Positions 1 through 39,259 of a stretch of DNA of 39,259 bases are shown here, piece by piece. The stretch is from the IMG/VR virus record IMGVR_UViG_3300043464_000397, positions 1 through 39,259 of that record. One strand, written 5' to 3'. Each line of letters begins with the position of its first letter. The first letter of the stretch is position 1. Source of the DNA: a virus. The notes under the pieces are model-generated. The model had not been told where the DNA came from, made no database searches, and saw nothing but the letters and a program-made list of their open reading frames with translations. The translations under genes were made by a program, and so were the position numbers.

Positions 1-127
1 AAAGCAATTATAATTCATGCCCCAGCAGGGACAGGAACATGCAAACTAGTATGGGTTGACATCAAAGAAGGATGGAAAGGTGTACAGTTTGCAATGAAAG
101 TAAGACAGTGGCGTGACCAGAAGGGTC
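1..127. repeat. Direct terminal repeat, left copy
   Basis: Identical base for base to 39133-39259. The reading frame of the nuclease gene is preserved when the two copies are overlapped. The repeat lies inside a coding gene, and 127 is a common largest assembly k-mer. It is therefore best read as the overlap left when a circular or circularly permuted genome is assembled, not as a biological terminal repeat, though the latter cannot be excluded from sequence alone. Confidence 0.95.
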
Positions 128-165
128 TAGCCACTCCATTTGAGCAAGGAGAAGATAGTGCCTAG
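1..165 (+). CDS. Cas4/RecB-type exonuclease, C-terminal part (continues from 38515)
   Basis: This is the 3' end of the gene that begins at 38515. Reading in frame from base 1 gives the last 54 residues, ending with TAG at 163-165. Joined across the repeat, the protein has 260 residues. The segment holds the C-terminal strands and helices after the catalytic core (for example VWVDIKEGWKGVQFAMK) and ends in an acidic tail. It overlaps the start of the next gene by 8 bases. The break is an effect of where the circle was opened, not a truncation. Confidence 0.9.
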   Translation, partial: KAIIIHAPAGTGTCKLVWVDIKEGWKGVQFAMKVRQWRDQKGLATPFEQGEDSA

Positions 166-610
166 CACAGAAGCACCAATCAGTATCACAGTAAAGACAC
201 CAGCAGGTAGCCTAGTAACAGTCCGCGCAGAAAGCGGAGATGAACTAGACAACATCATTGCACTATCAGTGCATGCCATTGCATCAGCAGCACAGGAACT
301 AGAGTCAGCAGTACGCGGTACTCCAACCCCAACAGCACAGTCAGTAGCAGCAGCGTTCAATGGCAACATCATTGAAACAGGAACAACAATTCCTGCCCAA
401 GAATATGCACCAGCACCAACTCAAATCATTGGTGGACGCAATTGTCCACACGGTAAGATGACTGCAATTCAAGGTATGGGTAAAGATGGTAAGCCATACA
501 AGGGTTGGTTTTGTCCAGCACCTAAAGGTGCTTTCGACAAGTGTAAGAACCAATACGTAACAGTTCAGTCACCTGAATGGAACACCTTTGTTCCAGAACA
601 GATTAAGTGA
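158..610 (+). CDS. Zn-ribbon protein, possible ssDNA-binding/recombination partner
   Basis: The start is set at GTG 158 because AAGGAG at 146-151 lies six bases upstream; a TTG at 140 in the same frame has no ribosome site. The protein has about 150 residues. Its first half is a predicted beta/alpha segment rich in Ala, Thr and Ser. Its last 50 residues carry a Cys cluster, NCPHGKM...GWFCPAPKGAFDKC, that looks like a zinc ribbon. The gene overlaps the exonuclease upstream and abuts the helicase-like gene downstream. That position suggests a role in recombination or replication, perhaps binding single strands made by the exonuclease. I do not recognise a named family, so the function is inferred from context. 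Confidence 0.75.
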   Translation: MPSTEAPISITVKTPAGSLVTVRAESGDELDNIIALSVHAIASAAQELESAVRGTPTPTAQSVAAAFNGNIIETGTTIPAQEYAPAPTQIIGGRNCPHGKMTAIQGMGKDGKPYKGWFCPAPKGAFDKCKNQYVTVQSPEWNTFVPEQIK

Positions 611-1422
611 AGACCCTCAAACGCTCTATAAATAAAGCAGAGGTGGGTGGCGAACCGTTGCCACCTGCCTTTGCTGCATTTGAAAGGGCTGGTATTATTC
701 TGCGTCGAGCAGAAGTAACTGTAATCGCTGGCACTCCAGGTGCAGGCAAGTCATCAGTTGCATTGTCTATTGCTGCAAAAACAAAACATCCGACACTTTA
801 CTTTTCAGCAGATACCAATGCACACACAATGGCTATGCGCTTGATTGCCATGACTGGCAAGATGACACAGACAGCAGCAGAAAGTTTGCTAAAGAATAAC
901 CCAGACAAGTCACATGAAATACTGCAACTCAACAATCATTTGTTCTGGTCATTTGAATCTAGCCCTACACTCAAGGACTTAGATGATGAAGTCTCAGCAT
1001 TTGAAACTGTATGGGGTAAGAGTCCTACCTTGATTGTGGTAGACAACCTAATGGATGTAGCAATGGATGGGTATGATGAGTTCGGTGCAATGCGTGCCGT
1101 TATGAAAGAACTTAAGTACCTAGCCAGAGATACCAACGCAGCAGTGTTGGTACTACATCATACTAAAGAAGGCTTTGATGGCTATCCTTGTCAGCCGCGT
1201 AGTGCAGTGCAGGGCATGGTCAATCAGATACCAGCAATGGTACTTACAATCGGACAGATGAAACAGGGAGACGAAACATTCTTATGCGTAGCCCCAGTTA
1301 AAAACAGATACGGACGGGCTGACCAGACAGGCAGTAACTATGTTACTCTGTCATTTAATCCTGAGTCTATGTACTTAGAAGATGTAGCAGTTAGATACCA
1401 ACAGGAAGAAGTATTACAATGA
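607..1422 (+). CDS. DnaB/RecA-fold ATPase, likely replicative helicase
   Basis: The 271-residue protein has a RecA-type P-loop ATPase fold. Walker A is at residues 41-50 (AGTPGAGKSS). Walker B is at 142-147 (LIVVDN). A sensor-like LVLHHTKE stretch near 181-188 and the sequence SAVQGMVNQIPAMVLTI match the DnaB C-terminal/AAA_25 group. There is no DnaB N-terminal domain, so the protein is shorter than cellular DnaB (about 450 residues). It probably unwinds or remodels DNA at the phage fork together with the primase at 2005-2842. It starts at GTG 607, overlapping the previous stop by four bases, with only a weak ribosome site, so coupling to the upstream gene is likely. A RadA/KaiC-like recombination ATPase is the alternative. 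Confidence 0.8.
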   Translation: MKTLKRSINKAEVGGEPLPPAFAAFERAGIILRRAEVTVIAGTPGAGKSSVALSIAAKTKHPTLYFSADTNAHTMAMRLIAMTGKMTQTAAESLLKNNPDKSHEILQLNNHLFWSFESSPTLKDLDDEVSAFETVWGKSPTLIVVDNLMDVAMDGYDEFGAMRAVMKELKYLARDTNAAVLVLHHTKEGFDGYPCQPRSAVQGMVNQIPAMVLTIGQMKQGDETFLCVAPVKNRYGRADQTGSNYVTLSFNPESMYLEDVAVRYQQEEVLQ

Positions 1423-1544
1423 CAAAATATACTATCACTGTACAAGTAGACCAACAATGGTTTGATATTCTTGGACAAATTACACGCCATCAAGATGGTT
1501 TTGTATGGGAAACAGTAAAGGAGTTAGTAAATGCCGAAGTATGA
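1419..1544 (+). CDS. Small hypothetical protein (41 aa)
   Basis: The ATG overlaps the TGA of the helicase gene (ATGA), the typical junction of coupled genes here. The 41-residue product begins MTKYTITVQVDQQWFDILGQ, with a beta strand followed by a probable helix. It ends 14 bases inside the next small gene. No family is recognised. The tight packing and lack of any other frame in this stretch support it as a real gene. Confidence 0.6.
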   Translation: MTKYTITVQVDQQWFDILGQITRHQDGFVWETVKELVNAEV

Positions 1545-1674
1545 AATTATTTATGAAAAGAATAAAACAAAAGTTATCCGTGCATCTAACATTGATATCG
1601 CACGTGTACGTGCAGAAAAAGGTGAAAGCAATGGATGGGTTATTGCTATCATTACAGAGCAAGATAAAGAATGA
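1531..1674 (+). CDS. Small hypothetical protein (47 aa)
   Basis: AAGGAG at 1518-1523 lies seven bases before ATG 1531, a strong ribosome site. The 47-residue product begins MPKYEIIYEKNKTKVIRASN and ends WVIAIITEQDKE, giving a likely beta-alpha-beta fold. It overlaps the previous small gene by 14 bases and the resolvase gene by four (ATGA). The function is unknown; it sits in the replication block. Confidence 0.65.
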   Translation: MPKYEIIYEKNKTKVIRASNIDIARVRAEKGESNGWVIAIITEQDKE

Positions 1675-2015
1675 GTACAGCAGCCAAGCGTAAAGGCAGC
1701 AAGGCAGAAGCAGATGCTGTCAAGTGGTTAAAGGTCAATGGCTTTCCATATGCAGACCGCAGAATCGCAGGAGCACAACTAGACAAAGGTGATATCAGCG
1801 GTGTGAATGGAGTGACCATCGAGGTTAAAGACCACGTCCGCATGGACTTGAGCGCTTGGGTGAAAGAGTTAGAGGTAGAGATTAAGAACGACAACGCGTG
1901 GACTGGGACAGTTCTACATAAGCGCAGAGGTAAGTCAGATGTTGGCGAGTGGTATTGCACAATGCCAGCCAGCATTTGGCTTGCCCTAATCAGAAAGGCA
2001 ATGGGTGAAACATAG
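1671..2015 (+). CDS. PD-(D/E)XK nuclease, Holliday-junction-resolvase-like
   Basis: The 114-residue protein has the layout of small archaeal Hjc-type or phage resolvases. There is an N-terminal helix with KGSKAEADAVKWL (candidate Glu13), then KGDISG with Asp41, then TIEVKDH with Glu51 and Lys53 as the E-x-K signature. These residues would bind the metal ions that cleave branched DNA. It starts at ATG 1671, overlapping the previous stop. A likely role is trimming recombination or replication intermediates before packaging. A VRR-NUC-like or general structure-specific nuclease is also possible. Confidence 0.75.
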   Translation: MSTAAKRKGSKAEADAVKWLKVNGFPYADRRIAGAQLDKGDISGVNGVTIEVKDHVRMDLSAWVKELEVEIKNDNAWTGTVLHKRRGKSDVGEWYCTMPASIWLALIRKAMGET

Positions 2016-2379
2016 TATCGCGGACTACTTAAGATATGTAGGCGCAGCCGTGCCTGCTGAGGGACACGGCTGGCGCAAAATTAAGTGTCCATTTCATGCG
2101 GACAGTCATGCATCAGCAGGTATTAACTTTGAAGAAAACAGATTCAAATGCCACGGATGTGGTGTTGGTGGAGATGTATACGATTTAATTATGCATAGAG
2201 AAGGAGGTAACTACAGTGAGGCTGTCAAGTTCGCACAGACAATTTCTCTTACAGGCGACGCACCAGTACGCAAAACAGATTCATCTAGCAACAGAGTATC
2301 TAGCAACACGCAATCTCTCGGTCGACGAGGCGCAACGCTTTCATCTTGGAGTAGTAAAGGACGCTCTTCCAGGTCATGA
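2005..2379 (+). CDS. Primase N-terminal part: CHC2 zinc-finger domain
   Basis: Residues 20-57 form a clear CHC2 primase zinc finger: Cys28, His31 (CPFH), Cys49 and Cys52 (CHGCG), followed by GGDVYDLI. This module recognises template DNA in DnaG-type primases. The start is GTG 2005, overlapping the resolvase gene by 11 bases. Primase-like sequence continues to about residue 90 (VRK). The remaining 34 residues are Ser/Arg-rich and look like out-of-frame reading of the TOPRIM part, which lies in the +1 frame. The functional protein is thus either this fragment working with the product of 2216-2842, or a fusion of about 278 residues made by a +1 shift at AAAA 2272-2275. Confidence 0.8.
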   Translation: MKHSIADYLRYVGAAVPAEGHGWRKIKCPFHADSHASAGINFEENRFKCHGCGVGGDVYDLIMHREGGNYSEAVKFAQTISLTGDAPVRKTDSSSNRVSSNTQSLGRRGATLSSWSSKGRSSRS

Positions 2380-2842
2380 ACAGTACACAGGGAGGCTAGC
2401 AATACCCTACATAACACCATCAGGTGTAGTTGATATTAGATTCAGAGCGATAGGTAATGCTGACCCAAAGTATATGGGTATGCCAGGTGCTAAGACCAGC
2501 ATGTTCAATGCACAAGTAGTTCTTACTGCATCAGATTATATCTGTGTGACAGAGGGAGAGATAGATTGCATTACAGTTAGTGTCAAGACTAACCATCCAG
2601 CCGTAGGTATTCCAGGGGCCAACAATTGGAAACCGTTTTACTCTAAGATATTAGATGACTTCGATACAGTAATTGTATTAGCAGATGGTGATACAGCAGG
2701 TATGGATTTTGGCAAAAAGGTTAGCCGAGAGTTAAGTAATGTTAATATAGTACAGATGCCAGAAGGGCATGATGTAAACAGCATAGTAATGCTAGAGGGG
2801 GCAGAGTTTATTAATGAGCGAATCCGAAAATGCATTTCTTAA
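2216..2842 (+). CDS. Primase C-terminal part: TOPRIM domain
   Basis: This 208-residue frame carries the primase core. LATEYLATRNLSVDEAQRF and FHLGVV are typical of the DnaG linker and fold. The TOPRIM signature follows: Glu113 in TEGEID and Asp157/Asp159 in LADGDTAG. It starts at GTG 2216, eight bases after a near-perfect ribosome site, AAGGAGG at 2201-2207, so it could be translated on its own. It overlaps the zinc-finger frame by 164 bases, and its first 20 residues do not look like primase. The function is RNA primer synthesis on the lagging strand, with the ATPase at 607 as probable partner. A one-base assembly error that splits a single gene is the main alternative. Confidence 0.85.
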   Translation: MRLSSSHRQFLLQATHQYAKQIHLATEYLATRNLSVDEAQRFHLGVVKDALPGHEQYTGRLAIPYITPSGVVDIRFRAIGNADPKYMGMPGAKTSMFNAQVVLTASDYICVTEGEIDCITVSVKTNHPAVGIPGANNWKPFYSKILDDFDTVIVLADGDTAGMDFGKKVSRELSNVNIVQMPEGHDVNSIVMLEGAEFINERIRKCIS

Positions 2843-3128
2843 TAACGGTGAAGATGTATGGGAGTTCATCAAGGAACATCCTAGATACATAGGCATACCA
2901 ATCTCCAACAGCAAAGGATTAGATATCCTTAATGCGTTAAGAGATGTATGGATAGCAAACAAAGTAGACCACGATAAAGCAAACAGCATGCTAACTATGC
3001 TGGCAGCCGTGCTAGTATCGTCAGAGGCAGGGCATGGAGATGAGATTGTAGAAGAAGTGTTAGTGCAAGAAGCAATGATGGACTTTGAAGAACAGGCTAA
3101 GGAGATACTAAATGAAAGACCTGAATAA
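2814..3128 (+). CDS. Hypothetical protein, mostly helical
   Basis: The 104-residue acidic protein has an N-terminal segment with HPRYIGIPIS and then long predicted helices (ILNALRDVWIANKV; TMLAAVLVSSEA). It ends with Glu-rich helices. It starts at ATG 2814 inside the end of the primase frame (29-base overlap). The ribosome site is poor, a GAGGGGG about 13 bases upstream, so coupling is likely. No catalytic motif or known family is seen. Its place between primase and the DUF1599 gene suggests a replication-linked role, no more. Confidence 0.7.
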   Translation: MSESENAFLNNGEDVWEFIKEHPRYIGIPISNSKGLDILNALRDVWIANKVDHDKANSMLTMLAAVLVSSEAGHGDEIVEEVLVQEAMMDFEEQAKEILNERPE

Positions 3129-3402
3129 TTTTGAAGATATATTAAATGAACTGCGTATAATTATGGTGCGTAAGCATCAAGACTACGGCCCATTTAACAT
3201 AGCCAATGCTCCAGGTGGTGCAATGAATGGACTACTTGTGCGTATGCACGACAAGATGGCACGATTAGAAAACCTTTACTACAAAAGTAGCGACACGCCC
3301 AACTATGAAAGTATTGAAGATACCTTTATTGACCTAGCAAACTATGCAATAATCGGACTATTGGTGCAAAGGCGACAATGGGAAGGCGTAGCAGAGGGAT
3401 AA
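3112..3402 (+). CDS. DUF1599/MazG-like nucleotide-associated protein
   Basis: The 96-residue protein matches the pattern of the DUF1599 family (nucleotide modification associated domain 1), related to MazG/dUTPase-type all-alpha pyrophosphohydrolases. It shows KHQDYGPFNIA near residue 21, RMHDKMARLENL near 44 and ESIEDTFIDLANYAIIG near 66. Acidic pairs in the last two segments could bind metal. In phages such proteins are thought to hydrolyse or sanitise nucleoside triphosphates; here that is inference from family. AAGGAG lies seven bases before ATG 3112, and the gene overlaps the previous one by 17 bases. Confidence 0.8.
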   Translation: MKDLNNFEDILNELRIIMVRKHQDYGPFNIANAPGGAMNGLLVRMHDKMARLENLYYKSSDTPNYESIEDTFIDLANYAIIGLLVQRRQWEGVAEG

Positions 3403-3403
3403 C

Positions 3404-4051
3404 GTGGACTACTTAGAAGAGTATGAGCAGATGGTTGTGGCTATTGCTGCCGAATACCAGCGCAAATACCCAATGACTGACCAGCAAGACATACAGCAAG
3501 TGCTGTGGATATGGTTTGTTAGTCACCCAGTTAAGTACAAAGAGTGGTCAGCACTACCAAGAAAAGACAAGGACAAACTCATAGCCAAGTCTCTTCGCAA
3601 TAAAGCAATTACTTATTGTGAACGCGAGAAGGCACGGACGGTTGGCTATGAGTTGCTTGACCTCTACTACTACGATGCATCTGTTATCGAAGCGTTCTTA
3701 CCATCAATCATTGCTGAGTCGTATGAAATTCCAACTAAGATTAAAGACCTTAACTTTAAGTTCAACAAGTCAGAGGCTGCTAACGATGGCAACAACTGGT
3801 TAGTGCTTAGGTCTGATATTGCAGCAGCATATTATAAACTTTCAGAAGCAAAGCAATTTATTCTTAAAGTCAGGTTCACAGTGGACAATGTCGAGTGGAG
3901 TGAGACAGCCAAAGAGTTAGACACAACACCAGATGGCGCACGAATGAAAGTCCAAAGAACTATTGCATCTTTAATTAGAAATCTAGGCGGATGGAAGCCA
4001 CAGCCTGATGATGATTTAGTAGAGGCAGATGATGACGAACGAGGAGAATGA
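3404..4051 (+). CDS. Sigma-70-like factor (putative)
   Basis: The 215-residue protein has the outline of a compact sigma factor. An N-terminal helical part with MTDQQDIQQVLWIWFVSHP (about residues 24-42) resembles region 2. The C-terminal part, LSEAKQFILKVRF...WSETAKELDTTPDGARMKVQRTI (about 146-192), resembles the region 4 helix-turn-helix. A variable linker and an acidic tail complete it. If correct, it would redirect host RNA polymerase to late phage promoters, which would suit a gene near the end of the rightward arm. It starts at GTG 3404 with GAGGG five bases upstream. A plain HTH regulator is the alternative. Confidence 0.6.
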   Translation: MDYLEEYEQMVVAIAAEYQRKYPMTDQQDIQQVLWIWFVSHPVKYKEWSALPRKDKDKLIAKSLRNKAITYCEREKARTVGYELLDLYYYDASVIEAFLPSIIAESYEIPTKIKDLNFKFNKSEAANDGNNWLVLRSDIAAAYYKLSEAKQFILKVRFTVDNVEWSETAKELDTTPDGARMKVQRTIASLIRNLGGWKPQPDDDLVEADDDERGE

Positions 4052-4277
4052 TGTCGTTAAAGAAATCAGAGAGTTACTACATCCAACGGATTACTCACAC
4101 GCTATGGACTTGCGAGGAGAATCTATTGGAGATGTTTGCGTATGTGGAGGGGATGTATTTCATGCGCTTGTTGCGTTTGACCAAGGTGAAATATGCTTTT
4201 ATTTCCTTGATGGAGAGTGCGTTAACTGTGGGTCTATGGTCACACTCCCTCACCCAACGGGCCAGGAGTTTGACTAA
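4032..4277 (+). CDS. Small Cys-containing hypothetical protein (81 aa)
   Basis: Two ATGs at 4029 and 4032 compete; 4032 has the better spacing to GAGG at 4022-4025. The product is acidic, with CVCGG near residue 37 and ECVNCGSMVTLPHP near the end. Four cysteines in two CxC/CxxC pairs could hold a zinc ion. It overlaps the sigma-like gene by 20 bases and the FmdB gene by one. No family is recognised. A second open frame at 4048-4290 in this stretch lacks the cysteine pattern and a ribosome site. Confidence 0.7.
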   Translation: MTNEENDVVKEIRELLHPTDYSHAMDLRGESIGDVCVCGGDVFHALVAFDQGEICFYFLDGECVNCGSMVTLPHPTGQEFD

Positions 4278-4438
4278 TGCCACTGTTTGATTTCAAATGT
4301 AATTGTTGCTCAGATGTAATTGAAGTAAGCGAGAATATACCGCCAGCCTGCACAACTTGTGGTGAAATCATGCAGCGTATATGGTCAGCACCAGCAGTCA
4401 AGTTTAATGGCCCAGGCTTCTACTCAACAGGAGGATAG
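4277..4438 (+). CDS. FmdB-family zinc-ribbon protein
   Basis: The 53-residue product starts MPLFDFKCNCC and has a second pair CTTCG near residue 25. It ends RIWSAPAVKFNGPGFYSTGG, the characteristic FmdB_N pattern of a CxxC...CxxC ribbon followed by a W(S)AP..F.G.GFY tail. Such proteins are common in actinobacteria and their phages and are thought to be regulatory, without a firm biochemical role. AGGAG lies about eight bases upstream; the stop is directly followed by the WhiB start. Confidence 0.85.
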   Translation: MPLFDFKCNCCSDVIEVSENIPPACTTCGEIMQRIWSAPAVKFNGPGFYSTGG

Positions 4439-4705
4439 ATGGAATACCCAGATTGGCAAGGCACACCTAACTGCAGAAGTGTAGAGTCAGAGGAGTTCTT
4501 TGTACCAGATGGTAGTTCTACATATAGAGAAGTTAAGATGCTTAAGAAAATCTGTAGCAACTGTGAGGTTAAGAAACAGTGCTTAGACTACTCACTTAAG
4601 AACGCAGTCTTTGGATTCTGGGGTGGCACTACAGAATATGAACGTAAGTTAATGAGAAACAAACTCAACATTACAGCCAAGCCACTATACTTAGGATACC
4701 CATGA
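4439..4705 (+). CDS. whiB: WhiB-like Fe-S transcription factor
   Basis: The 88-residue protein has the four WhiB cysteines: Cys12, then Cys39-x2-Cys42-x5-Cys48, which ligate a [4Fe-4S] cluster. The family's turn motif follows as GFWGGTTEYER (residues 58-69), then a basic Lys/Arg segment for DNA contact. WhiB proteins are confined to Actinobacteria and their phages. They act by binding the housekeeping sigma factor region 4. Here it may reprogram host transcription or block superinfection, as shown for some mycobacteriophage WhiB proteins. AGGAGG precedes ATG 4439, and the stop overlaps the next ATG. Confidence 0.93.
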   Translation: MEYPDWQGTPNCRSVESEEFFVPDGSSTYREVKMLKKICSNCEVKKQCLDYSLKNAVFGFWGGTTEYERKLMRNKLNITAKPLYLGYP

Positions 4706-5076
4706 GCAAACTATCAGACTTCGACTTAGACCTAGCAAAGGGACATGAAGGAGAAGGGTTAGTAGAACAACTACTAACAGGTGGCAAGACAGTAGAAGTA
4801 AAGACAGATTTGAAATGGAAAGATACTGGCAACCTATACATTGAGACAGTTTGCTGGTCACACAACAATGAGAATTGGTATCTATCAGGGCTATCTAGTA
4901 CTAAGGCAGAATACTGGGCCTTCGTATTAGAAGGGGCAACCCTCTTGATACCAACGGAGATACTGAAGCAGGTAGTAACGGTTCGGGGAAGAGCCATTAC
5001 TTGCAACATACCTCCGAACCCTAGTAAGGGCTACCTTATTAAGGTTGAAGACATACTTTCTGCCCTGCAGAAATAG
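4702..5076 (+). CDS. PD-(D/E)XK-like putative endonuclease
   Basis: The 124-residue product has GHEGEGLVEQLL near residue 14 and TVEVKTD at 30-36, with Glu32 and Lys34 as an E-x-K core. TGNLYIE follows, a layout seen in small restriction-like nucleases (helix with Glu, then two catalytic strands). DNA cleavage or host-DNA degradation is plausible, but the upstream acidic residue is uncertain. It is the last gene of the rightward arm; its stop is three bases before the bidirectional terminator stem. Confidence 0.6.
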   Translation: MSKLSDFDLDLAKGHEGEGLVEQLLTGGKTVEVKTDLKWKDTGNLYIETVCWSHNNENWYLSGLSSTKAEYWAFVLEGATLLIPTEILKQVVTVRGRAITCNIPPNPSKGYLIKVEDILSALQK

Positions 5077-5079
5077 AAA

Positions 5080-5120
5080 AAACCCCCCGCGCTGGTAGGG
5101 GAAACCAGAACGGGGGGTTT
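5080..5120. terminator. Bidirectional intrinsic terminator between converging arms
   Basis: AAACCCCCC at 5080-5088 pairs with GGGGGGTTT at 5112-5120, and inside it CTGGT (5092-5096) pairs with ACCAG (5104-5108). An A run on the left and T run on the right give a U tract in both directions. It lies exactly where the early rightward genes and late leftward genes meet. Confidence 0.92.
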
Positions 5121-5131
5121 ACTGTCTCTAT

Positions 5132-5147
5132 GGGGCTGCTAAGCCCC
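5132..5147. terminator. Second short hairpin, possible back-up terminator
   Basis: GGGGCT (5132-5137) pairs with AGCCCC (5142-5147) around a GCTA loop. No real T run follows on either strand, so it may only assist the stronger terminator beside it or protect the 3' end of the holin transcript. Confidence 0.4.
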
Positions 5148-5158
5148 TTAAATGGGTA

Positions 5159-5344
5159 CTACTTTGAACCGCGACCAAACTCTGGGGCAGAGTTATCTAG
5201 CCACTTGAGTAATGGACCAGCAAAGCCAGCGATTGCTGCCATTGCTAAGGTCTTTAGGTCTGTCTCTCCTGCAAGGTAAAGTGCTACAGCAGATGCTGCT
5301 GCTGCACGGAACCAAGTAAGTGATAGTTGTTTGAATTGCTCCAT
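5159..5344 (-). CDS. Holin (putative)
   Basis: The 61-residue product has a membrane-spanning stretch at about residues 11-26 (WFRAAAASAVALYLAG) and a second hydrophobic helix at about 33-47 (LAMAAIAGFAGPLLKWL). The ends are charged. Size, two helices and position right after the endolysin fit a small phage holin, which would form membrane holes that release the endolysin. AGGAGG lies four bases before the ATG. It is the last gene of the leftward arm. Confidence 0.75.
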   Translation of the reverse strand: MEQFKQLSLTWFRAAAASAVALYLAGETDLKTLAMAAIAGFAGPLLKWLDNSAPEFGRGSK

Positions 5345-5360
5345 TATTCCTCCTAGGGGA

Positions 5361-5864
5361 TTAGGATTTTGTACTGTGCAATTTGCAGCAAGTACAAACT
5401 TGTTTTGTATATGCTTTCTTAGCAGGTACTGGTGTTACTTTAGCAATAACTTGACTGATAATCTTTGGTTGGTTCAACCACCAAAACCATGGAGAAGTAT
5501 CGGCAGAGCAAGCAGCATCAATAGAAATATGTAGATGCTTGTTATGAGGATTACTCCCAGTGTATCGTCTGTTTCCTTGTTTAGCCTTTTCTTTAGACCA
5601 TATCTTGCCTTTGAAGATAAGGTAAGTAACCCGCTTATCTTCTTTAAGTTTTTCAAAAATGTCAGCACAATCAATTCCATTCTTAGGGTCATGAGTTAAA
5701 TCAACGGCAAGTCCTGTGTTATGGTCGCTGTTGGGGTTCTGTGCCTGATGCGCTCTCGACGGCAGAAGTCCATCGGATGCTTTCATACGAGATGGCGCTA
5801 TCGCTGTGGCTTGTCGAAGGACAGCAATAGCGGCAGGTGTGGCTCTCTTGACAACATTCTTCAT
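5361..5864 (-). CDS. Endolysin, peptidase M15 (D-Ala-D-Ala carboxypeptidase type)
   Basis: The 167-residue protein has the M15 zinc site: SDHNTGLAVDL with His48 and Asp55, and later HLHIS with His112. These ligands and the GLAVD turn define VanY/L-alanyl-D-glutamate peptidase-like enzymes that cut peptidoglycan stem peptides. There is no signal peptide, so export would depend on the holin. The last 35 residues (Pro/Lys-rich, ending CTCCKLHSTKS) may be a short wall-binding tail. The ATG overlaps the stop of the upstream membrane protein (ATGA), and the holin follows 16 bases later. Confidence 0.88.
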   Translation of the reverse strand: MKNVVKRATPAAIAVLRQATAIAPSRMKASDGLLPSRAHQAQNPNSDHNTGLAVDLTHDPKNGIDCADIFEKLKEDKRVTYLIFKGKIWSKEKAKQGNRRYTGSNPHNKHLHISIDAACSADTSPWFWWLNQPKIISQVIAKVTPVPAKKAYTKQVCTCCKLHSTKS

Positions 5865-6067
5865 TCATTCTTCCCTCTTTGTAACATCATTTGGTAGAGA
5901 ACTTCTACCTTTGTTTCTAATCTAGTAACAGAATCTTTGACACTTGAACCACCATTAGGCTTAAGTTCATTAAGATAGTGCTTAACCATCCAGCGTACCG
6001 CTGCAGCAAAGCCACCTATAATTGTCATTACAGCAACAGCAACGGTTGCATAGTCTTGTGCTTGCAT
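5861..6067 (-). CDS. Small membrane protein, second holin or lysis accessory
   Basis: The 68-residue product has one N-terminal transmembrane helix at about residues 7-26 (TVAVAVMTIIGGFAAAVRW). A C-terminal heptad-like helix with VTRLETKVEVLYQMML follows, probably a coiled coil on the cytoplasmic side. This one-helix plus coiled-coil design is common in actinophage lysis cassettes, where such proteins act as a second holin or regulator. AAGGA lies upstream of the ATG, which overlaps the TAA of the 750-aa gene (TAATG). Confidence 0.7.
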   Translation of the reverse strand: MQAQDYATVAVAVMTIIGGFAAAVRWMVKHYLNELKPNGGSSVKDSVTRLETKVEVLYQMMLQRGKNE

Positions 6068-8319
6068 TACACAGTCCTTATCGTTATATCAATGATGCCA
6101 CCATAACCATTAAAGCCACGGTCTGGTGGAGTCAAACGGGTGAATGAGATTTGTTCAATGAGTGCCTGACGTGACTCACCTGTAGTTAAGTCTTGCCATG
6201 TAACAACATCACCGTTTTGTTCGACAGATTCTAGTTGTGTAATTCTGTCAAATGCTCGTCCGTCATATCCCGTTAGCACATTATACTTGTCTGTTTCTAC
6301 ATCATAACAATAGACAGGAAACTTTATAACTCTCTGTCGTGGTGTGGCAATGTAAGCCTTTGCCTGATATCCCTCCATAACAGGACCTTTACTTGAGTCA
6401 GTACCATCACGAAACAATATAAACTTGTAGGATAAATACTCCTGTGCTTCCTGTGGATTAGATGTAGTTACTTCAACTGGTGGTACTGATGAGTCATAAG
6501 ATACGACATCAAATGCAGTGCCATCAGCGGTAACTGTTTGTAGAGTCATAGACCCAAACTCATAATCTCCACGTGCAATAAGACGCTTAAAGTTTTTTGG
6601 TTCTAGTGTGTTGTATCTAATATAACCAGTAGTTAAGTACCCATTGGACACTAATTCTGTGGCTGACTCTAAGTAGATTGCACCATCTGTAACATTGTAT
6701 GCTGTTGTAAATGCAAGCCTATTGCTTGCGCCAAGAAATGCTACGCCTGTTGTGTAGTGTTCTGTATTCTGTTGTACTTGTAAATCATTTGCGTATGCAA
6801 ATCGTAATGGTTCTACTTCTGTTCCTAAATCAAGGCGGATAAGTCCGCCATCTAAAGCACCTATGCCTGATGCTGCCCAAACAAATCTATCTCTAGCAGC
6901 AAAGTCATAGACTGGTTGTGTTGTCTCTACAACCAAAGGCCCATAGTTAATAGAACCGTCTTGGTCTGAGACTGTTGCGACTCGAAGACCTTTATTGGTT
7001 CCAATCATCATATAACCCAAGTAGTAGTATAATTTTTCTACAATCTCACCAGCAGGTAATTCTGCTGCAACAACAGCAGATGTAAGAGTAGGCATTACAC
7101 CAGCGGTAGATAGTGTGTACTTTTGGATAGTAGAATAAATACCAGAATGTCCAGCAGTATAGATTGCAGGACCAGATGCAGCCACAGATGTATAGTGATA
7201 GTTGGTATTAGGATTTGTATATACTGGGCTTGGAAGTGCAGTAGCATTAGTTGCTAATTCATACACTGCATTATTTACACAAAGAACTATACGGTCTTTA
7301 ATAAACTCCATAGCAGCATATTCAATTTCAATGCTACCACTTTGAAACATTTGAGTAACGTCACCTGATGCAGATGGATTAGATGAACCAGTAATTGAGT
7401 CACCTGATAGTGGCTTCTTAAACATAGTAAGGCGTTCATTTCCACCTACTGTTTTATTAGTTACCCAGTAAGCATTAACCCCATCATCACATATAGCAAA
7501 TACTTTTTTATCAGTACCAGAAAGATAATCAATGTAATGGATTACTGGGTCTGTTACGCCAGTACCAACTGGTGATACCGCAGTTGAACCTACATCAGAT
7601 GCAACCTTAGCATAGGTAAAAGTGGTAGTTGTAGGTACACCAGTAATACGATAAGAGCCATTGAATGTAGCATCTACATCTGTTATTACAATTGTCATAC
7701 CTACTGTAAGTCCGTGTGCCGCTGATGTAGTAAGGGTTGCCACATTGCTAGTCAAAGCCTTGTTAGTTATTGATACAGTAATTGATGGATAGATTTTATC
7801 TACATCAAACTCATCATGTAATAGGACACCATTAACGTCTGACCATTGAATAGAACGCACATGTTGATTAACATGCTGATGGTCTGTTCCTACAACTGGA
7901 CCAGTAGTCTGATGCACATCGGATACGCTTTTAAGTAGAGTTACTTGCCCTTGCTCAAATACATTTACCCCTTGGCTGTCTGCAAAGCGGTATTGTGCTG
8001 GAGAGTTGGCTGCTGCATCTGCTGGGTCAAAGAAAGTTATACCATCTCCACCATGAAAAGATTGCTGACTGCGAATCCACCAACCAGTAAGTGACTGCTC
8101 ACCTGGTTCTCTTTGATTATCAAACTGTTCTTTACGGAAAGGTGCAGTTTGGCGGATGTATGGACGAGCATCGCTAATAGCGTAGATAAACGGCATACCA
8201 CCAAGGGCAACGTCATAGGCTATATCTGTATTTTGCCAGATAGCAGAGGTAGCAACGACACCAACATCGACAGCAATGGCTCGCGTTGCACGACCTTCGG
8301 TAATATCACGATTAGCCAC
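6067..8319 (-). CDS. Tail structural protein (750 aa) with inserted beta domain
   Basis: The protein opens with a conserved-looking segment about vector and frame fitting (residues 20-115, with FRKEQFDNQREPGEQS). An Ig-like beta module follows at about 182-255, starting ITNKALTSNVATLTTSA. Long beta-rich repeats then suggest a propeller (YAAMEFIKDRIVLCVN, YYYLGYMMIGTNKGLRVA). Its length, all-beta content and location between fibres and lysis genes fit a tail tube or tail-hub protein of a podovirus-like particle, comparable in position to tail tubular protein B of T7-like phages. That equivalence is inferred from order and composition, not from a recognised motif. Confidence 0.6.
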   Translation of the reverse strand: MANRDITEGRATRAIAVDVGVVATSAIWQNTDIAYDVALGGMPFIYAISDARPYIRQTAPFRKEQFDNQREPGEQSLTGWWIRSQQSFHGGDGITFFDPADAAANSPAQYRFADSQGVNVFEQGQVTLLKSVSDVHQTTGPVVGTDHQHVNQHVRSIQWSDVNGVLLHDEFDVDKIYPSITVSITNKALTSNVATLTTSAAHGLTVGMTIVITDVDATFNGSYRITGVPTTTTFTYAKVASDVGSTAVSPVGTGVTDPVIHYIDYLSGTDKKVFAICDDGVNAYWVTNKTVGGNERLTMFKKPLSGDSITGSSNPSASGDVTQMFQSGSIEIEYAAMEFIKDRIVLCVNNAVYELATNATALPSPVYTNPNTNYHYTSVAASGPAIYTAGHSGIYSTIQKYTLSTAGVMPTLTSAVVAAELPAGEIVEKLYYYLGYMMIGTNKGLRVATVSDQDGSINYGPLVVETTQPVYDFAARDRFVWAASGIGALDGGLIRLDLGTEVEPLRFAYANDLQVQQNTEHYTTGVAFLGASNRLAFTTAYNVTDGAIYLESATELVSNGYLTTGYIRYNTLEPKNFKRLIARGDYEFGSMTLQTVTADGTAFDVVSYDSSVPPVEVTTSNPQEAQEYLSYKFILFRDGTDSSKGPVMEGYQAKAYIATPRQRVIKFPVYCYDVETDKYNVLTGYDGRAFDRITQLESVEQNGDVVTWQDLTTGESRQALIEQISFTRLTPPDRGFNGYGGIIDITIRTV

Positions 8320-8327
8320 TTAGACTC

Positions 8328-9050
8328 CTAGTCTTGTTGTTCTTTAAGTTTATTCTTTAAATGTTCGTGTGCCCAGTACAGTGCGTAGTAACTATAGTCA
8401 AGACTAAAGCGTTTAATATGCTGTACTAATGCACCAGTGTGTGCGTGTAATGGAATACCTGACTGTTGCATCTTACGGAAGAAGACAATGTCTTCACCTA
8501 CATACTTATCGCCAACGTTCTCTTGTTCTGCAAACATTGACTGGTCTGGGAACTTCTCACGCATCTTAGGAATGATTGACTTGTGCATAAGAACAAAACC
8601 AAAGCCTGCACTATCTACCTTGATGAGTTCGTTATCTGGTAGTGGATGTACATGCTGGATACTAAACTCATCTACATCATAAAACAATGCTGGGTATGGC
8701 TTAGCCAATGTACCCTCATGTTCTTTGGAAATAAAGTATGTACCACTAACTACTGGTCGGTTAATCTTGTCAGCAGCATCCCATAGTTTGGCAACTACTT
8801 CCATGTTAACTACAATGTCTGAGTCAATCCATAGAAGCCAGTCGCTTTTAATCTGGTCAGCCCAGTAGTCAAACAGAACCTGGCGTTGTCTGCCAATCTG
8901 GTTACCCTGTACTCGCATACTGTGAGTTAGTTCGATGCCGTTGTTGGCACATTGTAGTGCCACACTAACCACACCTTCTGTGAACTTACCATCAGTGTTG
9001 CCGTTGTCACACCAGCCAATTGCCAGTGTTCCCTTGTTTACTTTAGCCAT
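8328..9050 (-). CDS. Glycosyltransferase-like protein, GT-A fold
   Basis: The 240-residue product shows a GT2-like outline. A nucleotide-binding start (TLAIGWCDN), a QRQVLFDYW helix and SDWLLWIDSDIVV with the metal-binding DSD at about residues 76-78 are present. PVVSGTYF, a VDSAGFGFVLM acceptor loop, and a late EDIVFFRKMQQSGIPLHAHT with acidic base and His follow. It would transfer a sugar from a nucleotide donor, perhaps onto virion proteins such as the Ser/Thr-rich fibre or onto a host surface structure. It lies between the fibre genes and the 750-aa tail gene, and a promoter-like site (9080-9107) sits just upstream. Confidence 0.75.
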   Translation of the reverse strand: MAKVNKGTLAIGWCDNGNTDGKFTEGVVSVALQCANNGIELTHSMRVQGNQIGRQRQVLFDYWADQIKSDWLLWIDSDIVVNMEVVAKLWDAADKINRPVVSGTYFISKEHEGTLAKPYPALFYDVDEFSIQHVHPLPDNELIKVDSAGFGFVLMHKSIIPKMREKFPDQSMFAEQENVGDKYVGEDIVFFRKMQQSGIPLHAHTGALVQHIKRFSLDYSYYALYWAHEHLKNKLKEQQD

Positions 9051-9079
9051 TGTGTCCCCTTATGTTGTGGCAAATTGCC

Positions 9080-9107
9080 CCTATACTATTATGGCATACC
9101 TTGTCAA
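9080..9107 (-). promoter_or_regulatory. Putative sigma-70-type promoter for the 8328-9050 gene
   Basis: Read leftward, TTGACA (9107-9102, consensus -35) is followed after 16 bases by TATAGG (9085-9080). It lies in the only clear gap between fibre and tail genes. Two copies of GGCAAAT flank it (9070-9076 and 9111-9117), the first within the dyad GGCAAATTGCC, which could be an operator. Confidence 0.45.
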
Positions 9108-9117
9108 GTAGGCAAAT

Positions 9118-9273
9118 CTACTCAGGCAGAATTGGTGTGAATTTCTCCGCTTGCTGAGCGTCATACATTGACTTAGGCATTGAAGTAAATTCTCCGTTGC
9201 CGTGGTCAATGATGGCAAAAGTTACAATTGTTCCGTCGGACTGTTCTTGGTCTAAATAGGTTACATTATCCAT
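9118..9273 (-). CDS. Small fibre-companion protein (51 aa)
   Basis: The ATG at 9273 lies two bases after the TAA of the fibre gene. The ribosome site GCGGAG is formed by the fibre's last codons (Ala-Glu), so translation is coupled. The product begins MDNVTYLDQEQSDGTIVTFA and is acidic. It has no recognised family. A tiny gene directly after a fibre is often a fibre assembly or chaperone protein; here that is inference, supported by a similar arrangement after the larger fibre. Confidence 0.7.
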   Translation of the reverse strand: MDNVTYLDQEQSDGTIVTFAIIDHGNGEFTSMPKSMYDAQQAEKFTPILPE

Positions 9274-9275
9274 TT

Positions 9276-10274
9276 TTATAACTCCGCACTTACGCCTACA
9301 AAGGCAGTTGTTGAATTGTTAGCACTAAAACCTGCTATTGCTAAAGTAGTTAAACCTGTTGTTGTAAGATTTAATCCAAGATAATTTGGTGTGGTTGCTG
9401 GTCCATCTAAAGTAACAGCACTAATTGCATTGTAAACACCAATTTGTTGCGCTATAATTCTAAGGTTAGCAAAGTCCACAGTTCCCGATGGATTGGTTCT
9501 CATTGTTACTGGTAAAAGCAAGCCAGTAACAGAGTTTGTTGTTGATGATGCTATTCCATATTGATTAAATACTCCATAAGTTGAACCTGAAACTAATCTG
9601 TAGTAATACCTCTGACACAAAGCAAGTTCAGCCTGGACAGTACCGCCCGCACGGGCGAATGGGGTTACGATTGAACCGAGTTCAAGTTGAAAACCAGTTA
9701 CATAAATATTTGCACCTGATGCAACAGTAGGTTCAATATACATAAATAAAGACTTAGCAGTTGATGGTACTGCAAATGTGGAGACGATTCTGACAAATGT
9801 AGTTGTTGAGACAGAAGTAGAACCATTTACAGTTGGAGTGATATTTGTCCAACTGCCAGACCTTGGATTATCAACAGATGTTGAATAAGTCAGAACTGGT
9901 GTAAAAGTCGTTGCAGTATCTGCTGCAGCATAAAATGAAACTGTTACAGTTTTACCAGCAAATTGTATTGCATTAGCAGTTTCTATTGTTTGCCCCATCA
10001 AAGTAGCAGTAGAACTTCCCGCAGATTTAGATACTTTCCAAGAGTATTGAAAACCAGCAGGAACAATAGTTGTTTCTCTAGTTGAAGTTACAGTGCTAGC
10101 AGAAATATCAAAGTACCATCTGTCAGCAGTATACTGTCCACCATTTGTGAATGAAGTACCTCGTTGCCATACATCCATACCGCCATTAATGATTGCGTTC
10201 TTACCAGCCACAAACGGAGGTACCGCACCACCAAGGTTGTCTTGTGTGTCGGCTACATCTCTTGCTCTTGTCAT
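9276..10274 (-). CDS. Tail fibre/receptor-binding protein 2 (332 aa)
   Basis: The N-terminus, MTRARDVADTQDNLGGAVPP, is a short attachment segment. The remainder is one receptor-binding unit starting NAIINGGMDVWQRG (about residue 26) and TADRWYF. A jelly-roll-like carbohydrate-binding module follows (about 60-200), ending FQLELGSIVTPFARAG. A final domain starts ELALCQRYYY and ends SAEL. The same blocks in the same order occur at the end of the 999-aa fibre. GGAGGTAAC lies just before the ATG. It probably binds host surface glycans. Confidence 0.8.
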   Translation of the reverse strand: MTRARDVADTQDNLGGAVPPFVAGKNAIINGGMDVWQRGTSFTNGGQYTADRWYFDISASTVTSTRETTIVPAGFQYSWKVSKSAGSSTATLMGQTIETANAIQFAGKTVTVSFYAAADTATTFTPVLTYSTSVDNPRSGSWTNITPTVNGSTSVSTTTFVRIVSTFAVPSTAKSLFMYIEPTVASGANIYVTGFQLELGSIVTPFARAGGTVQAELALCQRYYYRLVSGSTYGVFNQYGIASSTTNSVTGLLLPVTMRTNPSGTVDFANLRIIAQQIGVYNAISAVTLDGPATTPNYLGLNLTTTGLTTLAIAGFSANNSTTAFVGVSAEL

Positions 10275-10453
10275 TAGTTGTTACCTCCGATTGGTAGGTT
10301 CGGTGTGGATTGTTCCGCTTCTGGGTTTAGATAGCGTTGATAATCCGAGTTGGCTGGGTCTTTAGGTATTAAAAGAACTACACCATTTTCATAAGTTGCC
10401 TTAATGCAACCTTCGCCCAAAAGACTTTCTATTTCTTCGTATGTTGGCTTCAT
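10274..10453 (-). CDS. Small fibre-companion protein (59 aa)
   Basis: ATG 10453 overlaps the TAA of the 999-aa fibre (TAATG). As at 9273, the ribosome site GCGGAG lies in the fibre's last codons. The product begins MKPTYEEIESLLGEGC and contains PKDPANSDYQRYLN, a pattern of small proteins coded after tail fibres. The stop overlaps the ATG of the second fibre. A role in fibre folding or attachment is inferred from place. Confidence 0.75.
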   Translation of the reverse strand: MKPTYEEIESLLGEGCIKATYENGVVLLIPKDPANSDYQRYLNPEAEQSTPNLPIGGNN

Positions 10454-13452
10454 TATAACTCCGCGCTAAAGGCTAGTGAGGCACTGGCAGACGCGGCAAT
10501 AAACCAGTATGCGCCTAATTGGATTGATGAAATACCGCTTTCTACATCTAGTCGGCAGGATTCGGTGCTTGCGTTTTGTATGGATGAAAACGAATTAAAT
10601 CCATCTGAGGTGTTTCCGCCTACAAGAGTGTAATAATCTGTCCCTGATGTTTGCACCAAGGTTGGGGCGGTTCTCATAGAAACTTTGAAAGGTAAAACTC
10701 CATAAGCGCTATTTGTTGCATAAGCGGCAGCCATAGAAATCGTTTTGTTCGCACCACTTGCTGCTACATAGTAGTAACGCTGGCAAGCGGCTAATTCTCC
10801 TTGAATTGTTCCCGTTGCAGTTTGGAAAGCGGTAGCGACTGAACCTGCCTCAACCTGTACGCCCCACCAGTCAATAGTGACTGATTGAATTCCTAAAGAA
10901 CTTGTGCGGGCATTGAAGTTTGTTCCCGCTGAAGTCCAAAGACCCAACCCCAAAAATCCTTGCTCTGTGGTTCCTAAAGTTTTACCAGTCAGAGAAGGAA
11001 CGCTAACTGTTGCGCTATATCTTACCCAAGAACTTGTAATTCCTATTTTTGCGGCGGCTACTGATTCGCTTGATGATGGGCTTCCACCTGTTCCATAACT
11101 TCTAAAAAACTCTACCGAGACATTAGGTGTTCCAGTTGATGCCTTTGCCCAAAATGAAATAGTAACTGTCTGACCCGCTAAGGTTCTACAATCCTCAATG
11201 TATTGGAAAACACTGGTTCTGTCTCCTACTCCAGATTGTCCAGTAGATGCCATACGCAAATAAGACTTACCTTCGTATCCTGCAACTGGTGCTGTTCCTG
11301 GAGTAAATGCTTCATTAGAAATTGTTGAAGTTCCACCAGATAAAAATGCTTGCCATCTGTCAAAATTAAAACCACTTGCCGTGCTTGAAGTAAAACCTCT
11401 TTGATTGATGTAAAAATCACCATTGATAATTTTGTTCTTATTTGCACCAAATAAACCCGTATAGCGCAAGCCTGTTGAAGTGGAACTATCTGCTACAAGT
11501 GTCTCGCCGTTAGAACCTGCCGCTAAACGAGCAACTGTGTCAGCAGCAGAAGCAACAATTAAATCACCCTTAGCATCAACTATTGCATCAGGAATAAATG
11601 TGGCGTCAGCCTGAGCAATCGTGTACGTGTTTGCTACTACGAATGCTGTAAAGGCTAAGATTGTAACAATATCGCTAGCAGTCAATGCTGCCATACCAGT
11701 AATGCTTGTGCCAGTAGATGCTGTGTAGTCAGAACCTCTTACCTGTAGCACACCATTGATGTAGACCTGTTCTTTACCTACTGTGTAGGCAAGAGTCAAG
11801 CCATTATCATCAGCACCAGTTACGCTAGTAGCGCCACTTGCGACTGTGTACTTGTAAGAAATAATGTCAGCACTAGATGAGATTTCTGTCCAAGCAGAAC
11901 CTGACCAAACGAACATCTTATTAGATACAGTGTTCCAATAAAGAGCACCAGTAAGTAATGCGTTGCCGTCATTGTCTACTGATGGTGGAGATGACTTAGC
12001 ACCTAGGTAGCGGTCATCAAACTCATCATAGGATGTAGCAGCACTAGTTGCTGAAGTTAAAGCACTTGATGCTGAAGTAGAAGCACTTGCTGCAGAAGTT
12101 GCAGCAGCGCTCTGGCTAGTTAAAGCAGAAGATGCTGATGTGCTAGCAGATGCAGCAGATGTTGCTGCAGCCGTTGCTGAGTTACTTGCTGATGTCGCAG
12201 AAGTTGCAGCAGCACTTGCGCTAGCAGCAACTGCAGATTCACTTGCAGCAGCATTGATAGCACTTGTATTAGCAGCAGTCGCTGACGCTGCAGCAGAGGT
12301 AGCACTAGTAGCAGCAGCGGTTGCTGATGCGGCTGCACTGGCTGCACTTGTGGCTGCAGCAGTTACGCTTGCATTCATAGTAGAAGCAGATGTGGCTGCA
12401 GAGTTTGCACTAGTTAAAGCAGATGATGCGCTAGTAGCAGCGCTTGTCGCGCTAGTTGCTGCAGCAGTAGCAGAGTTTGCAGCAGATGTAGCATAACCTG
12501 CAATTGTTGCTACTGAGTTAGCAGCAGTTGTTGCACTTGCTGCTGCACTAGTTGCACTAGTTGCCGCTGCTGTGGCAGATGCTGCTGCTGAGGTAGCGCT
12601 TGTCGCTGCTGCTGTTGCTGAACTTGCTGAAGTTGTGGCAGATGCTGCTGAAGCAATTGCAGATGTCTCTGCACTTCCAGCAGAGGTAGCAGCCGATGCT
12701 GCAGATGTTGCAGCACTTGCAGCGGAAGTCGCTGCAGAAGTTGCTGAACCTAGAATACTATCTACATAGTCCTTAGGAGTAGCAGATGATGCTGACATAC
12801 CAGCAGAAGATAGACCAGTAATTACTGGAGAACCAGAAATGGTTGGGCTAGTTAAAGTCTTGTTAGTAAGAGTCTGTACTGCCGTTGCAATTACCACTGT
12901 ACCTGTTGTATTAGGCATTGTGATTGTATTATCTTGAGTTGGGTCTACTACTGTAAGTGTAGTTTCGTAAGCATCTGCAGTCGCGCCCTCAAATACAATG
13001 CTTGCATCTACACCAGCACCTGTAATGCTAGGGTTGGTAATGGTAGGGGCAGTAAGGGTCTTATTAGTTAGAGTCTGGGTATCTGTAGTACCCACCACAG
13101 CCCCTGTAGCCCCGTGTACGCCTGTTGTAGACTCAATGTGGACATTAGCCTCACGGTAGTCACGTCCGATAGCCATGTGGCGTGTGACTGCACCAGCCGA
13201 GTGGGCTTGGGCAGATGAGCCATCTATAGCACGGGTAATAGTAAAGGTGTTAGTTGATACCGCCGTGGCATCTACAATTTCTTCGAGCGCTGTATCTGGG
13301 TCAATGACCAGAGTAAAGGTTGTACCACCTGCAATCGTTGCACCACCAAGCAGAGCGGGGCCTGACTGAACAACAATGGTTGTTGCACCAGCAGTAACCG
13401 CGCTAGTCAGCGTAGATTGCTGAGAGCGTGAGGAGTAATTTCTAGTTGTCAT
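10453..13452 (-). CDS. Tail fibre/receptor-binding protein 1 (999 aa)
   Basis: Residues 1-110 form an attachment domain with a GATTIVVQS beta segment and RHMAIGRDYREANVHI. Two copies of the phage-fibre motif QTLTNKTL follow (about 126-133 and 193-200). Residues 236-474 are an Ala/Ser/Thr repeat with a strong seven-residue rhythm (AATSASSA type), probably a long trimeric shaft. A short beta domain comes next. From about 670 to the end lies a receptor-binding unit: KIINGDFYINQRG, FDRWQ, a jelly-roll-like part, VQVEAGS, ELAACQRYYY and the terminal SAEL. It would position the binding tip away from the tail. Confidence 0.85.
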   Translation of the reverse strand: MTTRNYSSRSQQSTLTSAVTAGATTIVVQSGPALLGGATIAGGTTFTLVIDPDTALEEIVDATAVSTNTFTITRAIDGSSAQAHSAGAVTRHMAIGRDYREANVHIESTTGVHGATGAVVGTTDTQTLTNKTLTAPTITNPSITGAGVDASIVFEGATADAYETTLTVVDPTQDNTITMPNTTGTVVIATAVQTLTNKTLTSPTISGSPVITGLSSAGMSASSATPKDYVDSILGSATSAATSAASAATSAASAATSAGSAETSAIASAASATTSASSATAAATSATSAAASATAAATSATSAAASATTAANSVATIAGYATSAANSATAAATSATSAATSASSALTSANSAATSASTMNASVTAAATSAASAAASATAAATSATSAAASATAANTSAINAAASESAVAASASAAATSATSASNSATAAATSAASASTSASSALTSQSAAATSAASASTSASSALTSATSAATSYDEFDDRYLGAKSSPPSVDNDGNALLTGALYWNTVSNKMFVWSGSAWTEISSSADIISYKYTVASGATSVTGADDNGLTLAYTVGKEQVYINGVLQVRGSDYTASTGTSITGMAALTASDIVTILAFTAFVVANTYTIAQADATFIPDAIVDAKGDLIVASAADTVARLAAGSNGETLVADSSTSTGLRYTGLFGANKNKIINGDFYINQRGFTSSTASGFNFDRWQAFLSGGTSTISNEAFTPGTAPVAGYEGKSYLRMASTGQSGVGDRTSVFQYIEDCRTLAGQTVTISFWAKASTGTPNVSVEFFRSYGTGGSPSSSESVAAAKIGITSSWVRYSATVSVPSLTGKTLGTTEQGFLGLGLWTSAGTNFNARTSSLGIQSVTIDWWGVQVEAGSVATAFQTATGTIQGELAACQRYYYVAASGANKTISMAAAYATNSAYGVLPFKVSMRTAPTLVQTSGTDYYTLVGGNTSDGFNSFSSIQNASTESCRLDVESGISSIQLGAYWFIAASASASLAFSAEL
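12031..12747 (-). repeat. Ala/Ser/Thr low-complexity repeat in fibre shaft
   Basis: About 239 codons are almost only Ala, Ser and Thr, in imperfect seven-codon units such as GCA GCA ACT TCA GCA. Units differ at third positions, so the repeat is kept at protein level. Long open frames on the other strand here are a by-product of GC[AT] repeats. Confidence 0.9.
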
Positions 13453-13460
13453 TTATATTC

Positions 13461-14381
13461 CTATCGGCTGTAGTGAACTCGTGTTGGGTACTGAGTTAAT
13501 TGCTTTTGCTTTTCTTCATTAAGACGCTGTTGATATAGTCCAAAGATTTGACGCACTGCTGTATTAGATGCACCAAACGGACGCTTAGAGTCAATCTCAT
13601 CAGCCTGTGGGCTATACTGAGCAGCACGGGCTGGGTCAAGATAAGACAACAGTCTGTAGGCTGCGCCTAAAATAACTACATCTTTAACTGTATTTGATAA
13701 TCCAGTTTGTGTAGCAAAGTCTTGTGTGTTAGTTGTAAAAGGCATTGGGTGTGTAGCATACATAGCCTTAACAGTTCTACCAGGAATAATAACATCCTGA
13801 ATAGTTACAGTTTGGGAACCGCCACCCCATGTGGCTACATCAGCAAACGGGTCAAATGACCAACGCTTAATTCTAATCCATTCTTTTGTTGGCCCAATAT
13901 CCTGCCATGACATAGTAAGAATGTTCTCTATGTATAAATCTTGGAACTCGTATGTTGTTACCGCTGCATTGTAAACAAATGATGTTTGCTTAACTGCATA
14001 GATGGCAGAGCCAACTGCTTCGATAGTATCGTTGATAGCCTTCTTAATAACATAGCGCGGGAAAATAGGTGAGATAGTTACCTTTGCATCCGCGGCATGA
14101 GTAGCAGCATCTGTTCCCAGATAGCCTCGTCCGTAAGGGGCGACTGTTGCTGTATTACCAACACGGTCAAATGAATCAACCCACATTAATTCTTCATCAA
14201 CCTCAAGTACACCTTTACCTACATTGCTGGTGTCTCCAAGAGACAAAATTGTAGGTGAAGTACTTGGTGAGGTTAAACCAGTTACCGCAGTTCTAAGATA
14301 GGTAGAGCGGTCTTGCTGGTATGTGTAACCTGATAGATTGATAAGCACTTCATCAATCATCTGTGTCAATGTTGTTGTCAC
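13461..14381 (-). CDS. Head-tail adaptor/tail tube A-like protein (putative)
   Basis: The 306-residue protein begins with a helix (TQMIDEVLINLSGY). A beta region follows with LEVDEELMWVDSFDRV and PYGRGYLGTDAATHA (about 59-95), an Ig-like pattern common in connector proteins. Next are PRYVIKKAINDTIEAVG, a middle beta part, and a C-terminal helical segment VKDVVILGAAYRLLSYLDPARAAQYSPQ. The late helix with RLL-LDPARAA resembles gatekeeper or adaptor proteins that join portal to tail in podoviruses. It lies just upstream of the fibre. The assignment rests on this layout, not on a clear family. Confidence 0.55.
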   Translation of the reverse strand: MTTTLTQMIDEVLINLSGYTYQQDRSTYLRTAVTGLTSPSTSPTILSLGDTSNVGKGVLEVDEELMWVDSFDRVGNTATVAPYGRGYLGTDAATHAADAKVTISPIFPRYVIKKAINDTIEAVGSAIYAVKQTSFVYNAAVTTYEFQDLYIENILTMSWQDIGPTKEWIRIKRWSFDPFADVATWGGGSQTVTIQDVIIPGRTVKAMYATHPMPFTTNTQDFATQTGLSNTVKDVVILGAAYRLLSYLDPARAAQYSPQADEIDSKRPFGASNTAVRQIFGLYQQRLNEEKQKQLTQYPTRVHYSR

Positions 14382-14653
14382 AGGTCTATGCTCCTTAATG
14401 CAACAATGGCTGATAGTCCAGTAGTTCCTGCTAATTCATTACAGATAGCGTTAAGCATCTTGTATTCATCGGGTTGACGATTTGCGTCAGCCTTAATATT
14501 TAGAGCAGCAATAATACCTAAGCCACTAGTCTCAGCATAGTTGTTTGCTGCACCTTGTTCGGATTGGTATGCATCTGGTGTTGGGTATGTCCCACTATTT
14601 GCAAGACGATTCAACTCGTCAGCAAGTGTGCTACCTGCTACTCCTGTTGCCAT
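14378..14653 (-). CDS. Small helical structural-region protein (91 aa)
   Basis: The sequence starts MATGVAGSTLADELNRLA and contains YPTPDAYQSEQGAANNYA. A helical end follows (YKMLNAICNELAGTTGLSAI). It overlaps the adaptor gene by four bases and abuts the upstream basic protein by one base. No family is recognised. Residues 60-88 look suited to helix packing, so a minor head-tail joining role is possible. Confidence 0.65.
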   Translation of the reverse strand: MATGVAGSTLADELNRLANSGTYPTPDAYQSEQGAANNYAETSGLGIIAALNIKADANRQPDEYKMLNAICNELAGTTGLSAIVALRSIDL

Positions 14654-14889
14654 TATCTAAACCTCGCTGCTTTCTTTGCTATTGACTTTGGTTGCTTTAC
14701 AAACTGTTTACCTTTGGCATTACCAGCAGCCTTTGCTTTATTAGTTGCTGCTTTTTCAGCAGGACTTAATGCAGCCCATGCTGCTGCTGGTAAATATCTT
14801 TTCTTACCTTTAGATGGTTTGCCATCAGAAGTTTTCCACTTCTGTGCAGTCCACTTCTTAAGAGACTTTTGAGATTTAGCAAGGGCCAT
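14653..14889 (-). CDS. Basic DUF5872-like protein (78 aa)
   Basis: The protein is rich in Lys, Ala and Trp. It has SLKKWTAQKWKTSDGKPS near the start and RYLPAAAWAALSPAEKAATN in the middle, a pattern seen in DUF5872-type proteins of bacteria and phages. The high positive charge suggests binding to DNA in the capsid or to another virion part. Stop and start overlap neighbours by one base each (TAATG). Confidence 0.7.
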   Translation of the reverse strand: MALAKSQKSLKKWTAQKWKTSDGKPSKGKKRYLPAAAWAALSPAEKAATNKAKAAGNAKGKQFVKQPKSIAKKAARFR

Positions 14890-15065
14890 TACTTGTACCC
14901 TCCGCCTGCCTTCTTGTATTCAGTAGCAAGCAACTGCGCTTTACGAGCAGACCATTCACCAGGGTCTCCACCTCTAGAGCCAGCCTTAATCTTCTTAAAC
15001 AATGCAGCACGCATAGCGGGCTTAGTGTAGTTACCAGCAGCATTAACTGTAGATTTCTTTTTCAC
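14889..15065 (-). CDS. Small basic protein (58 aa)
   Basis: The start is GTG 15065, overlapping the previous stop (GTGA), with AAGG seven bases upstream. The 58-residue product has ALFKKIKAGSRGGDPGEWSA and ends AGGGYK. This motif set, with GGDPG.WSARKAQLLA, recurs in small proteins of actinophage head regions. It is basic (many Lys/Arg) and probably binds DNA or a virion protein; no biochemical role is known to me. Confidence 0.75.
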   Translation of the reverse strand: MKKKSTVNAAGNYTKPAMRAALFKKIKAGSRGGDPGEWSARKAQLLATEYKKAGGGYK

Positions 15066-15358
15066 TTCTTAGCCTTGTTTCTCTTAGAGATAGCAGCAGC
15101 CTTAGCCTTTGCATCTGACTTTGAGGAAGCACCCCATGCTTGCAGTGATAGAAGTAGACGAGTAGGTGAGCCATCAGGCTTGCGCTCTGGACCTGGCATC
15201 CCACCCATCCGTGCTAGGAAGGATGCCCTGCGTGGATTGTCTCCAGATTTAACAGGAGCCTTAAGAGTGCCACCCTTGTAGGATGCACGACCTTTTGCGT
15301 TAAGTCCTCCCTTAGGATTCTTGCCTTCTTTACGCGTCCATGCTGGAGACTTAGCCAT
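15062..15358 (-). CDS. Basic DUF6321-like protein (98 aa)
   Basis: It begins MAKSPAWTRKEGKNPKGGL and has RASYKGG, SGDNPRRASFLARMGGM and RLLLSLQAWGASS, matching the pattern of the DUF6321 group found in phages and cyanobacteria. It is strongly basic throughout, with a Lys/Ala tail. Its place among small basic genes next to the capsid genes suggests a DNA-associated virion protein. It overlaps the next gene by four bases. Confidence 0.75.
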   Translation of the reverse strand: MAKSPAWTRKEGKNPKGGLNAKGRASYKGGTLKAPVKSGDNPRRASFLARMGGMPGPERKPDGSPTRLLLSLQAWGASSKSDAKAKAAAISKRNKAKK

Positions 15359-15361
15359 TGT

Positions 15362-15538
15362 TTACTCTGTTCCTCTTCCGCCTTGCCAACCAGGAATCTT
15401 TGTAATATCACCCTTATACTTAATGAGTAATTCTTCAAAGGCTGTAAGTTTGCGTGGCTTAATACGTGTCTGAATATCTCTAACTTCTGCTGGTGTTTTA
15501 CTTTTAGATTTATTTGGTTGCTTAGGCATTTTTGGCAT
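15362..15538 (-). CDS. Small basic protein (58 aa)
   Basis: ATG 15538 gives MPKMPKQPNKSKSKTPAEVR, then KLTAFEELLIKYKGDITKIPGW and a Gly/Arg end. A second ATG nine bases further in is possible, and neither has a strong ribosome site. The stop lies three bases before the DUF6321-like gene. The Lys-rich N-terminal tail and single helix suggest nucleic acid binding. No family is recognised. Confidence 0.65.
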   Translation of the reverse strand: MPKMPKQPNKSKSKTPAEVRDIQTRIKPRKLTAFEELLIKYKGDITKIPGWQGGRGTE

Positions 15539-15541
15539 TTA

Positions 15542-15691
15542 TTACTTCTTGCCCATCTTCTTCATAGCCATCTTCTTTGCTGTCTTCTTAACAGCCTTCT
15601 TCATTGGCTTGCCCATTTTCTTGGCCTTCTTCTTTGCAGCCATCTTGCCTTCTTCTGTATATGGGAACTTTTCTCCGTTTACCATTGGCAT
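15542..15691 (-). CDS. Very Lys-rich small protein, histone-H1-like (49 aa)
   Basis: After MPMVNGEKFPYTEEGKMA, nearly every second residue is Lys, in KK-A/M patterns resembling the basic tails of histone H1 or bacterial Hc1. It starts at ATG 15691, overlapping the previous TAA, with AGGA eight bases upstream. It probably binds packaged or host DNA; that is inferred from composition only. Confidence 0.75.
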   Translation of the reverse strand: MPMVNGEKFPYTEEGKMAAKKKAKKMGKPMKKAVKKTAKKMAMKKMGKK

Positions 15692-16011
15692 TATATTTGT
15701 CCTATCTCTTTCATTACCGATACGGTTGATTTGTTTACCTTGTTTGCATCAGGCATTGTGTTCGAGTTGTATGGCTTGCCTAATACTTCGGAAGCCTTTT
15801 CGGCTTCACGAATCCTTTGCATTGATGTACCGCCAGGTTGTATACCCTGTGCTCTAGCCTCATTGTAAGCATTTAGTTCTTGGTTAAACGCTCTCTGTGG
15901 TCTTTGACGACGAGAGTCAGCATCACCTGTACCTAGTTCAAGGGTCATAACCTTGCACCCAAAACATCCCTCTACATATTCAGGATGTGTTTGTATTTGA
16001 TGTAGACTCAT
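15691..16011 (-). CDS. Hypothetical protein with CxxC motif (106 aa)
   Basis: It begins MSLHQIQTHPEYVEGCFGCK, with a CFGC pair preceded by His, then TLELGTGDADSRRQRP. The rest is helical and polar. The HPEYVEGCFGC pattern followed by LGTGDA is familiar from small proteins near phage head genes, but I know of no role. It overlaps the genes on both sides (by one and four bases). Confidence 0.7.
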   Translation of the reverse strand: MSLHQIQTHPEYVEGCFGCKVMTLELGTGDADSRRQRPQRAFNQELNAYNEARAQGIQPGGTSMQRIREAEKASEVLGKPYNSNTMPDANKVNKSTVSVMKEIGQI

Positions 16012-16280
16012 AGTTCAGTAAAGTTTGCTTCCGTCACTCCTACACCACCAGCAATAAGCGCTGCTTTAGTAGTGTCATCTACTGTGTGGGCATAGCCACC
16101 ACGATAGACAACAGGATAGGTTGGCAAATCAGAATCAAGTGGATAACGAATTTGTTGGTACTGTCCATTAGTATCTAATACAATAGAAATACCACGGTCT
16201 AACTTATAGAACTCAAACAGTCTATGCATGCCTGCAGGACCTTCTTCAACTGTTGGTGTTTTAAATGACCAGTTAGACAT
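16008..16280 (-). CDS. Hypothetical head-region protein (90 aa)
   Basis: AAAGGAGG lies four bases before ATG 16280, one of the strongest ribosome sites of the arm. The product has PAGMHRLFEFYKLDRGISIVLDT and RYPLDSDLPTYPVVYRGGYAH, a beta-rich small protein. It is the first gene after the capsid gene and its hairpin. Head decoration or completion is possible, but no family is recognised. Confidence 0.7.
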   Translation of the reverse strand: MSNWSFKTPTVEEGPAGMHRLFEFYKLDRGISIVLDTNGQYQQIRYPLDSDLPTYPVVYRGGYAHTVDDTTKAALIAGGVGVTEANFTEL

Positions 16281-16308
16281 TCATCCTCCTTTAGTGGACT
16301 CACCATAA

Positions 16309-16326
16309 GGCTGGGTTGCCCCAGCC
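16309..16326 (-). terminator. Hairpin after the capsid gene, possible partial terminator
   Basis: GGCTGGG (16309-16315) pairs with CCCAGCC (16320-16326) around a 4-base loop. Read leftward it comes 18 bases after the capsid stop and is followed only by TTAT. It may lower read-through or protect the capsid message. Confidence 0.5.
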
Positions 16327-16343
16327 CTACAGTCAATTAACTA

Positions 16344-17546
16344 CTAGAGAGCAGCGATTGATGAACCTGATGTGATTCGGTATAGAGCCTCATCGCGGTA
16401 AACTGCAAAGCCAAGTACGCCGTACCAACCCATTGGGCGGAAACGCATCAACTTATCAGTTACGTTACCAATAACGACATGTGGCTCTTCAGCAACGGCT
16501 TCTGCCATTGCCTGTGAACCTGCAACGATTGTGTCAAAGACACGTGTTACAGGTGTAACTGTGATTGTTGTTGATACTGTTACTGCAGCAGAGTTAGCAA
16601 CGTCAACAGTAAATGTTGTTGTTGAACCTGATGTTGTGATTGCAGTAATCTTCGCAGATGTTCCTACGCCTGTTCCTGAAATCTTATCGCCAACTTCAGC
16701 GCGAGCAGCGATAACAGATGATGAAGCAACGCCGAATGTGAATGCGGCTGAAACTCCTGCAACTGTTACTGCTGTTGTTGCCAATGCTGACTGGTCTGCA
16801 CCTGACTTGGCATTGAACAAACGTGATGACTCTACGAAGAACGCGCCTTCGTACTCACCGATTTCTCCAGCCCAAATCTTGCTTGCTTCTGAAGCAGACT
16901 GTGACTGTGGGTAGCGCCATCCTAGGTCGCCTGTCTCAGCACGAAGGTCGTGTGAAACTTCTGGGTGAATACCTACCCAGTATGCTGCTCCACGACGGCC
17001 CTTGGCCTTGTTGGAACGCAACTTAGCAACAGCCTTACGGATGTCTGCTGAATCTAGTGTAGATGTTGCAGCGATTGTTGCAGTTGATGTTGCTGTACCT
17101 GAGAAGATGTTGTTTGTACCTGAGCGTAGAGTTGTCATTGCAACCTTGTCGATAGAATCTGCAAGGTTGTATGCAATGATGTTAGCAATTGCTGGGTCTA
17201 CATCTGCAAGTGAGAAGAGTTCCAATGCGCGAGTTACTAGAACTGCGTTACCGTACTCATTAAGTGTTACTGTGACAGAGGTAGGAGTTGTCAGTGCTAC
17301 TGCATCTGGGTCAACTGTCTCTGTGAGTGTTCCTGTTACTGCATCAAGGTCAACGTACTTCTGTAGAACTACTGTTGAACCTGGAATTGATTGACGTGCG
17401 GGGCGCTTATCTGCGACAGAACGAATTAGGGGTTCTGAACGGAGAGCGAACTCGAGAAGGCGGTCATACGCCTTTTGTACGAGACCAGCGCCGCCTACTG
17501 TACCGCCGAACGAACCGCTCGAGGTATCTGTATATGCGTTTGCCAT
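16344..17546 (-). CDS. Major capsid protein, N4-gp56 type
   Basis: The 400-residue protein has the familiar order of the N4-gp56 HK97-fold group: AYDRLLEFALRSEPLIRSVA (26-45), IPGSTVVLQKYVDL, TVTLNEYGNAVLVTRALELF (92-111), DPAIANIIAYNLADSIDKVA and RRGAAYWVGIHPEVSHDLR. RFRPMGWYGVLGFAVYRDEAL lies near the end. Between about residues 255 and 333 is an inserted Thr/Val/Ser-rich beta domain, probably on the capsid surface. It forms the shell of the head. The gene follows the scaffold candidate and is bounded downstream by a hairpin. Confidence 0.92.
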   Translation of the reverse strand: MANAYTDTSSGSFGGTVGGAGLVQKAYDRLLEFALRSEPLIRSVADKRPARQSIPGSTVVLQKYVDLDAVTGTLTETVDPDAVALTTPTSVTVTLNEYGNAVLVTRALELFSLADVDPAIANIIAYNLADSIDKVAMTTLRSGTNNIFSGTATSTATIAATSTLDSADIRKAVAKLRSNKAKGRRGAAYWVGIHPEVSHDLRAETGDLGWRYPQSQSASEASKIWAGEIGEYEGAFFVESSRLFNAKSGADQSALATTAVTVAGVSAAFTFGVASSSVIAARAEVGDKISGTGVGTSAKITAITTSGSTTTFTVDVANSAAVTVSTTITVTPVTRVFDTIVAGSQAMAEAVAEEPHVVIGNVTDKLMRFRPMGWYGVLGFAVYRDEALYRITSGSSIAAL

Positions 17547-17577
17547 GTTTTTTAGTCTCCTTGACTATGAACGGATA

Positions 17578-18048
17578 TTATTGTTGCGATTGAAGAAAAG
17601 CAATAAAATCTTCAGCGCTCTCAAAATTGCCATTTAGTCGAGCGTTCATATCATTTGCTTTATCTGGCGAAATACCCTGCTGCGTAACAACATCTTGCTG
17701 GCGTAATGCCGCAAGATTGATGTCGTCATTATTAGACTTAGGCTGATACCCAATTAAATCTCCGTTGTCAGATAGCCAATTATTAATTGACTCTTCATTA
17801 ACTTCGGAAATATCCTTTAGGATTAACCGTGCTGCTTTAGTATTTACGCCCTTCTTTTCAAGGACTTCCTTAACGGTTGACTCACGCTGCGCCTTGGAAA
17901 ATACCTCAAGTTGCTCTGTGAGTTCTTTAATACGTTTTTCATCCGAACGCTTTGCCTTCCGTAACTTCTTTACCAAGTCACTTCCGTCAGAGTTATCGAT
18001 GTCTGTATCAAAGTCATCGTCTTCTTCATCCCAGTTGTTGTTGCTCAT
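17578..18048 (-). CDS. Scaffolding protein (putative)
   Basis: The 156-residue protein has a very acidic N-terminus (DEEDDDFDTDIDNSDGSD). A charged coiled-coil helix follows (KKLRKAKRSDEKRIKELTEQ, about 27-46), then helical segments and a Gln-rich end. Acidic, helical and directly upstream of the capsid gene are the usual marks of a scaffold that guides shell assembly and then leaves. It has no protease domain; cleavage could be done by the HslV-like hydrolase encoded at 27881-28453. Confidence 0.7.
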   Translation of the reverse strand: MSNNNWDEEDDDFDTDIDNSDGSDLVKKLRKAKRSDEKRIKELTEQLEVFSKAQRESTVKEVLEKKGVNTKAARLILKDISEVNEESINNWLSDNGDLIGYQPKSNNDDINLAALRQQDVVTQQGISPDKANDMNARLNGNFESAEDFIAFLQSQQ

Positions 18049-18168
18049 AGCAACCCACCCTTCTATTCGTTGTTAGTTCGCAGGCCTCAGTTCAGTTCGG
18101 GGAAACTGGCTGGCTCCTACTATCGGTCTATTACTCTGCATGGGGCCGATAGGTCCATGTCAGGATTC
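18049..18168 (-). promoter_or_regulatory. Leader region upstream of scaffold-capsid genes
   Basis: This 120-base gap is long for a packed arm and lies before the most highly expressed virion genes. It contains the dyad TATCGG...CCGATA (6 pairs, 19-base loop) and a G-rich ribosome site (AGAAGGGTGGG) near the scaffold ATG. I see no convincing -35/-10 pair. A late promoter of non-host type or a structured leader is possible. Confidence 0.35.
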
Positions 18169-19953
18169 TTAGTATTGACCAGTTAGGTCTGTTGTTAGTG
18201 CTTTGTTTGATAGTCCAGATTGACCACCAAACGCTGCAATTTCACGTTGAGTTAACTTCTGTCGTCTACGTTGAGCAGAAGCAAGTTGATTAAATACTTC
18301 TTGCTCTCCCTGTGCCTGGTCATACCCTTCAAGGGTTGTACCGTAGATATCAGATAGTCTCTTAGCATCAGGAAGAATGTCTGCAATAGTTGCATAACCC
18401 TTTTGTGCTTCTGCTTGAGTAACACCTTGTGCAGCCAACTGCTCAGCAACTTGAACACCAGCCCGTAGTCCTTGACGTGCTGCTGCAACACCAATCTCAG
18501 CAGCCTGAACTTGACGTTCAATCTTTTGGAATTGTTGATTAGGGTCAAGAACATAAGCCACAAGGTCATTTTGACCGATGTTATAAAAGTCTTTTAACTG
18601 CTTTGTAATTGCTGGGTCAGCATTTTGTACTCGTTGAACTGCAGTGACAATACGGTTAGATAATTCATTAGCAGAAATATCATTAGCAATAAACTGAGAT
18701 ACATAATCATCAGTATCAAACTGCTTTAGTCCGTATGCTCGCAATGCTTGGCGATATGAATCTTCCATACCAATATAAGTACCAGCATCTAAAACCGATA
18801 GTCCCTTTTTTAGACGCTCAGTATTTGCCTTAAAGCGTTGCTTATACTCTGGTGTTTCTTGTAGTTCAAAAGCAATAGTTGATTCTGTCGAACCATTAAT
18901 TACTAACTCTCTAATCTTAGGAACTAAAGACTGTAATCCATATTGAGAAAAACGTGCAGTTAAACTAGTTAAAGCGTTTTCTTTACGTTGTCTTTCTTCA
19001 AATGCTTTTTGTTCTGCTGCTAGGGTATTTGCTGTTGTTGTACCAGTAACTTGTTTACTTAAATCTGCAATTTGTTTTTGTAGTGATTCAATTAATGCTT
19101 TAGTTTGACTATCTACACCTTGAGGTATAACCGATGAGGTTCCACCAGTGCCGCTCGTACCGCTAGTTCCCGTAGTTCCTCTAGTACCTGTAGTGCCAGA
19201 AGTTCCAGCAGTAGAAGACTTAGCAAAAGTTGTTTTTGTTCCATCACTATAGGTAACAGTAACGCCGTCAGCGCCTTCAACTCTACTTACTACTGTTCTA
19301 CCAGTACCATCAGTAGCGCCAACAAGAGTACCATCAGTAGTCCCGACTGTACCATCAGAAACTCTTCCATCGGTTCCAATTAAATCAATGGAGTTGACAT
19401 CACCAACTTCCCAACCAGTAATCGCTCCATCATTATTTCGGATAGGTCTTGGTTGAATTATCAGCGTATTTGCATCTGATACTTGTCCAGTTGCTTCTAC
19501 CCGTGTAGGCCCACCAACTTGACGACCACCATAAGTACGAAGATTATCTTCTGTACGTGGGACTCTAGTTAATCTCCAAGAACCAGTCTCGTATCCACCA
19601 ACCCAACTGTAATACATAATGTATTCATCATCGCCCTTAACTTGAGCATCAGGGCGTTGCGTTGGGTCTTTCAATGGGTCAGCAATAGCCTCTTCTTCTC
19701 TACGAAGTCTTATTGCTTCCTCACGTTGAGCAGTTATGTACTCGCGCTTTTCATCAGCACTCATAACTTGTTTTACTTCAATTGGCAATTCAGCATAAGG
19801 AACTGCTGCAAGTTCTTTTGCAGCAGCAATAGATGCTGCTTTCATTTCTGCTTCTGTCAACTTAGGAGTGTCAGGTGCTTCAGCACGAACTCTTCGTGTG
19901 ACAGTAGCCTCACCGTCATCAAGTTGCATTAGGTCTGGATTAAATCTAAACAT
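18169..19953 (-). CDS. Internal/structural virion protein (594 aa), putative
   Basis: The N-terminal third is charged and helical (EEAIRLRREEEAI). Then come a beta/Gly-Asp-rich part (residues 190-250) and a Thr-Gly-Ser repeat (about 255-285, TGTRGTTGTSGTSG), a flexible linker. The C-terminal half is Gln/Ala-rich and helical, with EYKQRFKANTERLKKGLSVL and several long helices to about 590. No enzyme motif is seen. It lies in a run of four genes with long helical products before the scaffold gene, as internal or ejection proteins do in podoviruses. The role is inferred from that. Confidence 0.6.
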   Translation of the reverse strand: MFRFNPDLMQLDDGEATVTRRVRAEAPDTPKLTEAEMKAASIAAAKELAAVPYAELPIEVKQVMSADEKREYITAQREEAIRLRREEEAIADPLKDPTQRPDAQVKGDDEYIMYYSWVGGYETGSWRLTRVPRTEDNLRTYGGRQVGGPTRVEATGQVSDANTLIIQPRPIRNNDGAITGWEVGDVNSIDLIGTDGRVSDGTVGTTDGTLVGATDGTGRTVVSRVEGADGVTVTYSDGTKTTFAKSSTAGTSGTTGTRGTTGTSGTSGTGGTSSVIPQGVDSQTKALIESLQKQIADLSKQVTGTTTANTLAAEQKAFEERQRKENALTSLTARFSQYGLQSLVPKIRELVINGSTESTIAFELQETPEYKQRFKANTERLKKGLSVLDAGTYIGMEDSYRQALRAYGLKQFDTDDYVSQFIANDISANELSNRIVTAVQRVQNADPAITKQLKDFYNIGQNDLVAYVLDPNQQFQKIERQVQAAEIGVAAARQGLRAGVQVAEQLAAQGVTQAEAQKGYATIADILPDAKRLSDIYGTTLEGYDQAQGEQEVFNQLASAQRRRQKLTQREIAAFGGQSGLSNKALTTDLTGQY

Positions 19954-20966
19954 TACATCATCACCTTCCAGTCTCTAAGAATACTGGAACCAATTTCATT
20001 AAAACTATCCTGTGCATTTTTGGTGTATAGATAATCATCTTGTGACTTCATAATCTTTTCTGCTTCCCACAAAGGAATAGGAACTGGTTGTTTAGTTTTT
20101 GGGTCTACATACTGAGTTAATTTCATAAAAGTTGGATTACTCCACTGAACAGTATCTGGGTCTACACCATAAATTGTTGCATAACTTTGCTTAAGGGCCG
20201 ATGTTTGTGATGCTAAACTTCTGCCAGCCATAATACCAGGAGCATAGGCTGCATAAGCACTAGCAGACATGTTGCGGATTTCTTCCTCAATGTCATCATC
20301 GGTTGTTCTACCAGCAAATAAATCTGTTGACTTTTGTTCCCACCAAGACTTATTAAGTAACTGATTAACACCATAGTCATCAGCATAAGTCTTAAGGGTA
20401 TTAACCATGCCAAGAGTAGTGCCACCAATAGTGCCTAGTTTTCCAGAGTTAAGAATCTTTACATCTAGTTGATTTTCATCTAAGCCAGAATCAAAACCTT
20501 CTTCAGTTAATTCATTGAAGGTAGCATCATCTAGGTTAATACCTTTGATAGTAAGTCTTTTACGTTGGGCTAAGCGATATGCATCAAGCAACTGGTCATA
20601 CTGACCGCGTGCAGTAGCCTTTAAACCTTGACGGCTTTTTCCAGTCTCGGTTATATTTTTATAATAGTTACTAGCAAAATACTTAAGTCGTGCTTCTGTA
20701 TAATCTTTCTTTAAAAATAAATCATAGATTTCTCGTAGTTCTGGGAAAGCACCAATAAGTGATTCGGTTAAACCAAAGGCTAATGCCTCAGCCTTGCCAT
20801 CAACAGATGGCGTTTCTGTAGTTTCTGTGCTTACTGTAGCCTTAGGCTTACCATTAGGATACTTAAGGTCAAATTGTTCTTTAGCCCTAACTCTTTCAAC
20901 ACCAGTTAATCGGCTAAGGGCTTCAAGGTCTGCATCATATTGTATTTGCGCTGGAGTCTGAGCCAC
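19953..20966 (-). CDS. Structural-region protein (337 aa), possibly internal virion protein
   Basis: The protein is mainly helical and mildly acidic. LTGVERVRAKEQFDLKYPNG lies near the start, LKYFASNYYKNITETGKSRQ near 93, and AAYAPGIMAGRSLASQTSAL near 243. It starts at GTG 20966 with GGAGGG upstream and overlaps the next gene by one base (TAATG). I recognise no family. A stretch at 90-130 (long basic helix) resembles parts of the neighbouring 594-aa protein in character, and both may be components of an internal core. Confidence 0.6.
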   Translation of the reverse strand: MAQTPAQIQYDADLEALSRLTGVERVRAKEQFDLKYPNGKPKATVSTETTETPSVDGKAEALAFGLTESLIGAFPELREIYDLFLKKDYTEARLKYFASNYYKNITETGKSRQGLKATARGQYDQLLDAYRLAQRKRLTIKGINLDDATFNELTEEGFDSGLDENQLDVKILNSGKLGTIGGTTLGMVNTLKTYADDYGVNQLLNKSWWEQKSTDLFAGRTTDDDIEEEIRNMSASAYAAYAPGIMAGRSLASQTSALKQSYATIYGVDPDTVQWSNPTFMKLTQYVDPKTKQPVPIPLWEAEKIMKSQDDYLYTKNAQDSFNEIGSSILRDWKVMM

Positions 20967-21818
20967 TTATCGTCCCTCCATTCCTGCTAGAAAACTAATA
21001 AAGTTAAGACTTTGTGCTTGGTTATAATCTAATTTATTTTCTATTGGAATCTCTTTGCCTAACTCTGCCTGTAATTCAGCCTGTGAAAAACGCGGCGTTG
21101 TAGTACGTGTTACTTCCTTACCACCTTCTTTAATAGTAGTTAAACTACCTTCTTTAATTCGCTTCATAGCACGGTCAGTCTTGGCTTTAATAATCTCTGG
21201 GTCTACTTCTTTTTGAAGTTCTTCCATATAAAAATCTTTAACCATTGCTTCAACTACATCACGGTCTATAAGTTCAATATCACGGATAGGTAGGTCTTTC
21301 TTGCCACCATCACCACCAACAGCAGGCTTAGCATTTAGCCACTTATCAAATGTAGGAAACTTTGTTTTGCCGTCTACTGTATAAGAATCAACAACTTCTA
21401 CAGTAAACTCATTGGCAGCAGATAACATACCACTAATAAGTGATGTTTCACTACGAGCATTGTAATCACGCTCTGATATGTAATCAAGGTCAAAGAGTTG
21501 CTTACGTAACGCTTCTTTTTTATTAGAGTATAACTTGCGAATTGCATTAACAATTTGCGTTTTGTTAGCAAAAGAATAATTAATACCATCTGGGTTAACA
21601 ACTAAAAACTGTTGTAATGGCTGTCCATCATCCATAAGTTTATTAAGTATACGAACTCTACCATACGGGTCAAAGTCTAAAAAGTATTCAGGTCTTTCTC
21701 CGCCAAATCTTTCTTCAAGAGAATTTTTTTGGTCGCGGTCAAGGTTAGCCTTGTTGGCATTAGCCTTATCCTTAGCAGCCTGTTGAGCACGGGCTTGGTC
21801 TGGTGAACGTGCGACCAT
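20967..21818 (-). CDS. Structural-region protein (283 aa), possibly internal virion protein
   Basis: It begins with a Lys/Ala/Asp-rich helix (ARAQQAAKDKANANKANLDR). A mixed part with RPEYFLDFDPYGRVRILNKL follows, then helices and a C-terminal EIPIENKLDYNQAQSLNFIS. No domain is recognised. Strong ribosome site (GGAGG) before ATG 21818, which overlaps the stop of the giant gene by one base. The coupling suggests stoichiometric production with its neighbours in the particle. Confidence 0.6.
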   Translation of the reverse strand: MVARSPDQARAQQAAKDKANANKANLDRDQKNSLEERFGGERPEYFLDFDPYGRVRILNKLMDDGQPLQQFLVVNPDGINYSFANKTQIVNAIRKLYSNKKEALRKQLFDLDYISERDYNARSETSLISGMLSAANEFTVEVVDSYTVDGKTKFPTFDKWLNAKPAVGGDGGKKDLPIRDIELIDRDVVEAMVKDFYMEELQKEVDPEIIKAKTDRAMKRIKEGSLTTIKEGGKEVTRTTTPRFSQAELQAELGKEIPIENKLDYNQAQSLNFISFLAGMEGR

Positions 21819-24800
21819 TATCTGTTAACCTCCGTAGGACTTGCTGTGTTGACATCTCGTGAATATGTATTAAGCAATGGTTTAAATATCAATCTATTTG
21901 CTTCAGCAACTGCTGGATTTGCCAATGCAATCTTGTCAATAATTTCAGTAACTTCTGTTTTTCTTTGTGCTTTAATATCTGTATAGTCGTATCGAGCAGC
22001 AAGTTGTGTATCTTCTCCTATGAGAACTAAGTCTGCTACTTCTTCAAGAATTAACTTCATAGCCTTGCGGGTGTTTTTATCAATTGGTGTAGTAGGACTA
22101 TTAATAGCATCGTTAAGTACTTTAAACTTTGTTTTTAATACACCACGGTCATTAACAGAGCCTTCAATTTCTGCCTGCAAGAAAGGATTAGAGTTTAATA
22201 GTAGTTTCTTTTTCTGTGCAGCAGTAGCAATTAATTCTTTACGAGAATCAGCAATACCAACTGTTTTTAATTGTTCATTTAGTTGCTTAGAAATACCAAA
22301 GTATAATTGCTTATCTTCTGCAATTTGAAGTTTCACCAGATAGTCTTCTAGTTCAGGTGACTTAATTAAACCTTCTGCTTCTATCCAGTTGTAAACACTT
22401 GGGTTGTATTCACCAACCTTTGGTGCAAAGATGTAAGCAATTTCCTTGTATGTATTTACAAATGATTTGTTTTCTATAGCCCAGTTTTTAAGATTATCTG
22501 TTGTGTTAATAAACACCTTGTATTCTTTTGATGTTCGTTCAACAGTATAAATAATCTTTCCTGGGTTCTTACCTACAAATGTAGCAACTGCTAAATCAAA
22601 AGCATTGTTAACATCATCGCCAGCATTACGTAAAATACCATTATAGATATCCCAGAACTCAGGTTTAAAGCCAGTGATACCGACCTTCTTCATGTAGTTA
22701 GGTAGGCCTTTACTTTCTTTAAAGGTTGGCATGCCTGGAGATACATATCCCAAAAGAGTTCGAGCAATCATAATATTACTTGTTGCAACCCTTAAACCTT
22801 TTAAGTATTCGTACTTTTCTTCTTCTGTTGCATTTGCATCAGGAGCGTTTCCAAATGCTTGGAAGTAAGCCATAGCCTGATACATTGCTGTATTTTGTTG
22901 ACGCTCCCAATCCTTATTAAATTTTTGTAATACAGGAACTTTTCCTGACAAAGCAGCACCAAAGGTATCAAGCAACATTGGCATAAAGGCTTTAGTAAAT
23001 GTCATTGAATCAGCAAAGTTGCCTAATCCAATTTTACCCAAGACATCTGAAGATTTTTCTGCATAAGGTTGTAATGACTCAGCCTGCTTTTCATCAATAA
23101 AGCCAAGACCTTCTAGTGTTGGGGCAAAGTTGCGAAGTAGTCCGCGTCCAATAAGAACACCTACGGCTCCCATTGGTCCAGACAATGCTGGTTGTCCAGC
23201 ATCTGGAGAAAACGATGGGTTTGTTAATCGTAGTTTAAGTGTTAACTCGTTATAAGTAGGAACCTTAAAGGTGTCATTTCCAGTAAGTGCTCTAAGTACT
23301 GGTTCAACAGCAGAACTTAAAATAGCATCTGTTGGGAAGATAACAAACTTTTCACCGTTCTCATCTTCGTAAATATCTCCTGCTGCATCAAGCCCTGTGT
23401 TTAATAAACGCAAACGATACAAAGAACGCAATGGTGCTTTTGTATAGAGACGATAAATACGGCGTTGGAAATCTTCTGTTGACCTATAGAAACGAGCAAC
23501 AGAACGAGCAGACATAGCAAAGTTAGACTTAACCGCTGGGTTATCTACATACTCAATAAGTTTTTCGCTTGAATCTTTAAAAGCAATTTCAGTTGTTCGC
23601 TTTTCTGCTTGTAGTCTTGCTGCTTTTTTAGCATTTTCTACAGGCATACCACTATCTATTAATTGCTTTTGAATTCTTGCCCGTAGCATATTTTCATACG
23701 GACCTAATTCATCCATGCGATTACTAAAGTAAATCCACAATGCTTTTTGACGGAACATTCCTGTTGTTGTCGCATCCATTACTTCCATTGCGTTGTTGCC
23801 TAGTTTAGAAATTGCATACCCAATACCAGTTCCTTCTTGAAAAATGTCCATATCAACATTTTCACCCGTGCTAGTTAGGCGTGTATTAACATCTCCACTA
23901 ACTGGGTGGCGACCAAGGGTTGCTATTTCAAAATCTTTATAAGTAATACTGCCAGCAGCATTAGACCAGACTCTATCATCCATACTCTTTTTAGACTTTA
24001 ATCTAAACTGTTCAATTTCAGAATATTTAGTCTTAACTAAATCAAATAATTCATCATTGAATGTATTTGGACTACCATGAAAAGTGTTTCTTAAATCTAC
24101 AAGCATGGTTTGAATGTGAATTTTAGCAATTTTTTCATCTGGTATACCCTGTTGACGATAGTAAACAGTAGTATTAAACATTGAAAGAAACTTCTGGGCA
24201 ACCGTTGGGTTACTTATAATAAAATCGTCAACCTCGTCTGAGTATTTAAATCCCATTTGCTCTAGTAATTCATTACGAGCATTTAAAAAATCATCTTTAG
24301 TTTTTAATGCATCGTTACGGAAGAACACAGGCACTGGGTCAAGAACTACGGGACCAACAACACGCTTGCTATTGTATGGAAAACGAGTACTCCAGTTATC
24401 AAAGTGTACTTTAGCAATCTGCGTTTCTGACATTTGAGAAACTTGTTTTGCTGTGTATTTATTTCCAGCAATTAAACCAGCGTCTTCATACATTTTGGTT
24501 AAATTACTAGGAGTAAACATTGAGTCTACAAAATCCACATCAATCTTTCCAGAAATAGAAGCACGTGCACCCATTGAGTTAATCATCGATTCAAAAACAA
24601 CAGGGTTATGCTTCATTAACTTGCTAATGTTTTTCCAGTCAGACTCAGAAACTGTATTTTGATACAATTGTTGAGCACGAGACACCATGTTTTCACGAAT
24701 CAATGCCATAGAAATTTCTGCTTCTGGCACATCATAACCACGCTTAGTAGATTCTAGTCTTGCTAGTTCTCTCACTGCTTCTATTCTAGTTTCTGGACTA

Positions 24801-27193
24801 ATCTTTTTTGTTGGGTCTAACTTAGGCATCAACTTAAGATAAAGTCTGGTGTATAAACCTTGAGATGCCTTAGAACCAGTAATAGTAGTTAAGGCTCTAG
24901 TTGGGCCAATAGCAGAACCAGAAAAAAATTCTCTTAAAGCATAAAAAGGAGCATACAAAGAAAAGAAGAAAGTTTCATCTATTCCTGAACGCATACCCGA
25001 ACGTGGAAACAAAGTCCAGTTTGCCCAAAAATCGTTAAGATTTTTAATACTGTTGCGTCTTGTTAAGCCAGATATTGTAAAAAAGTATCTATACTTATCG
25101 CTTCGTTTAGAGTCAGCAGCATACTGATACAACAAGTCATAAGGTAGTGGTGCTACACCTTCTGTTAGTTGGGATGGCTGAATAGCACCCTTGCTTGATA
25201 GTAATGGTATTTCGTTTTCAAAACGAATTGCACCTTTTTCAAAAACATCTAACCACTCTGATGGTATTTCGCTTCGGGTTGTAGCAGTAAGTCCATCATC
25301 ATTCATTACTTTGGATAAAATTTCATCCATACTACTTCTGCCACCAACGGTTCCATTCATTCCGAGTTTAAGCATGTACCCGTAATAAAGGTTGCGAATT
25401 ACTGTTCTTTGTAATTCTGGTGGTGTGTCTAAATACAACTCAACAAGTGCATCGGCAAACTTAGTATCCATTACTTGGTTTGCTAAATTTCTTACGCTTT
25501 CAATTGTTTTAATTGCGTCGTCGCCAAACTGAATACGTCCAGGAGAGCGAGCCAAACCAGTACCAACCTGATAGGCAAATTTTCTTGCTGCTCGAACATT
25601 GGTTTGAAGTTGAAAAATATCTGCAACTGCAGGGTTAACAAGAACATCTGAATCATCAGAAACCTTTTTTAAGGTTTCCATAATAGTTGCTAAGCCTTCA
25701 TCGTTTTTACGGATTGCTTCTTCTGTAGAACGAGCAGCAACTGTAGGATTAAAGGTATCATATATTGTTCGTGTTACAGCAGAGGTTAAGTTTCTAGAAG
25801 AACGAGCAGTAACAATGCCGTCACGACGGAAATATATTCCATCTACTGGACCACTTAGAAATGAATCAAAGTCATCTACTTCTGTAAAGAATCTTTTAGC
25901 ACCTACTGCATTAAAGTCATCAGTCTTTTTCATTTCAGAACCAATTAGTTTAACTAGTTCTCTATCTCTCCATTGAGGATAGTCTTGTTTAATTCTATTC
26001 CAAGCCATTGATTTTACTGTTGGGCTTGTAGCATCAGTGTATTCTTTAATTAGTGGGCCAAGGTCATCGTCCCAAAGTTTAACAACATCGGGTTGAGTAA
26101 ATGCCCAATCTAATGCTTTAGAAGTATCGCCTGATTTTTCTGCAATAAATTTATACTGGTCAGCCATACGCTCACCACGAGTTTTTAATCCCATAAATCT
26201 TACGGCTTCGCCAGCAGTAACATTAAGGCCAGCAACACCCTTAGTAACTGCCTTAACAGCAGGTCCAACACCAACATAAGTTAATGGGTCAATTGCCATT
26301 TGATAAACTGCATCTACTGGACCAGAAAGCATTTTCTTTAATTTAACTTTTGCTTTATCTGGTGATTCAACACGAGCAATAGCAAGAGCCTGCTTAGTTC
26401 CTTTTTCTGTACTTAAATCTATTCCAACCTTTTTAAGCATTTTTACTGCCCAATAATTTTTATTAACAGTTGGAGAATCTGTAGGTGCAGCCTTGTTTGC
26501 AAAACTACGTCCTAAAGAAACTTGAGACTCTACTTTAACAAGGTCTAATAAGTTTTGGAACTTTTCTGGTTCATTGCCCATAAAAGAAATAGCAGCATAC
26601 ATATCCTCATCAAAAGGCTTTCCATATAAATCTAAAGATTCACCAATTGTGCGGCCTTCAACATTACCCCTGACTAATGTAATCAAAGCCTTGCCGTATT
26701 GCTTTTCAAAATCTTCAACACGTTTCCAATTCCAAGTATTTAAACTCTTGTAAGAATCAGAAAGAAGTTTTAAACTAAAAGGCTTTCCTTGACCCATTTG
26801 AGAAGCAACGGCATATGGAGTATTAATGGCCCTACCATATATTTCAGCAGCCTTAAATCCTGCAATCAAAGGGCTTGCATATACAGCAGCAGTTCCTAGC
26901 GCAGCACTTTTTGTTGAAGATAAAACATTTCCTAAAAGACCTTTTTCTTCTGCAAACTGTGCCTTGTTAGGATGAATATAACGAATATTATTTTGCACAA
27001 GCGGGTCAAGTTTTAAAAATTCTTCACGTGCTTTTTTTTCGCTTAACTTTAATAACTCTGTACCCTTAACAGCACTTAAAGAAAACTGCTCAACCATCAT
27101 TTTAGATTGAGAATCAAGGTTAGATTTAATAGCAGCAGAATAAAAGTTAGGATTTAATTTTGCTACAGATGGGTCTAAAGGAACCTCTGGCAT
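21818..27193 (-). CDS. Giant internal/ejection protein candidate (1791 aa)
   Basis: This one gene takes about 14% of the genome. The product is mostly alpha-helical. An Ala/Gly-rich hydrophobic stretch near the start (about residues 87-120) and another late one (GAVGVLIGRGLLRNF) could insert in a membrane. Many Tyr/Phe/Arg-rich helices lie between. I found no polymerase, transglycosylase or toxin signature by eye. Giant helical proteins encoded between portal and capsid genes in podoviruses are often packed in the head and ejected with DNA to form a conduit; by place and character this fits, but it is not proven. It overlaps its neighbours by one base at each end. Confidence 0.65.
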   Translation of the reverse strand: MPEVPLDPSVAKLNPNFYSAAIKSNLDSQSKMMVEQFSLSAVKGTELLKLSEKKAREEFLKLDPLVQNNIRYIHPNKAQFAEEKGLLGNVLSSTKSAALGTAAVYASPLIAGFKAAEIYGRAINTPYAVASQMGQGKPFSLKLLSDSYKSLNTWNWKRVEDFEKQYGKALITLVRGNVEGRTIGESLDLYGKPFDEDMYAAISFMGNEPEKFQNLLDLVKVESQVSLGRSFANKAAPTDSPTVNKNYWAVKMLKKVGIDLSTEKGTKQALAIARVESPDKAKVKLKKMLSGPVDAVYQMAIDPLTYVGVGPAVKAVTKGVAGLNVTAGEAVRFMGLKTRGERMADQYKFIAEKSGDTSKALDWAFTQPDVVKLWDDDLGPLIKEYTDATSPTVKSMAWNRIKQDYPQWRDRELVKLIGSEMKKTDDFNAVGAKRFFTEVDDFDSFLSGPVDGIYFRRDGIVTARSSRNLTSAVTRTIYDTFNPTVAARSTEEAIRKNDEGLATIMETLKKVSDDSDVLVNPAVADIFQLQTNVRAARKFAYQVGTGLARSPGRIQFGDDAIKTIESVRNLANQVMDTKFADALVELYLDTPPELQRTVIRNLYYGYMLKLGMNGTVGGRSSMDEILSKVMNDDGLTATTRSEIPSEWLDVFEKGAIRFENEIPLLSSKGAIQPSQLTEGVAPLPYDLLYQYAADSKRSDKYRYFFTISGLTRRNSIKNLNDFWANWTLFPRSGMRSGIDETFFFSLYAPFYALREFFSGSAIGPTRALTTITGSKASQGLYTRLYLKLMPKLDPTKKISPETRIEAVRELARLESTKRGYDVPEAEISMALIRENMVSRAQQLYQNTVSESDWKNISKLMKHNPVVFESMINSMGARASISGKIDVDFVDSMFTPSNLTKMYEDAGLIAGNKYTAKQVSQMSETQIAKVHFDNWSTRFPYNSKRVVGPVVLDPVPVFFRNDALKTKDDFLNARNELLEQMGFKYSDEVDDFIISNPTVAQKFLSMFNTTVYYRQQGIPDEKIAKIHIQTMLVDLRNTFHGSPNTFNDELFDLVKTKYSEIEQFRLKSKKSMDDRVWSNAAGSITYKDFEIATLGRHPVSGDVNTRLTSTGENVDMDIFQEGTGIGYAISKLGNNAMEVMDATTTGMFRQKALWIYFSNRMDELGPYENMLRARIQKQLIDSGMPVENAKKAARLQAEKRTTEIAFKDSSEKLIEYVDNPAVKSNFAMSARSVARFYRSTEDFQRRIYRLYTKAPLRSLYRLRLLNTGLDAAGDIYEDENGEKFVIFPTDAILSSAVEPVLRALTGNDTFKVPTYNELTLKLRLTNPSFSPDAGQPALSGPMGAVGVLIGRGLLRNFAPTLEGLGFIDEKQAESLQPYAEKSSDVLGKIGLGNFADSMTFTKAFMPMLLDTFGAALSGKVPVLQKFNKDWERQQNTAMYQAMAYFQAFGNAPDANATEEEKYEYLKGLRVATSNIMIARTLLGYVSPGMPTFKESKGLPNYMKKVGITGFKPEFWDIYNGILRNAGDDVNNAFDLAVATFVGKNPGKIIYTVERTSKEYKVFINTTDNLKNWAIENKSFVNTYKEIAYIFAPKVGEYNPSVYNWIEAEGLIKSPELEDYLVKLQIAEDKQLYFGISKQLNEQLKTVGIADSRKELIATAAQKKKLLLNSNPFLQAEIEGSVNDRGVLKTKFKVLNDAINSPTTPIDKNTRKAMKLILEEVADLVLIGEDTQLAARYDYTDIKAQRKTEVTEIIDKIALANPAVAEANRLIFKPLLNTYSRDVNTASPTEVNR

Positions 27194-27621
27194 TAAGCAC
27201 CACTATCTTCTAGCATACGATAAATTAACTCTGTTTCTCCAGTTGGGTCCTGTTGGGCAATCTGGCGAATAACTGAAAGAATATTTCTTTCCTGCTGTTG
27301 AGGAAGATTTAAAATAGTAGAATCAGGACCAGGTCCAAAGTCAACACCAGCAGTAATCGGTTCATCTCTAAACTTTGTTTCAGCAGTTAATGGTGTAACT
27401 TCTAAAGGACTTGTTCCAATTCTTTCAGTGCCTTGCATAGGTGCACCCATTTGCTGAGCCATGGTTGCTTGACCTTCACCGTATGGCATGCCAGCAATAT
27501 ACTTTGCGGGTTGTGTAGCACGGCCTGATTGTCCGTTGCCACCAGTTGCAGAAACATTTGCTGGATTATTCTGAGGGGCTGTTGGGCGATACCCACCACG
27601 ATTTTCTGGGGCAGTTGTCAT
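27193..27621 (-). CDS. Disordered small virion-region protein (142 aa)
   Basis: The first 75 residues are rich in Pro, Gly, Asn and Gln (RGGYRPTAPQNNPANVSATG), so probably disordered. The end is a helix, NILSVIRQIAQQDPTGETEL. The pattern of a flexible tail plus one short helix resembles adaptor or anchor proteins. It is coupled by overlap to the giant gene downstream and to the 88-aa gene upstream, and may link these proteins in the head. No family is recognised. Confidence 0.6.
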   Translation of the reverse strand: MTTAPENRGGYRPTAPQNNPANVSATGGNGQSGRATQPAKYIAGMPYGEGQATMAQQMGAPMQGTERIGTSPLEVTPLTAETKFRDEPITAGVDFGPGPDSTILNLPQQQERNILSVIRQIAQQDPTGETELIYRMLEDSGA

Positions 27622-27884
27622 TCTTCATCCTCCTCTTGCTCAATAGGTTCGTGCTTAGTACCAAGTACTTCGCTGTTGTACTCTTGTGCCATCTTCATCA
27701 TCCCGTATGCGTTCCATGGTGTCATGGCTTCGCTAACTTCTGTGTGTAAATATCGGGTCCCTTCGTAGTCTGCCCACTCGGTTATCATTAACCAGTTAGT
27801 GCAGATGAACTCAGTCCCCTTCGTATCTTCTTCGAGAAGAATCTTTAAGGCTTCTTCTATTTTGTCTCTAAACTCTTTGCTCAT
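27618..27884 (-). CDS. Small acidic hypothetical protein (88 aa)
   Basis: The product has a helical N-terminus (EFRDKIEEALKILLEED). A strand-rich middle follows with TEFICTNWLMITEWADYEGTR and MTPWNAYGMMKMAQE, then a Glu-rich tail. The ITEW...MTPWNAYGMM pattern recurs in small proteins of actinophage structural arms, but I know no function. It overlaps the hydrolase gene by four bases (ATGA). Confidence 0.7.
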   Translation of the reverse strand: MSKEFRDKIEEALKILLEEDTKGTEFICTNWLMITEWADYEGTRYLHTEVSEAMTPWNAYGMMKMAQEYNSEVLGTKHEPIEQEEDEE

Positions 27885-28453
27885 TTTGCGTTCTGTATCT
27901 TTACTACAACTGGCTCGCCAGTATGTATATCCCAGCGAGACGCAATCTTAATTGCCATTCTAATATCTACTTCCGCCACTTTCGGCGTAGTTTGCTTTCT
28001 AGAATTAGCAAAAGCCTCAATGGCACCGAGAGCAATGTCAGCACCGCTGCCAGAACAATAGATACCACGAACATCGCGGTCCCAAGAATAATCTTCAAAG
28101 ACAGGATAAATAACTCCACGAACGACGATAAGAAATTGTGAATCATGTGCTGCGGCATCCCCGTCTTCTTTCATGTCATAACCAGAATCAATAAACAATT
28201 TACGCATTGCTGGTATAAAAGTCTGTGTCATAAACACATCTAAGTCATCAGTAACACGTGGCTTAGGTGCTTTCCACCCAAACTGCAAAATGTTAGAACC
28301 ACGACTAGCACCAGAACCTGCAATTAAGATTCCATTATTTTCAATAATCTTATGTGTTGCCAGTTCCATAAAGCGACCATCATCACCAGATGAACGAGAA
28401 TCACAGCCAACGGCTGCCCAACCATTTCCTTGAATTGCTACAAGCGTTGTCAT
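27881..28453 (-). CDS. Proteasome/HslV-like Ntn hydrolase, candidate head protease
   Basis: The 190-residue protein starts MTTLVAIQGNGWAAVGCDSR. After Met removal, Thr2 would be the catalytic N-terminal threonine. Asp18 (proteasome Asp17 place), Lys35 (Lys33 place), AGSGAS at 45-50 and CSGSGAD at 133-139 (Ser129 region) complete a standard Ntn peptidase site. The size equals HslV (about 175-190). It lies directly after the portal gene, where phages usually encode the prohead protease, so it may cleave scaffold or other head proteins. It could instead degrade host proteins. AAGGAGGGG precedes the ATG. Confidence 0.82.
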   Translation of the reverse strand: MTTLVAIQGNGWAAVGCDSRSSGDDGRFMELATHKIIENNGILIAGSGASRGSNILQFGWKAPKPRVTDDLDVFMTQTFIPAMRKLFIDSGYDMKEDGDAAAHDSQFLIVVRGVIYPVFEDYSWDRDVRGIYCSGSGADIALGAIEAFANSRKQTTPKVAEVDIRMAIKIASRWDIHTGEPVVVKIQNAK

Positions 28454-28468
28454 TGTCCCCTCCTTAGG

Positions 28469-30211
28469 TTAGCGTCGCGTAACTGTCCTTGCTGATGCTG
28501 AGGCTTCTCCGCCTGATGTTAAACTTGCTAAAAGACTTTGTAGTGGTGCTGGACCCTGTGGTGCTTCAGGAGCGCCTCCTGCTGGCGCGGCGGGAACAGG
28601 GGACGGTTGCTCAACCTGTGCACCAGCAGGAGGTAATTCTGGGGCAAAGACTTCTTCAACCGCATCCTCTACTGGTATGCCACGTTGACGAGCCTTAATA
28701 ACTCCAGCAATTTTCTTTACCACGCCCGATGGGTCCCCACCTTGTACAGCCATTTGTGGAATTGCTTGTGTGTATGCCTGTAAAGAACTAACAAGTGCTT
28801 TACGCATATTCTCAATTTCAATTTTTTCTTGCTCTTGTGTTACGTTAATACCAAATGGTAGTTCACGCATTGCTAGGTCTGTAGAAATTAATCCACCACC
28901 TAATGCTTGTAACATAAAGATAAGTCCCTGTGCTGGGTTAAGCCCAGCAAGCATGCCATATCGAACATCAGCGGTAAAGTCACGCTTAATGTCTTTGCCT
29001 GGCTTGTATGTAAGGCTGTAAGGAGAACCTGCATCTACACCACGGATTGTCTTTTCAACATCAAAAAACTTCTCATCTACCTCAAAACATACAGAAATAA
29101 CATCTCGTAATGCAGAAGCAAAGATAGCCTGAGCAGATTTAACCTGTGTATCAAAGCCACCCATAAGTGCTTGAACACCTTGACCAGTAATAATGGAAGC
29201 ATCAATGTTTCCAGTACGTCCCTCTGGGTAACGTGTTCCTGTTCGTAGTTCCTGCTGTAACAAAGCCTGCTCAGTAAATGCGCCAGGTGGAATGTTAAGG
29301 TCTACGCGTCTTACACCTGCTGGGTTTGCTGTGCGAATAATTGCATCGCCACCCAGTTCAAGTTCTGTTACATCTGTTGGTAGAACAATTGGAGCCTGTA
29401 CTGACTTTTCTGCTGCTTCCATCGCAAGTAATGCGAACCTGTTACGAAGCAACTGAATACCCAATACATCATCAAACTGTCCACGCATCTCACCATCAAC
29501 TGATGGACGCTTAGCAACAACAACCATCATCTTACCAAGCGGGTTAGCCGCCTTAGATAAAACTAAATTGTTTTTTTCTGGAACAAACAACAGAGATTGT
29601 TGTGCATCGTAGTAACGAATTATCTCTAGTTGTGCGTTAAGGTCTCCCTTGTACATTTCTGGACCAAGGAGTTCTCTTGCATACTCAGGGAACTCTGAAG
29701 CGAGTTCTCCAATGCTCAAGTAATAACGCTTAGCAAAGGCAATACAGCGTCCGTAGCGGTCAAATTCTGGGTAAGCCCCTATTGGATTTTCTACGCGAAT
29801 ACGCGGTAGCCCTGCTTCTTCGTCTAATTCAATAATGAAAGGGACGAAACCAAATGTGATGTACATGTCTGCGCCTGTGTACATCTGTACTTGCAAATCT
29901 GAGTTTGCAAAATAATTATTAGCAATACGAGTACGTGTGTCCGCAAACTTACGAGCACGGTCGTTTGCTTGATTAGCAGCAGAACAGTTAACAGATGGCA
30001 ATGGAGCCATTACCTCAGAAAGGTCACGGGCTACAATGTCAATAAAGTTAGCAACTACGTTAGCGTCAACACCCTGTGGAAAAAAGTCTGGGTAAACACT
30101 TGCTATTTGTCCTTTACGGACGGCAAGAACATCTTGTTGGCGTGCATCACGCTCTGCAGCACGGTCTTTAAGTGATGCAACCCGTGCAGAAATTTGTTCT
30201 ATAGAAAGCAT
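28469..30211 (-). CDS. Portal protein
   Basis: The 580-residue protein follows terminase by one gene and has the character of podovirus-type portals. It has an N-terminal helical part with FPQGVDANVVANFIDIVARD and a clip/stem region with PIGAYPEFDRYGRCIAFAK. MAAEKSVQAPIVLP-like helices follow near 270, and GRTGNIDASIITGQGVQALM lies near 335. The C-terminal tail is Pro/Ala/Gln-rich (about 520-560), followed by a basic end. Twelve copies would form the DNA channel at one head vertex, docking TerL and the adaptor. AGGACAATA precedes the ATG. The assignment rests on size, place and these segments. Confidence 0.85.
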   Translation of the reverse strand: MLSIEQISARVASLKDRAAERDARQQDVLAVRKGQIASVYPDFFPQGVDANVVANFIDIVARDLSEVMAPLPSVNCSAANQANDRARKFADTRTRIANNYFANSDLQVQMYTGADMYITFGFVPFIIELDEEAGLPRIRVENPIGAYPEFDRYGRCIAFAKRYYLSIGELASEFPEYARELLGPEMYKGDLNAQLEIIRYYDAQQSLLFVPEKNNLVLSKAANPLGKMMVVVAKRPSVDGEMRGQFDDVLGIQLLRNRFALLAMEAAEKSVQAPIVLPTDVTELELGGDAIIRTANPAGVRRVDLNIPPGAFTEQALLQQELRTGTRYPEGRTGNIDASIITGQGVQALMGGFDTQVKSAQAIFASALRDVISVCFEVDEKFFDVEKTIRGVDAGSPYSLTYKPGKDIKRDFTADVRYGMLAGLNPAQGLIFMLQALGGGLISTDLAMRELPFGINVTQEQEKIEIENMRKALVSSLQAYTQAIPQMAVQGGDPSGVVKKIAGVIKARQRGIPVEDAVEEVFAPELPPAGAQVEQPSPVPAAPAGGAPEAPQGPAPLQSLLASLTSGGEASASARTVTRR

Positions 30212-30236
30212 TATTGTCCTAACGGTTGATTAAAAA

Positions 30237-30611
30237 TTATTTTGCTTTTTGTCCAGAGCGAGTACGACTGGCAGTTTTTACTGGAACCTTTGCAGTAGTT
30301 AATTTATCAGGATTTCCAACTAATTTTTTGGTTGGATACTTTGTAACAGAAGCGCGCTTTGAATATCCCTTAGCCTCAAGTTCTGCACGGTGTGCATTAT
30401 CACTAATATTACGTGCTTTACCTTTTACTTTAGCACCACTCATGTATTCAGTAACTTTTCCTTTACTGTTTACATTTACACTACCTGTTGCTCTGCCAAT
30501 TTTTTTTGCGCTTGCTTTAGCAGCCGCTTTAGTTACTGCTGTTTGTGCAGCCTTTTTTGCAATAGCACGGGCGGCTGCTCCTGCTGCTAGTCCTACTAGT
30601 GGTGCTGGCAT
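30237..30611 (-). CDS. Small basic Ala/Lys-rich protein (124 aa)
   Basis: It begins with an amphipathic Ala/Lys helix (LAAGAAARAIAKKAAQTA) long enough to lie on a membrane or DNA. A Lys/Arg/Gly-rich part follows (KGKVTEYMSGAKVKGKAR) and ends TRSGQKAK. It lies between terminase and portal, with AAGGAAT before the ATG. It is probably a nucleic-acid-binding virion or packaging protein. No known family is recognised. Confidence 0.6.
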   Translation of the reverse strand: MPAPLVGLAAGAAARAIAKKAAQTAVTKAAAKASAKKIGRATGSVNVNSKGKVTEYMSGAKVKGKARNISDNAHRAELEAKGYSKRASVTKYPTKKLVGNPDKLTTAKVPVKTASRTRSGQKAK

Positions 30612-30620
30612 GGTTATTCC

Positions 30621-32507
30621 TTATCCGTATTGGTGATTCCACATTTCAGATGCGGCATCATCTAGATTAATTGATGTTCGTTTGTGTTGTTGCGCTCTAG
30701 TAGCCCAACGATTGTTGGCGTACCTAGCAATGTTGCTGTTTTGCTGCATAAACTCACGGGCACGGATAACCGCAAACCATAAAGCCATAACAGTATCTGT
30801 CTTACCTCTGGTGTCAGGCTTCCAAGTTATTAACTGTTGGACTAACGCCTTCATACCTTCTGAGTTTTCAGTACTAGGTAATTCTATAATGTTGTTCTTT
30901 TGGAACTTACCTTCGCGAGTAGTGCCAAAGAGTGTTGACATTGATGCCACACCGAAGTTTGTGTCCCATTTGTTTTTGCCTGTAAAGTGAGAATTAAGCC
31001 GTACGCCGTGTGAAGAGAGCCATGTTCGTAGTTCTTCGTCAAGGGAGTAGGCTTTTTGGTGGGCGTTGATTTCAACGCGGAACTCTTGCGGTCTGTACCG
31101 AAGCGTAAAATCTTCAATGGCTTGCCTAATCTTTTGTGGCGTAGGGTCTGGCATGTTCAAACACTCTAAAACATAAATCTTTCCATCGGTCCTGTTATAG
31201 GTTATAGCCACAAATGCAGCGTTACCCGCCATAGCGGGGTCAAAGCCTACAATAGTGTAACCCTCAACCTGAGGTGGATGTCCTGTAGCACCTGGCTTTA
31301 ATGGACCACGCTTTCGCATACCATTGATAGAACCTTGCACCAGTTCAGGTGGAAAGATAGAGTCTTCAGTTACATCTTCTTGTTGATAAACAAGCGCCCA
31401 TGTTGCTGGGGTTACTTCGCTTCTACGCTTAAAAAGCGTTTCGCCATCCCACTTAGGGTATAACCCTTCTTCATTAGGTGGGGTATCTTCATCCCCGTCC
31501 CAGGGTGTATCACTTGCAGGCCAAAGAGTTGTCCAGTCTTCTGGCTTATCGCTATAGTCAAGAACTGCTGGCATACCCATGTATGTAAAAGGTGACTTGC
31601 CACCAGACCAATGCTTAGGGTCGCGGAGTTCTTTATAAAAATCAGATGGCGCAATACGGGTGCCTACCACCAGTAACTTACCATTTTTGCCCAGACGGGT
31701 AATAACTTCCTTTTGCAGCCAGTTAATCTGCTTCTCATGCTCGTGAGCGTTAGAGGTAGTTATACAGTCATCTAGGATAATGAGGTCAGCACGTGCGCCG
31801 TAAATCTGACCACCCATACCCAGTGCCTGAATCGTTGGGTCTTTTTCACTTGAGTTTCTCGCATCACTCCCAAGGTAGACCGTGTCAACTCGCCAAGTAT
31901 CTGAGTCCTCTTTCCAGCCCCCTTCTGGTCCAAAAGTTGTTTGTAACTTTAGCCAGCGCGGGTGGGATAATCTCTGCTTGATTGCGTACACGAACTCGCG
32001 TGCTTTAACAAGGGTCTTCGAGACCACAATAATGCGGACGTTCGGATTGAGAGCGATGCGATAAGTTGCGTAGTTAACCGTAATCACGGTTGATTTGGCG
32101 TGCTCAGGGGGAACGTTTAGAAGTAGGCGGTTCCGATTGCCTGGCTCGTAAATCATATTGGGATGCAACCACGAAGGCTCGCGTCCCTCTAATAGGTCAA
32201 TCCAATCCATATGATGTGGAAAAACCCGCTGGTCCAAAAACATCTCAGAGAACTGAGGAAAGGTAATATCTTCACGGGCTACGCCCATGGCTTTTAATGA
32301 ACGCTCTTTAGCGTTTTCCTTTGCCTCGACAAGGGCGGTAGCAAAGGCTGGGTCTCTCAGGCACCAGATACGAACAGTGTCTGGCTTTTTGCCATTTTGT
32401 TCCATAGCCCTATGCACAGACATACCTTCAGAAACCAGCGCCAAAACTTTGGCTTTAGCCTCTGCCGCCATAGCGGTACGAGGGTTATTAGTCTTCTGAA
32501 AAGTCAC
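30621..32507 (-). CDS. terL: Large terminase subunit with N-terminal HTH
   Basis: The 628-residue protein has a packaging ATPase with a divergent Walker A, PPEHAKST (133-140), and Walker B LIILDD (242-247). A nuclease domain follows with Asp423 (VGFDPAMAG), Glu479 (RVEINAHQ) and Asp570 (KTDTVMALW). The first 70 residues are unusual: SEGMSVHRAMEQNGKKPDTV looks like a helix-turn-helix of small-terminase or transposase type. No separate small terminase gene is seen next to it. The start is GTG 32507, with only a weak GGGA site. It is the first gene of the leftward arm and powers DNA entry into the head. Confidence 0.92.
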   Translation of the reverse strand: MTFQKTNNPRTAMAAEAKAKVLALVSEGMSVHRAMEQNGKKPDTVRIWCLRDPAFATALVEAKENAKERSLKAMGVAREDITFPQFSEMFLDQRVFPHHMDWIDLLEGREPSWLHPNMIYEPGNRNRLLLNVPPEHAKSTVITVNYATYRIALNPNVRIIVVSKTLVKAREFVYAIKQRLSHPRWLKLQTTFGPEGGWKEDSDTWRVDTVYLGSDARNSSEKDPTIQALGMGGQIYGARADLIILDDCITTSNAHEHEKQINWLQKEVITRLGKNGKLLVVGTRIAPSDFYKELRDPKHWSGGKSPFTYMGMPAVLDYSDKPEDWTTLWPASDTPWDGDEDTPPNEEGLYPKWDGETLFKRRSEVTPATWALVYQQEDVTEDSIFPPELVQGSINGMRKRGPLKPGATGHPPQVEGYTIVGFDPAMAGNAAFVAITYNRTDGKIYVLECLNMPDPTPQKIRQAIEDFTLRYRPQEFRVEINAHQKAYSLDEELRTWLSSHGVRLNSHFTGKNKWDTNFGVASMSTLFGTTREGKFQKNNIIELPSTENSEGMKALVQQLITWKPDTRGKTDTVMALWFAVIRAREFMQQNSNIARYANNRWATRAQQHKRTSINLDDAASEMWNHQYG

Positions 32508-32571
32508 GTAACTGTCCCATCTGCATATAGTACAGACCAGTTAGTAACGGATAGTAGATACAGTCTGTAAC

Positions 32572-32592
32572 GCAAGTTCCTGAAGAACTTGC
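32572..32592. promoter_or_regulatory. Perfect dyad GCAAGTTC/GAACTTGC
   Basis: Eight paired bases (32572-32579 with 32585-32592) surround a 5-base loop. No T run follows on either strand, so a protein-binding site or a structured TerL leader is more likely than a terminator. Confidence 0.55.
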
Positions 32593-32674
32593 TTAGGTAG
32601 TAAAAGAAATAGTCTCTATATAGTATTAACCCGTTCAAACAGCCATTCCGAACGTTTCAAAGGCAAAAATCTTT

Positions 32675-32699
32675 TTACTTAATTAAAACAGTTAAGTAA
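32675..32699. promoter_or_regulatory. Perfect dyad TTACTTAA/TTAAGTAA
   Basis: Eight bases (32675-32682) repeat inverted at 32692-32699 with a 9-base spacer, centred in the AT-rich part of the control region. The symmetry suits a dimeric repressor or an origin element. Confidence 0.5.
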
Positions 32700-32839
32700 C
32701 AGCCTAAACAGGGCATAGGGGACTGTACGGGAAAATCTTTATGGGAGATACTGTATATAAACTACAGCAGATTTAAACAGTCTAGGGTCAGAATTATCTG
32801 CCCCCAGTACTGACAGAACAGGTATCTATACTGTACAGG

Positions 32840-33199
32840 GTGATACTGGACTGTAGTCTATCCGCCTCGACCATGTCTCGCCCCAGTTCTGTTTATAATA
32901 TAACTGCCGATGGCTGGTTAATAAATGAAATCGTTGCAGCCCTGGCGATGGCTATGTCTTTAACCCTCACCGATGCGGAACGAAAACCAATGGTCGTAAT
33001 CTGTCCTATGCTTTGTGGTCAAGGACGACGCTCCCGCTATGTCGCCCTTGCCCCGCAAATCAAAGGCAGACCAGACGGCGATACAATTCCTGAGAATTGC
33101 TATCCCCGTCTTTTACTCATGACCCCTGTGATTTTATCTCCATCAGCAAAATGTAAAGCGGGCTGTGACCATGATTCCCGTCACACCCTGCGGGCATGA
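32840..33199 (+). CDS. Doubtful ORF (119 aa; or 108 aa from ATG 32873)
   Basis: An open frame fills much of the region between the arms. From ATG 32873 it reads MSRPSSVYNITADGWLINEI, with cysteines in ICPMLCGQGRR, PENCYPR and AKCKAGCDH that could form a zinc site. Against it, neither start has a spaced ribosome site (an AGGG touches GTG 32840). Its third-base usage is also richer in C than neighbouring rightward genes. It might be a transferred gene, or chance openness over an RNA or origin element. No family is recognised. Confidence 0.3.
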   Translation: MILDCSLSASTMSRPSSVYNITADGWLINEIVAALAMAMSLTLTDAERKPMVVICPMLCGQGRRSRYVALAPQIKGRPDGDTIPENCYPRLLLMTPVILSPSAKCKAGCDHDSRHTLRA

Positions 33200-33285
33200 C
33201 AGTAATCACAATCCCATCCTGTGCTTGTACATTTCAGTCGCGTTGTTCTACGGTTGCCTGGCTGATGTGCTGATGACGGCTCTCG

Positions 33286-33339
33286 ATTTTGAGCATCAGA
33301 GTCTTGTCAAGTCAAGCCTCTGATAAGCGCGCTCAAAAT
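33286..33339 (+). ncRNA. Long nested inverted repeat (possible structured RNA or origin)
   Basis: ATTTTGAGC (33286-33294) pairs with GCTCAAAAT (33331-33339). Immediately inside, ATCAGAG (33295-33301) pairs with CTCTGAT (33318-33324), leaving a 6-base bulge AAGCGC on one side. The loop contains CTTG/CAAG. Sixteen perfect pairs plus four in the loop are far from chance. It is not followed by a T run. RNA function is inferred; it could act as DNA. Confidence 0.5.
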
Positions 33340-33340
33340 A

Positions 33341-33367
33341 GGCTGGCAGGCTAAAGCCTGCGTAGCC
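33341..33367 (+). ncRNA. Adjacent stem-loop
   Basis: GCAGGC (33346-33351) pairs with GCCTGC (33356-33361) around a TAAA loop. GGCT (33341-33344) and AGCC (33364-33367) extend the stem. It begins one base after the larger inverted repeat, so the two probably belong to one element. Confidence 0.45.
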
Positions 33368-33377
33368 ATTGCTCGGC

Positions 33378-33406
33378 CTGAGATGTGTGGGCGTTGCCCT
33401 TAAAAT
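33378..33406 (+). promoter_or_regulatory. Putative promoter for the first rightward genes
   Basis: CTGAGA (33378-33383, 4 of 6 to TTGACA) and TAAAAT (33401-33406, 5 of 6 to TATAAT) are 17 bases apart. Transcription would begin near 33413, 23 bases before ATG 33436, leaving the two stem-loops upstream of the start. Confidence 0.35.
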
Positions 33407-33435
33407 TTGGGGGTGGCTAACGAAAGGAAAGTACA

Positions 33436-33816
33436 ATGTCTGATGAACTGACTGTCTCCAACCCATGCTACCAGTGCATGATTCAGATGGAACTGTGCGT
33501 GGACTGCCAAGACCTACGCGAAACAAGGGCGACTATCTTCGCCCATGACCTGGTTGACGAAGGAAGCGATATCTACAGATACGCTCCAATGTACACCAGC
33601 CTAACCAAAATCGAACCCGAACCAAGTGGGCACGAGTGGGTAGGTGCAGTAACTCTAGACAATAAAGACCAAGAAAGACTCGAGTTTATGGAACCTGTCA
33701 CCAACCTATCCGATAGGTTCTTCGAGATGGAGTTAGAACTGACCCACCATGAGATGGTGTGCCAGTCATGCAGACTAGTCTGCAACAAGCACGCAGTATG
33801 TCCAAATTGTAACTAA
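33436..33816 (+). CDS. Early zinc-finger-like protein (126 aa)
   Basis: The product has an N-terminal Cys cluster, NPCYQCMIQMELCVDCQD (four Cys), and a C-terminal one, MVCQSCRLVCNKHAVCPNCN (five to six Cys plus His). The middle is acidic. Two separate zinc ribbons joined by about 75 residues are likely. Being first in the rightward arm, it may be a host-takeover protein acting on transcription or other host complexes; that is inferred from position only. AAAGGAAAGTACA precedes the ATG. Confidence 0.75.
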   Translation: MSDELTVSNPCYQCMIQMELCVDCQDLRETRATIFAHDLVDEGSDIYRYAPMYTSLTKIEPEPSGHEWVGAVTLDNKDQERLEFMEPVTNLSDRFFEMELELTHHEMVCQSCRLVCNKHAVCPNCN

Positions 33817-33822
33817 GTAAAG

Positions 33823-33859
33823 GCAGACCTGCTCTGAACAAGTGCAGGAGCAGGTCTGC
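33823..33859 (+). promoter_or_regulatory. Perfect 12-bp hairpin between first two early genes
   Basis: GCAGACCTGCTC (33823-33834) pairs with GAGCAGGTCTGC (33848-33859) around a 13-base loop. No T run follows, so a message-stabilising or RNase-processing structure is more likely than a terminator. Confidence 0.6.
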
Positions 33860-33891
33860 ACAACAACACTACCAACAGAAAAGGAAACAAA

Positions 33892-34206
33892 ATGAACACA
33901 GTCACATTCAAGAACAGCGTTATCAAGAATGTTGTTGACCGCAATGGTTTCTACACAGCAACCATCAACGACTACGAACAACTACCAACAGGGCGCATGA
34001 TTTGCTCTGACTCTACACGGGTGGTTATCTTCGATGAGAAGGTAATCGCAGAACTTCGAGCACTCAACTGGCTCGACGACCAAACCGCATACATCAACGC
34101 AGAGGGTATCGGCAACACTCGATGGGACCGCCGCCCAAACATTGACAACAAAGACCGCAAGCCAGGTCTCAAGCAGGTAGTACTAACTGCAGTTACACAA
34201 GCATAA
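33892..34206 (+). CDS. Early hypothetical protein (104 aa)
   Basis: AAGG lies seven bases before ATG 33892. The product has a beta-rich start (MNTVTFKNSVIKNVVDRNGF), then RVVIFDEKVIAELRALNWL and a Lys/Arg-rich end (RRPNIDNKDRKPGLK). It is slightly basic, without cysteine pattern or transmembrane helix. No family is recognised. It is the last gene before a strong terminator, so with 33436-33816 it makes a separate first transcription unit. Confidence 0.75.
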   Translation: MNTVTFKNSVIKNVVDRNGFYTATINDYEQLPTGRMICSDSTRVVIFDEKVIAELRALNWLDDQTAYINAEGIGNTRWDRRPNIDNKDRKPGLKQVVLTAVTQA

Positions 34207-34212
34207 AGACAC

Positions 34213-34256
34213 AGGCAGGTGGGGGCTTCGGCTCTCACCTGCCTATCTTTCCGTTT
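34213..34256 (+). terminator. Strong intrinsic terminator after the first early unit
   Basis: AGGCAGGTG (34213-34221) pairs with CACCTGCCT (34236-34244). The inner stem closes on a TTCG tetraloop. ATCTTTCCGTTTTTT follows, a full U tract. Confidence 0.92.
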
Positions 34257-34321
34257 TTTCGCAGGCCCCGTAACATCAACGGTCGGTAATGAGTTCATCA
34301 TCTATCCAGAAAGGTAACAAA

Positions 34322-34531
34322 ATGTTATTAGATTCTATGACCATGCTTGCAATACTGATAGCCTTGACTACAAGTATTGTAGTTATTACACTAGCAATTA
34401 GACAGAACATGCTGTTAATGAAAGAGAATACAGAACTACGCCGTGCTTTAAGAATAGAAAAGCAGGCGCGTAGTAACTACTACTACATAGATAAAGATGT
34501 AGCGAAGGAAGACCTATGGACAACCAAGTAA
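34322..34531 (+). CDS. Small single-pass membrane protein (69 aa)
   Basis: ATG 34322 has AAAGG eight bases upstream; an in-frame ATG at 34289 has none. Residues 7-26 (TMLAILIALTTSIVVITLAI) form a transmembrane helix. A charged helix follows with MLLMKENTELRRALRIEKQA, probably a short coiled coil in the cytoplasm. The design is like small phage membrane proteins that affect host envelope or superinfection; the actual role is unknown. Confidence 0.7.
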   Translation: MLLDSMTMLAILIALTTSIVVITLAIRQNMLLMKENTELRRALRIEKQARSNYYYIDKDVAKEDLWTTK

Positions 34532-34668
34532 AGTATGCAATCCATAACTGCCACCAATGTGGCATGGATATTTTAGTAGATGTAAATAGAACCAGCCCAC
34601 GAAACTACTGCAGCCCATGTGCGTGGGCAAAGTTAGGAGAAACAAACTATGTCGTACACAGTAAATGA
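34516..34668 (+). CDS. Zinc-ribbon peptide (50 aa)
   Basis: AAGGA lies about six bases before ATG 34516. The product has NCHQCGMDILV and YCSPCAWAKL, two CxxC pairs about 17 residues apart, a classic four-Cys zinc ribbon. It overlaps the membrane protein gene by 16 bases. A protein- or DNA-binding role is likely; no named family. Confidence 0.7.
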   Translation: MDNQVKYAIHNCHQCGMDILVDVNRTSPRNYCSPCAWAKLGETNYVVHSK

Positions 34669-34780
34669 AATAGCGGACTTAAATGAGTCCATTGATACAG
34701 CAATAACATCAATCAAGAAAGCCAACGCTATCCTCGAAGAAATGATGGCGACTGGCAGGATATACGTAGAGGAGGAGTAA
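34649..34780 (+). CDS. Small helical protein (43 aa)
   Basis: AGGAG lies nine bases before ATG 34649, and the gene overlaps the zinc-ribbon peptide by 20 bases. The product, starting MSYTVNEIADLNESIDTAIT, is one long amphipathic helix with heptad spacing, followed by an acidic end. It could form a coiled-coil dimer. The function is unknown. Confidence 0.65.
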   Translation: MSYTVNEIADLNESIDTAITSIKKANAILEEMMATGRIYVEEE

Positions 34781-34887
34781 TGACAGGCCCATACGTACCA
34801 CCTCAATGCGATGCATGTGACCAGTACACAGAAAAATTCTGTGATGATTGCGGTTTATGCATGGAGTGCGGGGACTGCGATGAGTGA
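34780..34887 (+). CDS. Cys-rich micro-protein (35 aa)
   Basis: GGAGGAG lies just before ATG 34780, which overlaps the previous TAA (TAATG). Of 35 residues eight are Cys: QCDACD, FCDDCGLCMECGDCDE. Two interlaced zinc sites or an Fe-S site are possible. A shorter relative with the same ending pattern is coded at 35242-35316. The stop overlaps the next ATG. Confidence 0.65.
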   Translation: MTGPYVPPQCDACDQYTEKFCDDCGLCMECGDCDE

Positions 34888-35167
34888 CTTAAACCCTGAA
34901 CACTTAGATGTAATGACAACACTCAAGATAGTAAGGTTAGTTGCAGGGTACACGCTTGCAGATGTAGAACGCGTAAGCAATGGCGAGTTTACTGTCGCAG
35001 CATTAGGAAGTTATGAGCGTAACCATAGAAGTATAACAGTTAAAAGACTGTTAAAATTGTGTGAGGTATACGGAATATCAATTTATTCAGTTATCAGACA
35101 CAGTATGTATGGAGACCAGATGCATGTAATGAAAGGAAAAAAAGATGGGTTACGAACCACCGCTTGA
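34880..35167 (+). CDS. BldD-like helix-turn-helix regulator (95 aa)
   Basis: The start at ATG 34880 overlaps the previous stop by eight bases; longer in-frame starts run into the micro-protein gene. Residues 15-70 form an XRE-type HTH: MTTLKIVRLVAGYTLADVER, then GEFTVAALGSYERNHRSITV and KRLLKLCEVYGISIYSVI. The SYER..R.ITV.RL..L...YG order is that of the actinobacterial BldD DNA-binding domain. No second (c-di-GMP-binding) domain is present. It may bind BldD boxes of the host or regulate the phage arms. Confidence 0.8.
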   Translation: MSDLNPEHLDVMTTLKIVRLVAGYTLADVERVSNGEFTVAALGSYERNHRSITVKRLLKLCEVYGISIYSVIRHSMYGDQMHVMKGKKDGLRTTA

Positions 35168-35249
35168 AGATGACATAGCACTAGACAAAGATATAGAAGA
35201 CGAGGATGATGGTTACCAAGAACCAGACAGGATGTGGGGAGATGAATGA
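35145..35249 (+). CDS. Acidic micro-protein (34 aa)
   Basis: GAAAGG precedes ATG 35145, which lies in the end of the HTH gene. The product begins MGYEPPLEDDIALDKDIEDE and is almost half Asp/Glu; it may mimic DNA charge or be disordered. It overlaps the next micro-gene by eight bases. Confidence 0.5.
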   Translation: MGYEPPLEDDIALDKDIEDEDDGYQEPDRMWGDE

Positions 35250-35316
35250 TGATGCAAGATGTAGCCAATGCGGCACACTATGCGATGTCTGCAACACAGA
35301 AGATGATGATGAATGA
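35242..35316 (+). CDS. Cys-rich micro-protein (24 aa)
   Basis: The product begins MNDDARCSQCGTLCDVCNTE and ends in four acidic residues. Its four Cys in CxxC-x3-CxxC spacing resemble the end of the 35-aa protein at 34780-34887, so they may be diverged copies. The ribosome site is only fair (AGGA nine bases upstream). It is too short to be secure without comparison. Confidence 0.45.
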   Translation: MNDDARCSQCGTLCDVCNTEDDDE

Positions 35317-35404
35317 CATATCAATCCTCCCTCTCACACCATTACAGTCCTGGGTCTTCATCATTACAGTTTTCTATATCCTCTACAGATGGGTTGTTAG
35401 ATGA
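35303..35404 (+). CDS. Single-pass membrane micro-protein (31-33 aa)
   Basis: Three ATGs in a row (35303, 35306, 35309) can start it. The product ends with a hydrophobic helix, PLQSWVFIITVFYILYRW, bounded by Arg. Its TGA overlaps the ATG of the secreted transglycosylase-like gene (ATGA), the usual coupling here, which supports it. It may help membrane targeting or act in lysis; unknown. Confidence 0.5.
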   Translation: MMMNDISILPLTPLQSWVFIITVFYILYRWVVR

Positions 35405-35820
35405 AAAAACTATTCGCCTTGCTTACAGCATGGTATCTAGTGTTCTGGTCAATGCTGCCAGGGCACACGCCAGTAGCACAAGCACAACCACACACAGAAG
35501 CCAAGCCTACGGAGATGAGCGAGTTCCATTGGACTCCCCGTGCTTTGAAACTATATGCCAAACAGTTTATGAAGATGGCATACCCCGAATGGAACTTGTC
35601 TGAACATCGTGCTCTGATGAAACTATGGGGTAAAGAATCAGGTTGGAATCACAAGGCGCAGAACCCCACTAGTTCTGCCTTTGGTGTACCACAACTATTG
35701 AAACTTGACCCCGATACCCCAGCCCCGCTTCAGATTGAGCGGGGGCTGGGCTACATAGTGCACAGATATGAGAAACCATCTGTTGCATGGACACATTGGA
35801 GAGAAAATGGCTGGTACTAA
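35401..35820 (+). CDS. Secreted lytic-transglycosylase-like protein (139 aa)
   Basis: Residues 1-28 form a signal peptide: basic MKKL, hydrophobic core to about 19, and cleavage probably after AQA-28. The mature part has a lysozyme-like fold pattern: LMKLWGKESGWNHKAQNP with candidate catalytic Glu79, then SSAFGVPQLL, GLGYIVHRYEKPSVAW and THWRENGWY. It would cut glycan strands from outside the membrane. It lies far from the late lysis cassette, in the early arm, so a role in wall remodelling or exclusion of other phages is possible besides lysis. Confidence 0.8.
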   Translation: MKKLFALLTAWYLVFWSMLPGHTPVAQAQPHTEAKPTEMSEFHWTPRALKLYAKQFMKMAYPEWNLSEHRALMKLWGKESGWNHKAQNPTSSAFGVPQLLKLDPDTPAPLQIERGLGYIVHRYEKPSVAWTHWRENGWY

Positions 35821-35830
35821 GGAGAAACAA

Positions 35831-36007
35831 ATGACAGTAGGAATAGCAGAACTAACAGAGGTAAAAGAGTTAGCCAGGAAACTTTATGATGATGAGTTCG
35901 GTCCATTTTATTTACTTGGCTACCTATGGGCAATGCTCACCCAAGAGCAACAACAAGATGTGTTGGAATCCTTCCAGCGCTATACAAAAGAAAAGGAAAA
36001 CAAATGA
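35831..36007 (+). CDS. Small hypothetical protein (58 aa)
   Basis: AAGGAGAAACAA precedes ATG 35831; the in-frame ATG at 35768 lies in the previous gene and has no site. The product has ELTEVKELARKLYDDEFGPF, a middle hydrophobic helix (YLLGYLWAML), then QEQQQDVLESFQRY. It is probably soluble, all-helical. The function is unknown. The stop overlaps the next ATG by four bases. Confidence 0.7.
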   Translation: MTVGIAELTEVKELARKLYDDEFGPFYLLGYLWAMLTQEQQQDVLESFQRYTKEKENK

Positions 36008-36501
36008 CAGTAACAATAGAAGAAGTACAAAACTATCTTACTATTCTTACAGATGAGAATGGTAAAGAAGCACCACTATTAGAGCAGCGCAAGCGTTTAA
36101 CAGATGCAATCTATACACAGATTGATTCAGGCGAAGCGCCAGACTTTGACCACATTGCAGAGATAACAGCAGGTATGCATAGAGACATTCAGTTGCGTGA
36201 CTTTATGTTAGGTCTACCATCTGAACGTCCAGTTGCAATAGTTAATACATACCTTGCATGCTTTATGGATGTAGTTCCAAGTGAGTTCATCGCGCCAGTT
36301 GCTAGTGTGTTGGCTGCTAACTTGTATTCAATTGAAGATACATCAGCCAAAGATGTGCTATCACAGGCACTACAAAGTAATCCTAGTTACTCACTAGCAA
36401 ACCTACTTAACAGAGTTTTTACTTCAGGCTGGCCTGCAGGTGCGTTCGTTGCTATGACATACGAACTACACCCAAAGGTTAAAGAAGGAATGGGTATCTA
36501 A
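36004..36501 (+). CDS. DUF4192-family protein (165 aa)
   Basis: AAGGAAAACAA precedes ATG 36004. The product resembles DUF4192 proteins of actinobacteria and their phages. HIAEITAGMHRDIQLRDFML is in the first half. Later segments are PVASVLAANLYSIEDTSAKD, SQALQSNPSYSLANLLNRVF and a Trp-Pro turn before the end. This group has no settled activity. It lies before the MGLDMY and DUF932 genes. Confidence 0.65.
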   Translation: MTVTIEEVQNYLTILTDENGKEAPLLEQRKRLTDAIYTQIDSGEAPDFDHIAEITAGMHRDIQLRDFMLGLPSERPVAIVNTYLACFMDVVPSEFIAPVASVLAANLYSIEDTSAKDVLSQALQSNPSYSLANLLNRVFTSGWPAGAFVAMTYELHPKVKEGMGI

Positions 36502-36503
36502 TC

Positions 36504-36989
36504 ATGGGATTAGATATGTATCTCTATGCTCGTAAAGGCATCTCATCTATTGAGTGGGAACCAGAAACACACAATAAGAAACTCAATGCTGATTACACAA
36601 TCCTTGCCTCATTAGTAGGGGCTACGGATTGGATGTATAACCCAAATGATTTAGCCTTTGCATCTGTGTCTATTCAAGTTGGATACTGGCGCAAGGTTAA
36701 TGCTATTCACAACTGGTTCATTCAAGAACTAGCAGATGGAGAAGATAACTGTCAGCCAATCTATGTGCCTCGTAGTTCTTTAGTTGACCTAAAAATTATA
36801 TGCGAAGAAGTATTGGCAGACCACAGTAAAGCAGATACACTACTGCCAACAGGCTCTGGCTTCTTCTTCGGCAGCACAGAGTATGACGAATGGTATTTTC
36901 ATGGTATTGAAAACACCGTGAAGATAGTAAGTAAACTCATTGAAGATGTACCCGAAGGATGGGCCTTCGAGTATCAGGCTTCATGGTAA
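36504..36989 (+). CDS. Conserved phage protein, MGLDMY type (161 aa)
   Basis: It starts MGLDMYLYARKG, the hallmark of a conserved phage group without known role. VGYWRKVNAIHNWFIQELAD with a conserved Trp-Arg and His-Trp lies at about 59-78, and SGFFFGSTEYDEWYF near 118. Aromatic and acidic residues dominate. The ATG is two bases after the previous stop, with an AAGGA about 14 bases upstream, so coupling is probable. Confidence 0.75.
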   Translation: MGLDMYLYARKGISSIEWEPETHNKKLNADYTILASLVGATDWMYNPNDLAFASVSIQVGYWRKVNAIHNWFIQELADGEDNCQPIYVPRSSLVDLKIICEEVLADHSKADTLLPTGSGFFFGSTEYDEWYFHGIENTVKIVSKLIEDVPEGWAFEYQASW

Positions 36990-37001
36990 AGAAAGGGACA
37001 T

Positions 37002-37955
37002 ATGACTACAGCAGATGTAGTAGAAAAGAAAAACCGTTCAGCCTGGATTAAAGCAGGCGTAGCGGTTGAAGCAACCAGCGCAGCACAGGTAGCACAGCAA
37101 GCAGGACTTAACTGGACTGTTGGATTATCTGAGATGCACACCTCTGACTTCTTGCATGTACCAAAGAAGCAAGCAGTTGTAAAAACACATCAAGGAAAAG
37201 AGTCAGTCATTGGTGTAGTGGGTAGTAAGTACAAAGTCTTTCAGAACTCTGAAGTCTTTGGCTCACTAGATGGATTGATTGATTCAGGAGAGGCTCGCTA
37301 TGCAGCAGCAGGTGAGTACGATGACGGGGCAAAAGTATGGATGCTCATGTCATTACCAAAAGAAATGGAAATCAAGGGCGACCCGCATGCTGCCTTCTTG
37401 CTAGCCAAGACCAGTCATGATGGTTCATCATCAGTAGTACTACGCCCTATCATTGAGAGATTGTTTTGTGCTAATCAAATCAATCGTATCTTTAGAAGCA
37501 AGAGCCAAGCACATACATATACACTGCGTCATACACAAAACGCAGTGCTATCAGTATCTGATATGCGAAACCTTCTTGACCTAACCTACTCAAACATTGA
37601 TATGTATAGCGACCTGGCTAACCATCTCATGCAACGTGAGTCAGACATCAACAGAGCAACAGCCTACTTCAAAAAGGTATGGGCATTGCCAACCAAGATA
37701 GAAAACGCACCGCTACACCTACTATCCAAGGGTGAAAAGAACGCTAAGTCCCGTGCTCTCAATGCACGGCAGAAAGCGTTTGCTATCTACTCAGATAGCC
37801 CAACGCAAGAGAACATTCGCAACACAGAGTTTGGTTTGTGGCAAGCAGTTGTAGAATATGCTGACCATTACTCTCAGAAAGATGCTAGTATTGCTACCCT
37901 AGCAGGGCGCAATGATGGCATCAAACTACGAGCACTAGAACTACTATCAATCTAA
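37002..37955 (+). CDS. DUF932-family protein (317 aa)
   Basis: The protein shows the layout of the DUF932/TIGR03299 phage-plasmid family. WTVGLSEMHTSDFLHVPKKQ lies near 38 and GVVGSKYKVFQNSEVFGSLD near 71. A beta region follows with AKVWMLMSLPKEMEIKGDPH, then LAKTSHDGSSSVVLRPIIER and LFCANQINRIF near 155. A helical C-terminal half follows. The family is common in actinophages and near plasmid replication genes; its role is unknown but often linked to DNA metabolism. AAAGGGACAT precedes the ATG. Confidence 0.85.
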   Translation: MTTADVVEKKNRSAWIKAGVAVEATSAAQVAQQAGLNWTVGLSEMHTSDFLHVPKKQAVVKTHQGKESVIGVVGSKYKVFQNSEVFGSLDGLIDSGEARYAAAGEYDDGAKVWMLMSLPKEMEIKGDPHAAFLLAKTSHDGSSSVVLRPIIERLFCANQINRIFRSKSQAHTYTLRHTQNAVLSVSDMRNLLDLTYSNIDMYSDLANHLMQRESDINRATAYFKKVWALPTKIENAPLHLLSKGEKNAKSRALNARQKAFAIYSDSPTQENIRNTEFGLWQAVVEYADHYSQKDASIATLAGRNDGIKLRALELLSI

Positions 37956-37963
37956 GGAGAATC

Positions 37964-38398
37964 GTGTACCTAAATCCAATCACAGTAGACGCAGTAACCT
38001 ACAACTTCACAGAAGAATCACTCAAAGAACTAATCAAGAGTGAGGCTACATTAAAGTTGCGACTTGAATCAGTCCAACTTGAAGCACAAGAAGCATACAG
38101 AAAGGTTATCTCTACCCGTAGCAAGGTGTATGATTTCTTTTCAGAAGCATTTGATGATGGTTCAGATGAAGCAACAGTTAATCGTGACGACGTTAACGAA
38201 TTGCTTGAAGCAATCGGTTCAGATGTACTCACTACAACCTGGTCAGCAACTGTAGAGATTACAGTTACTGTTACTGGTATCAAGGCTACCTCCCCTGAGG
38301 AAGTTGAAGATATCATTACGGACAACATCGAAGTCAGCGGCTACGACTTAGAGTTGCACGACCCAGATGTACGAGTGCAAGACATCGAGCGCGAGTAA
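37964..38398 (+). CDS. Hypothetical protein (144 aa)
   Basis: TAAGGAGAATC gives a strong site for GTG 37964. The N-terminal half is a long helix (EESLKELIKSEATLKLRLES). The C-terminal half is beta-rich with SATVEITVTVTGIKATSPEE, resembling a small sensor or ligand-binding strand set. It is acidic. It follows the DUF932 gene by eight bases and is probably co-produced with it. No family is recognised. Confidence 0.7.
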   Translation: MYLNPITVDAVTYNFTEESLKELIKSEATLKLRLESVQLEAQEAYRKVISTRSKVYDFFSEAFDDGSDEATVNRDDVNELLEAIGSDVLTTTWSATVEITVTVTGIKATSPEEVEDIITDNIEVSGYDLELHDPDVRVQDIERE

Positions 38399-38416
38399 CC
38401 AACATCAGCAGCGCTA

Positions 38417-38457
38417 TCTAACGCATAGGAGTTTGTTCATTTCTACTATGTGTTAGA
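38417..38457 (+). promoter_or_regulatory. Stem-loop in the leader of the exonuclease gene
   Basis: TCTAACGCATAG (38417-38428) pairs with CTATGTGTTAGA (38446-38457), twelve pairs including one G-U, around a 17-base loop. With the next dyad it fills a 116-base gap, long for this arm. Confidence 0.5.
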
Positions 38458-38471
38458 CTTGGGGATGGGTG

Positions 38472-38497
38472 GTCCCGCCATCTGCGAAACACGGGAC
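38472..38497 (+). promoter_or_regulatory. Second leader dyad GTCCCG/CGGGAC
   Basis: Six bases at 38472-38477 pair with 38492-38497 around a 14-base loop, ending about eight bases before the ribosome site AAGGAG of the exonuclease gene. It could tune access to that site. Confidence 0.4.
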
Positions 38498-38514
38498 ACT
38501 AAACAAGGAGACAA

Positions 38515-39259
38515 ATGCCAACAGAAATAGTAAGAGATAGATACGGTAGACCAATGGTTGTACCGCCAAAGGGTGGCGCTCCAGTTGCATACACCCGCGC
38601 CACTACAATAGCCAACAGTCTTGATGATGCGTCAGCATTGACAGCATGGAAGATGAGGATGGCTGCAATAGGTTTAACAAGCAGACCAGACCTGCTACTA
38701 GCAATAGGTGTAGCAGCAGAAGATAACAAGTTAGTTAATGCATACATCGAAGAAGCAATGGATGCAGCAGGTGCAAGTAAGGCAGCAACAATAGGCACAG
38801 CCATACACGCACTAACAGAAAAGTTAGATTTAGGATTAGACTTAGGTCCAGTACCAGAACAATGGATGCCAGACATCAAAGCCTACGAACAGGCAACTAG
38901 TATATTAACTAACCTATTCATTGAACAGTTCACAGTTCTTGATAAGTTTAAGATTGCTGGCACACCAGATAGAGTTGTTGAGTATAAAGGTGAGCGATTC
39001 ATTGCTGACCTTAAGACAGGTCGCATCGACCATCCAAATAATATATCAATGCAGTTGGCTATCTATGCCAACGGCATGCCGTATATGGTGGACACGGCAA
39101 GCCGTGGCACATGGGGCGACATCAACAAAGATAAAGCAATTATAATTCATGCCCCAGCAGGGACAGGAACATGCAAACTAGTATGGGTTGACATCAAAGA
39201 AGGATGGAAAGGTGTACAGTTTGCAATGAAAGTAAGACAGTGGCGTGACCAGAAGGGTC
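38515..39259 (+). CDS. Cas4/RecB-type PD-(D/E)XK exonuclease, N-terminal part
   Basis: AAGGAGACAA precedes ATG 38515. The frame runs off the right end and continues at base 1, giving 260 residues in total. The RecB/Cas4 nuclease motifs are in order: GTAIHALTE with His98; IAGTPDRVV with Asp152; FIADLKTG with Asp165 and Lys167; and MQLAIYANG with Gln180 and Tyr184. There are no Fe-S cysteines as in true Cas4, so a lambda-exonuclease-like or RecB-like role in recombination and end processing is likely. The next gene, with a zinc ribbon, may be its partner. Confidence 0.9.
   Translation, partial: MPTEIVRDRYGRPMVVPPKGGAPVAYTRATTIANSLDDASALTAWKMRMAAIGLTSRPDLLLAIGVAAEDNKLVNAYIEEAMDAAGASKAATIGTAIHALTEKLDLGLDLGPVPEQWMPDIKAYEQATSILTNLFIEQFTVLDKFKIAGTPDRVVEYKGERFIADLKTGRIDHPNNISMQLAIYANGMPYMVDTASRGTWGDINKDKAIIIHAPAGTGTCKLVWVDIKEGWKGVQFAMKVRQWRDQKG
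39133..39259. repeat. Direct terminal repeat, right copy
   Basis: Exact copy of 1-127. One copy must be removed to close the circle, giving 39,132 bp. Confidence 0.95.

Follow-up and report, generated by a model that had tools for sequence, protein, structure and literature searches.

An exchangeable, conserved structured RNA precedes the early genes of a phage with a probable actinobacterial host

Introduction

Bacteria and phages rarely encode noncoding RNAs that exceed 400 nt and keep a conserved fold, and some of the known examples have no assigned function; GOLLD, one of the large structured RNAs, owes its name to a lake source. Phages use RNAs made from their own genomes in several ways. 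The nut/N systems of lambdoid phages rely on RNA signals in the early leader, which related phages exchange as modules, while the put RNAs of HK022 suppress termination in cis via the zinc-binding domain of the RNA polymerase β′ subunit. The antisense immunity RNAs C4 of P1, P7, and P22 and CI of P4 are leader RNAs of phages that differ from one relative to the next and govern an operon, and the packaging RNA of phi29 is a structured RNA encoded by the phage genome. Among potential phage hosts, 'Ca. Planktophila' is one of the most abundant freshwater bacteria. The put RNAs are ~70 nt long, form two stem-loops, lie just downstream of or within the early leaders, and cause antitermination without a phage protein (PMC9378689). 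GOLLD, ROOL, and OLE are large structured noncoding RNAs, some of which occur in phages or prophages (PMC12286853 and, in part, general knowledge).

Here, we describe a structured RNA from a phage genome, IMG/VR record IMGVR_UViG_3300043464_000397; we refer to the whole stretch of DNA analyzed, all 39,259 bases of this record, as the window. Like HK022 put, it appears to be a phage early-leader RNA upstream of all early genes with an adjacent pair of stem-loops (PMC9378689). The position may be put-like: the RNA precedes the first early gene and has a conserved promoter-like element upstream. However, putL and putR belong to a lambdoid phage of Enterobacteria and have a demonstrated antitermination function, whereas our RNA comes from a putative actinophage and is known by comparing sequences; moreover, ~70 nt make up a whole put RNA, while here the two stems are embedded in a ~440-nt multi-domain fold. 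We use put as an analogy and not as a family to which the RNA would belong. The differences from the other systems are larger. In comparison with nut/N, we recognized no N-like protein, the RNA is far larger, and boxA and boxB are not conserved. GOLLD, ROOL, and OLE occupy other positions, whereas the RNA described here heads the early operon and has no Rfam match. C4 and CI are short antisense RNAs, whereas our RNA has neither an Rfam match nor above-chance complementarity to its own genome. Finally, like the phi29 packaging RNA, it is a structured RNA from a phage genome, in this case encoded beside packaging genes, but it and the terminase gene lie on opposite strands, and it has no Rfam match.

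Results

The record carries an identical 127-base direct repeat at its two ends (1-127 and 39133-39259) and therefore probably represents a complete, circularly assembled genome. The late arm runs on the minus strand from the large terminase, and the early genes run on the plus strand from 33436 past the end of the record to about 5900; the 928-base gap that separates the two arms holds the RNA (Table 1). The product of the first early gene matched no known protein family. Farther along the early arm, 34811-35167 encodes a protein with a helix-turn-helix domain (HTH_3) that is a possible repressor. Based on terminase and capsid, the closest named phages are the Planktophila phages LanE43-AprE7 and AprF5 (TerL, 62%; capsid, 79%), followed by Streptomyces phages, and the phage fits the E7/F5 group of 'Ca. 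Nanopelagicales' phages by its related terminase and capsid. A scan of selected open reading frames (ORFs) detected, among others, the mycobacteriophage gp49 and DUF4192 domains, which we take to point toward an actinobacterial host; no WhiB match, a whiB-like gene being a trait of the E7/F5 group, was found among the ORFs scanned. Altogether, the nearest isolates and these domains suggest that the host is a freshwater actinobacterium.

Table 1. Positions of the structured RNA, its parts, and flanking features in the window
Feature	Position	Strand	Remarks
Large terminase (TerL)	30621-32507	−	Heads the late arm
Putative early promoter, (C/T)TGTAC-N18-GATACT	32723-32752	+	Retained in relatives with each leader type
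Alternative −10-like TATAAT	32896-32901	+	5′ of the cassette; in some relatives only
Common 5′ handle, GCCYTGGCRATG-like	32937-32953	+	Left exchange border; common to leader types A-E, close relatives
Type-A structured RNA cassette, entire	32954-33421	+	Borders from cassette exchange
Domain I	32992-33124	+	Closing helix, long arm, hairpin
Domain I closing helix	32992-32997/33119-33124	+	
Domain I long arm	33000-33070	+	25 pairs, eight changed on both sides
Domain I hairpin	33073-33111	+	16 pairs
Long-range helix	33135-33385	+	33135-33140 with 33380-33385; 2 covarying pairs
Domain II	33149-33255	+	Arm interrupted by internal loops, 33149-33234; hairpin, 33236-33255
Stem 1	33286-33339	+	Inner part 33299-33320 covaries
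Stem 2	33341-33367	+	Pairing kept in 99.1% of cells; C-G replaced by G-C in L164/L165
3′ terminal hairpin	33395-33415	+	Directly 5′ of the ribosome binding site
Right exchange border, with the first early gene's ribosome binding site (GAAAGGAAAGTACA)	33422-33435	+	
First early gene	33436-33816	+	126 aa, cysteine-rich

A first-pass annotation of the window had placed two adjacent stems at 33286-33339 and 33341-33367, and both are present as claimed; stem 1 bulges on one side near 33325-33330, and the single base 33340 lies between the stems. Alone, the tandem stems fold at −40.1 kcal/mol. For the plus strand of the 236-nt interval around them, predicted folding beat 200 of 200 dinucleotide shuffles (z = −2.75), while folding of the minus strand was less clear (z = −1.47; 13 of 200). 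The covariation check on relatives that the annotation had proposed succeeded: over 21 sequences, both partners had changed in three of the stem pairs, for a total of 10 cells, compared with a shuffled mean of 1.8 cells and with none of 500 shuffles reaching 10. Both the inner portion of stem 1 and stem 2 covary. In the nine outer pairs of stem 1, by contrast, both-side changes were absent, and 3 of the 21 sequences break two of these pairs. The hairpins are real but make up just the 3′ portion of something larger; the stems were correctly located, whereas the element is longer than the interval originally delimited (33200-33435) and spans 32954-33421. The annotation saw no credible gene in this stretch, and indeed no frame stays open in all relatives; two ORFs of 119 and 52 aa that overlap the RNA region were rejected as coding because they are not kept in relatives, where every frame carries stops.

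The larger feature, which we refer to as the type-A RNA, is ~440-470 nt long with a high-confidence fold from 32992 to 33415. Homologues were gathered by pattern scans of viral contigs and from relatives of the first early gene, giving an alignment of 21 distinct phage sequences that covers window positions 32984-33421 with a mean column identity of 91%. The structure tested comprises 126 pairs, namely, the RNAalifold consensus minus poorly supported pairs and with both of the previously noted stems inserted, and it is kept in 97.4% of cells. Both-side changes affected 17 pairs in 73 cells, while shuffles averaged 9.6 pairs and 20.4 cells and 0 of 500 had as many, with the reservation that the shuffles ignore phylogeny and part of the changes are common to clades. 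When the partners were slid, 0 to 2 covarying pairs were left compared with the 17 observed; because the structure is partly derived from the alignment tested, it is favored over the slid versions, but not with respect to both-side changes. G-U cells (157) outnumber A-C cells (26), arguing that the folded transcript is the plus strand. The complementary strand is about as stable in a single-sequence fold of the window, and the strand call therefore rests on this asymmetry. The folding z score of the element was −4.0, and those of two relatives were −5.5 and −8.8, against a genome background with a mean of −1.9, in which 2 of 13 random segments reached about −4.

In addition, the type-A RNA has many invariant unpaired bases and is 84-93% identical while identity of the flanking genes drops to 73-76%; it keeps 84-92% identity in the phages with such divergent neighboring genes, suggesting either exchange between lineages or very strong constraint. 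It was seen in viral contigs only, always at the same locus and immediately 5′ of the ribosome binding site of an early gene, and has no second copy in the window. Within the fold, the long-range helix encloses domains II and III, including the tandem stems. The strong covariation, together with the lack of a relevant Rfam match, bears out the earlier description of a structured element, possibly an RNA, of no known family, and by this comparative evidence the region is a conserved structured RNA rather than a chance hairpin.

Searches for known families covered the window and the loci of relatives. At the gathering score, Rfam gave no match in the whole window; up to E = 5, the locus gave a single irrelevant match, a weak one to CRISPR-DR5 (E = 3.7) that stays below the threshold of that family and lies on the opposite strand, 5′ of the element, and the loci of relatives gave none at relaxed E values. 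We accordingly rejected a CRISPR repeat-like anti-CRISPR RNA, for which this sub-threshold match outside the element was the only indication, as well as membership in GOLLD, ROOL, OLE, or HEARO, for which there was no covariance-model match at the gathering score or, on the loci, at relaxed scores. ARAGORN found no tRNA or tmRNA in the window. A scan with one exact pattern found no copies of the RNA in bacterial genomes, and no relatives of the terminase were found there. Complementarity of the RNA to the phage's own genome did not exceed that in shuffled controls, and a role as antisense to the phage's own genes was dropped. In the open literature, we found no description of this RNA or of similar structured phage RNAs, although one may exist elsewhere.

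The only promoter-like sequence common to nearly all relatives sits 200 bases upstream of the RNA, at 32723-32752. Of 23 selected relatives, among which all cassette types are represented, 22 retain it (in the exception, L131, the search string gave no match), including distant phages with a terminase N terminus that is just 55-60% identical. The element fits the sigma-70 consensus poorly; we infer from its conservation that it acts as a promoter. The first-pass annotation had placed the structured element upstream of the likely early promoter and concluded that it is not simply a leader. Neither statement was upheld: the downstream promoter candidate (33378-33406) is at chance level (2 sites found versus 2.2 expected), overlaps the 3′ hairpin of the RNA, and is absent in sister phages with other cassettes, while both upstream candidates (32723-32752 and 32896) precede the RNA. 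Because the near-universal promoter-like element lies upstream, the RNA is probably the leader of the early transcript. Palindromes are conserved upstream in relatives at positions corresponding to window 32610-32660 (CCGTTCAAA-N-CCATTCCGAACGG) and 32770-32815 (AACAGTCTGGGGTCA-N-GACCC-CAG-ACTGTT; degenerate in the window), and may be operator-like or form a first leader hairpin. A boxA-like sequence, TGTCTTTAAC at 32956-32966, was dropped because it is not conserved in relatives.

In a comparison with the relative L100, identity is 96.8% as far as position 32953 of the window, no match follows until 33422, and identity from there on is 88%; L082 has the same right border. These breaks coincide with the RNA's own ends, arguing that the element is an exchange cassette. 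The leaders of relatives cluster into several types. Among 24 phages, i.e., the window and 23 relatives with a TerL at least 95% identical to that of the window and with the first early gene in hand, we distinguished five leader cassettes: A in 6 phages (5 relatives and the window), B in 3, C in 8, D in 1, and E in 6. All five types are structured. C, D, and E together form a second RNA family (24 sequences) with 11 covarying pairs and 39 G-U versus 4 A-C cells, and Rfam gave no match in those of their loci that were scanned. Leaders of this family in L100, L106, L107, L172, L175, L176, and L178 have arm insertions of variable length; the L178 record, at 79,356 bases, is about twice 39.7 kb and perhaps represents a single phage assembled as a concatemer. 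Covariance models built from three type-A domains had matches in type A only and none in the other types, and they did not find the tandem-stem arrangement in other cassettes; their minus-strand matches are mirror images of hairpins.

The RNA and the gene that follows it are uncoupled in both directions. In L099 and L134, the type-A RNA precedes an inserted, different small gene ahead of the usual first early gene, and in sister phages the same first early gene follows unrelated RNAs. This argues against a regulator of one gene, and the indifference to the next gene favors one of two options, an action on the early transcript as a whole or an RNA that works in trans. Judged by these comparisons, the locus is modular, with a swappable functional RNA part and unrelated structured RNAs in one slot. 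The inserted ORF in L099 and L134 encodes a cysteine-containing protein of 54 aa (MKCIVCDIDNLDNCDC...).

Discussion

Comparison of relatives demonstrates the fold, the strand, and the borders of the RNA, its swapping between phages, and its indifference to the following gene. With regard to function, we tentatively suggest that the plus-strand RNA (~440-470 nt) is an exchangeable 5′ leader of the early transcript with a mainly cis-acting role in antitermination or anti-pausing. According to this model, transcription from the promoter-like element at 32723-32752 would yield the RNA as the early 5′ leader; the nascent RNA would act mainly in cis on the transcribing machinery; and, by antitermination or anti-pausing, the host polymerase would read through the long early operon. 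The interchangeable early-leader position together with the tandem stems recalls lambdoid antitermination modules and especially HK022 put. The size of the RNA, more than six times that of put with conservation along its full length, and its unrelated replacements fit put less well, and our confidence in an antiterminator leader is limited for this reason. No sequence or model match joins the RNA to any antiterminator, and replacement by unrelated RNAs is not obviously favored under protein-free antitermination, which counts against the proposal, as do the restriction of the tandem stems to type A and the comparable single-sequence folding of the complementary strand. If the RNAs act on the polymerase, they would extend protein-free antitermination to actinobacteria.

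The main rival, which we place next in likelihood behind the antiterminator leader and also consider possible, is a trans-acting RNA that is cut from the early transcript, stable on its own, and binds a host protein or defense component, with the turnover of cassettes reflecting an arms race against diverse host strains. Unrelated cassettes swap in nearly identical phages, as is usual for counter-defense loci, and the large RNA with its many invariant unpaired bases resembles RNAs that act as stable particles; the indifference to the downstream gene also fits. The high microdiversity of the host order and the high gene flux of the nearest isolates (PMC10202952) point in the same direction. However, no terminator or processing site was identified and the RNA abuts the ribosome binding site; it has no long complementarity to the phage genome; the searches run found no copy away from the locus; and there is no known defense target. 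A trans-acting function would add a new RNA weapon to phage-host conflict. In a stronger version, which we regard as doubtful, the locus would be a hypervariable RNA-only locus at which freshwater actinophages swap entire unrelated large RNAs in front of the early operon as trans-acting counter-defense or host-takeover factors, an arrangement that would be almost unprecedented.

Less probable than the antiterminator leader or the trans-acting RNA is a cis-acting leader that controls the translation or stability of the early mRNA, by governing ribosome access, by shielding against nucleases, or as a riboswitch-like sensor. The 3′ hairpin stops 6 bases short of the right border and the ribosome binding site, and all cassette types are structured, both as expected for such a leader. 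However, the uncoupling of the RNA and the first gene both ways makes gene-specific control unlikely, and ~440 nt of conserved sequence would be needless for simple shielding.

A DNA-level element, i.e., a replication origin, packaging site, or recombination hotspot in which RNA-like folding is incidental, is largely refuted and in our view very improbable. The element sits between the divergent arms and adjoins the terminase gene, and the first-pass annotation considered both an origin and a packaging-related site. Cumulative skew reaches its minimum at 34280, roughly 1 kb from the element; however, this turn lies near the switch in gene direction, which speaks against an origin. The asymmetry between G-U and A-C cells shows selection on RNA. 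A packaging-related site is unlikely, since terminases that are 95-100% identical accompany unrelated sequences here; a phi29-type packaging RNA, which would be expected to be a conserved partner of the packaging ATPase, was rejected on the same grounds. Chance hairpins or remnants of mobile elements or decayed genes, to which the strong folding of some background segments and the two overlapping ORFs might point, are refuted by the covariation over 21 sequences, the stops in all frames in relatives, and the single copy in the window, with all copies found sharing one locus.

In otherwise near-identical phages, a single slot is contested by two or more large RNA families that are unrelated to each other, making their function testable by cassette swaps. 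In addition, related phages have been cultured on 'Ca. Planktophila', which brings transcript mapping within reach: the isolation host of E7 and F5 is strain LanE-43, and the microdiversity of the host order and the gene flux of these nearest isolates are both high (PMC10202952). The two isolates (F5, L169; E7, L170) have in common a ~165-base noncoding, foldable stretch between the terminase and the first early gene; it has no sequence match to type A and may be the culturable counterpart of the RNA cassette.
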